NCBI GenBank assembly: GCA_019637995.1
Contig: JAHBUQ010000001.1
Location: forward strand, 806,001 to 870,000
From: Ignavibacteriota bacterium
Lineage (GTDB): Bacteria; Bacteroidota; Ignavibacteria; Kapaibacteriales; UBA2268
DNA length: 64,000 nt
Reading direction: 5' to 3'
Part shown: in pieces, positions 1 through 64,000 of the stretch
Layout of the letters: each line of letters starts with the position of its first letter
Position numbering within the stretch: position 1 is the first letter of the stretch
Program-made: the position numbers and the translations under genes
Notes under the pieces: generated by a model
What the model was told of the DNA's origin: nothing
Databases searched by the model: none
What the model saw: only the letters and a program-made list of their open reading frames with translations

Positions 1-1
1 A

Positions 2-952
2 AAAGTTGGAAATTTGATTAAACAAAGGCTTGGACGCAATCTTGAACCTTTTGATATCTGGTATGATGGATTTAAATCAAGAAACGCCATCCCTGATGAA
101 GATTTGAGTAAGATTACAATGGCAAAGTATCCTGATAATAAAGCATTTGAAAAGGATTTACCTAATATTTTATTCAAACTTGGTTTTACAAGTGAGCGTT
201 CAAATTATCTTGCAGATAAAATATTGGTTGATGCTTCTCGTGGTGCCGGTCACGCCTGGGGTGCTCAAATGAAAGGTGAAAAAGCTCGGCTACGTTCTAG
301 AATTGGTAAATCAGGAATGGATTACAAAGGTTATAATATCGCAATGCACGAATTCGGACATAACGTTGAACAGACATTTTCGCTTTATGATGTACCTGAA
401 TATATGATTGCTGGTGTTCCAAATACTGCATTCACAGAAGCTATGGCATTTATTTTTCAGCAAAGAGATTTAAATGTTCTTGGAATAAAGAATCCTGACC
501 CAAATGCTGAATTTCTGCACGCTCTTGATGTTTTTTGGTCTTCTTATGAAATTATGGGTGTTGCCTTAGTTGATATGTATGTTTGGAAATGGCTTTATTC
601 TAATCCAAAAGCAACTCCTTCTCAGCTTCGGGAAGCAGTTGTTTCAATAGCTAAAGATGTTTGGAATAAATATTATGCCGATGTTTTTGGAATAAGAGAC
701 CAGGAAATTCTTGCTATTTATTCACATATGATTAGTTATCCGCTTTATTTATCTGCATATCCAATCGGACATTTGATTGAGTTTCAGATAGAACAGAAAA
801 TCAAAGGCAAACAATTCGGAACAGAAATTGAGAGAATGACTACTATCGGTCGGGTTACACCCAAAGACTGGATGATTAAAGCCGTCTCAGAAGCACTTTC
901 AGCAAAACCCGTTCTTGCTGCTGTTGATGATGCTATAAATAAACTGAAATAA
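2..952 (+). CDS. Zinc metallopeptidase-like protein, 3' part only
   Basis: The reading frame is already open at the first base of the window, so the true start lies upstream and only about 316 C-terminal codons are visible. The fragment contains MHEFGHNVEQ (codons near base 350), an HExxH zinc-binding and catalytic motif. About 28 residues later comes TEAMAFIFQ, whose Glu could be the third zinc ligand of a gluzincin-type peptidase. No membrane segment or T9SS tail is visible at the C-terminus. The gene is followed by a strong hairpin and faces the subtilase gene, so it ends its own transcription unit. The peptidase fold is inferred from the motif only; the substrate is unknown and the protein family was not identified. 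Confidence 0.7.
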   Translation, partial: KVGNLIKQRLGRNLEPFDIWYDGFKSRNAIPDEDLSKITMAKYPDNKAFEKDLPNILFKLGFTSERSNYLADKILVDASRGAGHAWGAQMKGEKARLRSRIGKSGMDYKGYNIAMHEFGHNVEQTFSLYDVPEYMIAGVPNTAFTEAMAFIFQQRDLNVLGIKNPDPNAEFLHALDVFWSSYEIMGVALVDMYVWKWLYSNPKATPSQLREAVVSIAKDVWNKYYADVFGIRDQEILAIYSHMISYPLYLSAYPIGHLIEFQIEQKIKGKQFGTEIERMTTIGRVTPKDWMIKAVSEALSAKPVLAAVDDAINKLK

Positions 953-973
953 TATTCGTTCAACTAAAATTTT

Positions 974-1008
974 AAAGCCATCCAAAATTATCAATATTGG
1001 ATGGCTTT
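974..1008. terminator. Bidirectional hairpin terminator
   Basis: A 12-bp perfect stem (974-985 pairing with 997-1008) has an 11-nt loop and T/A-rich flanks on both sides. It lies between two convergent genes and can serve both. Confidence 0.8.
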
Positions 1009-1031
1009 ATTAATTTAATTTTTATATATAA

Positions 1032-2204
1032 TTATCTTACTGCTTTCTTATCAGGGTTATTGTCTTTATCAGAAGTAACATAACCTGACCAATTAATTGC
1101 TCCATTATTAGCCAGTAATATACCTGCTACATGTGGCGCTGCCATTGATGTACCGGATTTGGTTGAATATTTGCCTGATTTTGAAGTAGAATATATACTT
1201 ACTCCTGGTGCAGCAAAATCTATAGGCGGATTGCCATAATTTGAGAAAGTTGCGAATTTCCCTTTTGAATCATAAGCTGAGATTGTAAAAACATTTTCAG
1301 CATTCACTCTTGCCGGGGAGAAATTAGTTGCACTCATTGAAGAATTTCCTGCTGCAATTACAATATAAGCTCCCTTAGAAGCAAGGGATACAACAGCATT
1401 ATCCAATGTTGTTGATGCTGAACCACCAAGACTCATATTCACAACATTGATTCTATCAGACTTTAAATTTTTTCCAATATAGTCAAGCCCTGCAATAATC
1501 TGAGATGCTGTTCCGCTACCTCTTGAGTTGAAAACTTTAATTGCAACAAGTTCAGCGCCTGCACATACTCCAACAACACCAAAATTATTGTTTAAAGCTG
1601 CAATTGTTCCTGCTACATGAGAACCATGACTATTACCATCGTTTGGTGATAAAGCATCAGCACCTGATCTAACAAATGTACGACTTAAATCAGTACTTAC
1701 ATTTAAATCAGGGTGAGTCAAATCTATACCAGTATCAACAACCCAGGCAACTCCTGTTGATGAACCGGAATTGACAAAACTACCTACTGCATTGATTCCC
1801 CATGGAATATTTTGAGTTTGCATTTCGTCACTATCATTTTCTTCTAAATTATTTACTACATTGATTAAAAACTCCAAATCTTCCTCAATATTTGAAATTC
1901 TTTTGTCATTTAGTAAAGAATTTAACTGTTCATTATTAAGTTCTGCTGCAAATCCTAAAATAACAGTATTATATACAAAAAATACTGACGTTGGTTCAAT
2001 GGAATGAAACTCAAAAATTTCTTCTAATATTGACTCACTTTGATTTGCACTTTGAAGTATCTCTGAATTATTAGAAATTGTAACAATGTAATCTTTTGTT
2101 TCACCGGGATCATTAATCAATGAATGATCTGATGAATTCTCGCATGCTAATATTATGGTCAAAATTACCATAATGATTGATAATTGAATTGTTTTTTTCA
2201 TCAC
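1032..2204 (-). CDS. Lipoprotein subtilisin-like serine protease (S8)
   Basis: This 390-aa protein begins with a hydrophobic signal ending in a lipobox (LAC, Cys21), so it is probably an envelope lipoprotein. Residues about 38-115 resemble an inhibitor-I9 prodomain. The catalytic triad is visible: Asp157 in VVDTG, His193 in SHGSHVAGT and Ser353 in GTSMAAPHVAG, with the oxyanion Asn286 in AAGN. The protein ends shortly after the catalytic domain, with no T9SS sorting tail. It is transcribed divergently from the response regulator at 2462; the 257-nt AT-rich space between them should hold both promoters. Function: an extracytoplasmic endopeptidase of unknown target. The family call is secure. 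Confidence 0.95.
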   Translation of the reverse strand: MMKKTIQLSIIMVILTIILACENSSDHSLINDPGETKDYIVTISNNSEILQSANQSESILEEIFEFHSIEPTSVFFVYNTVILGFAAELNNEQLNSLLNDKRISNIEEDLEFLINVVNNLEENDSDEMQTQNIPWGINAVGSFVNSGSSTGVAWVVDTGIDLTHPDLNVSTDLSRTFVRSGADALSPNDGNSHGSHVAGTIAALNNNFGVVGVCAGAELVAIKVFNSRGSGTASQIIAGLDYIGKNLKSDRINVVNMSLGGSASTTLDNAVVSLASKGAYIVIAAGNSSMSATNFSPARVNAENVFTISAYDSKGKFATFSNYGNPPIDFAAPGVSIYSTSKSGKYSTKSGTSMAAPHVAGILLANNGAINWSGYVTSDKDNNPDKKAVR

Positions 2205-2360
2205 AGAAAGCCTCTTAAATTATTTAATTGAAATGAACAACCTAATAAATGATATAATAGGTAGCTACTACAATTCAAAAATAAGTAATAAATTTCACAT
2301 AAACAAATAATTATTTAAAATATATATACCTAATATGATTTATTTTTATTATTTAATTGA

Positions 2361-2381
2361 TATTATTATTATTATTATTAA
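2361..2381. repeat. ATT trinucleotide microsatellite
   Basis: About seven tandem TAT/ATT units lie in the divergent intergenic region between the subtilase and the response regulator. Nothing else recognisable was seen in this spacer apart from the -7-like box at 2433. Confidence 0.6.
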
Positions 2382-2432
2382 TTTTAAGTATTACAACAAA
2401 AATATATTAGGTATTATTTCAATAAATTTTGT

Positions 2433-2440
2433 TATTTTTG
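2433..2440 (+). promoter_or_regulatory. Possible Bacteroidota-type -7 box
   Basis: TATTTTTG matches the TAnnTTTG -7 consensus known from Bacteroidota sigma-70 promoters. It lies 22 nt before the ATG at 2462. No convincing -33 element is seen at the usual spacing, so this is tentative. Confidence 0.3.
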
Positions 2441-2461
2441 TATAAAAAGGAATTAATAGTT

Positions 2462-3217
2462 ATGGATAAAATATATAAAATATTAATAATTGATGACTTT
2501 GAACTTTCTGCTTTAGGTATAAAGGCTCTTTTAAGAGACTTGCCCTTGAGTTTTGATATAAGTACAGCAACCACAGTTAAATCAGCTTTGGAGATGATGG
2601 AAAATTCTTATTTTGATTTAGTTTTGTGCGATATTATAATGCCTAATTTAGACGGATTTTATGCATTAAAAGCAATAAAAAGTAAATATCCTGATACAAA
2701 ATTTATGTTTTTATCAATTTACTGTGAGAAATCAATTATATATAAAGCTATTTCATATAGAATAGACGGTTATCAATTTAAGGATGTATCAAAAGATGAA
2801 CTTTTTAAATCAGTTAAGTTGATTTTGAATGGTTCTAAATATTTCAATCAGAGAATAATTGATATGATTTATGACGACTTAGTGGAATACTCAAGTAAAA
2901 ATCATAGTTCCTATTTATTGAATATTCCTAAAAATAATTCAATTATATTGAGTAAAAATATAAATAATGGATTAAGTAATGGCTTTCATAATGATTATCT
3001 CGAAATAAATAAATCTATGTTAGAGTGCTTATCTTCTAGAGAACAAGAAATATTTGAACTCGTAGGAAAAAACCTGAATTCTCAAGAAATAGCTAATAAA
3101 TTGAATATTAGTATTTATACAGTAAGTACTCATAGAAAAAATATTTACTCAAAACTTAATTTGAAAAATTTAACTCAAATGCGTGAAATTTCGAAAAAAA
3201 TATTTAATATAGGTTGA
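2462..3217 (+). CDS. NarL/FixJ-type response regulator (receiver + LuxR HTH)
   Basis: The 251-aa protein has an N-terminal receiver domain with acidic residues Asp11/Asp12 and the phosphoacceptor Asp57 in LVLCDIIMPNLDG. A roughly 55-residue linker leads to a C-terminal LuxR-type helix-turn-helix (LSSREQEIFELV then ANKLNISIYTVSTHR). I chose ATG 2462 because MDKIYKILIIDD is the canonical receiver start and AAGGA precedes it; an upstream extension to 2429 would overlap the -7-like box. No histidine kinase gene is adjacent, so its sensor is encoded elsewhere. Its divergent neighbour, the subtilase gene, is a possible target, by position only. Confidence 0.93.
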   Translation: MDKIYKILIIDDFELSALGIKALLRDLPLSFDISTATTVKSALEMMENSYFDLVLCDIIMPNLDGFYALKAIKSKYPDTKFMFLSIYCEKSIIYKAISYRIDGYQFKDVSKDELFKSVKLILNGSKYFNQRIIDMIYDDLVEYSSKNHSSYLLNIPKNNSIILSKNINNGLSNGFHNDYLEINKSMLECLSSREQEIFELVGKNLNSQEIANKLNISIYTVSTHRKNIYSKLNLKNLTQMREISKKIFNIG

Positions 3218-3250
3218 TATTGCTAAATCCAAAAAATGTATAAAAACCAA

Positions 3251-3288
3251 AATCCCCTGAATAGTAATCAAAACCTATTCAGGGGATT
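3251..3288. terminator. Bidirectional hairpin terminator
   Basis: A perfect 14-bp stem (3251-3264 with 3275-3288) has a 10-nt loop. It separates the convergent response regulator and the T9SS protein, with A/T runs on both sides. Confidence 0.88.
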
Positions 3289-3310
3289 TAAATTTATGTG
3301 AAGAATGATA

Positions 3311-6300
3311 TTACTTTTGAATTACAACTTCACCTGAATAGATATTACTTCCAGAGATTACTTTTATGAAATAAACGCCAGTATTAACATTACTAAAATC
3401 AAGTTCCATTAATCCATTTGAATAATTTACATTGGATATTTCTATTACTTTTCCTGTCATATCAGAAATTTCGATTTTCTGTAATTCCGCAAAAATCCTT
3501 TCAAAATTAATCAGAACAATATTCCGGGAAGGATTTGGATAAATCATAGAGCCCGAAATTTTGATTTCATTAACGCTGTTAGGGTCTTTAGTTCCAAACA
3601 TCCATGTCTGAGACCATGGAGAATTACCTTCAGGTGTATTAGCTCTAATTCTCCAGTAATATGTCTTAGGATATTGTAATTCTGAACTAATATAGAAAAT
3701 CGCATTAATATCAGAGTTGAAATGAGCCATCGAGGTGAAATCAGGTTGCTCGGAAATATTTATTTCATATTTAATAGCATCTGTTACTGTATTCCATTCA
3801 AATTTCACAGGAACAATAACATCTGTTTTTCCATTTTCAGGAGCAACAAGAATTGGGATATTGTTGCCTGTTGTAAACTGCCATACTTCTGACCAATCTC
3901 CAACACCTTCCGGAGATACAGCTCTAACTCTCCAAAAATAAGTTGATGCAGGCACTAACTGAGTAAATTCATGAGATAGACTACTGACTGTATCCTGAGA
4001 GAAAATCAAATCATTGAATGATTGGTCATTAGCTATCTGTAAGTGATAAGTCTGTGCACCCTTTGTAGCAAGCCAGATAAACCTCACAGCTACAGGATGA
4101 TTATCTGATAAATCTGCAGGGAAGCGCAAACCAATCTTATCTACTTTTGTTTTGAATTTATAAACATTAGACCAAATACCAGAGTTTACATCTGAAATTA
4201 CTCTAGCTCTCCAGAAATAATTCTCATAAGATTCTAAATTTCCGGCTGTAAAGTCAGTTTGATTTATAATGTCTTCAAATATTACATTATTTTGGAAATC
4301 TTCAGTCTTTGAAACTTCCAATTCGTAATTGTTTTGAGTCTCGTGCTGTTGCCAATTGAAAATTGTGTTAATTACAACATTGACTGACTCATGTGCAGGA
4401 CTTGTTAAAAGCACAGGCGAATAGCCGGTTCTAAAATGATAAACCAATGACCATTCACTTACTACCTGACCATTACGTGAGCGTACTCTCCAATAATATT
4501 GTGTATCATAATTAAGTTCTGTTGAAATGATGCCGGTTGACATAACATTTGATTTTTCAAAGACAACTGTTTTAAATTCAAGATCTGAAGCAATCTGAAT
4601 ATCGTATTCAGTTACTTCGGTTGCTTTTTCCCATATCATTTCCGGGTTTATTTCTATTCCATAAGATAAATGAGCCGGTAAAAGAAGTCTTGGTGGTCCA
4701 AAAACTGTTTCAAATGACCAAATAACTGACCAGTCACTTGACGAAATGTCATTCAAAGCTTTAACTCTCCAGTAATATTTGGTTCTACCATCTAAAAGGG
4801 GAGAGGTTGTAGTAGTATCATCCGAAGACCATTCAAATTCAATATCGTTGAAATTTTGTGATTTAGATAATTGAATACTGTAATTTGTTGCACCGTCAGC
4901 TTTATGCCACACTAATGGTGCATATACAGCTATATTAATTTCTTTATCGTCAGGTGATATCAATTCAGGTGGCGAAAGTTTTGAATAAAATGTACGAACT
5001 TCAGACCAATCACTTACAGCTTCATGATTTTTTGAACGAACCCTCCAGTAATATTTTGTATTTGGAAGTAAGGAACCATGAAGCAAATGCATTGTATCTC
5101 TTTGAGTAACACTTTCCCAAACGTATGCAAAATCCTGCTCATAAGAGATTTGAAGTTGATAAAGCTCTGCTCTCTGAGATGATGTCCATTTGAATTCTGC
5201 TCCAGTATCTACATCTTTTGCTTTATCTTCCTGATTAACCAATATAGGTATGCGAAGATTTTTCTTGCTGATAGCTCTGTAAATCATCCCTGAGACAGTT
5301 GACATATACATATCTTCAGCATTATTGACAGTAAAGGACATCACCTTTTCTCCGTTGAAACTATTATTTATATTAGTAAAGGTTTCACCTAAGTCTTTAG
5401 AAATATATGTTGCTTCAACAAACGCAAAAGCTGCATCAATAAGAACATTCTCGCCGGAAATATACATTATATTGTTCTTGTCAATATAAACTGTTGAAAT
5501 TGAATTCGCCGGAAATTCATTTATCCTGACAAAAGAATTTACTGTGACAGACTTGTATAATCCTGCACCCGTAGTCCCAACAATCACAGTATTATCTCTA
5601 AAAAATCCAATAGAGGAAACAAAAGTTTGCATCAATCCTGAAGAAGCCCATGTTTCACCATCATTTGTCGAATAAAACATAACATTACCGGCAGCAACAT
5701 AAATGTTTCCATTGTAGTTAACACCAATTTCATGAGGTCTGGGAACTTTCAAATCAAACAATAATGGAGCTTCAACCCAATTTGATCCGCTACGATTGTA
5801 CCATACTTTTCTGATATCAATAGGTTCCTGCATTTCACGTTCAAGGAAAAAGTGTGTTGCTATAAATTTCGTACCGCTTGGTGAGATTTCAACATCCAAA
5901 ACATTCGTATCAAGACTTTTTATAGGATTCCATGAACTTAATGAAGGGTCTGCTGCAAATAACCCTTTTTCAGTTGCAGCATAATAAAATCCTGAAGAGT
6001 CAACAGCAATTTTATTAATTCTGGCAATCGTTGGTGCTACAAAGGACCATGTTTTACCTTCATCAGTAGATTTTTTTACGATATTATTCGAGTATGCTAC
6101 TAATTCCTTTTCTTTCATTGAAATAACATTTGTAAATTGTATCATTGGTTCAAATTGCTCTTTTGCTCTTTCTCTCCATATTTCGTTTGAACCTGCACTT
6201 TTCCTTGGGGGCATACTTGGGAAAAAACCGTATAAACTATCCTTATCTCTTAATAAAAGATTAACTCCCTTGCCCCTCGTATTTGTTGGCACCCAAGTAT

Positions 6301-7186
6301 AATCTTCAAACTGATCATCAGCGTAAATTCCACCATATCTGCTACCAAATACAGGGTGGAAACTATCATTAAAAGTAATGGTAGTGGCATTCAAGTCAGG
6401 AAGAGGAACGGGGTCAATTTTTAATGGCCTGGTCATAAATGTGTCAAGCTCAGCCCAGGCTATACCATCATTTACTGAATAATAAACACCTCTACCGTTT
6501 GTAGCTGCGTATAAATAATCAAAATCATTAATCTTAATTTCATTTATAAATAGATTTTTCAGGCCAGAACTTTGTCTTGACCATGTTTTGGCACCATCAC
6601 GGGATTGAAAAATACCGCCTCCGTATGTTCCGGCTACTATCCAGCCATTATCAGCAACTTCTATTGAAGTTACATCTTTATAAAGTAGTCCCTTGCTTGA
6701 TTCAACCCAAGTTTCTCCTTTGTCGGTTGACAAGTATATGCCGTTTCCATAAGAGCCTAATAAAATATTGCCATTTGGAAGTCTTTTGACTGTACGAACA
6801 TCAAGATTGTTCAATCCGTTATTTGCTTCTTTCCAAACTACATTCGTAAGTGAAGTTGTTTTAAAAACACCTCCACCCTGAGTAGTTAATAAAATTTCGC
6901 TTGATGAAATAATTGCAATTCCTGTAAAATTGAAATTTGTCAAGCCATTCAGAAGTGGAGTCCAGGTGCTTCCCTGACTATTTGAACGAAATACACCTGT
7001 TCCCCAAACTGCAATATAAATATCACCGGTTGGACTTACTGTGCCAGCTGTAACATAACTTGTTGGACCAATTGGAAGCATTCCAAACAAATCCTGTGAT
7101 TTCGTTTCAATGTTTGAAAAGAATGTAACTAAAATCAGACAGATAATGAAGTTTACAGTTAGTGACTTCAAAGTATAAAGTTTCAT
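3311..7186 (-). CDS. Secreted beta-propeller / Fn3-repeat protein with T9SS tail
   Basis: The 1291-aa exported protein has an N-terminal hydrophobic signal (residues about 10-28). Residues about 40-640 carry many BNR/sortilin/Ycf48-like blades recognisable by recurring SxDxGxTW units (for example STDKGETW, SRDGAKTW, STNDGETW), so a beta-propeller is expected. Residues about 645-1205 hold six fibronectin-III-like repeats of about 90 residues, each with a P-x-L-x-x-P opening, a central Y-x-L-Q-I-S and a closing YYWRVRA...WSxxWxF-T. The last ~80 residues (YPNPSRN...GVYFIKVISG) form a type A T9SS sorting domain, so it is probably passed through the outer membrane and anchored or released. The ligand or substrate is unknown. 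Confidence 0.9.
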   Translation of the reverse strand: MKLYTLKSLTVNFIICLILVTFFSNIETKSQDLFGMLPIGPTSYVTAGTVSPTGDIYIAVWGTGVFRSNSQGSTWTPLLNGLTNFNFTGIAIISSSEILLTTQGGGVFKTTSLTNVVWKEANNGLNNLDVRTVKRLPNGNILLGSYGNGIYLSTDKGETWVESSKGLLYKDVTSIEVADNGWIVAGTYGGGIFQSRDGAKTWSRQSSGLKNLFINEIKINDFDYLYAATNGRGVYYSVNDGIAWAELDTFMTRPLKIDPVPLPDLNATTITFNDSFHPVFGSRYGGIYADDQFEDYTWVPTNTRGKGVNLLLRDKDSLYGFFPSMPPRKSAGSNEIWRERAKEQFEPMIQFTNVISMKEKELVAYSNNIVKKSTDEGKTWSFVAPTIARINKIAVDSSGFYYAATEKGLFAADPSLSSWNPIKSLDTNVLDVEISPSGTKFIATHFFLEREMQEPIDIRKVWYNRSGSNWVEAPLLFDLKVPRPHEIGVNYNGNIYVAAGNVMFYSTNDGETWASSGLMQTFVSSIGFFRDNTVIVGTTGAGLYKSVTVNSFVRINEFPANSISTVYIDKNNIMYISGENVLIDAAFAFVEATYISKDLGETFTNINNSFNGEKVMSFTVNNAEDMYMSTVSGMIYRAISKKNLRIPILVNQEDKAKDVDTGAEFKWTSSQRAELYQLQISYEQDFAYVWESVTQRDTMHLLHGSLLPNTKYYWRVRSKNHEAVSDWSEVRTFYSKLSPPELISPDDKEINIAVYAPLVWHKADGATNYSIQLSKSQNFNDIEFEWSSDDTTTTSPLLDGRTKYYWRVKALNDISSSDWSVIWSFETVFGPPRLLLPAHLSYGIEINPEMIWEKATEVTEYDIQIASDLEFKTVVFEKSNVMSTGIISTELNYDTQYYWRVRSRNGQVVSEWSLVYHFRTGYSPVLLTSPAHESVNVVINTIFNWQQHETQNNYELEVSKTEDFQNNVIFEDIINQTDFTAGNLESYENYFWRARVISDVNSGIWSNVYKFKTKVDKIGLRFPADLSDNHPVAVRFIWLATKGAQTYHLQIANDQSFNDLIFSQDTVSSLSHEFTQLVPASTYFWRVRAVSPEGVGDWSEVWQFTTGNNIPILVAPENGKTDVIVPVKFEWNTVTDAIKYEINISEQPDFTSMAHFNSDINAIFYISSELQYPKTYYWRIRANTPEGNSPWSQTWMFGTKDPNSVNEIKISGSMIYPNPSRNIVLINFERIFAELQKIEISDMTGKVIEISNVNYSNGLMELDFSNVNTGVYFIKVISGSNIYSGEVVIQK

Positions 7187-7360
7187 AATTCACCAAATAA
7201 TTATTTTGTTAATATCTAATTAATTCTATAAAACAAATTAAACAAAAAAGTTACAATTTTATTTGATTCTATCTCAATTTATTTGAAAATTTCAACGAAT
7301 TTTTTCACTTTGGATATAATCTGCCTTAATTATTAATCGGATTAATATTGCAATTAAAAA

Positions 7361-7386
7361 AAGGCGAACTCTCAAGTTCGCCCTTC
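7361..7386. terminator. Hairpin terminator
   Basis: AAGGCGAACT and AGTTCGCCCTT form a near-perfect stem with a 4-nt loop. It lies downstream of the 1549-aa gene in the 255-nt gap before the propeller protein. The rest of the gap is AT-rich with nothing else recognised. Confidence 0.65.
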
Positions 7387-7441
7387 TAAAAATCATTCAT
7401 CAATAGATATCACAAAGCCACATATAAGAAATGCAATAAAA

Positions 7442-10400
7442 TTACTTAACTATCATCAAGGATTGTGCTTCAATAAAGGGTCCGGAAACCATTTTAATCA
7501 TATAAGCACCTGAATTTATCTCATTTGTTGGGACAGATAATGTATAGACTCCTGCTTTAGCTTCACCTCTGGATATGGTTCTGATTACTTCACCATAAGC
7601 ATTAATTATCGCGATATCAGTCTCAACATCAAATGCCACAGTATAAGTAAATTCAAAGGAATCTCCTGCAGGATTAGGTTTTGGAACTGTCATTCCAAAT
7701 TTATGACCGGACATTTGGATAATTCGATTATCATTTAAACAAACTTCATTTGTATTGAAAATTGTTAACTCATAAAGGTCGGTTGTGCAACCATAATCAA
7801 TTTCAGCAGCTAAAAGTGTTCTATGTTTATCATTCAGATAAGTTTGAATCTCAAAATTCATTATTTCCAGAATTTGATTATCTCTCAAAGCCCCACTACC
7901 TGTAACTTCAAAGTATCCGTTTCCAAGTGATACTATATCTGACCAACTGAATTCATTGCCAATCTGAGCACCTTTTCTGATAGAGTTTTGCATTATGCCG
8001 AGTACACTTGGGTCAGCAGAAAATGTGATTTTAATATTATTTATGAATCCTGAATATGTTTGAGGCAATTTAGCCATAAGTGAATATCTGAATTTCTCAC
8101 CAATAGTCATTGTTATCTCCTTAACGGCACTTTCTAATTCTATACCCAAGGACTTTCCGGAAATTGGTACTTTAAATGGAGCAGACATAGAATTTGGTAC
8201 GATAAGTTCAACATCAAAATTGCCTTTATTTTGAGGTTTGAAATTTACATCAAATGTGAAGCTTTCACCACCTTTTAAAGTTCTGTCTCCTAGAGAAGGA
8301 AGTTCAAACTCATTTGAACCACTTCCGGTTATTACCATTTCGCTGAGTCTTATTATTAAGTCTGTATCACGGCTCTTGTTTAATATAGTGATCGGTAAAG
8401 AACGTTCAGTACATACCAGAAGATTACCAAAATCAAGAGGGTTAGTAATTTCAGCATCTAAACCATCACAAACAATTGGGACAATTGTAGTATTCCATTC
8501 ATCCATAAAACTACCGTCATAATCATCGGCTAAAATGATGAAGTTATCAGTATTATCGCCACCTGATATAGGTTTGAAAATTACAGGGATAGTTAATGAG
8601 CCTTCCTTATCAATTGTCAAATTACTTGTAACTGTACCGGGTAAAAATTCAAATTCATCATCATTTTCAATTGTAATTGATTCAACTGTGAGAACAGATG
8701 AACTGCTCGGATTATTGATAGTAATACTTCCAAGGGCAGTTTCACCTACATTTACCTGCTCGCCGCAACTGACAGAAGTCGTAAGTTTAGGAAGAAAGCC
8801 GGTACCTGTTAAGTAGGAAACAATTGGCTCTTCTCTTGAGCCCAAAAACACTAAGATTTGTTCTGAATAATCAATCTCTTCCTGTGGTCTGAAAGAGACG
8901 TTCATTTTTATTTCACCATTTGCTGGAATCAATAAAGGGAAATTACCTGGGCTGGTGAATCCAAAAATATTGCCGATATTTCCATTTTCAAATTGAATAT
9001 TTTCAATCATTTCAGCGACATTGCTGTTGTTAATAATTTCAACTTGTGCAGTATAATTTCCTCGAATCCTTTGCTGACCCCAGTCATGTGATGTGATTCC
9101 AACATCGGAAGTTATACCGGTACCATATAATTTTGTTATTGAATTTTTGCATGGAGCCTGAACAAAGAAATTCAATTCAGCTTCTCGTAATCCCAAAGAC
9201 TTTGGTTCAAATATTACAATTATATCAATACATTCACCAGATCCAACTGTAATTCTACCATTGACTTCCTTAGCTTTGACATAGTCTGGCAGAATTCTGA
9301 GGAAATCTGTAATATGAAGTCCTCGAATTTGAGGCGATATAATCGTAGGTGATTCACTAATATTTTGAAAAACACAAATAAGTGTATCCATCTTTTGCTT
9401 ATTCAAATTAACATCGCCAAAATCATATTCTTCAAGTGCTGTACCACCACATACTCCATTGCCTACTAAACTGAGTGTAATATTATCAGCACAATCTCCA
9501 TAAAGAGTAAGAACAGCTCTTCTTTCGTTCAAACCACCAGGTTTGAACCACAAAGTTATATCAATACTCTCTCCGGGATTTAATGTCATGCCTACGATTT
9601 CATCAATAACTCTGAAGTCAACCATATTAGCATTTTGAGCATCTCTTATTGTATATCTTGTTATAGTATAAGGCAATTTTCCAACATTAGTTATTAATCC
9701 ATCAACAAGTTGTTCGGTTTCATCACCGAAGACAACTGGACCAAAATTATATTCCATAGTTGAAAAAGCTGCAGTAGGTCTCAGAACTTCAAATTCTTCT
9801 GTAATATCCTGACTAATTGGATTTCTCGCATATTTTGTAAACCAGAAATCTGACAATCCAGATGAACTAAGTTGTTGTCCCTGAACATTAGTATTTCCTG
9901 AAAAATTACCTGCTGTATAGATTGTTCCTGATGGAATATGATTAGAAATCAAATCAGAGAAATTGTTATTATCAGGTACACCAGCTATCAGGTCTATCAT
10001 ATTCAAATTTTCATCAAAAACAGCTGTGAAAGGTAGTTCAGCTCCGTCTGAATCAGGAAGGGTTTTATTTAATTGGAGATTTGTGAAGGTGCCTTTGTAT
10101 TTACCAATTACAACAATCTTTGTTTGCTGTCCTAAAATCTGCACTACTTTAATTCTTGAACCTTCAGCTTCAAATATATTGAAAAAAGTAGATGCACCTA
10201 CAAAAGTAGAATTGAGATATTGGCCTGTCGGACTATATTTTGCCAAAAACATATATTTCTTATCTGGCATTTCAAGAGATGGAGCGATGTTTCCGAATCT
10301 TATTCCACTATAAGCAAAGCCTGTTACATATATAAATCCTCTGCGGTCTAATGCCAAACCGTTTGCTCTGTCATTACTTTGTCTTGCACCGGCAACATTA

Positions 10401-12091
10401 ACCCAGACAGGATTCCCATCCAAATCAAATTTTGCAACAAAGAAATCTTCCAGACCCGATTCATTGAAATTTTTTCCGGCAATATTTAATGAGCCTTTGA
10501 AATATCCGGAAGCAATATAATAAAGTCCGTTGCTCTGAACTGCTACAGAAGTAACAAATTCATCACCTGCTCCACCATAAGAGCGTATAAAGTCATACCC
10601 AAACTGGTCTGAAACTTTGGCTTTTACTAATATCTTGTCTGAAGTAAAATTAGTAAACCAAGAATATTTATTACCAGTAGCTTTTTCTCTGATTACATTC
10701 CATCTATTGCCACCATCAGTTGAATAATAAAGGTCAACCTGCACATTTGCAGGAACGCCGCTCCAAGAAATTTCAACAGTATCGCATCTGGAGATTATTT
10801 CTGCATCAACTGGTGTATCAACATTTATTTGCTGATAACCACCATGTAAAGGAATTTCAATAGGGCACGGTTCACCATTTATCATAAGCGTAGCTTGTCT
10901 GTATTTCCGTTCGTTCTGAGGAGTATAACGAATCTTAATTGTTCTTGCAATACCTTCGGGAATGAGAAAAGGATATGCAGGAACATTTCCGGGTCCCTGA
11001 CCATAATCAACAATTTCAAAATATTCGGCGGGGGAGACCTCAATATTTAGTACTCTCAAGGACCTTACCCTTGGAGTAATTATTACATCACGCTGAGAAG
11101 TCTGTCCAATAGGAGGGTCACCAAAGTTGTAAATTTCCTCGCTTTTATCAATATAAACAATCGCTTCTTCAGGTGCAGTATATTCTCTTGTAACTCGATC
11201 ATCATGAACTAAAAACCAAATTTCAGCTTTTCTAAATGTTTCACTTATATCACATATTTCGGGACTAATCCAAGATAAATTACATTGTACAGTCATTTGT
11301 AAATCAGAGGCAAAAGTTTTGTAAATGTTATTTAAAGCTGATTTAGAATTAACAAAAACGCTTTTTCCTGCTGTGTTGAGCGACCAATAAGGCAGGTCAG
11401 GACTATTCTCGTACATTAATGTAATACCGTAGAAGCGAATATTTAATTCATTTAAATTTTTCAGTATTTCTTCCCGTCTTAATTGGACACCTAGTTCGTG
11501 CTCACCATCTGAAAGGAACACAATAGCCCTTCGGTGATGTGCAGGACGCGTTTTTAACAAATTTAAAGCACCAGCCTTTTCATCGAAAAAAGGACCGTTG
11601 AAATTAGTTGAACCATAAGGATTTGGCAATGCATAGAGAGAATCTATCAATTCTTTTTTATTATTAGTGAAATCACAGACTAATATGGAAACTCCTGAAA
11701 AGGCTGTTATAGCTATAGTTGAGCTGTCGCCAAAAGCGAAATTATCTATAAAAGAAGTTGCACCTTCAAGAACCCATTGCCATAGTGTTTCACCCTCATA
11801 TTTCTCAGTCATAGATGTACTTCTGTCTAAAACCAAAACTGCATTAACAGGTGAATTATTTGTACAAGTAAGTTCATATAATTCCAGTGGAATTTCAAAA
11901 CCATTATCAAAAACCTTAAAATCTGTTTTGGATAAATTTGTGTAATATTGTCCTTGAGCGTTGAAAGCAGAGAAATTAACGCTGACTGATGGATAATTTT
12001 CAGAATTCACTTCTGAAACATTGAATCTCTGAGCATTTAGAAGTGATGAACTGAGAATTAAGAATAAAATAAGTAGTCCAACTTTATGCAT
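7442..12091 (-). CDS. Giant secreted VWA / choice-of-anchor D protein with T9SS tail
   Basis: This 1549-aa protein has a signal peptide (residues 1-20). It carries a von Willebrand A domain (about 80-265) with the MIDAS motif DRSTS at 89-93. A beta-rich stretch follows, then SBBP-type beta-propeller repeats (about 510-750, e.g. GLYYIASGYFKG). Several choice-of-anchor-D/ASH-like Ig domains (about 780-1320, recurring YDFGDV/FGNL and GES-x-x-x-x-x-F-P signatures) come next. The final ~80 residues (PKPNPAGDS...SGAYMIKMVSG) are a T9SS type A sorting tail. The MIDAS suggests metal-dependent binding of a protein partner, and the remainder looks like an extended stalk. A cell-surface adhesion or scaffold role is inference. 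Confidence 0.88.
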   Translation of the reverse strand: MHKVGLLILFLILSSSLLNAQRFNVSEVNSENYPSVSVNFSAFNAQGQYYTNLSKTDFKVFDNGFEIPLELYELTCTNNSPVNAVLVLDRSTSMTEKYEGETLWQWVLEGATSFIDNFAFGDSSTIAITAFSGVSILVCDFTNNKKELIDSLYALPNPYGSTNFNGPFFDEKAGALNLLKTRPAHHRRAIVFLSDGEHELGVQLRREEILKNLNELNIRFYGITLMYENSPDLPYWSLNTAGKSVFVNSKSALNNIYKTFASDLQMTVQCNLSWISPEICDISETFRKAEIWFLVHDDRVTREYTAPEEAIVYIDKSEEIYNFGDPPIGQTSQRDVIITPRVRSLRVLNIEVSPAEYFEIVDYGQGPGNVPAYPFLIPEGIARTIKIRYTPQNERKYRQATLMINGEPCPIEIPLHGGYQQINVDTPVDAEIISRCDTVEISWSGVPANVQVDLYYSTDGGNRWNVIREKATGNKYSWFTNFTSDKILVKAKVSDQFGYDFIRSYGGAGDEFVTSVAVQSNGLYYIASGYFKGSLNIAGKNFNESGLEDFFVAKFDLDGNPVWVNVAGARQSNDRANGLALDRRGFIYVTGFAYSGIRFGNIAPSLEMPDKKYMFLAKYSPTGQYLNSTFVGASTFFNIFEAEGSRIKVVQILGQQTKIVVIGKYKGTFTNLQLNKTLPDSDGAELPFTAVFDENLNMIDLIAGVPDNNNFSDLISNHIPSGTIYTAGNFSGNTNVQGQQLSSSGLSDFWFTKYARNPISQDITEEFEVLRPTAAFSTMEYNFGPVVFGDETEQLVDGLITNVGKLPYTITRYTIRDAQNANMVDFRVIDEIVGMTLNPGESIDITLWFKPGGLNERRAVLTLYGDCADNITLSLVGNGVCGGTALEEYDFGDVNLNKQKMDTLICVFQNISESPTIISPQIRGLHITDFLRILPDYVKAKEVNGRITVGSGECIDIIVIFEPKSLGLREAELNFFVQAPCKNSITKLYGTGITSDVGITSHDWGQQRIRGNYTAQVEIINNSNVAEMIENIQFENGNIGNIFGFTSPGNFPLLIPANGEIKMNVSFRPQEEIDYSEQILVFLGSREEPIVSYLTGTGFLPKLTTSVSCGEQVNVGETALGSITINNPSSSSVLTVESITIENDDEFEFLPGTVTSNLTIDKEGSLTIPVIFKPISGGDNTDNFIILADDYDGSFMDEWNTTIVPIVCDGLDAEITNPLDFGNLLVCTERSLPITILNKSRDTDLIIRLSEMVITGSGSNEFELPSLGDRTLKGGESFTFDVNFKPQNKGNFDVELIVPNSMSAPFKVPISGKSLGIELESAVKEITMTIGEKFRYSLMAKLPQTYSGFINNIKITFSADPSVLGIMQNSIRKGAQIGNEFSWSDIVSLGNGYFEVTGSGALRDNQILEIMNFEIQTYLNDKHRTLLAAEIDYGCTTDLYELTIFNTNEVCLNDNRIIQMSGHKFGMTVPKPNPAGDSFEFTYTVAFDVETDIAIINAYGEVIRTISRGEAKAGVYTLSVPTNEINSGAYMIKMVSGPFIEAQSLMIVK

Positions 12092-12184
12092 AAAACACCT
12101 AAAAAAAAAACATTTTTATATAATACTAAAACAATATAAAGCATTAAAAGTTACAAATTGATTTTTATTTTATTATTTTTTGAA

Positions 12185-14203
12185 TTAATTGATTTTAATC
12201 ACCTTTTGAGTAACATTAAAATTGTTACTTTTAAAATTGATCAAATAAATATTTGATGGTAAACTCATTCCGTTTTCATCGAGAAATTGAATTTCATACA
12301 CTTGATTATTTAAAACATTTTTATATTCTTTATTAAAAATCTGCTTTCCATTTAAATCAATAATTGTAACAATAAAATCAGTCATTTCTTCAGAACTGAT
12401 AATAAAATTCAAATAATCAGAGATAGGATTTGGGAAAATATTGATTAGGTTATTGTTAGTAACAGTATTGAAAAATATTGAATTACTAATTTTACCTGTG
12501 GATAAATTATTATAGGATCCGGATGCCGTGTACTGAATATCTTCCACTCTTATCATATAATGATTAATTCCGGCATTTGGATAAATATCAATATAAAATG
12601 TATCCTTTACTGCTTGAGAATTAAGAAGTATATATTTGCCATGTATTGAATTTGAGCGATAAACATAATAACCATTCACATTATCTTTGTTAAAATTGCC
12701 TGACCAATTTATCATAATGCTATCATTGAATTTTTCTGCTATTACAAAATCAACAGGTTTTACATAATGAAGTCTTAAAGTAGGGTCACCGAGCAAAGCA
12801 ATATGGTTAAATCTACGGGCATAAGGGCTTGCTGCAGGATAAATATCAGGCAGGGCATTCTGACTTAACTTTGTTGAGTATCCTAAATTATAACCAATAG
12901 CTAAATGATGCAAAAACCAAAACGGTCTTCCTGACCACATAGTACCAAGTCCGAAAGGCTCAGCAGCAAGAGTAGCACGTAAAACATTATCTTCCGAATC
13001 CCAATCACCGTTATAAGAACCAAAAAAGAGTGAAAAAGCAGCATTGAATGGGGTGGAGGCAAGCTCATCAGTATAAACAGTTTGACTTACAGAATTGAAA
13101 CTACCTGCACCACAACCATAAGCCAAAAGAAAGCTTCTTTTTTTGACTGCATCCCTTAGGTGTGAATTTGAGATCATATTAATACCTGAAACAGGTGCAA
13201 AGTTCATCCAGCCTGATGCTGCAAATCCTTCTCGATAATCCAATCCAAAGAAATCATTAACAATCGTGCTATCAGAAGTCTTGATTTCAGAATTTCGGAA
13301 ATTATGATTTTTAATCAAATATCTTCTTAAAAGTTCAATTTCATTTTCCTGAAATGCCGGAAGATTATACATGTCAATTCTTCCGATTTCAAGTAATGAT
13401 GATGCGTTTAGTATTGTTTGGTCATATTTCCCGTCACCGGGAAGATTTATTATTCTTGGATTATCAGATTTTATGTTAGTGATATTATCTGTCCAACTTC
13501 CTTCGAATACTGAATAAAAAACATCGGTGGGCCATGCCCCGTCATGGTCTGGTGAATGACCGTCCACAGCAAAACTACCGGAATAGGGAACTGCAACTCT
13601 ACCGATTAAAATGACAGATTTCAAATCAGTATGGGTATCTTTAAATTTTACAATTAAAGATTTGGTAAATTGAACATTTTCAGAGTTAAAATCAATAGTT
13701 CTAGGTACTTTCTCAATGAATGGCTTCCAACCGTCACCCGATAAATTCAACTTAAGTGAATCCAACAAATCTTCTAAATAAACATAAACCGAATCATCAC
13801 ATAAGATAAGACAAGTTCCGTGATAATGAACAGGCGGGATGTCGTATCCAACAGCTATGTATCCGTATGCCCAATAATCCCATGCATCTCTTTCAATTTG
13901 ATATTCATATATAGTGCCAGGGCTTAGGCTATCAGTAAATGTAGTTATATTTTTGTTCAATTCAATATAAGGTGAGCCAAAGGTAGAATCTGAAACAAGT
14001 TTTTTATAAATTATGTACTTATAAGTATTAGTGTCATGTGACCAATTGAGAATAACTTTCTTATTGTTACTATCAATATATGCTTCTATCATTACAGCTA
14101 AATCTTTAACAGAATTTGGTTTAGCTGCAAATACATTAAAAGTCAACATTAAATTGACGATAAAAATTTGGAGTATGATTAATATTATTCTTAAAGTTCT
14201 CAT
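12185..14203 (-). CDS. C25 (gingipain)-like secreted protein with T9SS tail
   Basis: The 672-aa protein has a long N-terminal signal segment (residues about 5-27) and an Fn3-like module (about 30-105). A large central domain (about 125-490) has features of the peptidase C25/caspase-like fold: a Cys-containing AYGCGAG (Cys364) after a beta strand, and a closing LLGDPTLRLHY, which is typical of the end of C25 domains. A second Fn3-like module and a C-terminal T9SS sorting domain (NIFPNPISDY...) follow. I do not see the usual His-Gly motif shortly before the Cys, so catalytic activity is uncertain. It lies in the same orientation as the two other T9SS cargo genes, probably a surface-protein cluster with separate terminators. 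Confidence 0.72.
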   Translation of the reverse strand: MRTLRIILIILQIFIVNLMLTFNVFAAKPNSVKDLAVMIEAYIDSNNKKVILNWSHDTNTYKYIIYKKLVSDSTFGSPYIELNKNITTFTDSLSPGTIYEYQIERDAWDYWAYGYIAVGYDIPPVHYHGTCLILCDDSVYVYLEDLLDSLKLNLSGDGWKPFIEKVPRTIDFNSENVQFTKSLIVKFKDTHTDLKSVILIGRVAVPYSGSFAVDGHSPDHDGAWPTDVFYSVFEGSWTDNITNIKSDNPRIINLPGDGKYDQTILNASSLLEIGRIDMYNLPAFQENEIELLRRYLIKNHNFRNSEIKTSDSTIVNDFFGLDYREGFAASGWMNFAPVSGINMISNSHLRDAVKKRSFLLAYGCGAGSFNSVSQTVYTDELASTPFNAAFSLFFGSYNGDWDSEDNVLRATLAAEPFGLGTMWSGRPFWFLHHLAIGYNLGYSTKLSQNALPDIYPAASPYARRFNHIALLGDPTLRLHYVKPVDFVIAEKFNDSIMINWSGNFNKDNVNGYYVYRSNSIHGKYILLNSQAVKDTFYIDIYPNAGINHYMIRVEDIQYTASGSYNNLSTGKISNSIFFNTVTNNNLINIFPNPISDYLNFIISSEEMTDFIVTIIDLNGKQIFNKEYKNVLNNQVYEIQFLDENGMSLPSNIYLINFKSNNFNVTQKVIKIN

Positions 14204-14220
14204 TTCCCTTATTTGTAAAT

Positions 14221-14250
14221 AATCAGATTGCCCTTTTTGACAACCTGATT
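14221..14250. terminator. Hairpin near the C25-like gene start
   Basis: AATCAGATTG and CAACCTGATT pair with one mismatch around a C/T-rich loop. The hairpin sits just upstream of the C25-like gene on its strand and downstream of nothing, so it may be a leader hairpin rather than a terminator. The remaining 120 nt up to 14375 are AT-rich without recognisable features. Confidence 0.4.
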
Positions 14251-14374
14251 ATTTACTAACTAATAAATCAACATATTTTAAGAAGTAAAAAACACTAAAC
14301 CATTATAATATATAGTTACTGCACATCGACACTATATAAAGTCAATAAATTGATATAATATATTATAATATCAA

Positions 14375-14965
14375 TTATTTAATAGCCTTTACAGTGATTG
14401 GTTTAAAATATATAGTTTCAGCAAATTTGTAAGCCCCAAATAGTACAGTCGAATATAATAACACACTTTCAAGAGTATATCTGAAAAATGGTATTGCTTC
14501 AGTATAACATCTTACAAGACCGGTGATATCTTTAGAGTATGGCATATTCATAATATCAAGACCAAACATCCATGAAGAGAAGTTTGTTACTACAAAAAAA
14601 AGTATAGCTGATGCAAGTGAAGTACCTAATATTGCTAATGGCTTGATATTGCTTGCAAACTTCATACCCAAAAGCACAATCAAACCAAAACTTAAATAAA
14701 CAGACCACATTGAAGAGTGAAAACCGGCATAGTAGCCAAATAAACTCTCACTGAAAAAATGAAGAAGAACATCACTAAATAGCATAGCTGATACAGGAAT
14801 TAGAAATCCAAGTAATTTGTTACTTGAAAAAACAGCACCTGCAAAAAGTGCAATTGCCATTATCGGTTGGAAATTTGGCAATACAGGAAAAAGCCTGGAA
14901 GCTGCAGCGAGAAAGATCAATCCAGCTGCAAAAATTATCTTTAGATTATTATTCGAAGTATTCAT
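14375..14965 (-). CDS. DUF6580-like integral membrane protein
   Basis: The 196-aa hydrophobic protein has about five to six predicted membrane helices. The N-terminal pattern SRLFPVLPNFQPIMAIALFAGA matches, in shortened form, the hallmark of DUF6580 putative transporter proteins (R-x-x-P-x-x-x-N-x-x-P-x-x-A). These resemble ECF-type substrate-binding membrane components. No riboswitch-like structure is evident in the short upstream region, and no ATPase or transmembrane ECF partner is adjacent. Substrate unknown. Confidence 0.75.
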   Translation of the reverse strand: MNTSNNNLKIIFAAGLIFLAAASRLFPVLPNFQPIMAIALFAGAVFSSNKLLGFLIPVSAMLFSDVLLHFFSESLFGYYAGFHSSMWSVYLSFGLIVLLGMKFASNIKPLAILGTSLASAILFFVVTNFSSWMFGLDIMNMPYSKDITGLVRCYTEAIPFFRYTLESVLLYSTVLFGAYKFAETIYFKPITVKAIK

Positions 14966-15093
14966 AACAAAATCTCATTAATTATTTAAAATATTCAAAT
15001 TATGGGGGATATACCTTTATGGTCATATCCAAATGTTAGTTTACATAATATAGATTATATTGCAAAATATATTATAAATTTATTTATAAAGAA

Positions 15094-15237
15094 CTATCTA
15101 ATCATCTTCTTAAAAGTTTGTATTAACTTAGTATCGCCTTCCAAAATGGCTTTTTCGATCAATTTAATTTTCCTTTTCTTTTCAGATTCTTTCTCTACAA
15201 TATCCTGAGCTTCAATAGTCTGAAGTAAATTTTTCAT
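15094..15237 (-). CDS. Small charged 47-aa protein downstream of pyrC
   Basis: A short reading frame on the pyrC strand starts with ATG (15235-15237) only 5 nt after the pyrC stop and ends with TAG at 15094. The product is highly charged and predicted helical (MKNLLQTIEAQDIVEKE... ending TFKKMIR), about 13 Lys/Arg and 8 acidic residues in 47. The tight spacing argues for co-transcription with pyrC. I recognise no family. It could be a chance frame, but its position, ATG start and codon use are like real genes here. Confidence 0.5.
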   Translation of the reverse strand: MKNLLQTIEAQDIVEKESEKKRKIKLIEKAILEGDTKLIQTFKKMIR

Positions 15238-15242
15238 ACTAA

Positions 15243-16526
15243 TTACAGATCGCATTCAAAATACTGATTTTTATTAATTGACATCACAGGCTTACCTTTC
15301 AATTTAAAACCTTCGAATGGTGAGTTTGACGATTTAGATTTAAACTTCTTTTTATCAACAGTCCATTCTTCATCAGGATTAAATATTGTCACATTAGCGA
15401 TCTCGCCTGTTTTGATTTTTGGTTGAGCAATTCCTAAAATTTCTCTTGGGTTATTTGTCAACATTTCTATCATACGATTTACAGAAATATGACCGGCATG
15501 AACTAAATATGTCATAGAAAGTCCAAGTGCAGTCTCCAGACCAATTATTCCATTAGGTGCTTTTTGTAATTCATTATTCTTTTCAACTTCTGAATGTGGT
15601 GCGTGGTCAGTAGCTATGCAATCAACTGTTCCGTCTTTAATTCCCTCAATAATACCATCAACGTCAATTTGTTGTCTAAGTGGTGGATTCATTTTATAAT
15701 CGGCATTATATTGCCGCATATTTTCTTCAGTCAAAACAAAATGATGAGGCGTGACTTCACATGATACTCTTTGATTATTCGATTTTGCATATCGGACTAA
15801 GTCTATTGCTCCAATAGTACTTAAGTGTTGTGCATGATATTTCCTGTTACCATAATAATCCGCCATTCGAATATCTCTGAAAAGAATTATCTCCTCAGCG
15901 ATTCTCGGATAGCCTTCCAATCCCAATGTTGTTGATAATTCACTTTCATTCATCACAAAATTTCCGGTAAGTTCAGTATCTTCACAATGTTGGGAAAGTA
16001 TTAAATCTTTATAGGCAGCGTATTCAAAAGCTTGTTTCATAACATTGCTGTTGCTTACAGGTGCCCCATCATCTGTAAAAAGCAAAACACCTGCTTCACT
16101 AAGTTCATTCATATCAGTGAGCTGATCGCCTTTTCTGCCTTTAGTGATTCCGGCAGATATAAATACATCTACTAATAAATCCCTTGATTTTGAATTTATG
16201 TAGTCAATTACTTCAACATTGTCAATATCAGGTTTTGTGTTTGGCATACAAACCACACCCGTAAAACCACCGTTTGCAGCCGAAGCTGTACCTGTTTTGA
16301 TTGTTTCTTTGTGTTCCTGTCCAGGCTCGCGAAGATGAACGTGAATGTCGATGAAGCCAGGAGTCATAATCAAATTAATACCATCAATTTTACGAGTTTC
16401 TAAATCCAAATCACATTCAGATTTTGATATTTGGGCAAAAATACCGTCTTTAATTCGTACATTAAAAAAATCATCTATTTTTTCAACAGGGTCAATCAAT
16501 CTAATATTATGAAAATAAAAATCCAT
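15243..16526 (-). CDS. pyrC: Dihydroorotase (type I)
   Basis: This 427-aa enzyme of pyrimidine synthesis cyclises N-carbamoyl-aspartate to dihydroorotate. The length and ligands match Bacillus-type class I dihydroorotase: His62/His64 in DIHVHLREPGQE, Asp152 in LFTDDGAP, His180 in SQHCED, His231 and/or His234, and the catalytic Asp307 in TDHAPHS. The gene probably heads a small operon with the 47-aa ORF just downstream. A pyrD-like gene lies about 0.8 kb away on the opposite strand, so two steps of the pathway are encoded close together although not co-transcribed. Confidence 0.97.
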   Translation of the reverse strand: MDFYFHNIRLIDPVEKIDDFFNVRIKDGIFAQISKSECDLDLETRKIDGINLIMTPGFIDIHVHLREPGQEHKETIKTGTASAANGGFTGVVCMPNTKPDIDNVEVIDYINSKSRDLLVDVFISAGITKGRKGDQLTDMNELSEAGVLLFTDDGAPVSNSNVMKQAFEYAAYKDLILSQHCEDTELTGNFVMNESELSTTLGLEGYPRIAEEIILFRDIRMADYYGNRKYHAQHLSTIGAIDLVRYAKSNNQRVSCEVTPHHFVLTEENMRQYNADYKMNPPLRQQIDVDGIIEGIKDGTVDCIATDHAPHSEVEKNNELQKAPNGIIGLETALGLSMTYLVHAGHISVNRMIEMLTNNPREILGIAQPKIKTGEIANVTIFNPDEEWTVDKKKFKSKSSNSPFEGFKLKGKPVMSINKNQYFECDL

Positions 16527-16594
16527 TTAACAACCAAAGTTTAATAATAATATCATACAAAAGTAACACTAATTTATGGGCTATAAAAATATTG

Positions 16595-17107
16595 TTATTG
16601 AATTTCCATTTCTTGGCAAAACTTTTGATAAATTCTTTTCGCTTCTCCTATTCCAAGTTCATTTGCCTTAGTCCAATCCCGGCATGCAGAATCCATATCT
16701 CCTTTCTCAAAAAATACATTTGCTCGTTCCAAAAATATAAACCCATCATCGTGATATATATTGATAATACTCGATAAATCATTGATGGACTTATCCAGCA
16801 ATCCAAGCATACGGTATGACTTAGCTCTTTCTTTGTAAGCTGCAACATAATCAGGATTAATTTCTAAAGCTATATCATAGTAAACAAGTGATTCTTTCAA
16901 ATTGTCCATTGCAAATTCTAATCTTCCCATCAATACAAACGCTTCATAGTTAGTTGAATCATTTTTAATGACTTTTTCTAAATTCAACCTCGCAGATTCG
17001 TATGCACCCTTATTGAGATTTGCTTTAGCTTTAAGCAAACGCTCATCATTTTCTTCAGAGCAAGATATCATTAAAAGTAATGAAATTAACAAAATTATTT
17101 TTTTCAT
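16595..17107 (-). CDS. TPR-repeat lipoprotein
   Basis: The 170-aa protein has a signal ending in MISC (Cys16), a lipobox. Residues about 25-165 form roughly four tetratricopeptide repeats (e.g. ALEINPDYVAAYKERAKSYR), which usually mediate protein-protein contacts. It lies upstream of pyrC on the same strand with a 68-nt gap and divergent from pyrD. No specific function can be assigned. Confidence 0.88.
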   Translation of the reverse strand: MKKIILLISLLLMISCSEENDERLLKAKANLNKGAYESARLNLEKVIKNDSTNYEAFVLMGRLEFAMDNLKESLVYYDIALEINPDYVAAYKERAKSYRMLGLLDKSINDLSSIINIYHDDGFIFLERANVFFEKGDMDSACRDWTKANELGIGEAKRIYQKFCQEMEIQ

Positions 17108-17262
17108 GAAATATTTCCAATTTAATTATTTAAAATTTTTACAAAAATAATTTATTTATCTTATTCTTTTTGATTTTTTTTTAAAAGCATAACAAATACA
17201 ACTAAATTTTATACTTATTATAAAATTTTTGTAAAATTAACTAACTTTTGGATAAAAAAATG

Positions 17263-17270
17263 TATTTTTG
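17263..17270 (+). promoter_or_regulatory. Possible -7 box of pyrD
   Basis: TATTTTTG fits TAnnTTTG and lies 27 nt before the ATG at 17298. T-rich TTTTG tracts lie upstream but not at ideal -33 spacing. Confidence 0.35.
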
Positions 17271-17297
17271 TGTTATTAATCAAACTAAAAAAAAAAA

Positions 17298-18425
17298 ATG
17301 AGTTTATCCGAAAATCTTGCAAAAATTGACAGACTGTTCAGACCCATAGCATCATTGATGTCTCCGGGTTTTTATATTGATTTCTATTCCAGAGCCAGAC
17401 GTGATTTTCTTTACAGATTATCGAATGATGAACCTCGAAATTTAGACATTGAGAATTGGAAAAAACCTGTCAAGCTATGGGATATAGAATTTAACAACCC
17501 AATTTTTAATGCAGCAGGAATGTTTAAATCGGGTAACGGATATCAAATGTCGGCATTGGAAGGTGCCGGCGCATGGCTTGCAGGTACATCAACTTCAAAC
17601 CCCAGAGCAGGCAACAAAAAATTCGATATTTTGCATCCTTTTTTATCTCTTCCAAGGACTAAATCAGCTCTTAACTGGCTTGGTCTTCCGAATGATGGTC
17701 ACATTGCACTTGCCGGAAAAATCAAAAGGTTTGAGAAAATCAAAGGATGTCCTGTAGGTGTTAGTGTAAGTGCAGATCCAGGTGATTCAGGTGCACTAGC
17801 TTTAAAAAATTTAGTTGAAGGTATGAAAATTCTACACCAATCCGGAGCTGACTTCATTGAGCTTAACGAGAGTTGCCCGAATGTTCCTCACCATGACAAT
17901 AATTCAGAAACCGGACTTGATAATGAAATGATAAATAGGCTTGAGTATATTAAAGATAATTTTATCTCTCAATCAAATAGTAAAGTTCCACTCATTGTAA
18001 AATATTCAGTGGATACCAAGCCGGAACTTCTTGATGAATTAATTCCAATGCTTATTGATATGGGATTTTCGGGTATTAATTTAGGGAACACTTCTATATC
18101 TTATGAAGATTATATGGAATTTATTAATCCAAAAGAATTGACATCATTTAAATATTTTACTGAAAATTTCGGTGGTGGAGTTAGTGGAAAATTAATAGCT
18201 GCAAAATCTTTAAACCTTACAATTAAAGCTGCCCGGATACTCAAGTCCCTACAAACAAGAAATGAGTTCCATATAATTAGAACCGGGGGCATCGAAAATT
18301 CAAAAGACGTACAACAAACACTTGACGCAGGTGCCTCTTTAATGCAATGGTACACAGGATACTTTGAGAATTTCTCAATTTTTGGGCACAAAGTTTACAA
18401 AAATATCATAAGCAATAATATCTAA
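17298..18425 (+). CDS. pyrD: Dihydroorotate dehydrogenase-like flavoprotein
   Basis: The 375-aa TIM-barrel protein of the DHODH family would oxidise dihydroorotate to orotate with FMN. It has a ~60-residue N-terminal extension (hydrophobic/aromatic) reminiscent of membrane-associated class 2 enzymes. However, the active-site segment is LNESCPNVP with Cys193 where class 2 enzymes carry Ser and class 1 enzymes carry Cys. The FMN-phosphate region RTGGIENSKDVQQTL...GAS and LMQWYTGY are present. It is divergent from the TPR lipoprotein/pyrC block. Its 3' end overlaps the convergent coiled-coil gene by 4 nt, so no terminator fits between them. The electron acceptor is uncertain because of the mixed features. 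Confidence 0.9.
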   Translation: MSLSENLAKIDRLFRPIASLMSPGFYIDFYSRARRDFLYRLSNDEPRNLDIENWKKPVKLWDIEFNNPIFNAAGMFKSGNGYQMSALEGAGAWLAGTSTSNPRAGNKKFDILHPFLSLPRTKSALNWLGLPNDGHIALAGKIKRFEKIKGCPVGVSVSADPGDSGALALKNLVEGMKILHQSGADFIELNESCPNVPHHDNNSETGLDNEMINRLEYIKDNFISQSNSKVPLIVKYSVDTKPELLDELIPMLIDMGFSGINLGNTSISYEDYMEFINPKELTSFKYFTENFGGGVSGKLIAAKSLNLTIKAARILKSLQTRNEFHIIRTGGIENSKDVQQTLDAGASLMQWYTGYFENFSIFGHKVYKNIISNNI

Positions 18426-20356
18426 TTTAATTTTGTGAGTTTAGAATCAATTTTTGCTATATAAGAATCTATCCTGGCAATCAAGTCCACCCTTTTGGCT
18501 GAAATATCACCTTTTACTAAAATAATCTCATTCAACTCTTTTTCGAGAATATTTATCTGCTCATACCTTGTTTTAAGTAAATCTTCAAGGTCTGCAATTT
18601 TTTCACGTGATTGATTAAGATTGACCTCTGATATTGTGAACTTACCATTTAATTCATTTAATGAAAGTTCAAGTGCATGGATAGTATTGTCTTTAATTGT
18701 TATAAGTTCATTTAATTTGTCAATTTGCTCTGAATATACATCGGAATTGTCAATCAATCCAAATAAATCATTTTCTTTAGATTTGATATTTATTATCTCT
18801 TTATCTTTTAAAATAATTTGCTCAGATAAATTTGATATAATTTGCTTTAGCTCTTCAATTTTTCTAAGTTGTTCATTAATATTATCATCTTTTGATGATA
18901 ATTCGCCATTCAATTCACCTATTTCCTTTCGATAACTATCCAATTCTTGTGTAGCTTCATTGAGTTTGGATTCAAAATTGACTTTAGAAATTTCATATTC
19001 GTTTAGCGACTTTTTGGAAAATTCTAATTCATTATTCAATAAATCAATTTTTGAAAGGTTTTCATCAATTGAAGTTTTGAAAATATTTATTTGTGTTTCT
19101 TTTGTTTCTAAATCAGAAATAAGTATTGAATTCTCTTTTTTAATGGTGTCAATTAAATGATTTAGCTCATTAATTTTTATAGTTAATTCATCTGTAATAT
19201 TGTTAGTTAAATTTGTGTTATCAACATCTTTAAGTCTATTTTCAAGCTCTTCTACTTTAGATGTAAGTGCTCTAATTTCAATATCTTTAATTGCTAATCT
19301 ATTATCAATAATGTTAGAATTTTCATCAGATGAAGCCATAAATTGAGAAATTGTTTCATTAGCTTCTATTAGTTTATTATCATATTTTTCAATTGTTTGG
19401 ATAAGTTTATCTAATTCTTTTTTATTGTACTCATAATTTGTTCTCAACTCGTCTGATTCTAATTTGTAATCTTCATAATTTGCAATTGATTCATTAAGTT
19501 GATTTAATAATTTTTCATTTTCAGATTTTAAATATGATATTTCTGCGTTAAATTTTTCTATTTCAGGTTTGTAAAAATTCTCAATATTACCACTTAAAAA
19601 TGCCTGTTTTTCGATATTCTGATTATTAGTATGAGTTAATTCTTCATTATTTTTCAATAATATATTATAATCAACTTGATATTTCTGATATTCATTTTTA
19701 ATGGTCTCAAATTCTTTTTCCAAGTCAGAGTGATTATTAGACAACTTGAAGATTGTATTCTCTAAATTGGCAATCTTATCTTTAAGTTTTTCAACTTCAA
19801 TAGCTCGTTCATTTAATACTATATTCTTATGAGCTAACTCTTTACTTACTATTGATAAATTCTTTTCAACAGGCTTAAGTTGTTTGAGTTCATTCTCAAG
19901 ATTGTCAATCATAATTTGTAGAGAAGCTTTCTTTTGTCTTTCGTCGTTAAGCTCTTTATCCAATGCTGTAACAAATCCAGCTTTTTCATTGACAAGTGCA
20001 AATTTGTGTTCTAAATCATTGTACTTCTGTTTAAGATTATCAATCTCAATTTCTTTATCTTCAAGTTGTTTAGTTGCATTTCCACTATCTGATATAATAC
20101 TTTCAAATTCCTGATTTTTTTTCTTCAGGGATTGAATTTCACTCTCAAGCTCGGATTTTTGATTAACTAATTCATAAAATCCGCTGTCTTTATCTCCAAG
20201 CGATTTTTCAAGAATTGAATTACGACTGATGAGTTCATCATTTTTATCCTTAAGCTTATTTAGCTCTTCCATAGAAAATTCCACTAACTCACTCAATTTA
20301 TCTACAAGTGGCTTAATTCCACTGTTCATTTTTTCATCAAGATAATTTTCAGCCAT
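18422..20356 (-). CDS. Long coiled-coil protein
   Basis: This 644-aa protein is almost entirely heptad-rich coiled coil (residues about 10-640) of Leu/Glu/Lys/Asn-rich sequence. There is no signal peptide or membrane span, so it is probably a cytoplasmic rod. The C-terminus (VDLIARIDSYIAKIDSKL) is a short amphipathic helix. It lies 16 nt downstream of pheT on the same strand, so it is likely co-transcribed. In related bacteria the gene after pheT is often a short ZapB-like coiled coil followed by zapA. By position this could be an expanded division-associated filament protein, but no zapA follows and the sequence does not prove it. Confidence 0.85.
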   Translation of the reverse strand: MAENYLDEKMNSGIKPLVDKLSELVEFSMEELNKLKDKNDELISRNSILEKSLGDKDSGFYELVNQKSELESEIQSLKKKNQEFESIISDSGNATKQLEDKEIEIDNLKQKYNDLEHKFALVNEKAGFVTALDKELNDERQKKASLQIMIDNLENELKQLKPVEKNLSIVSKELAHKNIVLNERAIEVEKLKDKIANLENTIFKLSNNHSDLEKEFETIKNEYQKYQVDYNILLKNNEELTHTNNQNIEKQAFLSGNIENFYKPEIEKFNAEISYLKSENEKLLNQLNESIANYEDYKLESDELRTNYEYNKKELDKLIQTIEKYDNKLIEANETISQFMASSDENSNIIDNRLAIKDIEIRALTSKVEELENRLKDVDNTNLTNNITDELTIKINELNHLIDTIKKENSILISDLETKETQINIFKTSIDENLSKIDLLNNELEFSKKSLNEYEISKVNFESKLNEATQELDSYRKEIGELNGELSSKDDNINEQLRKIEELKQIISNLSEQIILKDKEIINIKSKENDLFGLIDNSDVYSEQIDKLNELITIKDNTIHALELSLNELNGKFTISEVNLNQSREKIADLEDLLKTRYEQINILEKELNEIILVKGDISAKRVDLIARIDSYIAKIDSKLTKLN

Positions 20357-20371
20357 AATTTTATTCCTAAA

Positions 20372-22786
20372 TTAATTTTTTCTTAAATGCGCAGAATATT
20401 TGGATTCAATTTTATTAATAATATTATTCAAGGATTCATCAATCTCATTTTCCTTTAATGTCCTGTCAATTGCTCTGAAAGTCAAATTAAATGCCAGACT
20501 CTTGCTGTTATCATCAATTCCCTGACCATGATAAACATCAAAAAGAACTAAATCCTGAAGAAATTTTCCACCCGATTCTTTAATAGAACTCAGTACGTCA
20601 CCAGCGGCTATATCATTGCTTAAAATAAAAGCCAAATCTCTGGTTATTGCGGGGAAATGACTTATAGGCTGATACGTTTTGAGGAATTCAGCCGATTTAT
20701 AAATTTCGCTTAAATTGATTTCAGCAATAAATACTTTTTGCTCAATATCATAATGTTTCAAAACAGATTTTTTGACTTCACCGAAATAACCAATTAATAC
20801 CTTTTTCAAATATAATGTAAGTGAATTTGGAGAAAGTAAATTATGCTTTTCAAGTTGCTTTATTTTTAAACCATTTATAGAAACAATTTCAGAAAATTCT
20901 TCAACACAACCTTTAATATCATAAAAATCGAAATCATTCGGCTGCGCTGCCCATTGTAAAGGAATATTTTCACCTGTTAAAGCAATAATTAATTTTTCAT
21001 TTTCCAAAATTCCCGGAATAAAACTGTTTTGATTATCAGTTTTCTCAAAAACTTTTCCAATTTCGAATAGTTTTAAATTTTTGCTCCCATTTCTGATATT
21101 ATGGTTAATAACTTTCAGCATGGAGTTTATCAAGCTGGTACGCAATAATGAAAGTTCCTCACCAAGAGGGTTCGAAAGTTTAACAGCCTCCACCCCATTG
21201 AGTTCGATTGATTTTGGGTCAATTTGGTTCTGAGTTAGTATCTCAGTAAATCCAGCATTCACATAATGATTTCTTAGGGAACCTCTCAAACTTGGAGATG
21301 ATAATTCTTTAACTATTCTATGAAGACCAAAATTAATCTGAGAACTAAAATCTGACTCAATATTGTCATAATTATAAAGTCTCGCAATCTCTTCAATCAA
21401 ATCAATTTCCATTGAAATATCAACTCTGTAAGTTGGAACCGATATTGTAACAGTTCCGTCTTCAGAGTTAATTATCTTAAAATTAAGTCTGCCGAGAAGA
21501 TTCAAAATCGTATCGTCATCTATGTTTATTCCAATAATCCTTCTAACTCTCTCAAATCGTAAATTAACACTTTGTTGTTCAATTTTATCAGGATAAACAT
21601 CAATCATGCCTGTTATTAGTTCACCTCCGGTTAGCTCTGCTATAAGTTCAGCTGCTCGCATTGAAGCTAATGGTACATTTTGAAAATCAACTCCTCTTTC
21701 AAATCTGTAAGAAGAATCACTTTGAAGACCAAGTTTTTTAGAAGTTTTACGAATCGAAGATGGATTAAAATATGCTGATTCTATCAAAATATTAGTTGTT
21801 GCATCAGTAATCTCAGAATTTTCACCCCCCATCACACCACCTATTGCTATGGGTTTTTCTGCATCACAAATCATAAGCATTTCACTGTCAAGGACTCGTT
21901 CCTTTCCATCAAGAGTAATAAATTTCTCCCCCGAATAAGCAGACTTGACAATAATTTTTCCTTCGGAAAGTTTATCAAAATCAAAACCATGAAGTGGCTG
22001 ACCTGATTCCATTAATACTAAATTTGTTACATCAACAGCGGAGTTGATCGGTCTAAGCCCTAAAGATTGCAATCTTGCTTTAAGCCAGTCAGGTGATTCA
22101 CCGATTTTGCAATTTCTTATTAATTTTGCAGTATAACGCGGACATTTATCAGTATCTTTTATTACAACTGAAATATAATTTTCAATATTACCTGTTTGAG
22201 GTATATTTTTGGTTGCGGGCATTCTTAATTTATTACCATTCAGGGCTGCAATCTCTCGGGCAATTCCAATATGACTAAGGCAATCAGCTCTGTTTGGAGT
22301 AACAGATATTTCGAATATAACATCATTTACGCCTAAATATTCAGCTAAAGACTTACCCACAGGAGCATCATATGGAAGCACCCATATTCCTGACTCATCT
22401 TCACCAAGTTCCAGTTCTTTTTGGCTGCAAATCATTCCATTTGATTCGATGCCCCTTATTTTTCTCTTTTCAAGTTTAAAGCCTGCAGATGGAACTATTG
22501 CACCTGATGTTCCAAGAACAACTTTTTGACCTTTGTCAACATTTGGTGCACCACAAATCACCTGCAAATCATCGCCACCAATAGTAACCTGGCAGACAGA
22601 TAATTTATCGGCATCCGGATGATTTTGTTTTTCGTTAACATAAGCTACAAAAAAACCATCGAGCTTTTTTGCAGGATTTTCAATTCCTTCTACTTCGATA
22701 CCGAGCATTGTCAAGGACGCATCCAATTGCTCAGGTGTCATTTCAAAATCAATAATTTCTTTAAGCCAATTTAAGGATAATTTCAT
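20372..22786 (-). CDS. pheT: Phenylalanyl-tRNA synthetase beta subunit
   Basis: The 804-aa protein has the full bacterial PheT layout: N-terminal domain, EMAP-like tRNA-binding domain (about 40-150, NPDADKLSVCQV), B3/B4 editing domain, B5 domain (about 400-470), catalytic-like core, and a C-terminal FDX-ACB anticodon-binding domain (FPAITRDLAF...). With PheS it charges tRNA-Phe. pheS is not in the window, so the two subunits are not adjacent here. The downstream coiled-coil gene follows after 16 nt. Confidence 0.97.
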   Translation of the reverse strand: MKLSLNWLKEIIDFEMTPEQLDASLTMLGIEVEGIENPAKKLDGFFVAYVNEKQNHPDADKLSVCQVTIGGDDLQVICGAPNVDKGQKVVLGTSGAIVPSAGFKLEKRKIRGIESNGMICSQKELELGEDESGIWVLPYDAPVGKSLAEYLGVNDVIFEISVTPNRADCLSHIGIAREIAALNGNKLRMPATKNIPQTGNIENYISVVIKDTDKCPRYTAKLIRNCKIGESPDWLKARLQSLGLRPINSAVDVTNLVLMESGQPLHGFDFDKLSEGKIIVKSAYSGEKFITLDGKERVLDSEMLMICDAEKPIAIGGVMGGENSEITDATTNILIESAYFNPSSIRKTSKKLGLQSDSSYRFERGVDFQNVPLASMRAAELIAELTGGELITGMIDVYPDKIEQQSVNLRFERVRRIIGINIDDDTILNLLGRLNFKIINSEDGTVTISVPTYRVDISMEIDLIEEIARLYNYDNIESDFSSQINFGLHRIVKELSSPSLRGSLRNHYVNAGFTEILTQNQIDPKSIELNGVEAVKLSNPLGEELSLLRTSLINSMLKVINHNIRNGSKNLKLFEIGKVFEKTDNQNSFIPGILENEKLIIALTGENIPLQWAAQPNDFDFYDIKGCVEEFSEIVSINGLKIKQLEKHNLLSPNSLTLYLKKVLIGYFGEVKKSVLKHYDIEQKVFIAEINLSEIYKSAEFLKTYQPISHFPAITRDLAFILSNDIAAGDVLSSIKESGGKFLQDLVLFDVYHGQGIDDNSKSLAFNLTFRAIDRTLKENEIDESLNNIINKIESKYSAHLRKN

Positions 22787-22846
22787 TTTAAAACTTAGTG
22801 ATAAATATTCAACATCATTTAATTTGTATTAAAATTATAATTCAAT

Positions 22847-23596
22847 TTATTCAATTTGGTCTGCAATCGAGTCATCAATTTCAAAATTGTGATATAAATT
22901 CTGAACATCATCCTGTTCTTCAAAAGCATCAACAAATTTCAATATCTTGCGAGCTTCATCAGGATTAGATATATTCACTAAATCCTTAGGAATATACTCC
23001 AGTTTACCCTCACTAATTTCAAAATTATTTTCTTCAAAATATTTCATTACAATACCAAAATCAGCCATCTGACAAACAATTCTTGTAACTTCCTCATCCC
23101 ATTCCATATCTTCGGCACCGGACTCAAGAACATGTTCAAGAAGTTCCTCTTCACTTTTGCCGTTTGTTTTAATATTTACCACACCTTTTCGCTCGAAATT
23201 CCATGCAACAGAATTTGTTTCACCCATATTCCCGCCAAGTTTTCCGAAAAGCGCACGAACTTCAGCAACAGTTCTTAATTTTTTATCAGTTACAGTTTCA
23301 AGTATGATTGCTACACCATACGGAGCATAACCTTCGTAAGTGATTTCTTCATATTGCACACCTTCAATTTCCCCTGTACCTTTTTTTATTGCTCTTGTGA
23401 TATTCTCGTTAGGCATATTTACAGCTTTTGCATTCTGCACAGCAAGACGTAGTCTCGGATTTGCAGCGATGTCGCCACCACCTTCTCTTGCTGAGACTGT
23501 GATTTCTTTAGCTAATCTTGTGAAAATTTTTCCTCTTAAGGCATCCTGTCTGCCTTTTCTATGTTTAATATTTGCCCATTTACTATGACCTGCCAT
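22847..23596 (-). CDS. YebC/PmpR family protein
   Basis: This 249-aa protein matches the YebC/TACO1 family over its whole length: MAGHSKWANIKHRKGRQD at the start, ITVSAREGGGD and NPRLRLAVQNAKA in domain 1, then TYEGYAPYG and the acidic C-terminal domain. Members are annotated as transcriptional regulators. More recent work on relatives points to help for ribosomes stalled at difficult motifs. It lies in a run with pheT (60-nt gap) and panC on the same strand. Confidence 0.96.
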   Translation of the reverse strand: MAGHSKWANIKHRKGRQDALRGKIFTRLAKEITVSAREGGGDIAANPRLRLAVQNAKAVNMPNENITRAIKKGTGEIEGVQYEEITYEGYAPYGVAIILETVTDKKLRTVAEVRALFGKLGGNMGETNSVAWNFERKGVVNIKTNGKSEEELLEHVLESGAEDMEWDEEVTRIVCQMADFGIVMKYFEENNFEISEGKLEYIPKDLVNISNPDEARKILKFVDAFEEQDDVQNLYHNFEIDDSIADQIE

Positions 23597-23652
23597 ATCT
23601 CTTTTATCGTTTATTTATTTAACATATATATTTTTTCAAAAGTAACAATAAT

Positions 23653-24540
23653 TTAAGACTTAATAAAATTATCATCGTTAAGTCTGTAAGGAATTTTTAT
23701 TATCATATTATCAATTAATCTTGTTTTACCAAGATGAACAGCTAAAAGCAAGACAATCTCATCCCCCGGAAAAAAATGCTCAGGTTCATAAAGATTAACA
23801 GCCAATGCTGCTGCTGCATAATCAATTTTAATTTCCTGCACAGTTCTTAAAGTCATTTGCAACGTGGTATTAATTATCTTCCTATTTGTTTCGCCCTTAG
23901 CAATTATTTTTCTGGTTTCTTCCATAGCAAAGAATAGAACTCCGGCTTTTTTTCTTAAATCCTCCGGTAAGTAGGTATTTCTCGAACTCATAGCCAAACC
24001 GTCTTTTTCTCTGATAGTAGGTGCTATAATTATATCTATTCCAAAATCTAAATCATCATTGAGCTTTTTTAATAATAGTGTCTGTTGATAATCCTTCTGT
24101 CCAAAAATAGCAAAATGAGGTATCGTTGCATTAAACAGCTTAGCAACCACAGTTGCAACTCCTTGAAAATGAGTAGGTCTAAACTCTCCCTCAAATTTTT
24201 CTGTAACTCCCTGTATCAATATAGATGTATTAAATCCTTTAGGGTACATCTCATTGACCTCAGGGAAAAATATATAGTCTGAGCCATTCTCTTCACATAG
24301 TTTGAAATCTTTGTCGTAATCACGCGGGTACTTGCTGAAGTCCTCATTTGGAGCAAATTGAGTTGGATTTACAAATAATGTTGTAATCACAATATCAGCA
24401 ACCTCTTTGCCTTTTCTAATTAAACTTAAATGTCCTTCATGCAGGAAGCCCATAGTTGGTACTACAGCTATTTTGAAGCCTTTCAGCTTATTTTCAAATG
24501 ATATTTTCTGCATTTCGTTTACTGTTTTGATAATTTGCAT
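23653..24540 (-). CDS. panC: Pantothenate synthetase
   Basis: The 295-aa enzyme joins pantoate and beta-alanine using ATP, the last step of vitamin B5 synthesis. Visible motifs are PTMGFLHEGHLSLI (class I synthetase HIGH-like), FVNPTQFAPNEDFSKYPR (pantoate site), FGQKDYQQ and AMSSRN (KMSKS equivalent). The length is normal. It begins 6 nt after the ftsY stop on the same strand, so the two are probably co-transcribed. panB and panD are not nearby. Confidence 0.97.
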   Translation of the reverse strand: MQIIKTVNEMQKISFENKLKGFKIAVVPTMGFLHEGHLSLIRKGKEVADIVITTLFVNPTQFAPNEDFSKYPRDYDKDFKLCEENGSDYIFFPEVNEMYPKGFNTSILIQGVTEKFEGEFRPTHFQGVATVVAKLFNATIPHFAIFGQKDYQQTLLLKKLNDDLDFGIDIIIAPTIREKDGLAMSSRNTYLPEDLRKKAGVLFFAMEETRKIIAKGETNRKIINTTLQMTLRTVQEIKIDYAAAALAVNLYEPEHFFPGDEIVLLLAVHLGKTRLIDNMIIKIPYRLNDDNFIKS

Positions 24541-24546
24541 ATAAGG

Positions 24547-25599
24547 TTACTCCATTTCTGAAATTTCGTCCTCATTAAGTCCAAATAGTGCCTCAACAAA
24601 CAAACTTGGGTCGAAAACCTGCAAATCATCAATTTTCTCACCTACTCCGATATATCTAACAGGTATTTTAAGCTCGCTTGCAATAGGAATTACGACGCCG
24701 CCTTTAGCAGTGCCATCAAGTTTTGTAAGTACAATTCCGGTGATTGGTGCTACTTTCATAAATTCCTTAGCCTGCATGACTGCATTTTGTCCTGTTGTTG
24801 CATCCAATACTAAAAATACTTCATCCGGTGCTTCAGATTTATGCTTTTTCATAACACGACTTAGTTTTTCAAGCTCCTGCATCAAATTAACTTTATTATG
24901 AAGTCTTCCGGCGGTATCAATTATTACAACATCTTTCTTATTAGAGATTGCTGATTTCAAAGTATCAAACACAACAGCTGCAGGGTCAGAACCCTGAGAT
25001 TGTTGAATAATATCTACTTCTGCTCTCTGTGCCCAAACCTCCAACTGTTCATTTGCTGCAGCACGAAAAGTATCAGCTGCTCCAATGATTACATTTTTAC
25101 CGGCTTTTTTGTAATTATGTGCTAATTTACCGATTGTTGTTGTCTTACCGGCTCCATTGACACCAATAACCATAATCACGTGAGGTTTTTTGCTTTCATC
25201 AATAGAATAAGTTGAGTCATTGGCTGCTGAAGGTGTTTTAAGAAGTATTTCATGGATTTCTTCTTTCAGAATATTATATAAATCTTCTGCTTCTTCAAAT
25301 CCCTCTTTTTTGACCCGAAGCTTCATTTTTGAAATAATCTGCTCTGCAGTTTCAACGCCAATATCAGCAGTAATTAATATTTCTTCGATTTCTTCAATAA
25401 GTTTATTATCAATCTTTCTGCCTGAACCTAATAGAGCTTGAAATTTGTCTATAAAACTAACACGGGTTTTTTGAAGACCGTCTTTAATCTTATCAAATTT
25501 AATAGCATTTCCTGCTTGGGAAATTACCGTACTTACTTTTTCTTGTACTTTGTCAACCTTTTCGGTGAATTTTTCTTTTAACTTTGAAAAGAAACTCAT
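24547..25599 (-). CDS. ftsY: Signal recognition particle receptor FtsY
   Basis: This SRP GTPase receptor has a short charged N-terminal A region rather than a long acidic one, then a four-helix N domain and the G domain. The G motifs are visible: GVNGAGKTTTIGKL (G1), DTFRAAANEQL, DTAGRLHNK (G3), TKLDGTAKGG (G4) and the C-terminal GVGEKIDDLQVF. I prefer the ATG at 25599 (MSFFSKLKEKF), the usual family start, over an in-frame ATG 15 nt upstream. The role is docking of ribosome-SRP complexes at the inner membrane. Confidence 0.96.
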   Translation of the reverse strand: MSFFSKLKEKFTEKVDKVQEKVSTVISQAGNAIKFDKIKDGLQKTRVSFIDKFQALLGSGRKIDNKLIEEIEEILITADIGVETAEQIISKMKLRVKKEGFEEAEDLYNILKEEIHEILLKTPSAANDSTYSIDESKKPHVIMVIGVNGAGKTTTIGKLAHNYKKAGKNVIIGAADTFRAAANEQLEVWAQRAEVDIIQQSQGSDPAAVVFDTLKSAISNKKDVVIIDTAGRLHNKVNLMQELEKLSRVMKKHKSEAPDEVFLVLDATTGQNAVMQAKEFMKVAPITGIVLTKLDGTAKGGVVIPIASELKIPVRYIGVGEKIDDLQVFDPSLFVEALFGLNEDEISEME

Positions 25600-25743
25600 A
25601 TAAAATTTTACCAATTATAATAGATAAAGAATGCAAATATAATCAATTTCATTGATATAATAATGAATAAAATGACTGTAATTGTGAAACAATAGTAACA
25701 TTATTACGTAATTTTTATTTTATAAATTATTTTTTTATTTTTT

Positions 25744-26544
25744 ATGAACAGATTAAACAATAAAATTGCTCTGATTACAGGAGCTGCAAGAGGAATTGGT
25801 AAGTCAATCGCAGAAATATTTAAAAATGAAAATGCTTATGTTGTATTGTCTGATATAAAAGATGATTTAGGCATTAAAGCAGTAAATGAAATTGGAAATA
25901 ATTGTGAATATATAACTTTGGATGTTCGTGATGAGAACAACTGGATAAAAGTTTCTGACTATATTCTTCATAAATTTGGCAGATTGGATATTTTGGTAAA
26001 TAATGCCGGTATTACGGGATTTTTAGAAACAAATGGACCATTTGATGCAGAAAATGTTAGTATAGAAAGTTGGGACGAAGTGAACAAAGTTAATTCAACA
26101 GGCACTATGCTCGGTTGTAAATATGCCATCAAATTGATGAAACAAAATGGTGGTAGTATAATTAATATATCATCCAGAAGCGGAATGGTTGGTATTTCAG
26201 GTGCTGTTGCGTATGCTGCTTCCAAGGCATCAGTCAGAAATCATACAAAAAGTGTAGCATTATATTGCGCAGATAAAAAATATAATATCAGATGCAATAG
26301 CATTCATCCTGCTGCAATTATGACCCCAATGTGGGATGCTATGCTCGGTGAAGGAGAGCAAAGGAATAAATTCATAAGACAAATTGAATCAGGAATACCG
26401 CTCGGCAGATTTGGAAAGCCAGAAGATGTAGCGTACGGAGCATTATACTTTGCTAGCGATGAATCGAATTATGTCACCGGTACTGAGCTGACTATTGATG
26501 GCGGAATACTTGCCGGTATGGATGTTAAAACTAATCAGGAATGA
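25744..26544 (+). CDS. Short-chain dehydrogenase/reductase
   Basis: The 266-aa classical SDR has a Rossmann nucleotide site TGAARGIG (12-19), NNAG (86-89), catalytic Ser143/144, Tyr157 and Lys161 in the YxxxK motif, and a C-terminal DGG (substrate loop/closing strand). Asp37 at the end of beta-2 suggests NAD(H) preference. The substrate cannot be read from sequence. The 3' end overlaps the convergent lptB gene by 14 nt, so the two transcripts are antisense at their ends. Confidence 0.93.
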   Translation: MNRLNNKIALITGAARGIGKSIAEIFKNENAYVVLSDIKDDLGIKAVNEIGNNCEYITLDVRDENNWIKVSDYILHKFGRLDILVNNAGITGFLETNGPFDAENVSIESWDEVNKVNSTGTMLGCKYAIKLMKQNGGSIINISSRSGMVGISGAVAYAASKASVRNHTKSVALYCADKKYNIRCNSIHPAAIMTPMWDAMLGEGEQRNKFIRQIESGIPLGRFGKPEDVAYGALYFASDESNYVTGTELTIDGGILAGMDVKTNQE

Positions 26545-27313
26545 AATCTTCTGTTAGATTTTCTGAAACAGTACCATATCTTTCTAACTTGAAAGTTTCA
26601 CCAAGATAAAGTTTGCGGACTTGTTCGTTATTTGCAATATCTTCTGCTGTACCCGAAATATAAATATTGCCATCAATCAAAATATAAGCCCTGTCAGTTA
26701 TCGAAAGGGTTTCATGCACATTATGGTCAGTTATCAGCACACCGATATTTTGTTCTTTTAGCTTGAGTACAATTTTCATAATGTCTTCGACAGCAATAGG
26801 GTCAATACCTGCAAAAGGTTCATCAAGAAGAACAAATTTTGGACTCGATGCCAGTGTTCTTGCTATTTCGCAACGTCTTCTTTCACCTCCTGAGAGCATA
26901 TATCCTTTACTTTTTCTGATATGATTGAGTCCAAATTCCATTATTAAGCTTTCAAGTTTTTCTTTTCGCTGCTTGGAATTCATCTTTTGCAACTGAAGAA
27001 TAGCCCTGATATTATTTTCTACAGACATTTTTCTGAATACTGATGGTTCTTGCGGTAGATAACTTATTCCAAGGCGCGAACGCTTAAACATAGCTTTACC
27101 GGTAATTTTTTCATCATTAAAGAAAACTTCACCTTCATTTGGTTTAATCATTCCTACAATCATATAGAATGATGTGGTCTTCCCAGCCCCGTTTGGACCG
27201 AGAAGACCAACAACTTCACCTTGTTTGACTTCAAGACTAACGCCTTTAACTACTACCCTTTTCTTGTATTTTTTTATTAAATTTTCTGCTTTGAGAAGAT
27301 TTTGTTCAGACAC
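26531..27313 (-). CDS. lptB: LPS export ABC transporter ATPase
   Basis: The 260-aa ABC ATPase has Walker A GPNGAGKT, a Q-loop (LPQEP), the signature YMLSGGERRRCEIAR, Walker B KFVLLDEPFAGIDP and H-loop ITDHNV. The combination FAGIDPIAVEDI with SGGERRR is diagnostic for LptB, which powers LPS extraction with LptF/LptG. It lies 1 nt after the htrA-like gene, so the two are surely co-transcribed, linking outer-membrane assembly with envelope quality control. The lptF/G genes are not in the window. Confidence 0.95.
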   Translation of the reverse strand: MSEQNLLKAENLIKKYKKRVVVKGVSLEVKQGEVVGLLGPNGAGKTTSFYMIVGMIKPNEGEVFFNDEKITGKAMFKRSRLGISYLPQEPSVFRKMSVENNIRAILQLQKMNSKQRKEKLESLIMEFGLNHIRKSKGYMLSGGERRRCEIARTLASSPKFVLLDEPFAGIDPIAVEDIMKIVLKLKEQNIGVLITDHNVHETLSITDRAYILIDGNIYISGTAEDIANNEQVRKLYLGETFKLERYGTVSENLTEDFIPD

Positions 27314-27314
27314 T

Positions 27315-28562
27315 TTATCGCCTTGGATTACTTTCTAAAATAAGATTTTTGATAATACTTTTACCGTTACGATTAATATTGAAAATAAGTTTATCTCCTG
27401 TTTTATTATCACCAACAGCAATTAAATAATCTTCAATCCTATTAATTTTATTACCATTAATTTCAATTATTATATCACCAAGTTCAAATCCTGCTTTCTC
27501 TGCTGGTGAATTCCTCTGCATACCGAAAACCACGACACCGTCATTAATGTCTGTTTTTATCATTCTGGCAAGTTGTTCATCAAGCTGTCTAGGCTCAATT
27601 CCTGTATAAAAGTCTCTGTCAATGGTTTTATTCGCTTTAAGAATTTCCATTATTTCTTTTACTCTGTCTATAGGAATAGAAAATCCAATACCTATACTTC
27701 CTGCACCTTGTCTGCCTTGAGAAGTTGAGTATATGATAGTATTCATTCCGATAACTTCACCAAGGGAATTTACAAGTGGACCACCTGAATTACCCGAACT
27801 GATTGCTGCATCAGTTTGTATCATTCCTTTGTAAACTCTGTTAAATGGTTGGTCTTCATGTAGAATATTTACGTTATTATTTGAAACAACACCGACAGTT
27901 ACAGTTGGTTTAGCATTTTTATCGAACAAACCGAATGGATTTCCAAAAGCAATTACCCATTCTCCGATAATTAAATCATCTGATCTGCCAAGCTTCAAAT
28001 AAGGTAAATTTTTGCCTTTAATTTTAAGTAGAGCAACATCAGATACCATATCAGAGCCAATTATTTCAGCATCATATTTTGAACCATCAGTCATTGTTAC
28101 TACTATTTTACTGGCATTTCCTGCAACATGGTGATTTGTCAATATATACCCGTCCGGTGAAATAATAAATCCTGAGCCTAATCCGCTTACTTCGTATTCA
28201 CGGCTTCTGCGGGATCTATTAGAATTGTCTCCAAAAAATCGTCTCATGAATTGATTGAAAAATGGATCGTCGTAAATCGGATCTCTTACAATATACTGGC
28301 GTACTTCAGTAACATTAATCCCAACAATTGCAGGACTTCCAACCGAAACAGCTTTTGTAATTGAATTTTGTCTTGAATTATATACCTCATCATTAGCTTT
28401 AATCAATTCATAATTTTGAGTTTTACTATTATTAGAATTGTTATTTTGTGACAGATACACATCATTTGCAATATTATCACCGTTACTATGTAGTTTATGC
28501 TCGGAATTGCAAGAATTTAAAATTGTTAAAAAAACAATTATTAAAATCCAAAATTTACTCAT
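27315..28562 (-). CDS. HtrA/Deg-family lipoprotein serine protease
   Basis: The 415-aa protein has a lipobox (LNSC, Cys18) instead of a plain signal peptide. An Asn/Ser-rich spacer precedes a trypsin-like domain with His145 (TNHHVAG), Asp175 (VSDVALLKI) and Ser259 (SSGNSGGPL). A single C-terminal PDZ domain (about 320-410) follows, whereas E. coli DegP has two. The role is periplasmic quality control of misfolded envelope proteins, probably membrane-tethered. It forms an operon with lptB. The spacing to the divergent priA is 146 nt and should hold both promoters. Confidence 0.95.
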   Translation of the reverse strand: MSKFWILIIVFLTILNSCNSEHKLHSNGDNIANDVYLSQNNNSNNSKTQNYELIKANDEVYNSRQNSITKAVSVGSPAIVGINVTEVRQYIVRDPIYDDPFFNQFMRRFFGDNSNRSRRSREYEVSGLGSGFIISPDGYILTNHHVAGNASKIVVTMTDGSKYDAEIIGSDMVSDVALLKIKGKNLPYLKLGRSDDLIIGEWVIAFGNPFGLFDKNAKPTVTVGVVSNNNVNILHEDQPFNRVYKGMIQTDAAISSGNSGGPLVNSLGEVIGMNTIIYSTSQGRQGAGSIGIGFSIPIDRVKEIMEILKANKTIDRDFYTGIEPRQLDEQLARMIKTDINDGVVVFGMQRNSPAEKAGFELGDIIIEINGNKINRIEDYLIAVGDNKTGDKLIFNINRNGKSIIKNLILESNPRR

Positions 28563-28708
28563 ATTTTTGTATCCTATAATAATACTAAAAAGTTTTTTTC
28601 AATTTTACATTAGTATAAACGTAATTCAAATTAAAAAGTTTACATATTCAATTGTAAAGACGGAAAAATTAATAAAGAATTTGGTTTTAATAAATAATTT
28701 CGGATTTG

Positions 28709-31216
28709 ATGAGTAAGGCAGTTAAAATAGCAGTTCCGGTACCAACTGACCAGCTGTACACATATACTATACCGGATGATGAGGTTGATTATATCGGTAA
28801 AAGAGTTCTGGTAGAATTTGGTTCCAGAGTTCTAACAGGGATAATTGTATCTGATGAGAATTTATCAGTAATGCGCGAATTAAAGCAAGTATCTGAAATA
28901 CTTGACATTTCTCCAACCTTTACTGAGAGTATGCTAAGGTTGACTAGGTGGATATCTGAGTATTACATGTGTTCTTGGGGAGAAACACTCAAAGCGGCTA
29001 CACCTCCTTCAATGTCGCCTGAGACTACTATTAAAATAAAGGTGTTGAAAGTTCCGGGCTCTTATGAAATTATTCGTATGCGCCACAGAAGCCCGCTTAG
29101 GGCTGAACTCCTCAATTACCTTATGAATCAGGAAGACCCCGTTACAATATCAACTATAGAAAGAAATCTAAACAACAAAAATATACATTCAGCTTTATAT
29201 GCTCTTGAACGTTTGGGATTCCTTGAAATCAAGCGAGTCCTCAAGAGGGAAGCAGCAATGAAAAAAATTAAATGTCTGCAAGTTTCACGACATATTTACA
29301 ATGATGAAGCAAGACTGAAATTTGTTATGGAAAAACTTGAATCCGGCTCTCCGATCCGTTCCCGATTATTCAGTTATGTCTTCATGAAAAATAAAGATAA
29401 TGATTATCCTATAGTTAAAGCGGCACTTACATCTACCCAAAGCAATCACTCACATCTGAAGTTTTTGATAGATAAGAATTATTTGCAAACAATTGAAATT
29501 GAGACTCCCAAAAAAGCTTATGATGAAAAAAATAGCCTTGGCAAGGGAGATGAATCATTTTTGCAAATGACAACTGAACAGGAAAATAATTACAAGATTA
29601 TAGCCGAGTCTATCGAAAAAGGAGAAAACCATACATATTTATTGCATGGAATAACCGGAAGTGGTAAAACATTAATTTACCTTCACTTGATTAAAAAAGC
29701 GATTGAGCAAAATAAATCAGCTCTTGTACTTGTACCTGAAATATCTCTGACACCTCAGTTAATAGACAGATTTTCTGCTACATTCGGTCATCAGATTGCA
29801 TTGTTGCACAGCCGTATGACTGATGCAGAAAGATATGAATCATGGAAAAAAATTCATACCGGAAAAGTTCGTATAGCTCTTGGGGTGAGATCTGCTGTTT
29901 TTGCTCCATTTAATAATTTAGGTATTATCATTGTTGATGAAGAACACGAATCTTCATACAAGCAGGATTCACCGGCTCCGAGATACAACGCAAGAGATGC
30001 TGCTGTTATTCGGGGAGTTTTTGAAAATGCTACTGTTGTTTTGGGTTCGGCAACACCATCGCTTGAGTCTATGTATAATGCTCAAACAGGAAAATATACA
30101 CTTTTAGAAATAAACTCAAGAGCTGATGGAGCTTTACTTCCTAAAGTAACCATAGTTGATATGCTTAATATAATGAAAAAAGGGCAGTCTAAGTCTATGG
30201 TATCAAAAGTTTTGTACGATAAAATCAAGGAAAATCTTTCCAATGACAAGGGTACTTTGATTTTACAGAACCGCAGAGGTTTTTCTGTAAATATTCGGTG
30301 TACTGATTGTAGTCATGTTCCTCAATGTAAAAATTGTGCTATAAAACTAACTTACCACAAGAGCAAGAACCAGCTGAAATGTCATTATTGTGGCTTTCAG
30401 ACAAAAGCCCCCACGAAATGTCCCGAATGTAATAGTTCACATTTCGAAATTGTGGGATTTGGAACTCAGCGTGTCGAAGATGATATATTCAATAATCTCA
30501 AAAATGAGGGATTTAGTGCAAATGTATCAAGACTTGATATGGATACTGCATCAAAAAAAGGCAACCAAAGACGCATTCTTCAAAATTTTGCATCAGGCAA
30601 GATAGATATTTTAGTTGGCACTCAAATGATTGCTAAAGGACTTGATTTCAAAAATGTTTCCTTAGTAGGTGTTATTAATTCTGATATTCAGCTTTATCTA
30701 CCTGATTTCAGAGCTGCTGAGAGGACCTTCCAGCTCCTCACACAAGTATCCGGTCGGGCAGGTAGAGATAAAGCTATCCTTGGAGAAGTATTCATTCAGA
30801 CTTTTGAACCAGATAACAGCGCTATTAAATATGCTCAAAATGCTGATTATAAAGGCTTTTATGATAGTGAAATAAAAATACGAGAAGCCGCAAATTATCC
30901 ACCTTATGCAAGATTTGTTATAATTGAATTTTATGGTAAGGAAGAAAATCTTGTGTCTAATTATGCTTCTGCATTTGAGGGTTTACTTCCAAAAGATATA
31001 GATTTTGCTGAAATATTAGGTCCTATATTACCTGCTATGCCTAAGCTGAATAATAATCACAGAAGACTGATTATTATCAAAAATAATAAAGCTAACGATA
31101 AATCAGGTTCAAAACTTAGAAAAATGTTGAGAACTACTCTGCTTGACTTTAAGTTAAACATATCTCATCAGGGTGTTATGATGAAGATTGATATTGATTC
31201 ACACTCAGCAATTTGA
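28709..31216 (+). CDS. priA: Primosomal helicase PriA
   Basis: The roughly 835-aa replication restart helicase has an N-terminal 3'BD/winged-helix region, Walker A GITGSGKT, a DEEH box (IIIVDEEHESSYKQ) and GSATPS. A zinc module with eight cysteines (CTDCSHVPQCKNC ... CHYCG ... CPEC) is followed by helicase motifs IV-VI (GTQMIAKGLDF, QVSGRAGR). The length is slightly above E. coli PriA. I use ATG 28709; an upstream TTG is also in frame. It acts at stalled forks to reload the DnaB helicase. Confidence 0.97.
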   Translation: MSKAVKIAVPVPTDQLYTYTIPDDEVDYIGKRVLVEFGSRVLTGIIVSDENLSVMRELKQVSEILDISPTFTESMLRLTRWISEYYMCSWGETLKAATPPSMSPETTIKIKVLKVPGSYEIIRMRHRSPLRAELLNYLMNQEDPVTISTIERNLNNKNIHSALYALERLGFLEIKRVLKREAAMKKIKCLQVSRHIYNDEARLKFVMEKLESGSPIRSRLFSYVFMKNKDNDYPIVKAALTSTQSNHSHLKFLIDKNYLQTIEIETPKKAYDEKNSLGKGDESFLQMTTEQENNYKIIAESIEKGENHTYLLHGITGSGKTLIYLHLIKKAIEQNKSALVLVPEISLTPQLIDRFSATFGHQIALLHSRMTDAERYESWKKIHTGKVRIALGVRSAVFAPFNNLGIIIVDEEHESSYKQDSPAPRYNARDAAVIRGVFENATVVLGSATPSLESMYNAQTGKYTLLEINSRADGALLPKVTIVDMLNIMKKGQSKSMVSKVLYDKIKENLSNDKGTLILQNRRGFSVNIRCTDCSHVPQCKNCAIKLTYHKSKNQLKCHYCGFQTKAPTKCPECNSSHFEIVGFGTQRVEDDIFNNLKNEGFSANVSRLDMDTASKKGNQRRILQNFASGKIDILVGTQMIAKGLDFKNVSLVGVINSDIQLYLPDFRAAERTFQLLTQVSGRAGRDKAILGEVFIQTFEPDNSAIKYAQNADYKGFYDSEIKIREAANYPPYARFVIIEFYGKEENLVSNYASAFEGLLPKDIDFAEILGPILPAMPKLNNNHRRLIIIKNNKANDKSGSKLRKMLRTTLLDFKLNISHQGVMMKIDIDSHSAI

Positions 31217-31217
31217 T

Positions 31218-32339
31218 TTATTCATTAATTCGATTGATTATATCATTGATATATTCTCCAATAGCCGGTGCTGCAGTTAACCCCGGTGATTCAATACCTA
31301 TGAGATTAATCAAACCTGAGTAGCCCTTATCAATTTCATTAAGTATAATAAAATCTTTAAGGGCTTTCTCATATGGCTTTTGAACTGATGACATTATACC
31401 ACTCATATCTGATTTTATATCATTATACTCTAAAAAAGGCAGATACAGCTTCACTTCATTATAAAATAACTCATGAAAACTATCATCAACAGAATAATCA
31501 ATTTTATCAGACCAAATAAAATGGGGTCCTAATCTCATCCCTCCATTTAAGTCGGGTGTTGTATGAATTCCAACAGAGCCTTCTTCCGGAGGTATCGGAT
31601 AAATCAGCATCTCAGGATATAACTCCAGTTTTCTAAGGGCACGAAAATAAATCCCTTTATGATAATGGATTTTATATTCCGGCAAATCAAGACCTGCCAT
31701 AGCTGATACTTCCCCACTCTGCAAACCTGCTGAATTTATTAAAATATCGCACGTGAATTCATAAATGTCTGAACCTGATTTTACTTTTACAACAAATCCT
31801 GAATACAATTTTGTAATTCCAATAACTTCCTGATTGTATAAAAATGAAACACCATTTCTAATGGAATTGTTTTCAAAAAATGACATCAGTGACTCAGAAT
31901 CAACATACCCGGAACTAGGAAAATAAATTGCTTTTTTAGCTCTGATGTTTGGCTCAAAAGAATTTATTTCATCCAAATCAATAATTCTGCAATCTTTTGC
32001 ACCATTTGATTTTGCTAAATTAAATAATCCATTCAATTTTTCAATACTTTTTTCATCATTAGCAATTAATAATTTTCCAGAATTTTTATGAGGAATATTA
32101 TTTTTCAAGCAAATATCATATATTAGCTCGTTACCTCTTAGGCATAACACCGATTTTAAGCTGCCAGGCTGGTAGTAAATACCGGCATGGATTACTTCAC
32201 TACTTCTTGATGATGTTTCTTTTCCAAAGCGATTATATTTATCAATTACAGCAATTGAACTATAAGTTTGAGACAATTTACTTGCAATTGCAAGACCAAC
32301 TACCCCTGCTCCGATTATAAGAATATTAACATCACTCAT
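31218..32339 (-). CDS. L-2-hydroxyglutarate oxidase-like FAD enzyme
   Basis: The 373-aa DAO-family flavoprotein has an N-terminal FAD site ILIIGAGVVGLAIA, followed by SSEVIHAGIYYQPGS and a KNSGKLLIA strand. This pattern is characteristic of LhgO/L2HGDH enzymes, which oxidise L-2-hydroxyglutarate to 2-oxoglutarate. The end is GIESPGLTAAPAIGEY, the usual family C-terminus. It is convergent with priA, with only 1 nt between the stops. Family assignment is firm; the exact substrate is by analogy. Confidence 0.88.
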   Translation of the reverse strand: MSDVNILIIGAGVVGLAIASKLSQTYSSIAVIDKYNRFGKETSSRSSEVIHAGIYYQPGSLKSVLCLRGNELIYDICLKNNIPHKNSGKLLIANDEKSIEKLNGLFNLAKSNGAKDCRIIDLDEINSFEPNIRAKKAIYFPSSGYVDSESLMSFFENNSIRNGVSFLYNQEVIGITKLYSGFVVKVKSGSDIYEFTCDILINSAGLQSGEVSAMAGLDLPEYKIHYHKGIYFRALRKLELYPEMLIYPIPPEEGSVGIHTTPDLNGGMRLGPHFIWSDKIDYSVDDSFHELFYNEVKLYLPFLEYNDIKSDMSGIMSSVQKPYEKALKDFIILNEIDKGYSGLINLIGIESPGLTAAPAIGEYINDIINRINE

Positions 32340-32508
32340 ACTATTTTCTAATAATATTTTATAAATTACTTAAAAAGTGTAAACTGAAAATAAATTGTAT
32401 TAAACTTTAAAGATTAACAAATTGAAATTATGAATTAATTAAAGGAACAACTTATTAATTTTTCATAAAAATGGTATAATTTATGCTTAAATTATAACAT
32501 TTATCGTA

Positions 32509-32516
32509 TAAATTTG
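32509..32516 (+). promoter_or_regulatory. Possible -7 box of the 32589 gene
   Basis: TAAATTTG fits TAnnTTTG about 73 nt before the ATG. No clear -33 box is seen. The rest of the 249-nt divergent gap is AT-rich without other features. Confidence 0.3.
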
Positions 32517-32588
32517 TACTAAAATTAACTTTTTTTGTGAAAATATTATGAAAAATAAATTAAATTCAATATTTTGGAGAAGAATCAA

Positions 32589-35570
32589 ATGAACATTTTT
32601 GACAAAGTATTAAAAAAAATGAATTTTGTAATAAAAACTGGTATAATAATACTGCTCTTTTTGATGCTTCAAAACGAGTTAAACTCACAACCCAACTACT
32701 CTGCATGGCATTTCAGAGATGGTAATTTAAGTGGGTCGAAACGAGGTGGCTCTGGTTTTTATATTCAAAATATTGATTCATTCAGAGTAAAATGGGCTAC
32801 TCCTGATATAAGCGGTGATGTTACTCCGCTGATTGGTAATCTTGTTGATAATACTTTTGAGGGGATTTCTTTCACTCAACCACTTGAAATGACTGCGCTT
32901 ATGGGTGATGAAATTGTTATTATCGGTGGCTCCGGTGTGCTTCTAAAAAAACAGAAACTTCCTGCTTATGCACAAAATGTTAAAGCATTTACAGTTCTGT
33001 TTGATTCAATGAACACAGGATTCAGCAATTATGCAAATAATACTGTTCTCATTGGTAGTGAATCAATAGAATTTTTTAATCCTAATAGCACCGATACTCT
33101 TGCACACTCTTATATTTTCGGTTATGACGCTGAACTGGATTCAATAAAAGTTGTAAAACGCCTTTCAATTGATTTGAGAGATTTTGCACCCAATGTATCA
33201 GCCTCTATCAAACCTTTTTACGGAAGAAGAGTTGGTGGCAGACTGATGGTATATACCGTAATTGACATGAATAAACCAATTATTTCGGGAAGTTCTACAA
33301 CTGAGCCTGAATTTTTCAGAGGCTTTGCTCAATTTTACGATGATGACCAAAATTCGATATTTCCACTTCCGGATATGAAGGACCAGAAGGATTTAAGAAT
33401 TCATTTAGCATCTGATGTCGGCTTATATCAGCCATCTGTGCAGTTATTAGCCAATAATTTTACAGGTGTTCTCCTTCCATGGCAATCTTCTGTACAACCA
33501 AACATAAATATTTCAGAGCTCGTTGGAGGTGGTAATTTTAACACATCTTCCGGAGAAAGTTATCTTCTTGGTTTCAATATAGCAGGTGCAGGTTTAGCAA
33601 ATAATTTCTCTCCGAGAGTAATTCCGGTTAATGGGACAAGATCAATTTTAAGACCAATTTATGCAGAACTTGATGTTTCAGCTAATGTCAGGAATAATTT
33701 TATTTTAGTTGCAGAGCAATATTCAGGTATTGATGGCTCTGATGGGGAATCTAAGCTGCATCTTTATACTCAGGGTGGCGCCCCAATTACAGGAACACCT
33801 CAATCATCTGTTCCACCGTTAAGTGGCGGCAGAAACCATTACTGGTCGGTGGGGGTTGGAAATATTGATGGTATTTCGTCAAACTCTTGGGGTAAATATT
33901 ATCCGAATAATCCCGGGAATGAAATTGTTGTAACACAAAGTTCCAAAGAAAGTGTTTTTCCTGAAAGCAGATTATATATAATGCGATACAGATTAGGAGC
34001 CCCTATCGAAAAGCCAACTCCATCAGGTGATACACTTTTTCAATTCGATACTATAGCTACTTCACGAGTCAATGGCTGGCTTGCAGCTGTTGCTGATATA
34101 GATTTACATCCTGATGGAAAAGATGAGATTATTTTAGTTGATGGCTCTAAGCTTATGGTTTTGAGGATGAGAGATTATCAGGATGTAAATTTCCGTCTAG
34201 GATACCCTTTTGATACAGTTTATACTAAAGAATTCAGAAAACAAACAATTTCTAATGTTGCAATTGCTGACCTGGAAGGCGATGGAAGACCTGATATCAT
34301 AGTTACGACATTCGACAGCACTTATGTAATTGGAAGTATCATAGAAAATACAATTGTAATTGATTGCCCTCAAAAAGAAGGGATTTCGGATTTTTGCTTA
34401 AATGATACAATCAATCTTCGTTGGCAGAATATTATTATGGGTCAGCCAAATGTAAATATACTCTTTGAAAGACTTGACCCGGATGGAAACCTAATTGATA
34501 CATTAGTTATCCAAGAGTTCGCAGATAACAACAACGAATTTGTTGATTTTCAGGTTCAAGCAGGTACAAACTTATTTAAAGGAACTAACTTCAGGATTAT
34601 TCGAGGCAGATTTATTATACAGGGGACAGATTATCCCGAAAAAATAAATGCAGCTTCATGTTACTTAAGCATATATTATCCTGAAATTAATTTGATTAGC
34701 ACATTGCCTGCTCTTCTTGAAACGGGAGATTTATTAAGCATATCTGCATCTGTTTCTTGCATTGATTCTGTTAGTTCATACTACAAAGTGATTGACACAA
34801 CAGGTTGGAATTATATTGGATTAGCTGATATTAATTCAGGACAGGCTGATTTCAACTTCATTATCCCTTGTTTCAGCGATATTTTTGACTGTGGTCAAAG
34901 TTCTCAAATCGAGAGATATATTGATTTAATGTTTGTTACCCACATTAATGGTTATTCTGATACTGTATATTATTCTGGTATTCAAATTATACCTAAAAAA
35001 CTACAATTTACAATTGACGAAAAATTAACAGCAGACCCATCAATAATAGTAAGATGGAATCCATCACAGTTTGCAGGTATTATCCCCTGCTCCGAAATTT
35101 CTATATCAGTTTCTCTTGATGGAGGCTTTACTTTCAATCAAATTGGCACTTCAAATGTAAGCGATGCATTTTATAAATGGAATGTGCCTTATAATATTCA
35201 GGACAATTTGATTTTAAGGCTTTGCTGTCTTCAGGAGGCTTGTTTCAGAGCTGATTCAAGTATTACTGGTGTTACACCGAATTATGTAAATATCATAGCT
35301 CCTAACCCCTTTAATCCTGAAAGAGAGATAATGGAGTTTGTTTATAAAATACCTGAAAGTTTGAATATTTCAGTATCAATTTATGACCAGAGTAACAGAT
35401 TAGTAAAGCAAATTTTAAAAGATGTTCCCAGAACTGCAGATATTGTATATACAGACTACTGGGACGGCGCCCGAGCTGATGGCTCTTATGCTGCAAATGG
35501 TTTGTATTATTTAATTCTTGATTTATCCAACGGCAAACGCGAGATACATCAGGTATTTTTAGGAAAATGA
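32589..35570 (+). CDS. Large secreted protein with FlgD-Ig/T9SS-type tail
   Basis: This roughly 993-aa protein has an N-terminal hydrophobic signal (MNFVIKTGIIILLFLML region, cleavage near NSQPN). I chose ATG 32589 because GGAGA lies 7 nt upstream; a further TTG is in frame. An FG-GAP-like aspartate-rich segment (DIDLHPDGKDEIILVDG and DLEGDGRPDIIV, near residues 500-560) suggests a calcium-binding integrin-type beta-propeller in the first half. The second half is Ig-like, and the last ~90 residues (APNPFNPEREI...YWDGARADGSYAANGLYY) are a FlgD-Ig-type T9SS sorting domain. It is followed 32 nt later by the OmpR-type regulator on the same strand. Confidence 0.87.
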   Translation: MNIFDKVLKKMNFVIKTGIIILLFLMLQNELNSQPNYSAWHFRDGNLSGSKRGGSGFYIQNIDSFRVKWATPDISGDVTPLIGNLVDNTFEGISFTQPLEMTALMGDEIVIIGGSGVLLKKQKLPAYAQNVKAFTVLFDSMNTGFSNYANNTVLIGSESIEFFNPNSTDTLAHSYIFGYDAELDSIKVVKRLSIDLRDFAPNVSASIKPFYGRRVGGRLMVYTVIDMNKPIISGSSTTEPEFFRGFAQFYDDDQNSIFPLPDMKDQKDLRIHLASDVGLYQPSVQLLANNFTGVLLPWQSSVQPNINISELVGGGNFNTSSGESYLLGFNIAGAGLANNFSPRVIPVNGTRSILRPIYAELDVSANVRNNFILVAEQYSGIDGSDGESKLHLYTQGGAPITGTPQSSVPPLSGGRNHYWSVGVGNIDGISSNSWGKYYPNNPGNEIVVTQSSKESVFPESRLYIMRYRLGAPIEKPTPSGDTLFQFDTIATSRVNGWLAAVADIDLHPDGKDEIILVDGSKLMVLRMRDYQDVNFRLGYPFDTVYTKEFRKQTISNVAIADLEGDGRPDIIVTTFDSTYVIGSIIENTIVIDCPQKEGISDFCLNDTINLRWQNIIMGQPNVNILFERLDPDGNLIDTLVIQEFADNNNEFVDFQVQAGTNLFKGTNFRIIRGRFIIQGTDYPEKINAASCYLSIYYPEINLISTLPALLETGDLLSISASVSCIDSVSSYYKVIDTTGWNYIGLADINSGQADFNFIIPCFSDIFDCGQSSQIERYIDLMFVTHINGYSDTVYYSGIQIIPKKLQFTIDEKLTADPSIIVRWNPSQFAGIIPCSEISISVSLDGGFTFNQIGTSNVSDAFYKWNVPYNIQDNLILRLCCLQEACFRADSSITGVTPNYVNIIAPNPFNPEREIMEFVYKIPESLNISVSIYDQSNRLVKQILKDVPRTADIVYTDYWDGARADGSYAANGLYYLILDLSNGKREIHQVFLGK

Positions 35571-35602
35571 TTGTTTTGTATTTTATTTTTTAAGGAAAAA
35601 AT

Positions 35603-36289
35603 ATGAGAGTGCTTGTTGTAGAAGACGAAAGAAAAGTTGCAAATTTTATCAAACATGGACTTGAAGAAGAGCGTTACATTGTAGAAACAGCTTATGATGG
35701 TATTTCAGCACTTGAAATTGTGATGAATAATCACTTTGATGCAATTGTGCTTGATGTTATGTTACCGGGAAAAGACGGCTTCACTTTGCTGAAAGAAATG
35801 CGTGATTCAGGAATTTCAACACCGGTAATCATGCTCACCGCTCGTGCTAATGTCGAAGACAGAGTAGCAGGTTTAGACCTTGGAGCCGATGACTACCTTC
35901 CGAAACCATTCTCATTTGATGAGCTTGCAGCAAGACTTCGCTCTATTCTTAGACGCTCAAGTCCTGAAAAGAGTACTAAGCTTAGGTCAGGCGATTTAAT
36001 TTTGGATACAGTTTCACATCTTGCATATCGTCAGGGAAGGGAAATTGAACTAACAACTAAAGAATATGCCCTACTCGAATATATGATGAGAAACAAAAAC
36101 AGAATTTTAAGTCGTAGTACAATCACGCAGCACGTATGGAAACATAATTTTGATCCTGAATCTAATATTATTGATGTATATATTAAAAGATTAAGGTCAA
36201 AAATTGAGAAAGATGGTGAAAAACCATTGGTTCAAAGTATAAGAGGTGTTGGTTACAGGCTAAGAGAAATTTCAACAGATGAACAATAG
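35603..36289 (+). CDS. OmpR/PhoB-type response regulator
   Basis: The 228-aa protein has a receiver domain with Glu7/Asp8, phosphoacceptor Asp51 (IVLDVMLPGKDG), Thr in MLTARA and Lys in LPKPFSFDEL. A C-terminal winged helix (about 130-225, LTTKEYALLEYMMRN ... VDVYIKRLRSKI ... IRGVGYRL) follows. A histidine kinase normally follows such a gene. Here a MazG-like gene overlaps the 3' end instead, so it is an orphan regulator in this window. It may be co-transcribed with the T9SS protein upstream (32-nt gap). Confidence 0.95.
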   Translation: MRVLVVEDERKVANFIKHGLEEERYIVETAYDGISALEIVMNNHFDAIVLDVMLPGKDGFTLLKEMRDSGISTPVIMLTARANVEDRVAGLDLGADDYLPKPFSFDELAARLRSILRRSSPEKSTKLRSGDLILDTVSHLAYRQGREIELTTKEYALLEYMMRNKNRILSRSTITQHVWKHNFDPESNIIDVYIKRLRSKIEKDGEKPLVQSIRGVGYRLREISTDEQ

Positions 36290-36638
36290 GCAACCCGAGA
36301 GTTTAAACTCCTTATTAGAAAAAGTAGCCGAATATATTCAAACAATTCAAAGTGGTTTTGACGCTTATCAAAATGAATGTTTCGATAAGCGTCTTCCTCA
36401 ATTTTTTTGTCTGGAATTAAATGGTGAAGCAGGAGAGCTCGCAAATTTGGAAAAAAAGTCATGGAAAGGAAAAGATGTACCTTTTGATAGATTTGAAGAT
36501 GAAGCTGCCGATGTCATGATTGCACTGTTAAACTATTCGAATTCAAAAGGGATTGAACTTGGAAAAGCAGTTTACAATAAATTAGTTCGGATTGAAAATA
36601 AACGTGCATTACTTGAAAGTAAAGGTGAAAAGTATTAA
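36279..36638 (+). CDS. MazG-like nucleotide pyrophosphohydrolase
   Basis: The 119-aa all-alpha NTP-PPase has the metal-binding pattern LNGEAGELANLEKK (ExxE) followed by FEDEAADVMIAL (ExxD). These are the signature residues of the MazG/dUTPase-like superfamily, which hydrolyse nucleoside triphosphates to monophosphates, often as housecleaning. The start overlaps the response-regulator stop by 11 nt, suggesting translational coupling. The coupling of a nucleotide housekeeping enzyme to a response regulator is unusual, and the substrate is unknown. Confidence 0.85.
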   Translation: MNNRQPESLNSLLEKVAEYIQTIQSGFDAYQNECFDKRLPQFFCLELNGEAGELANLEKKSWKGKDVPFDRFEDEAADVMIALLNYSNSKGIELGKAVYNKLVRIENKRALLESKGEKY

Positions 36639-36745
36639 TAAATCCTTGTAATTTATTAATATATAAAACCATTAATTATCCAGCAGAATGTAAGCTAAAC
36701 AAATTTTAGATAAATTTTTATAATATTGTATAATTTAAGATATTT

Positions 36746-37234
36746 ATGTCAATAAGAATTTTTGTAACGGGCGGTACTTTTGATAAAGAATATAACGAAC
36801 TTAATGGTTCATTATACTTCAAAGACACTCATATGAATGAAATGCTGAAGCTTGGCAGATGCAAAGTTGATATAGAAATTAGAACTCTAATGATGATGGA
36901 TAGCGTTGAAATGACAGATGACGACCGTGAGCTTATTTCTAATAATTGCATAAAAAGTAACCACGACAAAATAATAATAACTCATGGCACAGATACTATG
37001 GTAGAAACAGCTAAGGTTATTGCTTCCAAAATAACCAACAAAACCATTATTCTTACAGGTGCAATGATACCTTACAAATTCGGCAGTTCGGATGGCTTGT
37101 TCAATTTAGGAGCGGCTATTGCATTTGTTCAGACTCTGCCAAATGGAGTCTATATTGCGATGAACGGTAGATATTTTAATTGGGACAATTGTCGAAAAAA
37201 TAAAAATATTGGAGAATTTGAAGAAATTAGATGA
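36746..37234 (+). CDS. Single-domain asparaginase-like protein
   Basis: The 162-aa protein covers only the N-terminal asparaginase domain; type I/II asparaginases are about 330 aa. It keeps both threonine motifs, TGGTFDK (Thr11) and THGTDTM (Thr82, Asp83), the LTGAMIPY strand and a late Lys (Lys154) equivalent to the catalytic Lys. Such short stand-alone asparaginase-domain proteins are known as a family of their own, so this is probably not a truncation. The reaction is likely amide hydrolysis of asparagine or a related substrate. The gene is convergent with dnaG, with 1 nt between the stops. Confidence 0.83.
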   Translation: MSIRIFVTGGTFDKEYNELNGSLYFKDTHMNEMLKLGRCKVDIEIRTLMMMDSVEMTDDDRELISNNCIKSNHDKIIITHGTDTMVETAKVIASKITNKTIILTGAMIPYKFGSSDGLFNLGAAIAFVQTLPNGVYIAMNGRYFNWDNCRKNKNIGEFEEIR

Positions 37235-37235
37235 T

Positions 37236-39143
37236 TTAATTATTCTCAAAGCTACTTTGATTTTTATAAATCTTGGAATTTAGCTCTTTCTCTTTGCGGA
37301 GAAGCTCAAGAAATCGGTTTTTATGACCAATGTTATCTCCGTCTTCTTTCATTAAATTTTGTACTTCACGAATTTGTTTTTGGACAAACCTCATTTTTAT
37401 CCTCAATATTGAGTCACTAATCATAAGCGGATAATCAATAATGACTTCTTCAGCCTGAAACTTTTTGTGCCAAAGCTCACTTTGGGATTCACCGGCTAAA
37501 GCAATGTCTGCAATCAGTCCTCTGATATTCCTGCTTAAACTTTCATCACTCATTATGGAGTCAAGAATTTTATCATTAACCGAATGTGACTGAATAACTG
37601 CAAATAAGGCTCTTGCTGAATCTGAATAGAAAATTTCGGGACCAACATCATAACGCTCAATTAAATCAGTAAATTCGTCTTCACCTTGCAGGGCATACTT
37701 CAAAAGTAGCTTTTCTTCGTTTAATATTTGCTCCGGATGAACTATTAAATCTTCATAATTAAATGCAGTTTGAGTTTCAATTGAAACCAAAAAGTCTTCT
37801 GGTTCGCGAGAATCTGCATAATTAGTTTCAGATTGAATTAATTCATTAATATACTGTCCTCTGAATTTATAAACCTGTCTGAGCTGAGACTCTGATAAAT
37901 CCAACAACCCTGATAATTTTCGTATATAAAAATCATGTTGCATCGAATCAGGAATTGATACGATTGTTTTTACCGTTGAACGCACAAAATCCGAAAGCGA
38001 TTGAGCAGAATCAAGCTCACCTTTTTGCTTAGCATGTCTGTATTTGAAATCTAAAAATGATTCAGCGTCACGAATCAAATACTCCATTTGGACAGCACCG
38101 TTTTTCATAATCACAGTATCAGGGTCTTCACCATCTGGAAGATTAATTACCGAGACATCCAGTCCCTGAACAAGAGCAATTTCAGCCCCGCGTTGTGCTG
38201 CCTGAATTCCAGCTGAATCTCCATCATAGCAAAGTGATATACTCTTGGTGTAGCGTTTGATTAATTTCACTTGTTCAGAAGTCAGTGCAGTACCACTTGA
38301 TGCTGCGACATTCTCAAATCCGGCTCTGTAAAGTGTAAGATAATCGGCATATCCTTCAACCATTATCACATATTTTTTATCCCGGATTGCGGATTTTGAT
38401 TCAAATATTCCGTAAAGTAGCTTACTTTTATCATAAATAACTGACTGAGGTGAATTTATATATTTAGCCTGAGTTTTATCATCAATCATTAGCCTCGCAC
38501 CGAATCCAACAACTCTTCCCATAAAGTCACGAATTGCAAACATAGCACGAGATCGAAATCTGTCAATTAAATTTCCTCTCTCAGTCCTGATTGAAAGACC
38601 TGTATCAATAAGCAATTGCTCTTCAAACCCATGCTTGATTAATCTTTTTGATAATATTTCCCAGTCATTAGGCGAATAACCGAGCAAAAATTTGTCAATT
38701 ATGTCATCTGAAAATTGTCTTTTGTAAAAATATTGAAGTGCGGCAGCGCCTTCTTTTTTTCTTAGATATTTTGAATAAAACTCCGCAGCTTCTTTCATAG
38801 CTTCATAAGCTGCATCATTTGATTTTCTCTCTGTACCATCATCCTCATGCATTCTCGGCATTTCTATGCCATATTTGTTTGCAACAAGATGCACAGCCTC
38901 AAAGAAACTCAATCCCTGATAATCCTGTACAAATGTAAACACATTTCCTGCTTTTCCGCACCCGAAACATTTGTAGATGCCTTTATCAGGTGATACAGTA
39001 AACGATGGTGTTTTTTCTTTGTGAAAGGGGCATAATCCTAAATAATTTTGTCCTCTTTTTCTGAGGGATATAAATTCGCCGACTATTTCAACTATGTCGG
39101 CGGATTCTTTTATGCGTTCTATTATTTCATGAGGTATTTTCAA
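37236..39143 (-). CDS. dnaG: DNA primase
   Basis: The 635-aa replication primase has an N-terminal zinc site C38-x2-H41-x17-C59-x2-C62, an RNA polymerase-like core, and a TOPRIM domain with VEGYADYLTLY and a DGDSAGIQAA acidic motif. A C-terminal helicase-binding region follows. Initiation appears to be at a TTG (39141-39143) that overlaps the folK stop in a TTGA arrangement, implying translational coupling. It belongs to a folB-folK-dnaG operon. Confidence 0.96.
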   Translation of the reverse strand: MKIPHEIIERIKESADIVEIVGEFISLRKRGQNYLGLCPFHKEKTPSFTVSPDKGIYKCFGCGKAGNVFTFVQDYQGLSFFEAVHLVANKYGIEMPRMHEDDGTERKSNDAAYEAMKEAAEFYSKYLRKKEGAAALQYFYKRQFSDDIIDKFLLGYSPNDWEILSKRLIKHGFEEQLLIDTGLSIRTERGNLIDRFRSRAMFAIRDFMGRVVGFGARLMIDDKTQAKYINSPQSVIYDKSKLLYGIFESKSAIRDKKYVIMVEGYADYLTLYRAGFENVAASSGTALTSEQVKLIKRYTKSISLCYDGDSAGIQAAQRGAEIALVQGLDVSVINLPDGEDPDTVIMKNGAVQMEYLIRDAESFLDFKYRHAKQKGELDSAQSLSDFVRSTVKTIVSIPDSMQHDFYIRKLSGLLDLSESQLRQVYKFRGQYINELIQSETNYADSREPEDFLVSIETQTAFNYEDLIVHPEQILNEEKLLLKYALQGEDEFTDLIERYDVGPEIFYSDSARALFAVIQSHSVNDKILDSIMSDESLSRNIRGLIADIALAGESQSELWHKKFQAEEVIIDYPLMISDSILRIKMRFVQKQIREVQNLMKEDGDNIGHKNRFLELLRKEKELNSKIYKNQSSFENN

Positions 39144-39652
39144 GATGCCAAAGCACTATAAAGTTTGACCTGTGATTTATCTTCGCATTCTTCAAGTAAT
39201 TTTGTAATCGTTTTATTTGATAACGGATCTCTTAAACTGCCTGCTATTTCTACAGTTGGCATTAATACAAATTTTCTTTTGCTAAAATACGGATGAGGTA
39301 GTATCAGTTTTTTATCATTGACAACATTTTCTCCATGTAAAATTATATCAATATCAATTTCACGCTCATGCCAATGTTCACGCTTTTGCCTGCCGGAAAT
39401 ATATTCTATACTTTTTGCAAAGTATAAAATTTCTTCTGCTGAGTATGAAGTTTTACCAATTAAACTAACATTCAGAAACCAAGGCTGATTCTCGTATCCA
39501 AAAGGTTCTGATTCGTAAAATGAAGATATTGAAATATCCGAAATTAGTTCTGATTCCTTAAAAAGTTTAATTGCCGTTATAATATTATCATAACGGTCCC
39601 CGAGATTAGACCCTAAAGAAAGAAGAACAGGTGTATCGGTATTATTCTTCAT
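39140..39652 (-). CDS. folK: HPPK, 2-amino-4-hydroxy-6-hydroxymethyldihydropteridine diphosphokinase
   Basis: I take the start at ATG 39652 (MKNNTDTPVLLSLGSNLGDR), giving about 170 aa, the usual length; an upstream in-frame extension would lie entirely within folB. Motifs are LSLGSNLGDR, FLNVSL, and HEREIDIDIIL followed by LPHPYFSKRKFVL. It catalyses pyrophosphorylation of hydroxymethyldihydropterin in folate synthesis. It overlaps folB by 11 nt and dnaG by 4 nt, a tightly coupled operon. Confidence 0.95.
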   Translation of the reverse strand: MKNNTDTPVLLSLGSNLGDRYDNIITAIKLFKESELISDISISSFYESEPFGYENQPWFLNVSLIGKTSYSAEEILYFAKSIEYISGRQKREHWHEREIDIDIILHGENVVNDKKLILPHPYFSKRKFVLMPTVEIAGSLRDPLSNKTITKLLEECEDKSQVKLYSALAS

Positions 39653-40052
39653 CTTGGTTTGGTTGTATTCTTGAAATAGATTGTTCTGCTTCAATAAAAC
39701 CCACAACCCGTCTCATTGGAACTGACATCTTTCTGATTCTGACATTTGCCATTTCGAGATTATCAAATTTATCCATAAGCATATTCAGAATATCTGAACA
39801 CAAAGTTTCTACTAAATTATAATTTTCTGAACCTGTAATAATCTCAGAAACACAAAATAGGGCTTCCTCGTAATTAACTGAGTATTTTACATCATCATTG
39901 ACAATAGCTGTTTTGGCATCATAATACAAATCAAGATCAACTTCGTACTTTCCGCCTAATTTTTTTTCCTCTTCCTTAACACCGTGATATGCGTAATATT
40001 CTGCGTTTACTATGCTAAGCCTTGTAAGATCAGTATGGAACATATATTTCAT
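39642..40052 (-). CDS. folB: Dihydroneopterin aldolase
   Basis: This roughly 136-aa folate enzyme makes hydroxymethyldihydropterin from dihydroneopterin, directly upstream of folK's reaction. Family residues are AEYYAYHGVKEEE, DVKYSVNYEEAL, NLVETLCSDI, and VRIRKMSVPM. I prefer ATG 40052 (MKYMFHTDLTRLS) or the ATG 9 nt later. An ATG 45 nt further upstream would add a hydrophobic leader unlike the family. Confidence 0.92.
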   Translation of the reverse strand: MKYMFHTDLTRLSIVNAEYYAYHGVKEEEKKLGGKYEVDLDLYYDAKTAIVNDDVKYSVNYEEALFCVSEIITGSENYNLVETLCSDILNMLMDKFDNLEMANVRIRKMSVPMRRVVGFIEAEQSISRIQPNQDEE

Positions 40053-40196
40053 CCTTTTAATTTCATTAAAAAAAATAAAGACGTAATTGATTTGCAAAAA
40101 TTTAACGATATAAAAAAAATATAAACATTAGATTTGTTTATGGAATTGAAATTATAGCCAATAATTATTCAATATTTTGAAATAAGTTCGGGGATT

Positions 40197-40872
40197 GGGA
40201 ATTGGGAATTGGGGATTAGAGGCTGGGGCTCGGGTTTCGGAATAGCAACGTAGTTGCGAACTATTAATAGAAAAGGTATCGGGGCTAGGGTGTCGGGTGT
40301 CGGGAAAAAGCTGCGTAGTAGCTTACTATTAATAGAAAATAAGTTAAATAGAGAAATCCCACTTTTAAAAAGGGGGAAAGCTCGCTTGCGAACAGGGGGA
40401 TTAAGACAAAAATTAGTTGATAGTTATTGAGTTATTGAGTTTAAATTCAAATCCCTCTGTCACTGCGTGACATCTCCCTTTAATAAGAGAGAAAATAGAA
40501 AATGCAAAATCCCCATTCCAATTCTTCCTAACCCCTAACCCCAAGCACCGATACCTTTTCTATTAATGGCACGCAACTACGTTGCTATTCCGACACCCGA
40601 AACCCAGAACCCCAAATTCTTCTCCTACGGAGTTGGCTATTTGGTGCAGTTGGGGGCAAATTCTGCTATTAAGTGTAAGCAACTACGTTGCTATTCCGAC
40701 ACCCGAAACCCAGTCCCAAATCCTACTCCTACGGAGTCAGCTATTTGATGGCTTCGGGCTTACTTTCTGCTACTAATGGTACTCAACTACGTTGCTATTC
40801 CAAAAACCGATACCCGATACCCGATACCCAGAACCCGATACCCAAAACCCAGAACCCGAAACCCAGAACCCA
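40197..40872. repeat. Cluster of small-hairpin and G/C-strand simple repeats (no gene)
   Basis: No credible gene lies in this stretch. It opens with GGGAATTGGGAATTGGGG-type purine repeats. An imperfect inverted repeat about 45 nt long follows (around 40236-40281 against 40544-40595, containing GCAACGTAGTTGC / GCAACTACGTTGC and TTCTATTAAT). Between them are a GC-rich piece (AAAGGGGGAAAGCTCGCTTGCG...) and CTGTCACTGCGTGACA. Next comes a ~106-nt tandem unit starting CAACTACGTTGCTATTCC at 40574, 40680 and 40784, each also holding CTCCTACGGAG, a mini-hairpin with a TAC loop. It ends in CCCGATACCC/CCCAGAACCC runs. Open frames here are by-products of the repeats. Confidence 0.85.
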
Positions 40873-40980
40873 TCACCCTTCCCCTTCCACTATCTTAATT
40901 TCATCATCACTCAATTCATAAAGCTGATAGACGAGCTGGTTAATCTCACGGTCGGTTTTAAATGGGAATGAGCAGTTCAT
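40873..40980 (-). pseudogene. 3' relic of a second type IIG restriction-modification gene
   Basis: Thirty-five codons (MNCSFPFKTDREINQLVYQ... ending EEGEG-like VEGEG) align with the extreme C-terminus of the intact type IIG protein encoded at 42108. Both contain QLVYQLYEL followed by acidic residues and IKIVEGE and a stop. Only the tail is left; the rest is missing, with rhuM immediately upstream on the same strand. It implies that a homologous enzyme gene once ended here or that the locus was partly duplicated. Confidence 0.75.
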
Positions 40981-41038
40981 TTTCATAAACTATGTCCTTA
41001 GACTGTAACAAGATAATATAGAATGAATTTTTCAGATA

Positions 41039-42046
41039 TTATTTTTTTCTATTCAATTTTTTGAGTTTCTTTTGAGTATTACTTATTGATTCAATAAACT
41101 GTTTTTCAACATCCGATAGTTCGTTTATAGTTTTTGATTTATATAATTCATATTCAGAATCTGCTTTTTTTTGTGCTAATTCGGCAGAAATTTTTCCTGC
41201 ATTAGCAAGTAATTCCTGACGTGACATTTTAATAAAACCATCAAGAACTTCAATCCAATCTTTCATGTACATAGGTCTTCTCTGCATAGCATTTACTTCG
41301 GCAATATCAAGATAAGCTGATACAAGCCGATTGAGAATGCCAAGTTCCTCATCATTTAAATAATTTTTGGCAATTGAAATCTCGGATTTTGTTGGTTTTC
41401 TACCTTTAAAACTTGTCAAACCCATAAACGGCAATTCAGAATTGGCTCTTTCAAATATAATTTCAGCAGCAGTATGACCATGCGCCGCCCAATGAAGTTT
41501 ATTCTGTACTGTCTGAAAAAATAATTCCGTAGTTTCAGATTTAGGATTATAATCAATACTTGTAGCATAAATTTCTAATACTTTACGATAAAAGACTTTT
41601 TCCGATGAGCGAATATCCCTAATGCGGTTAAGTAGTTCTTCAAAATAACCACCTCCTTGTTTGAGGAAGTCGTCATTCATTGTAAATCCTTTTATAAGAT
41701 ATTCTTTCAATCTTTCAGTAGCCCAAATTCTAAACTGTGTACCTCTTAAAGATTTAACTCTATAACCAACCGAAATAATTACATCAAGGTTGTAAAGATT
41801 TGTAGGTTTGGTAGAAAAATCGGAAATTCCGATTTTTCTTACAGAATTTTCCTCAACAAGTTCACCCTCATTAAAAACATTCAAAATATGTTCATTAATA
41901 GTTGACCTTGATTTTTGGAATAAATCTGTCATTTGGTCAATTGTGAGCCAGATAGTGTCATTTTCGAAGCGGGTTTCAATTTTAGTCTTACCGTCTTCAG
42001 TTTGGTATATAATTAACTCAGTTAATGGTTTATTTTGGCTTGTCAC
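41039..42046 (-). CDS. RhuM family protein
   Basis: The 335-aa protein is of the virulence RhuM family. Its N-terminal DNA-binding-like region contains ETRFENDTIWLTIDQMTDLF...STINEHI, then VGYRVKSLRGTQFRIWATERLKEYLIKGF, the family's most recognisable segment. A helical C-terminal half follows. The start appears to be GTG at 42044-42046. RhuM genes are frequent in restriction-modification and defence islands, and this one lies just downstream of the type IIG gene with a 61-nt gap. The biochemical role is not established. Confidence 0.88.
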   Translation of the reverse strand: MTSQNKPLTELIIYQTEDGKTKIETRFENDTIWLTIDQMTDLFQKSRSTINEHILNVFNEGELVEENSVRKIGISDFSTKPTNLYNLDVIISVGYRVKSLRGTQFRIWATERLKEYLIKGFTMNDDFLKQGGGYFEELLNRIRDIRSSEKVFYRKVLEIYATSIDYNPKSETTELFFQTVQNKLHWAAHGHTAAEIIFERANSELPFMGLTSFKGRKPTKSEISIAKNYLNDEELGILNRLVSAYLDIAEVNAMQRRPMYMKDWIEVLDGFIKMSRQELLANAGKISAELAQKKADSEYELYKSKTINELSDVEKQFIESISNTQKKLKKLNRKK

Positions 42047-42107
42047 AATCTAGTCCTTAATAGTTTGAAACATCTTAATACATATTTTTGCAGTAATTTC
42101 CATCACC

Positions 42108-45100
42108 CTACTCCCCCTCCACAATCTTAATTTCTTCTTCTGTCAGTTCGTAGAGCTGATAGACGAGTTGGTCAATTTTATTGTCAGTATATTTTATGCG
42201 GGCTTGCAGGTGCTCTTTTTGTTCCGGAAGTGTCGCGGCTTGCAAGTCCTTGTTTAGTTGGAGCATTGTTTCGACTAACTTAATTAGTTGGTTCTGTGTT
42301 TCGGGGGCTGGGTTTTGGGGGATAGGAAATAACCTAAATACTTTTACCCCAATATCAACACCAATACCTCTTTTTTTTCCATTCATATTGAACCAATATC
42401 CACCGACTTTTGAATTCATTAAACTTAGTAAAAATTTTAAATCATATTTATTTGATTTTTGAATAATAACAGAAAATGAGAATCCACAATAATATTTTTT
42501 CTCATCATAAAAGAATTCAGGTTTTAAAAACATTCCCTTACAAATCAATTTTGGCTCATCAAAAAATCTTTGTTCTCGTGTTCTATGTATCCCATAGGGA
42601 GCATTTGATGATGTAATAAATTCTTCCATATTGTCAAGATGTTTTTTTATATTGGGATAAATGCCTCTTGCTATTCTCTCCCTCTCAATTTTACCTAAAT
42701 ACAGCAAATACTCATTCTGATAATTAATACTATATCGCTTTACATGACTAATATTCAAATATGGTTTTAATAGTTCTAATTCTGAAGTAGTTAATTCCAA
42801 TGATGAAATCTCCTTTTCATTTAATACAAAAACTCCATCACCAATTTTTATATTTTTATTTTTGGTATTTGTAAAAAGATTTTTAGAAATCTTATCAGTT
42901 GCTTCTACCACTCCCTGTGAAACTTCAAAATGGTTGACTAATGAATCACAGTTATTGAAAATATCAAGTCCACAACTTAAATTTATTTTATCAACCCCGA
43001 ATAAATTGCTATTATTAATTCTATGATTATCATATGAATCAATATTATCATTTGGATCATCCTGACTTATACTGTAAATTTTTGTGTAATATTCTTTTTC
43101 ATTTGCTTTTCTAAATATTGAAATATTATGTTTACCACTTACATCCTTGAAGACCTTGTAATTATCAAAATTTACGATAATTTCAATTGTAAGTTCCTTT
43201 TTTATTCGATTAATTAGGATAGAAGCACCATCACTTTTCATCCAATAACTGTTCGTTATTATACCGAATAGTCCATTTTGTTTTAAAATATCAATACCAC
43301 GATGTACAAAATAATACCAATAATCCATTTTACCTTGATGGTATAATTGACCAATTCTTGATTTTAAAATTGGTTCAAATATTTCTTGGCTTCCCCTTTC
43401 TTTTAGATACGGCGGATTACCTATCACTACATCAAAGCCACCTTGCTTGAATACCATCGGAAAAGCACTCTCCCAGTTGAAAGGTTTAATCTTCTTTTCG
43501 GCTCCCGGCTCGAAATCAATCTGATTATCATAAAAATCTATGTCAATAAGAGAATTACCACTTTTGATATTGCTGTCAAGTGAGGGCAGTACCCTTTCAT
43601 GCAGAAACGATAACTGGCTTATTGATGCTTCCGTTTCTCCTTCCATTGCCTTCAGCATTAAAGAGAGCTTTGTAACCTCGACAGCGTTTGTGTCAATATC
43701 AACACCGTAAATATTATTCAGAAGTATATCTTTCTTAACCTGTGTAGTCAAATTTCCGTCCGGGCGGAGAAATTTATCCTTATTCTTAATATTTGAATTA
43801 TGATAGTATTCCTTATGCCAATCCAAAAGATACTGATAAGCACCAAGCAGAAAAGAACCACTACCACACGCGGGGTCACATATTTTTATTTTCTCGATTT
43901 CCTCCGGAGTAGCGAACTGATTGTAGAAGGAATTAGGAATTAGGAATTGGGAATTAGAAATAAAACAATTTCCTTCTTCCTCATTCCTATTTCCTACTAT
44001 ACTATTTTCGAATTGATATTGCTTATCATTGATGACAGCATTTTCTGAATTCCATTTAGTTTCTCCCAAATTGGAGTCATTACCTCCCTGCTGATAAATT
44101 CTAATTTCACTGCTAATATCAGATGAGTTTCCAATTCCGTCGCTGAACCTCTCGCAATTATCAAAAACCTTCTGAGTTCCGGTCTGGAAATTCTTCCCCA
44201 TCCCTCCGCTATGTTTGCCGGAATTGATGTAACCGCTCTTTTTATTTGACTTGTCAGACCAAACATTTCCTCCTTCGGCAGTTCCCTCGCCATTTGATAT
44301 GTCAAAACTGTCAGTTCTATTGATTGTTTCCAAATTTCCAGGTCTTTGTAACTCTTGACCTTGTCCAATTTCATTTTTTTCTCCATATTTATTATAATAA
44401 ATTTGCTTTTTTAACAAACTATTCTCACCATCATTATTCCCTTTTCCTAATTCCCAATTCCTGCGTCCTATTTCCCCAATCAACTTACCAACAGTATTCT
44501 TAACTATATAATCAACAATATATTGAGGTGTATAATAAACCCCACCGGCTTTGCGGACTTCTGGTTTCTCTTCTATTTTTATTCTGTGTCCGGGAGTAAT
44601 ACGGATAATTTTACCAAGATACTGCTCATACGAATGACCAAGAATTTCAACAGGTATTACTGAAAACTCATAAGGGCTTTTCGGATAATACATTTCTTCG
44701 ATTATTGTTTTCAGTATCTTATCATCAATTTTCAGATTATCAGTAATCCTATCCTTTTGATAATCAAAAAGTCCGGAATTGTATTTTAAATCGGCAGTAT
44801 GGAACAATGTTTTCAGATTTTCATAGGAATTATTACCGATTAGATTAAATAACTGATTTTCACTTTCAACTCCGCGGTCTTCGCATATTCTTAAAAATAT
44901 TATCCTGTCCATAATTTTTTGAAGTGAATAATTCAATTCATCTTCATCAATAGCCGGATTGCGGTTGACAATATTTCGAGCAAGCAAATCTCTCCAGGTG
45001 TCAAGTGATTTCAGAAATTCAGCGTCAACTCCGGTAGTACCTTTTTTGCCTTTGTTAGAGCTTACAAACTTATCAAAACTGCCTTTGAGAACCATTTCTT

Positions 45101-45614
45101 TAGAGAAGGTCTCCCAAAGAAAATCAAACTCTTTCAGATAATCTTTGTAAGTGAAATATTTAATTCTCGAAACAGAGGCTTTATCTGTTGGTGCGGGCTT
45201 TATGGTACAATCATAAATGGAAAATTCTTCAAAATCTGAAATAATTGAAATCGGCATTTTAGCACTCCAACCGTATCGTCTTAGTTGATAAGCCGGTTCG
45301 ATTGTGTCTTTTATTGATACACTTGGCTTTTTGGCTTCCAGAAAAAATTTCTTCTGACCATAAATTGTAAAGCAGTAATCCGGAGCTTTGGTTTTTCCGG
45401 CAACTTTGATTTTATCTTCGTGAATAACTTCACGGTAACTTTCAGCAAGTCCGGCTCTGTTGTTTATATCCCAACCTAATGCTTCAAAGAATGGATTGAT
45501 ATAATCCGTCCTTGTCTGAGTTTCGTTGAAACTACCTTTTTTATATCCTTCGACATGATAATCGAATCTTTCAGCTAATTTTTCAATCGTATCTTTCGCA
45601 TCAATTTTGTTCAT
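42108..45614 (-). CDS. Type IIG (Eco57I-like) restriction-modification enzyme with internal insertion
   Basis: The 1168-aa single-chain nuclease and adenine methyltransferase has an N-terminal PD-(D/E)xK site, PD79...E93-A-K95. A helical connector and YYTPQYIVDYIVKNTVG (about 365) follow. The methylase motif I is DPACGSGSF (about 578-586), the catalytic NPPY (about 730), and the C-terminal half is a TaqI-like target-recognition region ending in QLVYQLYELTEEEIKIVEGE. Residues about 384-563 are foreign to the family: a Gly/Asn/Ser/Gln-rich stretch that is the out-of-frame translation of an embedded four-helix-bundle gene. Without it the enzyme would be about 990 aa, the usual size. Whether the inserted form is active is unknown, but the frame is intact throughout. 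Confidence 0.9.
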   Translation of the reverse strand: MNKIDAKDTIEKLAERFDYHVEGYKKGSFNETQTRTDYINPFFEALGWDINNRAGLAESYREVIHEDKIKVAGKTKAPDYCFTIYGQKKFFLEAKKPSVSIKDTIEPAYQLRRYGWSAKMPISIISDFEEFSIYDCTIKPAPTDKASVSRIKYFTYKDYLKEFDFLWETFSKEMVLKGSFDKFVSSNKGKKGTTGVDAEFLKSLDTWRDLLARNIVNRNPAIDEDELNYSLQKIMDRIIFLRICEDRGVESENQLFNLIGNNSYENLKTLFHTADLKYNSGLFDYQKDRITDNLKIDDKILKTIIEEMYYPKSPYEFSVIPVEILGHSYEQYLGKIIRITPGHRIKIEEKPEVRKAGGVYYTPQYIVDYIVKNTVGKLIGEIGRRNWELGKGNNDGENSLLKKQIYYNKYGEKNEIGQGQELQRPGNLETINRTDSFDISNGEGTAEGGNVWSDKSNKKSGYINSGKHSGGMGKNFQTGTQKVFDNCERFSDGIGNSSDISSEIRIYQQGGNDSNLGETKWNSENAVINDKQYQFENSIVGNRNEEEGNCFISNSQFLIPNSFYNQFATPEEIEKIKICDPACGSGSFLLGAYQYLLDWHKEYYHNSNIKNKDKFLRPDGNLTTQVKKDILLNNIYGVDIDTNAVEVTKLSLMLKAMEGETEASISQLSFLHERVLPSLDSNIKSGNSLIDIDFYDNQIDFEPGAEKKIKPFNWESAFPMVFKQGGFDVVIGNPPYLKERGSQEIFEPILKSRIGQLYHQGKMDYWYYFVHRGIDILKQNGLFGIITNSYWMKSDGASILINRIKKELTIEIIVNFDNYKVFKDVSGKHNISIFRKANEKEYYTKIYSISQDDPNDNIDSYDNHRINNSNLFGVDKINLSCGLDIFNNCDSLVNHFEVSQGVVEATDKISKNLFTNTKNKNIKIGDGVFVLNEKEISSLELTTSELELLKPYLNISHVKRYSINYQNEYLLYLGKIERERIARGIYPNIKKHLDNMEEFITSSNAPYGIHRTREQRFFDEPKLICKGMFLKPEFFYDEKKYYCGFSFSVIIQKSNKYDLKFLLSLMNSKVGGYWFNMNGKKRGIGVDIGVKVFRLFPIPQNPAPETQNQLIKLVETMLQLNKDLQAATLPEQKEHLQARIKYTDNKIDQLVYQLYELTEEEIKIVEGE
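43942..43957 (+). repeat. Right arm of 16-nt inverted repeat flanking the embedded gene
   Basis: AGGAATTGGGAATTAG is the exact reverse complement of 44447-44462. It lies within a short run of GGAATTA repeats. Confidence 0.9.
43997..44386 (-). CDS. Four-helix-bundle protein (IVP/S23-like) nested in the type IIG gene
   Basis: This 129-aa protein is encoded on the same strand as the type IIG gene but in a different frame. It matches the four-helix-bundle family first seen in intervening sequences of 23S rRNA genes: SYKDLEIWKQSIEL at the start, LPKEEMFGLTSQIKRA, VTSIPANIAEGWGR and the RRFLIIARGSATELETHL segment. Members are related in fold to the Avd accessory protein of diversity-generating retroelements; no reverse transcriptase or template repeat is present here. 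A perfect 16-nt inverted repeat flanks the gene, suggesting it arrived as a small insertion. The function of the family is unknown. Confidence 0.9.
   Translation of the reverse strand: MEKKMKLDKVKSYKDLEIWKQSIELTVLTYQMARELPKEEMFGLTSQIKRAVTSIPANIAEGWGRISRPELRRFLIIARGSATELETHLILAVKLEFISREVMTPIWEKLNGIQKMLSSMISNINSKIV
44447..44462 (+). repeat. Left arm of 16-nt inverted repeat flanking the embedded gene
   Basis: CTAATTCCCAATTCCT is the reverse complement of 43942-43957. Together the arms bracket about 500 nt including the four-helix-bundle gene. Confidence 0.9.
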
Positions 45615-45783
45615 ATTAAAATCGCTTTTTTAATTTTTTCTTATTTTCACATTTTCAAACGATACAAATTTAATTAAAATTCTCAATTAATTATCAAATT
45701 TAACTATAGAAGTTTTCAACAGCTAAAAATACTTCTTCGCAAGGTTTTATTTCAATAAAATGATTTGTTAAATTCAATCCACC

Positions 45784-46755
45784 CTACTTCCTGTTATTCG
45801 CAATCGCAATAGCTGCTTCGATTGCATCAAGTGTGCTTTGGTGATTGGCGATATTTTTTCCGGCTATACCAAAAGCTGTGCCATGGTCAGGCGATGTTCT
45901 TACAATTGGCAAACCGGCTGTGAAATTAACCCCGCCACCCGCAGCAATTAGTTTCAATGGTATAAGCCCCTGGTCGTGATACATCGCAAGATAGCCATCG
46001 TAATTTTTGTATAGCTGATGAGCAAAAAAACCATCAGCCGGAAATGGACCTTCGCAGTTAATTCCTGATTTTTTGGCAAGTTTTATGGCTGGAATTATGT
46101 GCTCAATCTCCTCAGTACCAATATTCCCATTCTCACCGGCATGAGGATTTAATCCCAAAACTGCAATTTTTGGAGAAGCAATTCCGAAGTCATTTTTCAG
46201 AGATAAATTAAAATTTTCAATTGAATTTAATACCAATTCTTTGGTGATTCTGTCAGCAATTTCTCTTAACGGACTATGAATTGTAACAAGAGCCGCACGT
46301 AAATTATCTTTGAATAGTATCATCAATGGTTTTGCGACATGGCAATTTGCGGCGAGCATTTCAGTATGTCCTGGATATTTCCAACCTGCAAGATACATTG
46401 CTTCTTTTGCAATGGGTAGAGTTACAATCGCATCATTTTTTCCACCTATTGTATCAGCTACACATAACTCCAATGCATCTGCCGCATGTCGTCCGGCTTC
46501 AATACATACTTCGCCAATTTCAATTTGATAAGAAGAAGAAATTTCCTGAATAAGTACTTTATTATTTCCAAGGAACAAATAATCATCCTCAATTATTATT
46601 GAATTATCAATGACTTCCAGCCATTGCTTGAGAATACTTGTAGAGCCATAGAATACAAATTCTACAGAATCAGGATTGCTGAAATTCTGTAATGTTTTAA
46701 TCATATTCTCAATTCCGATGCCGTTTACATCGCCGGTTGTGATAGCTATTTTCAT
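45784..46755 (-). CDS. pdxA: 4-hydroxythreonine-4-phosphate dehydrogenase
   Basis: The 323-aa enzyme of vitamin B6 synthesis (DXP-dependent route) oxidises 4-phosphohydroxy-L-threonine with NAD. Motifs are TTGDVNGIGIE at the N-terminus, PGHTEMLA, LGLNPHAGENG, GPFPADGFF, and MYHDQGLIPLKL, with the metal-binding His residues in HTE, NPHAG and YHDQ. It overlaps the downstream-facing permease gene by 4 nt, so the two are co-transcribed (permease first). The link between the two functions is not obvious. Confidence 0.97.
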   Translation of the reverse strand: MKIAITTGDVNGIGIENMIKTLQNFSNPDSVEFVFYGSTSILKQWLEVIDNSIIIEDDYLFLGNNKVLIQEISSSYQIEIGEVCIEAGRHAADALELCVADTIGGKNDAIVTLPIAKEAMYLAGWKYPGHTEMLAANCHVAKPLMILFKDNLRAALVTIHSPLREIADRITKELVLNSIENFNLSLKNDFGIASPKIAVLGLNPHAGENGNIGTEEIEHIIPAIKLAKKSGINCEGPFPADGFFAHQLYKNYDGYLAMYHDQGLIPLKLIAAGGGVNFTAGLPIVRTSPDHGTAFGIAGKNIANHQSTLDAIEAAIAIANNRK

Positions 46756-48176
46756 TTTTTCCTGTATTTAAAATAATAATAAAGTGGTAATCCTGCCAAT
46801 ACAAGTAATAACCCAAAAGTTGAATTAATTATTTCACTTTTTCCGCTGATATAATTACTGATGTCATTATATAAAGTCAATACTACAAATATTCCGGCAA
46901 CCAGCACAAATGTAAGTGGAATGTAAGGATACAAAGGTACTTTGTAAGGTCTTGGAGTATCGGGCATTTTTTTACGCAAAACTATTACCCCATATGCTCC
47001 CAAAGCATAAAAAATCCAACTGACAAATATCAGCATATCGGTTAAGTCGTCAAAAGAGCCACTGATAACAAGACCACAAGACCATATTGCTTGTAAAAAA
47101 AGTGCATTTGCAGGTGTATGATACTTTTTGCTTACATTTCCAAATACCGGAAAAAACATATCACGTTTTGCCATTGCAAAATAAACCCTTGCACTAACCA
47201 TGATAGTGCCATTAGAAGTGCCGAATGTTGATACCATCACAAGTGCGGCAACTAAGCCTCCACCCCACGCCCCAACAGCTCTGTCAGCCACATCTGCTGC
47301 GACTAATTTCGATTTTGCCATTTCATCAATTGGCAATACATAGAGATAAGCAAGATTAATCAACATATAAACACCAATTATTATCAAAGTGCCAATAATC
47401 AATGCTTTAGGAATATTTTTCATTGGATTTTTGACTTCACCGGCTATGTATGTAACATTATTCCATCCGTCGAATGCCCAAAACGCCGCAGATAGAGCCG
47501 CAATAATGCCACCTATCAAACCAAGCTCTCCATAAGAGAAGTCAGGAATATCATAAGTTAGATTACCAGCAGAGCCACCGGTGTATAGAAATCCTGCAAC
47601 AACAAGAATTAATATTGCTAAAACTTTTGCAGTTGTAAAAAACTCTGCTACTCTGCCTCCATACTTAATTCCGAAATAATTTACTATTGTAAGAAGCAAT
47701 ATGACAAACATTGTAAGGGATTTGACACCGAAGTCCTTTAGTGGGAAAATTTTGCCTACAAAAGGCATATAAATTTGGAAAGATGCTTCAATCTCAGACG
47801 AAAATCTTGGCAGAACAAAAAAGTATTCTGTGTACTCAGCAAATACATAAGTTATTGAAGCTATTGAGCCCGTCTGAATAACAGCAAGGATAGCCCAGCC
47901 GTATAAATATGAGGTAAGACTTCCATACATTTTATCAAAGAAGACATATTGTCCGCCTGTTTCTGTTATCATTCCGGCTACTTCAGCATTTGAAAGTGCT
48001 CCAAATAATGTCAGAATTCCGGCAATAACCCAAATTAGCAGAAGCAATTCAGGTGTTCCTAAGTCTGCAGCCATTACAGCCGGTTTTTTAAATATTCCGG
48101 AGCCGATTACAGCTCCTACAACTATTGCAATGGTCGTAAAGAGTCCAAGTTGAGGTAAAAGTTTGTCTGATTTCAT
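46752..48176 (-). CDS. APC-superfamily amino acid permease
   Basis: The 474-aa integral membrane protein has about 12 helices. The first helix contains the unwound APC signature IVVGAVIGSGIFKKPA, then NAEVAGMITETGGQYVFF and a WAFDGWNN segment in the substrate-path region (helix 6). The sequence is closest in style to the LAT/SteT-type amino acid exchangers and transports an unidentified amino acid across the inner membrane. It is translated ahead of pdxA with a 4-nt overlap. Confidence 0.92.
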   Translation of the reverse strand: MKSDKLLPQLGLFTTIAIVVGAVIGSGIFKKPAVMAADLGTPELLLLIWVIAGILTLFGALSNAEVAGMITETGGQYVFFDKMYGSLTSYLYGWAILAVIQTGSIASITYVFAEYTEYFFVLPRFSSEIEASFQIYMPFVGKIFPLKDFGVKSLTMFVILLLTIVNYFGIKYGGRVAEFFTTAKVLAILILVVAGFLYTGGSAGNLTYDIPDFSYGELGLIGGIIAALSAAFWAFDGWNNVTYIAGEVKNPMKNIPKALIIGTLIIIGVYMLINLAYLYVLPIDEMAKSKLVAADVADRAVGAWGGGLVAALVMVSTFGTSNGTIMVSARVYFAMAKRDMFFPVFGNVSKKYHTPANALFLQAIWSCGLVISGSFDDLTDMLIFVSWIFYALGAYGVIVLRKKMPDTPRPYKVPLYPYIPLTFVLVAGIFVVLTLYNDISNYISGKSEIINSTFGLLLVLAGLPLYYYFKYRKK

Positions 48177-48341
48177 TCTTTTGCAAAATTTGACAAATAA
48201 ATATTTGTAAAATTAATAAAATTTTTAGTTATAATATTATTAAGTTTGATTTTTTAAAAAAAATCTGCAACGCTTTTTAAATTGATGTGTATTTATTAAT
48301 GAGTGAGAAATATTTTATAAATAATTTAAGGAATAACAAAA

Positions 48342-50639
48342 ATGTTTAAGAGATTACTCAAGAGTAGCAATTGGTTAACACTAACAATTGCTTTGGTTTT
48401 TGGAATCAGTTCATTTGGTTATGCTCAAAATCAATTGAAGCCGGTGGATAAAGTAAATGTTCAATTGATGGGCGGTAAGAAAGGTGAAATTTATATAGCT
48501 GACGGTTTTATCAGCTGGTTCTACCCGAATGACGAAAAAACCGCAACCGGTTTTAATATTTATATAGCCGAAGGTAAAAGTGAAGATATCAAAGATTTCC
48601 AATTTTTTGATAAAGTCAGCAGAGAAGATGCATTAGGTCGTGATCAGTATCATTTCAAATTTTCCGGTTTGGAAAGTAAAAAAAATGGCTGGAGTTTTGT
48701 TGTAAAGGCTACAAACAATAATGGCGCCGAAGGTGCAGTCAGAGAGTATGTATTTGCTGAATTACGCAACAGCAACACTCCTGTCCATAAAATAATTTTC
48801 ACATCCAAGCCTTTATTACATATTGGTTTAAATGAAACATATACATACACTCCTGAAATTGAAACAAATATTGAAGAAGCTGAATTTATTTATTCTTTAG
48901 TAAATTCACCTGAAGATGTTGAATTTGATAGCCAAACCGGTGAATTAGTCTGGCAACCTAAAAAATCTGGATTACACCATTTCAAGATTGAAGTCAAAGC
49001 AATTGCGGGAGATAAAATTATTGCCTCAGCTGTACAAACATGGTCTGTAATGGTAAAGGAATGTTCTGAGCTTGCTACTGTTTCCGGTACTGTTAATGAT
49101 GTTGATGGAAATAGTATTAAAATGGGTATGATTTCAGTTTTTAGTTATTCTGATAATAATGGAAGACTTAATAAATCATTTGTGTTCAATGCAAGATTTG
49201 AAAATGGAATTTTCGAGATACCAAATCTTGATAAAGGTGAATATTACATTCTTGTAGAAGCATTCTCAATGAATAATACAACAGCATATTATCCAACATG
49301 GTATGATAATGCTATAAATTTTGATGATGCAAAACCAATTGAAATTGACTGTGGAGATGAAATCGAACTTGCTTTCATTATAAAAGAAATTCCAAAACCT
49401 AAGATGTATAAAGTTAGTGGTAAAGTTGTTGATGCAGATGATTTTGAGCCTGTTCGTAATGGTGTTGTCGAATTCAGGGGTGAAGACATTAACTCAGGAA
49501 AAATGATAGGACACACATTCAAATTAAATCAAAACGGAACTTTTGAAGGTAAACTTCCTGATTCGTTTATATACAAAGCCGTTGCGAGCGGAGTATATTT
49601 CTCTAATGACCAAAACAGACCACAGGCATATTTCCCTCAGTTCTATGAATTAGCCGATAATCCGACAGATGCAAAATCAATAATGCTCACAGATGATAGA
49701 ACTGATATTGATTTTTATCTTGTAAAAGTACCTAATTATGAAAACAATATTTACGGAACTGTTGTTGACATTGAGGACAATCCGCTTGAAGGTATTGAAG
49801 TAACTGCTTTCTTAGTCAACTCTGACGGCAAATTCGTAAAGTATATTTACATGGGGAAATCATCAATTACCGATGAATTTGGAAACTACAAAATTGAAAA
49901 TCTAATTCCCGGTGATTATGTTATTCTTGCAAGACCGCATTCAAGAACTCTTTCACCCGGTTTCTATGTTGAAGACGACATTTCTACTCTCTCATGGCAG
50001 GAAGCTACACGGGTAAGTGTTGACGAAGAAGGAAGCCACGGTAGCTACCAAATCACTCTAACACTAATTGAAAGAAACGGAGGAAAAGGAATAGTTCGTG
50101 GTAATGTTGGCAGAGACAAAAAAGGCTTTGTAAACTCTAAAGATGACCCTTCTGATGCAATTTTAGGTGCTAGTGTTTATCTTGTAAATGCAAAAAATAA
50201 CGTTACTCATTCATTATCTACTGATGAATTTGGAAAATTTGAATTGAACAACGTTGCTGAAGGTACTTATACACTTGTACTTGATAAAATTGGTTATCAG
50301 GGCAGCAAAACTGAAATTACAATAGGTGATGGAAATGTTGTTGAAAAAGATATGGAAATGTCACCGGTTGATGTTACAAGTGTAAATGATGAAATCACAT
50401 TTGGATTCGAAGTATATCCAAATCCAGCTACTGATTTTGTAAATGTGCAAATAGAGCAAGTTAATACTGAATCACGCATTATTCTATATAATAACACAGG
50501 TATTGAAGTTTTAAGATTGAATGCTTTGACAGGCAATATTCAGTCCATTAATACAAGCGAACTGCCTGCCGGTTCATACTTCCTCAAAGTATTGAATGGC
50601 AATGATTATTCAATCAAGCCAATTATTATTATCAAATAA
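48342..50639 (+). CDS. Secreted carboxypeptidase-regulatory-like/Ig protein with T9SS tail
   Basis: The 765-aa protein has a signal peptide (cleavage near GYAQN, residues about 27-30). An Fn3-like and a putative Ig domain (VEFDSQTGELVWQPK) follow, then four CarboxypepD_reg/SdrD-B-like beta-sandwich repeats beginning VSGTVNDVDGNS, VSGKVVDADDFEP, IYGTVVDIEDNPL and VRGNVGRDKKGF. A T9SS type A tail (FGFEVYPNPATDF...GSYFLKVLNG) closes it. It is probably a surface protein; the repeats are structural and do not reveal a ligand. It has its own terminator, after which the Rhs island starts. Confidence 0.9.
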   Translation: MFKRLLKSSNWLTLTIALVFGISSFGYAQNQLKPVDKVNVQLMGGKKGEIYIADGFISWFYPNDEKTATGFNIYIAEGKSEDIKDFQFFDKVSREDALGRDQYHFKFSGLESKKNGWSFVVKATNNNGAEGAVREYVFAELRNSNTPVHKIIFTSKPLLHIGLNETYTYTPEIETNIEEAEFIYSLVNSPEDVEFDSQTGELVWQPKKSGLHHFKIEVKAIAGDKIIASAVQTWSVMVKECSELATVSGTVNDVDGNSIKMGMISVFSYSDNNGRLNKSFVFNARFENGIFEIPNLDKGEYYILVEAFSMNNTTAYYPTWYDNAINFDDAKPIEIDCGDEIELAFIIKEIPKPKMYKVSGKVVDADDFEPVRNGVVEFRGEDINSGKMIGHTFKLNQNGTFEGKLPDSFIYKAVASGVYFSNDQNRPQAYFPQFYELADNPTDAKSIMLTDDRTDIDFYLVKVPNYENNIYGTVVDIEDNPLEGIEVTAFLVNSDGKFVKYIYMGKSSITDEFGNYKIENLIPGDYVILARPHSRTLSPGFYVEDDISTLSWQEATRVSVDEEGSHGSYQITLTLIERNGGKGIVRGNVGRDKKGFVNSKDDPSDAILGASVYLVNAKNNVTHSLSTDEFGKFELNNVAEGTYTLVLDKIGYQGSKTEITIGDGNVVEKDMEMSPVDVTSVNDEITFGFEVYPNPATDFVNVQIEQVNTESRIILYNNTGIEVLRLNALTGNIQSINTSELPAGSYFLKVLNGNDYSIKPIIIIK

Positions 50640-50683
50640 ATAAAGATTTGAATAAATAATAAACATACCTCACTCTCATCAAT

Positions 50684-50716
50684 ATCCTCCCTTTTTTTCA
50701 AAGGGGAGGATTTTAT
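50684..50716 (+). terminator. Rho-independent terminator
   Basis: ATCCTCCC and GGGGAGGAT pair around a T-rich loop and are followed by TTTATTTT, just downstream of the T9SS gene. Confidence 0.85.
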
Positions 50717-50780
50717 TTTGCAGTTATCAGTTAAACTAAAATTGCCCAACATGAATAATGAATGTCGTACAAAAATGTAT

Positions 50781-50832
50781 TGTCAGTCTGAGTGGAGTCG
50801 AAGACTAAAGAATACACTTCGACTTCGCTCAA
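50781..50832. repeat. Dispersed palindromic repeat, copy 1
   Basis: A 52-nt unit TGTCAGTCTGAGTGGAGTCG...CTTCGACTTCGCTCAAT folds into a stem in which GTCGAAG pairs with CTTCGAC. It is repeated about 100 nt downstream. It resembles the 'cttcgacttcgctca' intergenic repeats common in this group of bacteria. Confidence 0.85.
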
Positions 50833-50882
50833 TGTGACACGACTCGCTCTATGTGACACTGGGATGTTGTTATGATATGTTT

Positions 50883-50934
50883 TGTCAGTCTGAGCGTAGT
50901 CGAAGACTAAAGAATACACTTCGACTTCGCTCAA
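50883..50934. repeat. Dispersed palindromic repeat, copy 2
   Basis: Nearly identical to the unit at 50781, differing in GAGCGTAG for GAGTGGAG. The two copies are direct repeats. Confidence 0.85.
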
Positions 50935-51418
50935 TAGCAACTGGCATAATTTTAAATCAATGATATATAAGTGCTTGCAAATCGCTAAAAACAGTTTCCT
51001 ATATATTTCCAACAATTTTTGAAATTATCAGTATGATGTTGAAAAATATACGAAGAAGTCGTTGTGGGTGAATAAACATTATTTTAATAGTTTATAGTAC
51101 CTTGATTAATATACTGCTCAAGACCTGCACTGGAGAAAGCATTCGGATAATTTTGTCAAGCTACTGAAAATAATGACTTCCAAAATCCATTCTATTGCGG
51201 TTTTAGAAGGATATTTGATAATTACCTGACATCAGAATACAAATCAATTGCAAGCAAGAACTGTTTGAAACGCAGGTATTTACTTGATGAATAGTTAATC
51301 AGTAGCGAATAAACGATTAATGTTTCAGTTTGCTTAATATTATAATTATTTTCTTGCTTAATTGGATTAATTTAGATAATTTTGTAAATCATTTATTGAG
51401 AATTCGTAGATAAGTGAG
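50935..51418. other. Intergenic stretch before the Rhs array, no gene seen
   Basis: About 480 nt without a credible gene. Around 51170-51295 there is a short open stretch (QNPFYCGFRRIFDNYL... then ...RYLLDE and stop) interrupted upstream by stops in all frames. It may be a decayed 3' end of a former gene, but I recognise no family. There is no obvious 5' part of the Rhs gene, so the first Rhs frame begins abruptly. Confidence 0.5.
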
Positions 51419-53947
51419 ATGGCGTTAATTATCGAACCGTCACCGAACATGTCGGTAAGCAGAAATCCGGTGGACTACGACTACCGCCTGACTATTATGT
51501 CTTACGATGCACGTGGACGTGTGGAAGCGATTATGAAATGGAACGATAATACAGGCTTTGATATGGTTCATTACATTTACAATTCAATGAACCAGGTCGT
51601 TACGGTTACTGCCGCTGATGCTTTGTATAAGTTTATGATTTGGAATGAATATGATGATAATGGCAGACTTCATAGAGTTTATACCAAGAAAGGCGAATTA
51701 AATTCAGGCTTATTTGAAAATGGAAACATCCATTTTGATGATTTAAGATTTCCATATCCATTTTGGACTGGTGACCCCGATGGTGGATTTCCTGTTAATG
51801 AACCTGCTGTCGAGTATGAATATAATGAAAGGGGTTCAGTCAGTAAGATTAAGTATTTCGGCTTTGGTGCAGATGAAGATGTTGTAATTCAGAAAGAAAT
51901 TATTTATAATCCAAGAGGTTGGGTTGACCAGCTCACTATTAGGGAAATGGTAACTTCGCCGGTTGTACTCTTCTCCCAAGCTTTTGAACGTAATTCTATT
52001 GGGAATATAACCAAGCAAACAAGTAACAGAAATGGATACGACGAGTTGGTACAGGATTATACTTATGACCGCCTCAATCGTCTTATTGAATGGGATGAAA
52101 GTAAGTACGGAACTAATGAAAAATATTCTTACGATAAAATTGGCAACAGAACATCACATGAAATAAACAACATGACTATGCGGGATTATGTTTACAATCC
52201 TGATACGAATCGGTTAAATTACTTTTATTTTGAGGATGAGAACTTTGACCAACATAGTACTTCGTACACTTATAACAACATTGGTCAGATGCTTACAAGG
52301 CTAAAAAGTTTTAATTCAGATACTATTTCTCACGAAGGATACAAATACAACACGGCAGGACGATTAGTGGAATACACCAAGAGCAATATTTCTGGATTTG
52401 GTTCGAGTTTCAACCAAAGTTTATTACCACATGAGTCATTCACAGCGGACAAATGGACTTATGGCTATAAGTATAATCATGCAGGAGTGCGTGAACAGAA
52501 GCGTATGCTTACTAGTCCGCATGGGGATGGTGATATTGATGATGAAGGAATTAAAGTATTCGCTCATCTTTGGGAGTATTATATGACCGGAGCATTTGGA
52601 GAAGAAATTGTCCAGTACAAGGGCTTTCAGACGTCTGCAGATGTTGGAATGGGACCGGAGAGAAAAGTATATCTTGGGGCTTATCGCTACCGGGCAGGTG
52701 GTGAACTGCTGTACCATCACGACGGTACAAAAGAGGTGAACTTCACGGATAATAACGGCTCTGTCCGGCTTGTTGTACGTCAGAATGGCACGGCTTTTGA
52801 TACTTTACACTTTGATTACAAACCATTCGGCGATACACTATGGACATCAGCAGGCACTATGAACCGAGATAATTTTGACGGCAGCACGTATGATTCTGAA
52901 TCAGATTTGCAGATGCTCGGTTTCCGTATGTACGATAATGAAACTGGTCGCTTCACCACGCCTGACCTCTTGTGGTCTGCCTTCCCAGCTCAAACGCCAT
53001 ACCACTATGCGTATAACTCACCAATGACTTATCGTGACCCGACAGGGCTGGCTCCGGAGAAGGAGAAGGAAAGAGAGGAGTTGCAGGTATTTCTTATACC
53101 AGACTTGGATTTGCATGATGGATTAATTAATGAGTTAAAAAATAATCCCGCATACAACCACTACTATATTATTGCAATGGCTGATCTTACATTTGCAAAT
53201 GTAATGAAATTAAATGATTTTTATTTGTCTTATGGTGGTGGTAGCGGAGGAAGAACTGCCGAAGGTAAAGGTGCTGAGAATGGACAAGGAGGAAAGATAA
53301 AACAATCCAATGTTTTTGACCAAAATGGCAATCTAATTGGTACTGTTGAAAATGGCGATGGTATAGATTATATAACCGATAAAGGTTTAATGGAGTTTAC
53401 TAATGGTGATGGTGAGATAGACCTTGAAAGTGTCAAAGCTGGAACCAAGGATGGAAGAAGTTTAGCTTTGCCTACTGGAGTACAAATCGGTGAATTTAGA
53501 GATTGGTTAAAAACAATTAAACAAAATAGTGAAGGTGGAATTATATTTACAAAAGATGGTAAAACTTTAGCAGTTCCTGATAGGTTTATAAAAGGCAGAG
53601 ACGGAGGTATTGAAGGATCCGTTGATTTAATTGGTACAATAAACAGTGATGAATTTAAAGCAATTGTTGGCAGTATAGAGAATATTCTTTTAATCGTTCA
53701 TTCGCATTTAAGCAGTGGTTTGCCTTCTTATGTCCCTGGTCTTACTGGGTCTGATGATCTTAGGACAGCAAGGCAATTTAATAATCTATATGGTAGAACC
53801 GGATGGGGAGTTTTTCAATTTAACAGAGGAAGCGATTCTTTTATGAACGGTTCAATGTACTTCTTTGATGGTTATCTTCACAATAGAAATACATATAGGT
53901 TCCAAATGAAAATGAAAGACTTTACTAATCCAAGCAGAGGACAATAA
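51419..53947 (+). CDS. Rhs/YD-repeat protein with JAMM-like C-terminal toxin domain (cassette 1)
   Basis: The 842-aa protein consists of YD repeats (e.g. TYDRLNRLIEWDES, YSYDKIGNRTSHE) and an Rhs-core end (MLGFRMYDNETGRF ... YAYNSPMTYRDPTG, about residues 498-545). A shared linker (GLINELKNNPAYNHYY ... LSYGGGSGGR) leads to a unique C-terminal domain (about 625-842). That domain has Glu705 in SEGGIIF, His761-Ser-His763 and TGSD (776-779), a JAMM/JAB metallopeptidase pattern with a longer loop and Thr in place of the usual Ser. It has no signal peptide and no N-terminal secretion domain, so it is probably a 5'-truncated or orphan Rhs gene. The stop overlaps the next gene's ATG (TAATG). Confidence 0.85.
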   Translation: MALIIEPSPNMSVSRNPVDYDYRLTIMSYDARGRVEAIMKWNDNTGFDMVHYIYNSMNQVVTVTAADALYKFMIWNEYDDNGRLHRVYTKKGELNSGLFENGNIHFDDLRFPYPFWTGDPDGGFPVNEPAVEYEYNERGSVSKIKYFGFGADEDVVIQKEIIYNPRGWVDQLTIREMVTSPVVLFSQAFERNSIGNITKQTSNRNGYDELVQDYTYDRLNRLIEWDESKYGTNEKYSYDKIGNRTSHEINNMTMRDYVYNPDTNRLNYFYFEDENFDQHSTSYTYNNIGQMLTRLKSFNSDTISHEGYKYNTAGRLVEYTKSNISGFGSSFNQSLLPHESFTADKWTYGYKYNHAGVREQKRMLTSPHGDGDIDDEGIKVFAHLWEYYMTGAFGEEIVQYKGFQTSADVGMGPERKVYLGAYRYRAGGELLYHHDGTKEVNFTDNNGSVRLVVRQNGTAFDTLHFDYKPFGDTLWTSAGTMNRDNFDGSTYDSESDLQMLGFRMYDNETGRFTTPDLLWSAFPAQTPYHYAYNSPMTYRDPTGLAPEKEKEREELQVFLIPDLDLHDGLINELKNNPAYNHYYIIAMADLTFANVMKLNDFYLSYGGGSGGRTAEGKGAENGQGGKIKQSNVFDQNGNLIGTVENGDGIDYITDKGLMEFTNGDGEIDLESVKAGTKDGRSLALPTGVQIGEFRDWLKTIKQNSEGGIIFTKDGKTLAVPDRFIKGRDGGIEGSVDLIGTINSDEFKAIVGSIENILLIVHSHLSSGLPSYVPGLTGSDDLRTARQFNNLYGRTGWGVFQFNRGSDSFMNGSMYFFDGYLHNRNTYRFQMKMKDFTNPSRGQ
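52280..53295 (+). repeat. Rhs core repeat, copy 1
   Basis: DNA repeat shared with 55444-56447 (about the first 730 nt look identical), with 62382-63360 (more diverged), and in pieces at 58527-58563 and 59148-59338. It ends at the switch to each unique toxin domain. Confidence 0.92.
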
Positions 53948-55425
53948 TGACAAAAATATTATTTCAATTTAAAAAAATACGAACTTATTTATTATTTGTA
54001 ATCATCATTTTAACTAATGTTGAACTTAAATCACAAACCGAATGTGACAGTCTTGAAAATCTTTATCCTGATGTACCTGATTATTGGTCGTGGAATGATT
54101 CAGTCAATCAGATAACTTATAAAAAATGGTACAATGATTTACCTGATTGCAAAAAATACAGAAGATTTCGATTAAGTGAATATCGGCAAATTCCTTTTAA
54201 TAAAAGAGAAATTGTTAAGGAATTTTACACAGTACCAGGAGATACAATTTTAATAAATGATGATTTCAAAGACTTTGAAAATTTAAAAGAAATTATGATA
54301 ATAAGTTGTTATATAGCTGGGATATCCAAGGAATTATTTAAACTTCCAAAGCTAAAGACTTTATTTATTGCTACTGGTTATTATATTGGACAAGATAAAA
54401 ATAATTTTCTTAATGGAATCAGTGAAGCTCAACAATTAGAAACTTTGGAAATATCCGAAATTTTAGGAACTGAAACATTAAGTCCCGAAATATTGGAACT
54501 TACTAATCTTCAACAACTTAAAATTGTAAATTTAAATGCTTCAAGCTTACCTGATAAATATCAAAACTTAACAAAACTGAAAGAATTAACTTTAACTGAT
54601 CTTGCAAGTTCTGAAATTCCAACTTCATTGGAGAATCTTACACAAATTGAATATCTGAAACTTTCAGGAAAAGGAATAAGTTATATACCTGAATTTATTT
54701 CAGATTTTAAGAATTTAGAATTCTTAGATATATCAGGTAATATAGATGTGCTTGATTCCAATTTTGGTTTTTTCCCAAAATTAACATGCTTAGCCCTAAG
54801 TGATAACAAATTAGAAAATATTGACAATTTAATTGACAATTTAATAAGTTCTGATGTTAAAGGTCTATATTATATTGATTTAACAAACAATAAATTTAAG
54901 AAAGTTCCTAAAAATTTAACAAAATTCAAATCAATTGTATATTTAGATTTAGACAGTAATGATTTGGAATCTTTTGATGTTGATTTTAGTAAAACGGGAT
55001 TAGGAGTACTTGAATTATCAAATAATAAATTGAAAGACATTCCAAAAAGTATATCACATTCTACGGAAAGCGATTTGGAAAGCCCTATAGTTTATATGAA
55101 TGATAACAATGTTGAAAAGCTACCTGATTGGATCGGTGAAGCTAATTTTCCATTTTTATACTTAAAAAATAACAAAATCAAATATTTCGGAACTGAATTA
55201 TGCAGAAAAAATGATTTAAAAAAAGTATATCTTGATGGAAATCCTATAGAAGATTTTGACCCCAAAATATGTGAGTGTGAAAATGGAATGTTAATTTCAA
55301 TTATCGGAGCAGATGAAAAATTATCCGAAAAAATCAGAAAGTATAATAATCTGGAGACGGACAAAGTTAAAATTGTAACCACTGAAGAAGAGTATGAGAA
55401 GTACCAATATTTAATTAGTGATTAA
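53947..55425 (+). CDS. Exported leucine-rich-repeat protein, candidate immunity protein 1
   Basis: The 492-aa protein has an N-terminal signal/anchor (residues about 10-28, TYLLFVIIILTNVEL), then a short unique domain. Around 14 leucine-rich repeats (about 95-450, units such as LKELTLTDL and LELSNNKLKDIPKS) follow. It starts on the last base of the preceding Rhs stop, so translation is coupled. Its position directly after a toxin domain is where the immunity gene is expected. LRR solenoids often bind protein partners, so binding of the JAMM domain is plausible but inferred. It is AT-rich compared with the Rhs core. An export signal would place protection in the envelope. Confidence 0.8.
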   Translation: MTKILFQFKKIRTYLLFVIIILTNVELKSQTECDSLENLYPDVPDYWSWNDSVNQITYKKWYNDLPDCKKYRRFRLSEYRQIPFNKREIVKEFYTVPGDTILINDDFKDFENLKEIMIISCYIAGISKELFKLPKLKTLFIATGYYIGQDKNNFLNGISEAQQLETLEISEILGTETLSPEILELTNLQQLKIVNLNASSLPDKYQNLTKLKELTLTDLASSEIPTSLENLTQIEYLKLSGKGISYIPEFISDFKNLEFLDISGNIDVLDSNFGFFPKLTCLALSDNKLENIDNLIDNLISSDVKGLYYIDLTNNKFKKVPKNLTKFKSIVYLDLDSNDLESFDVDFSKTGLGVLELSNNKLKDIPKSISHSTESDLESPIVYMNDNNVEKLPDWIGEANFPFLYLKNNKIKYFGTELCRKNDLKKVYLDGNPIEDFDPKICECENGMLISIIGADEKLSEKIRKYNNLETDKVKIVTTEEEYEKYQYLISD

Positions 55426-55443
55426 GGTGAAATTATTTTCCTT

Positions 55444-56447
55444 ATTGGTCAGATGCTTACAAGGCTAAAAAGTTTTAATTCAGATACTATTTCTCACGAA
55501 GGATACAAATACAACACGGCAGGACGATTAGTGGAATACACCAAGAGCAATATTTCTGGATTTGGTTCGAGTTTCAACCAAAGTTTATTACCACATGAGT
55601 CATTCACAGCGGACAAATGGACTTATGGCTATAAGTATAATCATGCAGGAGTGCGTGAACAGAAGCGTATGCTTACTAGTCCGCATGGGGATGGTGATAT
55701 TGATGATGAAGGAATTAAAGTATTCGCTCATCTTTGGGAGTATTATATGACCGGAGCATTTGGAGAAGAAATTGTCCAGTACAAGGGCTTTCAGACGTCT
55801 GCAGATGTTGGAATGGGACCGGAGAGAAAAGTATATCTTGGGGCTTATCGCTACCGGGCAGGTGGTGAACTGCTGTACCATCACGACGGTACAAAAGAGG
55901 TGAACTTCACGGATAATAACGGCTCTGTCCGGCTTGTTGTACGTCAGAATGGCACGGCTTTTGATACTTTACACTTTGATTACAAACCATTCGGCGATAC
56001 ACTATGGACATCAGCAGGCACTATGAACCGAGATAATTTTGACGGCAGCACGTATGATTCTGAATCAGATTTGCAGATGCTCGGTTTCCGTATGTACGAT
56101 AATGAAACTGGTCGCTTCACCACGCCTGACCTCTTGTGGTCTGCCTTCCCAGCTCAAACGCCATACCACTATGCGTACAACTCACCCCTGACTTATCGCG
56201 ACCCGACGGGCTTAGCTCCGGAGAAGGAGAAAGAAGGTGAGGAGTTGCAGGTATTTCTTATACCAGACTTGGATTTGCATGATGGATTAATTAATGAGTT
56301 AAAAAATAATCCCGCATACAACCACTACTATATTTTTGCAATGCTTGACGCAACATTTGCAAATGTAATGAAATTGAATGATTTTTATTTGTCTTATGGT
56401 GGTGGTAGTGGTGGAAGGGTTGCTGAAGGTAAAGGTGCTGAGAATGG
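55444..56447 (+). repeat. Rhs core repeat, copy 2
   Basis: Same sequence as copy 1 at an offset of 3164 nt. It appears identical from ATTGGTCAGATGC up to about base 56170, then shows a few substitutions, and diverges completely after GCTGAGAATGGA. Confidence 0.92.
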
Positions 56448-57009
56448 AACTAATAAAATTAGTCGCGATAAATTAATAAAGAAATTTAATAAAGAAATTA
56501 AAGAAATGTTTAAAAAATCAAAAGACAATAACAATAAAGAATATGGAGGAATATTTTTCTATGATAAAAATGGTAAACTTAGATTTGAGTATGTGGAAGG
56601 AAAAAATGATGTTAGTATGGGAACTAAAATAGCCGAGCTCGTTATGGAAATTATGGAAAGAGAAGGAATAGGGCGTGAATCAATAATTGCTGATATCCAT
56701 ACACATGCAAAATCTGGTGGTCCTTTTTCATTTAATGATATGTATGATATAGCAGCATATTGTGATTACCCACCACCAACAGGTTTTAAAAGTTACTTAG
56801 ATAATGGAGATTTCTCGTTTGTTGTAGGAGAAAATGGAATTTACGGTTTTGAAATAACTGATGCTAAGGGGTTTCACAAGGATATACATATGATAAAAAG
56901 GGAAAGTCCAGCACGTGAAAAGAATACTAAATATTATTTAAATTATTTTAATAAAAAATATGGTGCATATGGCAATTTCTTTTATTTTAAACAAAAATTT
57001 GGAAATTAA
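55453..57009 (+). CDS. Rhs core fragment with JAMM toxin domain (cassette 2)
   Basis: The 518-aa frame starts inside the Rhs core (ATG corresponding to an internal Met of cassette 1), so it lacks everything upstream. It is a displaced C-terminal cassette rather than a complete toxin. After the shared core and linker, a unique domain (about 335-518) contains Glu363 in EYGGIFF, and His416-Thr-His418 followed by seven residues and Ser426-x-x-Asp429. This is an exact E...HxH-x7-SxxD JAMM zinc-metallopeptidase motif. The substrate is unknown. Without its own N-terminus it may be silent until recombined into a full Rhs gene, or the ATG may be used. Confidence 0.85.
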   Translation: MLTRLKSFNSDTISHEGYKYNTAGRLVEYTKSNISGFGSSFNQSLLPHESFTADKWTYGYKYNHAGVREQKRMLTSPHGDGDIDDEGIKVFAHLWEYYMTGAFGEEIVQYKGFQTSADVGMGPERKVYLGAYRYRAGGELLYHHDGTKEVNFTDNNGSVRLVVRQNGTAFDTLHFDYKPFGDTLWTSAGTMNRDNFDGSTYDSESDLQMLGFRMYDNETGRFTTPDLLWSAFPAQTPYHYAYNSPLTYRDPTGLAPEKEKEGEELQVFLIPDLDLHDGLINELKNNPAYNHYYIFAMLDATFANVMKLNDFYLSYGGGSGGRVAEGKGAENGTNKISRDKLIKKFNKEIKEMFKKSKDNNNKEYGGIFFYDKNGKLRFEYVEGKNDVSMGTKIAELVMEIMEREGIGRESIIADIHTHAKSGGPFSFNDMYDIAAYCDYPPPTGFKSYLDNGDFSFVVGENGIYGFEITDAKGFHKDIHMIKRESPAREKNTKYYLNYFNKKYGAYGNFFYFKQKFGN

Positions 57010-57010
57010 A

Positions 57011-57715
57011 ATGAAAACGATACAAGTACTTAATAAATATTTTATATTTAGCGTGTTATTAATTATAATTATAAGTTCACTTTTTTCTGCTAATCAAATA
57101 GATGAAGAATATTTGAAATTGACTCCTGAAAGAAAAAGAATAGTAGATTTTATTATTTTCATCCGAAATTTTAATCAAAATACAAGACTATTTGAAATAT
57201 TTAATTTGAGTGATGAATATGAGGAACTATTAAAAAATAAAAAACTATTCTTTGATTTTTTTGATTATAATAAATATAAAGAATTAAACTTAAGTGAATT
57301 TAGAAGAAAACTAGTTCCCGAATATAATTTAAAGTATTTAGGTAAAACGCAAAGTGTAATAGTTGACTCAAAGGAAAATTGGGTGGAATATGGTTTTCTT
57401 GAATATTATAAATATAATGATAGCTTAATAATGGAAGTAGAGTACGGCTTTCATACAAGTTGCTTCAAATACAAATTCATTGAAGATGAAGATTGGGCAA
57501 AATTCGATACAACAAATATAAGTTTATGCAATAAAATTGATTATTGTGTAATGTTGATAGATAAGAATTTTGTAAAAAATGTTTTAAAAACTCGTATTGC
57601 AGATATAGAAGAAATGCAAAAATCATTTGAAATAAATTTTTATGATGAAAAGGAACAATTATTGGATATACTTAATAATTTAGAAAAAGTTTTTGATGTT
57701 AATAATTCTCCATAA
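57011..57715 (+). CDS. Exported candidate immunity protein 2a
   Basis: The 234-aa protein starts 1 nt after the cassette 2 stop; ATG 57011 gives a clean signal peptide (VLNKYFIFSVLLIIIISSLF). An in-frame ATG 51 nt upstream lies inside the toxin and is rejected. The remainder is Lys/Glu/Asn/Tyr-rich with two or three Cys. The segment DFIIFIRNFNQNT resembles KFSQFLREFNTNT of the next gene, so the two look like diverged paralogues. No known family recognised. Position and coupling argue for immunity against the cassette 2 JAMM domain. Very AT-rich. Confidence 0.72.
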   Translation: MKTIQVLNKYFIFSVLLIIIISSLFSANQIDEEYLKLTPERKRIVDFIIFIRNFNQNTRLFEIFNLSDEYEELLKNKKLFFDFFDYNKYKELNLSEFRRKLVPEYNLKYLGKTQSVIVDSKENWVEYGFLEYYKYNDSLIMEVEYGFHTSCFKYKFIEDEDWAKFDTTNISLCNKIDYCVMLIDKNFVKNVLKTRIADIEEMQKSFEINFYDEKEQLLDILNNLEKVFDVNNSP

Positions 57716-57804
57716 AATTTAACATTAACAAAAAAATAACAGATGAGTTATCGGAAAATACAGTTAAACATTTTACATACAAAGAAAAAAATTGAGAGTA
57801 AGTT

Positions 57805-58377
57805 ATGAAAATTAGAAAAATTAGTATAATTATCATATTTATAATGTTAATAAGTACTCTGAACGTTGTGGAAAGTCAGATAAATAATAAAATTATTAGG
57901 GATAGTGATTCAATAAATATTTATGATTATCCTGAAGTGATAGATAGAGCAAATAAATTTTCTCAATTTTTAAGAGAATTTAATACAAACACTGATGAAT
58001 ATGATCCACATTATTTTTGGCCCCAGCAAATTGAACTTATGATTCTTGAAAAAGAGAAATATGATAATTTTGATTATTATGCATTCAAAGGACTTGCTCT
58101 TAATCACTTCATTCAAAAATTGGATAGTATTTATGGTAATGAAAATTTCATTGACAGCTTAATAGTATTTCATTTTGATGAAATTGAAGCTTCGCCACAT
58201 TTATGGTTTATTTTGTACTATAAGTATGACACTGATTATCTACTTGAAATTTTTATTTCGCTTGCCAAAGAATGTTATGAAGTTCAAGGGTACGATAATA
58301 AAAGGACTTTTTTAAATGACAAAATTTATTATTGTAATAAGTTTGATTTCATTGCTGTTTATAAGAAGTTAGATTAA
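57805..58377 (+). CDS. Exported candidate immunity protein 2b
   Basis: The 190-aa protein has a signal peptide (IIIIFIMLISTLNVVES, cleavage near residue 25). It shares the RxxxFxxFxRxFNxNT stretch and a conserved late Cys region with the preceding gene, suggesting a duplicated and diverged immunity gene. It has no toxin domain directly upstream; 89 nt separate it from the preceding gene. In the same frame after its stop there is a 34-codon open run (58378-58484, ending KKMYGIKEIK), possibly a relic of another toxin tail. Function inferred from context only. Confidence 0.65.
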   Translation: MKIRKISIIIIFIMLISTLNVVESQINNKIIRDSDSINIYDYPEVIDRANKFSQFLREFNTNTDEYDPHYFWPQQIELMILEKEKYDNFDYYAFKGLALNHFIQKLDSIYGNENFIDSLIVFHFDEIEASPHLWFILYYKYDTDYLLEIFISLAKECYEVQGYDNKRTFLNDKIYYCNKFDFIAVYKKLD

Positions 58378-58526
58378 GTATTAGATGATAATAGTTATAG
58401 CCATTATATGAGGGCTGATCAAAAAATTGAGCAAAAATTTATTAAAAAGGTTAAAAAGATGTATGGTATAAAAGAGATTAAATGAGCATTAAGTTAAAAG
58501 ATAAAACGTAAGGAGAAATTCATATT

Positions 58527-58563
58527 TGCTTACAAGTCCGCATGGGGATGGTGAGTATGATGA
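58527..58563 (+). pseudogene. Rhs core remnant
   Basis: GCTTACAAGTCCGCATGGGG and the following ~15 nt match the Rhs core (compare 55671 and 62581). It is cut off by the DUF4160 gene region; the core resumes at 59148. Confidence 0.85.
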
Positions 58564-58636
58564 CGGTACTTATGATAATTATAAAATATTGAACTATGGA
58601 TTTCGTTTAAATTATTATTTTAAAATTGAGGTTTTT

Positions 58637-58894
58637 ATGCCGGAGATATCCAGATTTCTTGGAATTGTAGTTTATATGCTTTATAATGACCACTCTCCAC
58701 CACACTTTCATGCTAAGTATGGTGAGTACAAAATTACAGTTGAGATTGAATCAGGAGTTATCGAAGGTAAGTTCCCAAGACGAGCTTTGAACTCTGTCAT
58801 TGAGTGGTATTTAAAGTATAAGGATGAACTTATGGATGATTGGAATTTGGCAATGGAACATGATGCTTTGAAAAAAATTCCACCACTGGAGTAA
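58637..58894 (+). CDS. DUF4160 protein
   Basis: The 85-aa protein starts at ATG 58637 (MPEISRFLGIVVYM). The open frame extends back to 58526 only because it fuses with the Rhs remnant. The DUF4160 hallmark is present: PEISRF, then DHSPPHFHAKYGEY with its paired His residues, and NLAMEHDALKKIPPL at the end. DUF4160 proteins are almost always encoded beside a DUF2442 protein, as here (3-nt gap), and the pair is regarded as a putative toxin-antitoxin-like module; its activity is not established. Here it lies within a disrupted Rhs core. Confidence 0.9.
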   Translation: MPEISRFLGIVVYMLYNDHSPPHFHAKYGEYKITVEIESGVIEGKFPRRALNSVIEWYLKYKDELMDDWNLAMEHDALKKIPPLE

Positions 58895-58897
58895 AAT

Positions 58898-59137
58898 ATG
58901 AAAAATCTTAAAATCTTATCAGCAAAATATTTAATTGACTATAAAATATTTCTAACATTTAATGATGGAAAATCAGGTGAAGTAAATTTAGAAAATGACT
59001 TGTGGGGTAAAATTTTCTTACCTCTTAAAGACATTTCAAATTTCATTCAGTTTAAGATTTCACCTGTAACAAACACTATTGAATGGCCAAATGGAGCTGA
59101 CTTAGCACCAGAATATTTATATTCAAAATGCGAATAG
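58898..59137 (+). CDS. DUF2442 protein
   Basis: The 79-aa partner of the preceding DUF4160 gene has the typical DUF2442 layout: a beta-strand opening (YKIFLTFNDGKSGEVNL), a central segment and the closing NTIEWPNGADLAPEYLY. The stop lies 10 nt inside the start of the next Rhs fragment, so the pair joins directly to the resumed Rhs core. Presumed antitoxin-like or modulator role by family association only. Confidence 0.88.
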   Translation: MKNLKILSAKYLIDYKIFLTFNDGKSGEVNLENDLWGKIFLPLKDISNFIQFKISPVTNTIEWPNGADLAPEYLYSKCE

Positions 59138-60156
59138 TTTTCAGTTATTCGGAATCAGATTTGCAGATGCTCGGTTTCCGTATGTACGATAATGAAACTG
59201 GTCGCTTCACCACACCTGACCTTCTGTGGAGTGCCTTCCCAGCTCATACGCCATACCACTATGCATACAACTCACCACTGACTTATCGCGATCCGACAGG
59301 GCTGGCTCCGGAGAAGGAGAAGGAAAGAGAGGAGTTGATGGGTGTTTTCGAGAATCAATTCGCTGTTAGCCAAAAATTAGAAGATAATCTTGAAAGGGAG
59401 TCTTTAATAAACAATCCTCTTTATAATCCGCTTGGTGTTTCTCCGTTTGCGCTTGCTTTTGGTGTAGGTGGTGGAGGAAGTAGGATAGGAGTAGCGGGTG
59501 CTGGATATAATGGTGCTTATAAAACTATGGAACTTAATGTACCTAAAAATTGGGATACTGAATCCATAAATGAAGTTTGCAAGCCAGCAAATAACTATCT
59601 TAATCAAATTCAGACCGATTTTCCTAATAAAGAAGTTGGATTTTTACTAAGATATGATAGCGAATCCAATAGACTTTTTGCAGACTTTTTCATTGGAGAA
59701 AGTGAAACCAAATGGCTAGGTTTATATAAAAGTCCTTATAATAAACCATTAAAATCCAGTGAAATGATAATTGGGTTTGTGCATACTCACCCAAGAGACA
59801 AATCTTCTACATTTAGTCCTGATGATCTTAGTGTTATCAGTGATTTTTCACTTGGAAATTATAAATGGACTAATGTCCCTAATATGGCTGATTTTACAAT
59901 TGAAAGAGGTTGGAAAGATAATTTGATACCAGAATCTACCAAGGTCTTACATAATAACCCGAAAACAATTGATAGGATGTACTTTGGCGTTCATTATTCA
60001 GAAGGTTATGATTCATTTAGTTGGCAATCAACTTATAAGAAATACCTTCCTATAATGTATAATAATATTTGGATAATGAAAGGCATTAATCAATATCTCA
60101 AGTTTTTAAAAGAACCAAAATCTTTTGGAGCAGATTATCATAATGGGAGTAAATAA
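59128..60156 (+). CDS. Short Rhs-core fragment with JAMM toxin domain (cassette 3)
   Basis: The 342-aa frame keeps only the last ~65 residues of the Rhs core (SDLQMLGFRMYDNETGRF ... YRDPTGLAPEKEKER). It then departs from the other cassettes directly after the core. The C-terminal domain (about 135-342) has Glu169 in KEVGFLL and His219-Thr-His221, followed by Ser230-Pro-Asp-Asp233, i.e. E...HxH-x8-SxxD, a JAMM-type zinc site. The last ~55 residues (VHYSEGYDSFSW onward) recur as DNA remnants before the next two exported genes. It has no secretion N-terminus; a displaced cassette. ATG 59128 overlaps the DUF2442 stop. Confidence 0.83.
   Translation: MRIVFSYSESDLQMLGFRMYDNETGRFTTPDLLWSAFPAHTPYHYAYNSPLTYRDPTGLAPEKEKEREELMGVFENQFAVSQKLEDNLERESLINNPLYNPLGVSPFALAFGVGGGGSRIGVAGAGYNGAYKTMELNVPKNWDTESINEVCKPANNYLNQIQTDFPNKEVGFLLRYDSESNRLFADFFIGESETKWLGLYKSPYNKPLKSSEMIIGFVHTHPRDKSSTFSPDDLSVISDFSLGNYKWTNVPNMADFTIERGWKDNLIPESTKVLHNNPKTIDRMYFGVHYSEGYDSFSWQSTYKKYLPIMYNNIWIMKGINQYLKFLKEPKSFGADYHNGSK
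59148..59338 (+). repeat. Rhs core repeat, copy 3 (3' part)
   Basis: Resumes the Rhs core from TCAGATTTGCAGATGCTCGG through GGAGAAGGAGAAGGAAAGAG. About 390 nt of core found in copies 1, 2 and 4 are replaced by the DUF4160-DUF2442 pair. Confidence 0.9.
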
Positions 60157-60158
60157 AT

Positions 60159-60734
60159 ATGCGATATATAAAATTAACTTTGGTAATAATATTAATCTCT
60201 TTGTATATTTCAATGTCAGAAGTTAGTAAACATTATAACGATAATATAAATTATTTCTATGATACTTATGGTTTTTGTAAAAGAGATAATTGGCGGGGAT
60301 TTTTTCTCAAAGATATTAATAAGCTAAGTGAGGTTAAAGGAACTTCTATTAAAGATGTAATGGACAAACTGAAAGTAAAGTATCGTCTTTCAGATATTAT
60401 TATAGGATGGGAAAATTTTGAAATAGCAATTCTTGATTCTCAAAATTTAATATCTTTGAAACGAGATTATTTGAAAATAAATGGTGTGGCTTATAGATTT
60501 GAATATGATAAGCAATTTGATTATCGAATCATTATTTGCTTTGATTCTTTATTGATAAACAATAAACCAATAAAAATATCAAAACAAAAAAATGCTTATT
60601 TAAATAAAAATTCAAAAAAACTTCTGGATGCAATTCAGAATACAATAATTAGTAATAATGTGAAAATATATGAAGGCTTGGAATATAAGCCCATTCCAAT
60701 ACCTGATGCTAATAAAGAAGATATTAATGAATAG
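60159..60734 (+). CDS. Exported candidate immunity protein 3
   Basis: The 191-aa protein starts 2 nt after the cassette 3 stop, with GGGAG about 10 nt before the ATG. It has an N-terminal hydrophobic signal (LTLVIILISLYISM). There is no recognisable family. The C-terminus PIPIPDANKEDINE is almost repeated at the end of the 61006 gene product. It is the natural immunity candidate for cassette 3 by position. Confidence 0.72.
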   Translation: MRYIKLTLVIILISLYISMSEVSKHYNDNINYFYDTYGFCKRDNWRGFFLKDINKLSEVKGTSIKDVMDKLKVKYRLSDIIIGWENFEIAILDSQNLISLKRDYLKINGVAYRFEYDKQFDYRIIICFDSLLINNKPIKISKQKNAYLNKNSKKLLDAIQNTIISNNVKIYEGLEYKPIPIPDANKEDINE

Positions 60735-60836
60735 CATAATGCTTTTACGGTAACTTTACAAACTTATTTGTCATTGTTATTGATTTTATCATTCAAAACA
60801 ACGCGAAATAAATCCTTTTACAATTTTTAGTAATAT
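60691..60836 (+). repeat. Shared immunity-gene tail and 3' UTR, copy A
   Basis: The last ~15 codons of the 60159 gene plus ~105 nt of downstream sequence (TAGCATAATGC ... ACAATTTTTAGTAATATTTT) recur with few changes at 61491-61639. Confidence 0.9.
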
Positions 60837-60990
60837 TTTGGCGTTCATTATTCAGAAGGTTATGATTCATTTAGTTGGTAAGCAACTTATAAGAAATACC
60901 TTCCTATAATGTATAATAATATTTGGTTAATGGGATATTACAGCAAAGGTTCTAACTTAAACAAGAAATTTTGGTGCTGATTATTTTAAA
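60837..60990 (+). pseudogene. Toxin-tail remnant before the 61006 gene
   Basis: Matches the end of cassette 3 (compare 59985-60090): VHYSEGYDSFSW, then an in-frame stop (TGGTAA for TGGCAA), TYKKYLPIMYNNIW, and a divergent, interrupted tail ending near AATTTTGGTGCTGATTATT. It cannot encode a toxin. Confidence 0.85.
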
Positions 60991-61005
60991 AAGAGGAGAA
61001 AATAA

Positions 61006-61536
61006 ATGAGAAAGATTATTTTAATTCTTTGTTTCATTACTCAGATTTCATGCCAAAGCCATGAAATTGAATATCATGTTTTTAGTTATTATGATAAACC
61101 CGAATTCTATCATAATCTTGATTCAGATAGTAATAACTATATTGATAGCCTTGAATATAAAGAAAGTGAATTATTTGAGTTGCTCACTAAGAAAGCAGAC
61201 GCAGAAAAAATTTACAATGTTTTATTAAAAGAAAACCGATTATTTGGTATAGCTGTTTATACTTATCAAGAAAATAAACGGATTAGTTTTGAAAGTGCTC
61301 TGTTCATGATTAAAGGTAAAAATAGAAATATTATTGAAATAAATATTTACTACAAAGTACCGACTGAGTTCGAAAACAGCAAGGATTATTCAAAATTAGA
61401 TAATAAGAATAAAATCGAATTTATTCTTCAATTATCAATGAAAAATTTTGATTATTCTTATACATTTAATAAAGTACAGCGGTATGGTTTTCCAATACCA
61501 GTGCCAGATGCGAATAAAGAAGATATTAAAGAATAG
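61006..61536 (+). CDS. Lipoprotein, candidate immunity protein 4
   Basis: The 176-aa protein has a lipobox (ITQISC, Cys16) and a good ribosome site (AGAGGAG 10 nt before ATG). The body is unique, Lys/Glu/Asn-rich, with no recognised family. It ends FPIPVPDANKEDIKE, nearly the same tail as the 60159 product although the rest is unrelated in appearance. It follows a toxin-tail remnant instead of a complete toxin, so it is an orphan immunity-gene candidate, anchored in the envelope. Confidence 0.72.
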   Translation: MRKIILILCFITQISCQSHEIEYHVFSYYDKPEFYHNLDSDSNNYIDSLEYKESELFELLTKKADAEKIYNVLLKENRLFGIAVYTYQENKRISFESALFMIKGKNRNIIEINIYYKVPTEFENSKDYSKLDNKNKIEFILQLSMKNFDYSYTFNKVQRYGFPIPVPDANKEDIKE

Positions 61537-61639
61537 CATAATGCCTTTACAGTAACTTTACAAACTTATTTGTCATTGTTATTGATTTAATCATTCAAAA
61601 CAATGCGAAATAAATCCTTTTACAATTTTTAGTAATATT
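61491..61639 (+). repeat. Shared immunity-gene tail and 3' UTR, copy B
   Basis: Second copy of the unit described at 60691, ending at AGTAATATTTT where the next toxin-tail remnant begins. Confidence 0.9.
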
Positions 61640-61819
61640 TTGGAGTTCATTATTCAGAAGGTTATGAATCTTTTAGTTGGGATAAGGGTCATGCAAGTTT
61701 GAAAGGATTCTACCAAAATATAAACTTTATCACAGGTATGGGTCAATCTTATAGTTGGAGAAAATATTTGAATAAAAACTATAATGTAGATTATTTTTTC
61801 AAAAAAAAGGAAAAAAAAT
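61640..61819 (+). pseudogene. Toxin-tail remnant before the 61818 gene
   Basis: An open run of about 58 codons starts VHYSEGYESFSWDKG, then diverges from cassette 3 (GHASLKGFYQNINF ... NKNYNVDYFFKKKEKK) and ends in TGA overlapping the next ATG (ATGA). It has no start and no catalytic motif: the 3' end of a different toxin allele left next to its presumed immunity gene. Confidence 0.8.
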
Positions 61820-62354
61820 GAAATTCTTAAATATCTTTATCTTTGTTTGCTCATTTATATGCGGTATTGTCAGTACAACATTTTTGGCAAGATGTTGCGA
61901 TTACGAGATTCGTCAAGAATATATGGGTGAAATTGAAATCATGGAACAATTTAAAAAAGATGGTAAACATCCATATCGTTTTGATGATAAAATCTCAGTG
62001 GACATTCAAAAATATAATACAGTTGAAGATATATTATCATTAATTAAAAAAAGTGAAGAAATTGAATCTGTCATAATCGGTATTAAAGTAGAAGAGAATG
62101 TTCCAACAAACAGAATACATTCTATAACAGTTGAATGTGCTGGTGATAATGTAAATTCAAACATATATGTTTTAATTTTATCATCTGAAATTGAAGGTGA
62201 AAAGACCGAAAAGATTAAAAATCGATATAAGTTTATTGACGAAAAAGTAATCAAAAAGAATTACAATAGGGTACTAAAAGAAAAGATCAAAAGAGTATAT
62301 CAATACCAACGAAGCAAACTATGGAAACCTGTTCCAGTATCAGATACAAAATAA
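61818..62354 (+). CDS. Exported/anchored candidate immunity protein 5
   Basis: The 178-aa protein has an N-terminal hydrophobic segment (FLNIFIFVCSFICGIVSTTFLA). A Lys/Glu/Ile-rich body of unknown family follows, ending KPVPVSDTK, a shorter version of the PxPxPD tail seen in the two preceding exported proteins. The ATG overlaps the stop of the toxin-tail remnant, preserving the toxin-immunity coupling although the toxin is gone. It is followed after 18 nt by Rhs cassette 4. Confidence 0.7.
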   Translation: MKFLNIFIFVCSFICGIVSTTFLARCCDYEIRQEYMGEIEIMEQFKKDGKHPYRFDDKISVDIQKYNTVEDILSLIKKSEEIESVIIGIKVEENVPTNRIHSITVECAGDNVNSNIYVLILSSEIEGEKTEKIKNRYKFIDEKVIKKNYNRVLKEKIKRVYQYQRSKLWKPVPVSDTK

Positions 62355-62372
62355 TATCAAATTTAGAACTAA

Positions 62373-63905
62373 ATGAAGAAACGTTTTAATTCAGATACTA
62401 TTTCTCACGAAGAATACAAATACAACACGGCAGGACGATTAGTGGAATACACCAAGAGCAATATTTCTGGATTTGGTTCGAGTTTCAACCAAAGTTTATT
62501 ACCACATGAGTCTTTCACTGCAGACAAATGGACATGGGGCTATAAATATAATCATGCCGGAGTGCGTGAGCAAAAGCGTATGCTTACAAGTCCGCATGGG
62601 GATGATTGGTATGATGATGAAGGAATTAAAGTTTTCGCTCATCTTTGGGAGTATTATATGACCGGTGCTTTTGGAGAGGAGATTGTGCAATACAAGGGCT
62701 TTCAGACGTCTGCAGATGTTGGAATGGGACCGGAGAGAAAAGTATATCTTGGGGCTTATCGCTACCGGGCAGGTGGCGAATTGCTGTACCATCACGACGG
62801 GACAAAAGAGGTGAACTTCACGGACAATAACGGTTCTGTAAGACTGACCGTGCATAATGGCGGTGGCATACATCAATACGATTATAAACCATTTGGCGAT
62901 ACACTTTGGACATCAGCAGGCACTATGAACCGAGATAACTTCGACGGTAGTATTTATGATGCAGAATCTGATTTGCAGATGCTCGGCTTCCGTATGTACG
63001 ATAATGAAACTGGTCGCTTCACCACGCCCGACCTGCTGTGGTCTGCCTTCCCGGCTCAAACGCCGTACCACTATGCTTATAACTCACCGCTGACTTATCG
63101 CGACCCGACTGGCTTAGCTCCAGAGAAAGAGAAGGAAAGAGAGGAGTTGCAAGTATTTCTTATACCAGACTTGGATTTGCATGATGGATTAATTAATGAG
63201 TTAAAAAATAATCCCGCATACAATCACTACTATATTATTGCAATGGCTGATCTTACATTTGCAAATGTAATGAAATTAAATGATTTTTATTTGTCTTATG
63301 GTGGTGGTAGCGGAGGAAGAACTGCGAAAGGTAAAGGCGCTGAGAATGGACAAGGAGGACAGGGGTCAGATAATAATACTAAATCTAATGAACAAGTTGG
63401 TAAAAAATCTGAAGATAAAGGAGATAGTGAACTTGGTTGGTTTGGCAAATTATTAGTATTGTTTGGATTAAAGGAAGATGAAGCAAAATATTCTGAAAAT
63501 AATAAAAAGGGGGCATTTGTAGCTTCACGCAATATGAAGATAACTGGTAGTTCGGTCGATCAAGCACGAAAAGAAAATTTATTTGGAACTAGTAGTGAAA
63601 ATGAAAAGCAACAAGAAGATGAATATGATGCATATCGTCATTTAATGTGGTCTGCTTTGAATTGTTGGATATTAGGAGAAAAAGAAGCAAGGAAAATTGG
63701 AAATGCTCATGAGAATTTTCCAGACAATAATCCAACATCAAAACAGATGGATTTGCATAATAATGAAATTGGTTTTAGAATTGGCAACCAATTAAGAAAT
63801 ATGGGAATATCAAACTATATGGATGCAATTAGAACTGCTCAAATACTATCACAATTTATGATAAGGTCTGGTACTGTAATAATAAATCATCCAATTGGGA
63901 AATAA
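62373..63905 (+). CDS. Rhs core fragment with DUF6973-like toxin domain (cassette 4)
   Basis: The 510-aa frame starts abruptly in the Rhs core (MKKRFNSDTISHEEY). It carries the core end, the same linker as cassettes 1 and 2 and then a unique domain (about 335-510) without JAMM residues. That domain has DAYRHLMWSALN, then RKIGNAHENF and MDLHNNEIGFRIG. The YRH / AHE / HNN-x-x-G constellation recalls DUF6973 domains found at the C-terminus of polymorphic toxins; the conserved polar residues suggest an enzyme, but the activity is not known to me. The core is visibly more diverged (KLTVHNGGG-type changes) than copies 1 and 2. Confidence 0.8.
   Translation: MKKRFNSDTISHEEYKYNTAGRLVEYTKSNISGFGSSFNQSLLPHESFTADKWTWGYKYNHAGVREQKRMLTSPHGDDWYDDEGIKVFAHLWEYYMTGAFGEEIVQYKGFQTSADVGMGPERKVYLGAYRYRAGGELLYHHDGTKEVNFTDNNGSVRLTVHNGGGIHQYDYKPFGDTLWTSAGTMNRDNFDGSIYDAESDLQMLGFRMYDNETGRFTTPDLLWSAFPAQTPYHYAYNSPLTYRDPTGLAPEKEKEREELQVFLIPDLDLHDGLINELKNNPAYNHYYIIAMADLTFANVMKLNDFYLSYGGGSGGRTAKGKGAENGQGGQGSDNNTKSNEQVGKKSEDKGDSELGWFGKLLVLFGLKEDEAKYSENNKKGAFVASRNMKITGSSVDQARKENLFGTSSENEKQQEDEYDAYRHLMWSALNCWILGEKEARKIGNAHENFPDNNPTSKQMDLHNNEIGFRIGNQLRNMGISNYMDAIRTAQILSQFMIRSGTVIINHPIGK
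62382..63360 (+). repeat. Rhs core repeat, copy 4
   Basis: Homologous to copies 1 and 2 from GTTTTAATTCAGATACTATT to GAGAATGGACAAGGAGGA, with substitutions and a small internal replacement near 62835-62880. Confidence 0.9.
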
Positions 63906-63909
63906 AGTC

Positions 63910-64000
63910 ATGAAAAATATCAAAAGAATTCATAAAGTATTGTTTTTCATATTTTTAATTTTTTTAACATGGATAATAATTAAACCGAATAAAGTAAGTA
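63910..64000 (+). CDS. Start of a membrane-anchored/exported gene, candidate immunity protein 6 (partial)
   Basis: ATG 63910 follows the cassette 4 stop by 4 nt. The 30 visible codons encode a Lys-rich start and a hydrophobic stretch (VLFFIFLIFLTWIII), the same layout as the other exported genes behind toxin domains. The gene runs off the window. Confidence 0.7.
   Translation, partial: MKNIKRIHKVLFFIFLIFLTWIIIKPNKVS

Follow-up and report, generated by a model that had tools for sequence, protein, structure and literature searches.

The intergenic region between folB and a RhuM-family gene in this Ignavibacteriota genome (3.92 Mb, six contigs) holds a repeat cluster of 680 nt, and it raises the question of which gene its hairpins go with and how they came to form an array of their own. 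The window, the whole stretch of 64,000 nt that we analysed, corresponds to C1:806001-870000. A preliminary description had related the cluster to a four-helix-bundle gene elsewhere in the window and had hinted at a common repeat or mobile family, with the gene possibly deleted here. One half of this idea survives, since the cluster is a gene-less copy of a dispersed repeat; the other does not, since the partner of the units is a Y1 HUH transposase and not the four-helix-bundle gene. We think it probable that the cluster is a REP-like array of the hairpin targets of a subclass 1.2 Y1 transposase, present without its gene and enlarged on the spot by tandem duplication.

A 26-nt unit, CTATTAAT-n5-GCAAC-TAC-GTTGC with close variants, occurs five times within 40242-40798: twice on the minus strand (inverted) and three times on the plus strand, the latter in a tandem array (Table 1). 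Each unit is made up of a 13-nt tail (consensus CTATTAACAGGTC; CTATTAAT-n5 in the window), a 5-bp stem and a 3-nt TAC loop. A model of the unit, R1, which was built from 46 units flanking the transposase genes of relatives and from none in this genome, gives the five window units the top five ranks among the 19 matches listed in 64 kb. The core CAACTACGTTG is found at 40574, 40680 and 40784 (+) and at 40246 (-), and with up to one mismatch these four are its only matches in the whole window, a number reached by 1 of 100 shuffles; the third tandem copy is a slight variant of the core, TCAACTACGTTGC. The start-to-start distances of the tandem units are 106 and 104 nt, and Tandem Repeats Finder (TRF) counts 2.4 copies with a period of 104. 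The TAC-loop mini-hairpins in ~106-nt units, the inverted copy upstream and the strands with G or C runs at both sides, all of which the preliminary description had noticed, are thus borne out. In addition to its three tailed units, the tandem array contains two hairpins, CTCCTACGGAG at 40622 and 40726 (the only two matches in the window with up to one mismatch, a number reached by 0 of 100 shuffles), whose stem and loop are common to units elsewhere. We read them as partial or decayed units because they are without the conserved 5' tail, and R1 matches their hairpin part only.

Table 1. Features of the repeat cluster and of the genes on either side, in window positions
Feature	Position	Strand	Evidence
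folB	39642-40097	minus	Pfam
G-rich heptamer array GGGAATT x4, outer left edge	40190-40217	+	TRF period 7, score 42; 19/21 period-7 matches
Left arm of 86-nt inverted repeat	40223-40308	+	81% complementary to 40522-40607
Unit 1, tail CTATTAATAGTTC + GCAAC-TAC-GTTGC	40242-40272	-	R1 35.2 bits, E 9.7e-7; fold 5 bp, 3-nt loop
Unit 2, CTATTAATAGTAA + GCTAC-TAC-GCAGC, one mismatched pair	40307-40337	-	R1 26.8 bits, E 1.5e-4
Spacer of inverted pair	40338-40557	.	220 nt; best tblastn for transposase E 6.3
Right arm of 86-nt inverted repeat	40522-40607	+	
Unit 3, CTATTAATGGCAC + GCAAC-TAC-GTTGC	40558-40588	+	R1 27.7 bits, E 8.6e-5
Tandem array	40560-40815	+	TRF score 321
Tail-less hairpin CTCC-TAC-GGAG	40622-40632	+	R1 partial match 10.9 bits
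Unit 4, CTATTAAGTGTAA + GCAAC-TAC-GTTGC	40664-40694	+	R1 20.5 bits, E 0.0065
Tail-less hairpin CTCC-TAC-GGAG	40726-40736	+	R1 partial match 12.6 bits at 40725-40737
Unit 5, CTACTAATGGTAC + TCAAC-TAC-GTTGC	40768-40798	+	R1 16 bits, E 0.096
C-rich heptamer array CCCGATA / CCCAGAA, outer right edge	40800-40872	+	TRF periods 7, 14, 21; 18/21 period-7 matches
RhuM-family gene	41039-42046	minus	Pfam

The arms of the inverted repeat are 213 nt apart, and the whole cluster folded as single-stranded DNA has a z of -8.5, with none of 20 shuffles equally stable; this long fold consists of the inverted pairs forming one structure. Folded singly, the five units reach a z of only -0.4 to -2.2, so that a single hairpin is unremarkable by energy, and 63 of 200 shuffles are as stable as unit 2 alone. 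The spacer of the inverted pair, which matches the position of the transposase gene at the gene-bearing locus, shows no remnant of that gene by tblastn. A second hairpin family lies in the spacer at about 40367-40404 and 40449-40482 (AAAGGGGGA..hairpin..AGGGGGATT and AAATCCCTCTGTCAC..GTGACATCTCCC), and it has relatives at C2:1103.2k and at C5:146.4k, the latter near short AT-rich tandem repeats. Another short repeat of the window is CGACTTCGCTCAATGTGACA, twice in tandem at 50820-50859. Rfam at gathering score gave no match in the 64-kb window.

The units are dispersed through the genome. The core CAACTACGTTG has 15 copies genome-wide, against 4 of the reversed control pattern, and R1 at E<=1 finds units at no fewer than 25 places (150 of 452 candidates scored). 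Ten of these 25 surround the transposase gene, one on its 3' side (C3:220386) and nine on its 5' side (C3:220941-221371), and the other 15 fall at eight sites away from it. By BLAST of the cluster together with the exact core, clusters are located at C1:21.5k, 948k, 951.6k and 1327.5k, C2:115.5k and 541.9k, C3:221.0k and C5:147.7k; R1 adds a site at C2:1022.7k. Most units of this genome are arranged in tandem and not as doublets, and the repeat spacing is particular to the locus: 106/104 nt in the window, about 51 nt on C3, 64 nt at C1:1327k and about 110 nt at C1:951k. With tens of copies, the number is low for a REP. The TAC-loop units are interspersed with units that have a TTC loop and a tail of the same kind (CTATAAATATTTAATCTC-TTC-GAGAT type) at C1:951.7k, 1327.8k and 21.6k and at C2:115.7k. 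Separately, an array of the octamer GAGTTATT and its variants occupies the contig end at C1:1513000-1513516, where it probably accounts for the stop of the assembly.

The genome has one full-length IS200-like Y1 gene, at C3:220466-220927 on the minus strand, which encodes a protein of 153 aa. By eye, the gene has three hairpins on its 3' flank and about ten on its 5' flank, with their tails mostly towards the gene, except that the last two on the 5' side are reversed. The gene is bracketed by inverted units with most tails inward, and the window shows the same layout without the gene. The protein matches Y1_Tnp in Pfam (E 9.6e-25) and the NCBIfam model NF033573 for IS200/IS605 transposases (67.5 bits, above the cut-off of 55), and it falls below the cut-off of 80 for NF047646, REP_Tyr_transpos (40.7 bits). 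Its motif YILNQELHH is the subclass 1.2 signature Y-x3-Q-x2-HH, and the class 2 motif Y-x3-NP is absent; H55, H57 and Y115 are invariant across 21 aligned rows. In the best model of the predicted fold (pLDDT 92.1, pTM 0.85; the other four models have pLDDT 68.5-88.8), Foldseek matches are to the ISDra2 and IS608 TnpA proteins and to the RAYT-REP complex 4er8 (E 2.9e-6, TM about 0.55-0.6). In Weeksellaceae the transposase gene has the same two neighbours in 30 of 43 loci, which indicates that it is inherited in place; together with the single copy in this genome, this conserved neighbourhood speaks for a gene that is resident and RAYT-like, and against an active IS. Up to eight matches are seen in some genomes of the phylum draw described below. 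Two weaker Y1 matches of this genome, at C1:35193-35576 (L056; RAYT-like by eye) and at C2:260620-260796 (L057; a broken gene by eye), have hairpins of their own beside or inside them (CTCCACCTTTAAGGTGGAG and GAACGGTTTGAAACCGTT, respectively) and are another instance of one enzyme with one hairpin.

The pairing of units and transposase was followed through three sets of loci from other genomes. Set A comes from 546 relatives in named genomes, of which it holds the best 80 (58-71% identical; 43 are Weeksellaceae by title). For set B, 148 genomes were drawn evenly from the phylum of the window and 30 loci were opened in them; without the genome's own locus the set has 29 (51-62% identical), and it covers 29 of the 39 other genomes under the gene cut-off of E<1e-38. 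Set C consists of 20 distant matches (30-50% identical) picked by hand from the draw of 148 genomes; one of these, L187, is a fragment of the near clade, and another, L179, is cut by a contig end. A GC-rich triloop hairpin with a stem of at least 5 bp stands no more than 150 nt from the gene, on one side or both, in 78 of 80 loci of set A, 25 of 29 of set B and 2 of 20 of set C. Such hairpins occur in 157 of 2964, 12 of 218 and 10 of 167 single control windows of the same loci, that is in about 5%, which for two sides taken together gives an expectation of about 10%. They are present on both sides in 65 loci of set A and 9 of set B. Tetra- or pentaloop hairpins (stem at least 6 bp) have the opposite distribution, with 3/80, 9/29 and 14/20 loci in sets A, B and C (control windows 102/2964, 11/218 and 3/167). 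One flank count, which required at least 80% of the flank, retained 78/80, 29/29 and 19/20 loci at 150 nt.

Loop and orientation are also matched. Within 200 nt of set A genes, a GTA-loop hairpin stands upstream in 62 of 80 loci and a TAC-loop hairpin downstream in 57, with both in 48; the opposite orientation is seen in 5 and 11 loci, and the control gives 9 and 12 of 2089 windows. Of the 30 loci of the phylum draw (own locus included), 7 have the GTA or TAC loop upstream, 8 have it downstream and 1 has it on both sides; the exact loop is rarer there because loops such as TTC/GAA stand in its place. A looser count of tail plus hairpin, in which tetraloops were allowed, was dropped for its high number of wrong orientations. 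We regard the pairing of the transposase with the units as well supported.

Hairpin class follows the protein tree. After removal of rows more than 85% alike, 90 of 129 proteins were kept, which with the genome's own made a tree of 91 rows (the placement of the long, oddly composed L176 being unsure). All 66 rows with a triloop, our own among them, fall in one clade of 73 with support 100/90, which also includes 3 tetraloop rows and 4 without a hairpin label; the 18 rows outside this clade comprise 14 with a tetra- or pentaloop, 4 with none and 0 with a triloop. The subclass 1.2 signature is borne by 79/80 proteins of set A and 28/29 of set B, and both hairpin classes belong to subclass 1.2 because 17/20 proteins of set C bear it as well. 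Hairpins of this kind beside the transposase gene in several bacterial phyla suggest that this little-studied group has targets of its own. Contigs of set A are labelled Bacteroidota, Ignavibacteriota, Planctomycetota, Verrucomicrobiota, Acidobacteriota, Fidelibacterota and KSB1, where single labels may be wrong because many of the contigs are metagenome-assembled. In a held-out Bernardetia plasmid (L266), the upstream flank of tnpA has GTTGC-TCT-GCAAC triloop hairpins in both orientations, with a tail of the same kind, and the downstream flank has no clear hairpin. A search of the plasmid collection for members from Cyanobacteria yielded two matches at E<=1e-10, both from Bacteroidota, the rest being weak IS200-like matches (60 of 349 records sampled), and blastn of one set C locus gave no match.

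Several distant subclass 1.2 genes (L170, L174, L175, L178, L180, L182 and L184) stand with longer tetraloop hairpins such as ACGGGC-TTTA-GCCCGT. In this genome, GGGCTTCAGCCC hairpins are seen at C3:218.9k, 448.2k and 448.4k, and no gene of that sort is among its three Y1 matches.

The anatomy of the unit was drawn from 281 units that lie no more than 400 nt from set A genes and were selected for a TAC or GTA loop and at least 4 of 5 pairs. Relative to the loop, their conserved block extends from about -18 to +8, and no consensus is clear beyond it. The consensus is CTATTAACAGGTC-GCTCC-TAC-GGAGCT, with a 5-bp stem and GGTC, TGTC or similar at the foot. In the 46-unit alignment there are changes on both sides in all five stem pairs, a figure that is biased because those units were chosen for tail and stem. 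Selection by tail alone is less biased, and it gave at least 4 of 5 stem pairs in 129 of 174 units within 400 nt of the gene and in 17 of 227 farther off. The orientation of these tail-only units differs by side, with 91 minus and 15 plus upstream and 43 plus and 25 minus downstream.

The association has its limits at the level of whole genomes. Among the 148 genomes, units were found in 37 (R1 at E<=0.01, with stricter filters) and the gene in 40 (under the cut-off of E<1e-38, which was chosen after the table of matches was known); 21 genomes have both, 16 have units without the gene and 19 have the gene without a unit. Fisher p values, uncorrected for lineage, are 7e-6 for at least 1 unit, 7e-5 for at least 3 and a non-significant 0.10 for at least 10. 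Nine of the 16 unit-only genomes belong to one genus (g35). One genome with no transposase match at E<=1e-10 carries fourteen tandem units of 70-72 nt (L205; G056 C23:45.9-46.9k). When dispersed units from 10 genomes were compared with transposase flanks, 21 of 57 were strictly best to the flank of their own genome, where about a tenth would be expected, and the observed mean was reached by 12 of 2000 permutations (for the tail alone, 18 of 57 and 24 of 2000); the best matches to the own flank all come from four of the ten genomes, and the test fails in the other six. G112 was left out, having no dispersed unit. A comparison of one locus of G013 with two sister species, G034 and G131, showed a repeat element of roughly 260 nt that is missing from both sisters, which have a different gene there instead; this is not a clean empty site because the flanks differ by a whole gene, and the comparison of this one locus yielded none.

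The heptamers at the edges of the cluster led the preliminary description to the four-helix-bundle gene. Against the 19/21 and 18/21 period-7 matches at the two edges, the background mean is 9.8. Arrays with a strong period of 7 (at least 15 of 21) flank the window cluster left and right, and the clusters at C1:948k and C1:951.6k have such an array on one side, which amounts to 4 of 18 cluster flanks compared with 0.8% in the background, and the unit array at the transposase locus has no heptamers. We therefore see the heptamers as a companion of some clusters and not as part of the unit. G-rich heptamers of this sort occur in Xanthomonas and Nostoc, according to the part of PMC4692102 available to us. 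The genome has one PF05635 (four-helix-bundle) gene, and of the R1 matches listed in the window none that rises above chance stands next to it. R1 at E<=1 found 0 units in the 99,450 bases of 30 PF05635 loci from other genomes, which is the outcome that the preliminary description had itself named as refuting a link of the units with four-helix-bundle genes. The likeness between the flanks of the two loci is genuine and at the same time generic: period-7 flanks (p 4e-10; period 7 only among periods 5 to 10) are characteristic of the 30 PF05635 loci of the phylum, with no common unit. In 21 of the 30 the two arms of a locus are inverted to each other (at least 19 of 24 matches), compared with 4.9% of mismatched pairs. 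This periodicity around four-helix-bundle genes is probably what the preliminary description saw, and the gene with its inverted heptamers looks like a mobile cassette family of its own. In the window, the four-helix-bundle gene (43997-44386, TIGR02436) lies inside the ORF of an Eco57I-type methylase (42108-45614, minus), which is open throughout, and is flanked by inverted GGAATTA-like heptamers (43928-44462).

Movement of the units by the enzyme is what we infer from these patterns. The protein would bind the folded TAC strand and cut near the tail with Tyr115, and it could thereby seed units elsewhere in trans; seeded units would then multiply locally into tandem arrays, each with a spacer peculiar to its locus. 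Another possibility is that the inward pair of inverted units moves as a single block, like a REPIN. The inward inverted layout, the 220-nt spacer and the lack of any trace of a gene are the reasons for viewing the window cluster as a REPIN-like copy that later grew in tandem. TnpA_REP serves as the model for strand recognition and guided cutting, as far as the available part of PMC8266576 describes it. By that analogy, the enzyme may recognise one strand of the folded hairpin and cut at a dinucleotide that the letters 5' of the foot determine, and the rigid 13-nt tail with its outer CT would fit a cut site plus guide.

The same units could instead be the LE and RE hairpins of an IS200/IS605-type IS, with the window cluster as a decayed or internally deleted copy (MITE/PATE). 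The NCBIfam name of the transposase points that way, and so does the bracketing of the gene by inverted units, which has the outline of IS ends. Against it stand one full-length copy in the genome, many tandem units per side in place of one per end, a gene that the Weeksellaceae neighbourhood shows to be inherited in place and a cluster without trace of the gene, and we regard this explanation as unlikely. Replication slippage and recombination might also have spread the units locally, with the transposase incidental. Tandem arrays with locus-specific spacers do look like slippage products, but slippage accounts neither for the eight further sites at which the unit stands apart from the gene nor for units beside nearly every relative's transposase gene examined, so we hold slippage alone to be quite unlikely.

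It is very unlikely, in our judgement, that the hairpins serve the host, as mRNA 3' ends, attenuators or sites of protein binding, and that Y1 enzymes merely insert at them. The intergenic position of the window cluster would suit such a role, and insertion sequences are reported to target REPs (PMC1525189, in the part at hand). A host function would not lead one to expect that hairpin class follows transposase clade, that the tails point mostly inward on both sides at fixed spacing or that the stems covary within a set common to several phyla; it leaves the locus-specific tandem spacers unexplained, and Rfam has no match. That the cluster is an element of the four-helix-bundle gene which lost that gene seems extremely improbable to us. 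The heptamer arrays at both places and the periodic, often inverted flanks of the 30 sampled loci are what it has in its favour, whereas those loci have no units, the genome has one such gene, the heptamers of the two places differ, and none are found at the unit array beside the transposase. An array of transposase hairpin targets, present without the gene, thus remains the explanation that we prefer for the window cluster.

More tentatively, and with rather more doubt than belief, we propose that subclass 1.2 is a third REP branch, separate from IS200/IS605 and from class 2 RAYTs, with a clade-specific hairpin code (a triloop with a 13-nt tail, or a tetra- or pentaloop) in many phyla; it would seed tandem arrays and could mobilise the cyanobacterial small dispersed repeats (SDRs) that are embedded in heptamers. 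If our explanation is true, a published but unexplained group of single-strand transposases gains its partner, a class of short hairpin repeats of several phyla is explained, and a natural series of matched enzyme-hairpin pairs becomes available for the study of how DNA structure is read. Our results also suggest that genes named 'IS200/IS605 family transposase' in databases are, in this branch, of REP type rather than IS type.

In the available text of Quentin 2018 (PMC6006769), subclass 1.2 is close to the IS200 transposases, low in copy number, hosted mostly by Cyanobacteria and Bacteroidetes and, as a rule, devoid of IS200-type terminal structures ('no' in its Table 1). The REP prediction rules given there require a stem of 7 bp or more together with GTAG/GTGG, rules that the untagged 5-bp hairpin would fail, and atypical hairpins are stated to have been found by hand for subclass 2.6 and class 3. 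In the open-licence literature, a search for the letter strings of the unit gave no title on bacterial repeats among the matches listed, and the titles and abstract openings give no hairpin partner for subclass 1.2, an absence that is weak evidence. Some Chryseobacterium transposases are called RayT in PMC11194056, whose main text, as far as available, has no word starting with 'palindrom'.

The system described here resembles subclass 1.2 as published in its Y-x3-Q-x2-HH signature, its length of about 150 aa, its Bacteroidetes hosts and its low copy number, and it differs in that hairpins flank nearly all members examined, in place of the general lack of IS200-type ends reported in the accessible part of that work. 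With the REPtron of class 2 TnpA_REP/RAYT (PMC6006769, same part), it shares a Y1 HUH protein, inverted short hairpins that flank the gene, dispersed copies, a hairpin family that follows the protein clade and a low number of gene copies. The REPtron protein has Y-x3-NP in place of Y-x3-Q-x2-HH, its stem is at least 7 bp long compared with 5 bp here, it has a GTAG/GTGG foot in place of the conserved 13-nt tail, and it has hundreds of copies compared with the tens that we found. IS200/IS605 elements such as IS608 and ISDra2 are alike in fold, in catalytic residues and in a subterminal hairpin with determinants 5' of its foot, but here the gene is not repeated through the genome as in an IS, there are many units per side and the Weeksellaceae gene neighbourhood is conserved. 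The inverted pair of the window, which is gene-less and able to fold as one long hairpin, is similar to a REPIN (PMC3116915, in the part available), although one inward pair was examined and the units of this genome are mostly in tandem. CGTC-tagged REPs (PMC3733652, likewise in part) are also bacterial hairpins, and many units here have TGTC or GGTC right before the stem. Those REPs have stems of 8-9 bp, loops of 4-5 nt and no transposase, in contrast to the 5 bp and 3 nt of our units. In work by Elhai from 2008, the SDRs of Nostoc are said to be hairpins of 21-27 nt that are often embedded in heptamer repeats, and they are not known to have a mobiliser. The units described here are 26 nt long, and heptamers accompany some of their clusters.
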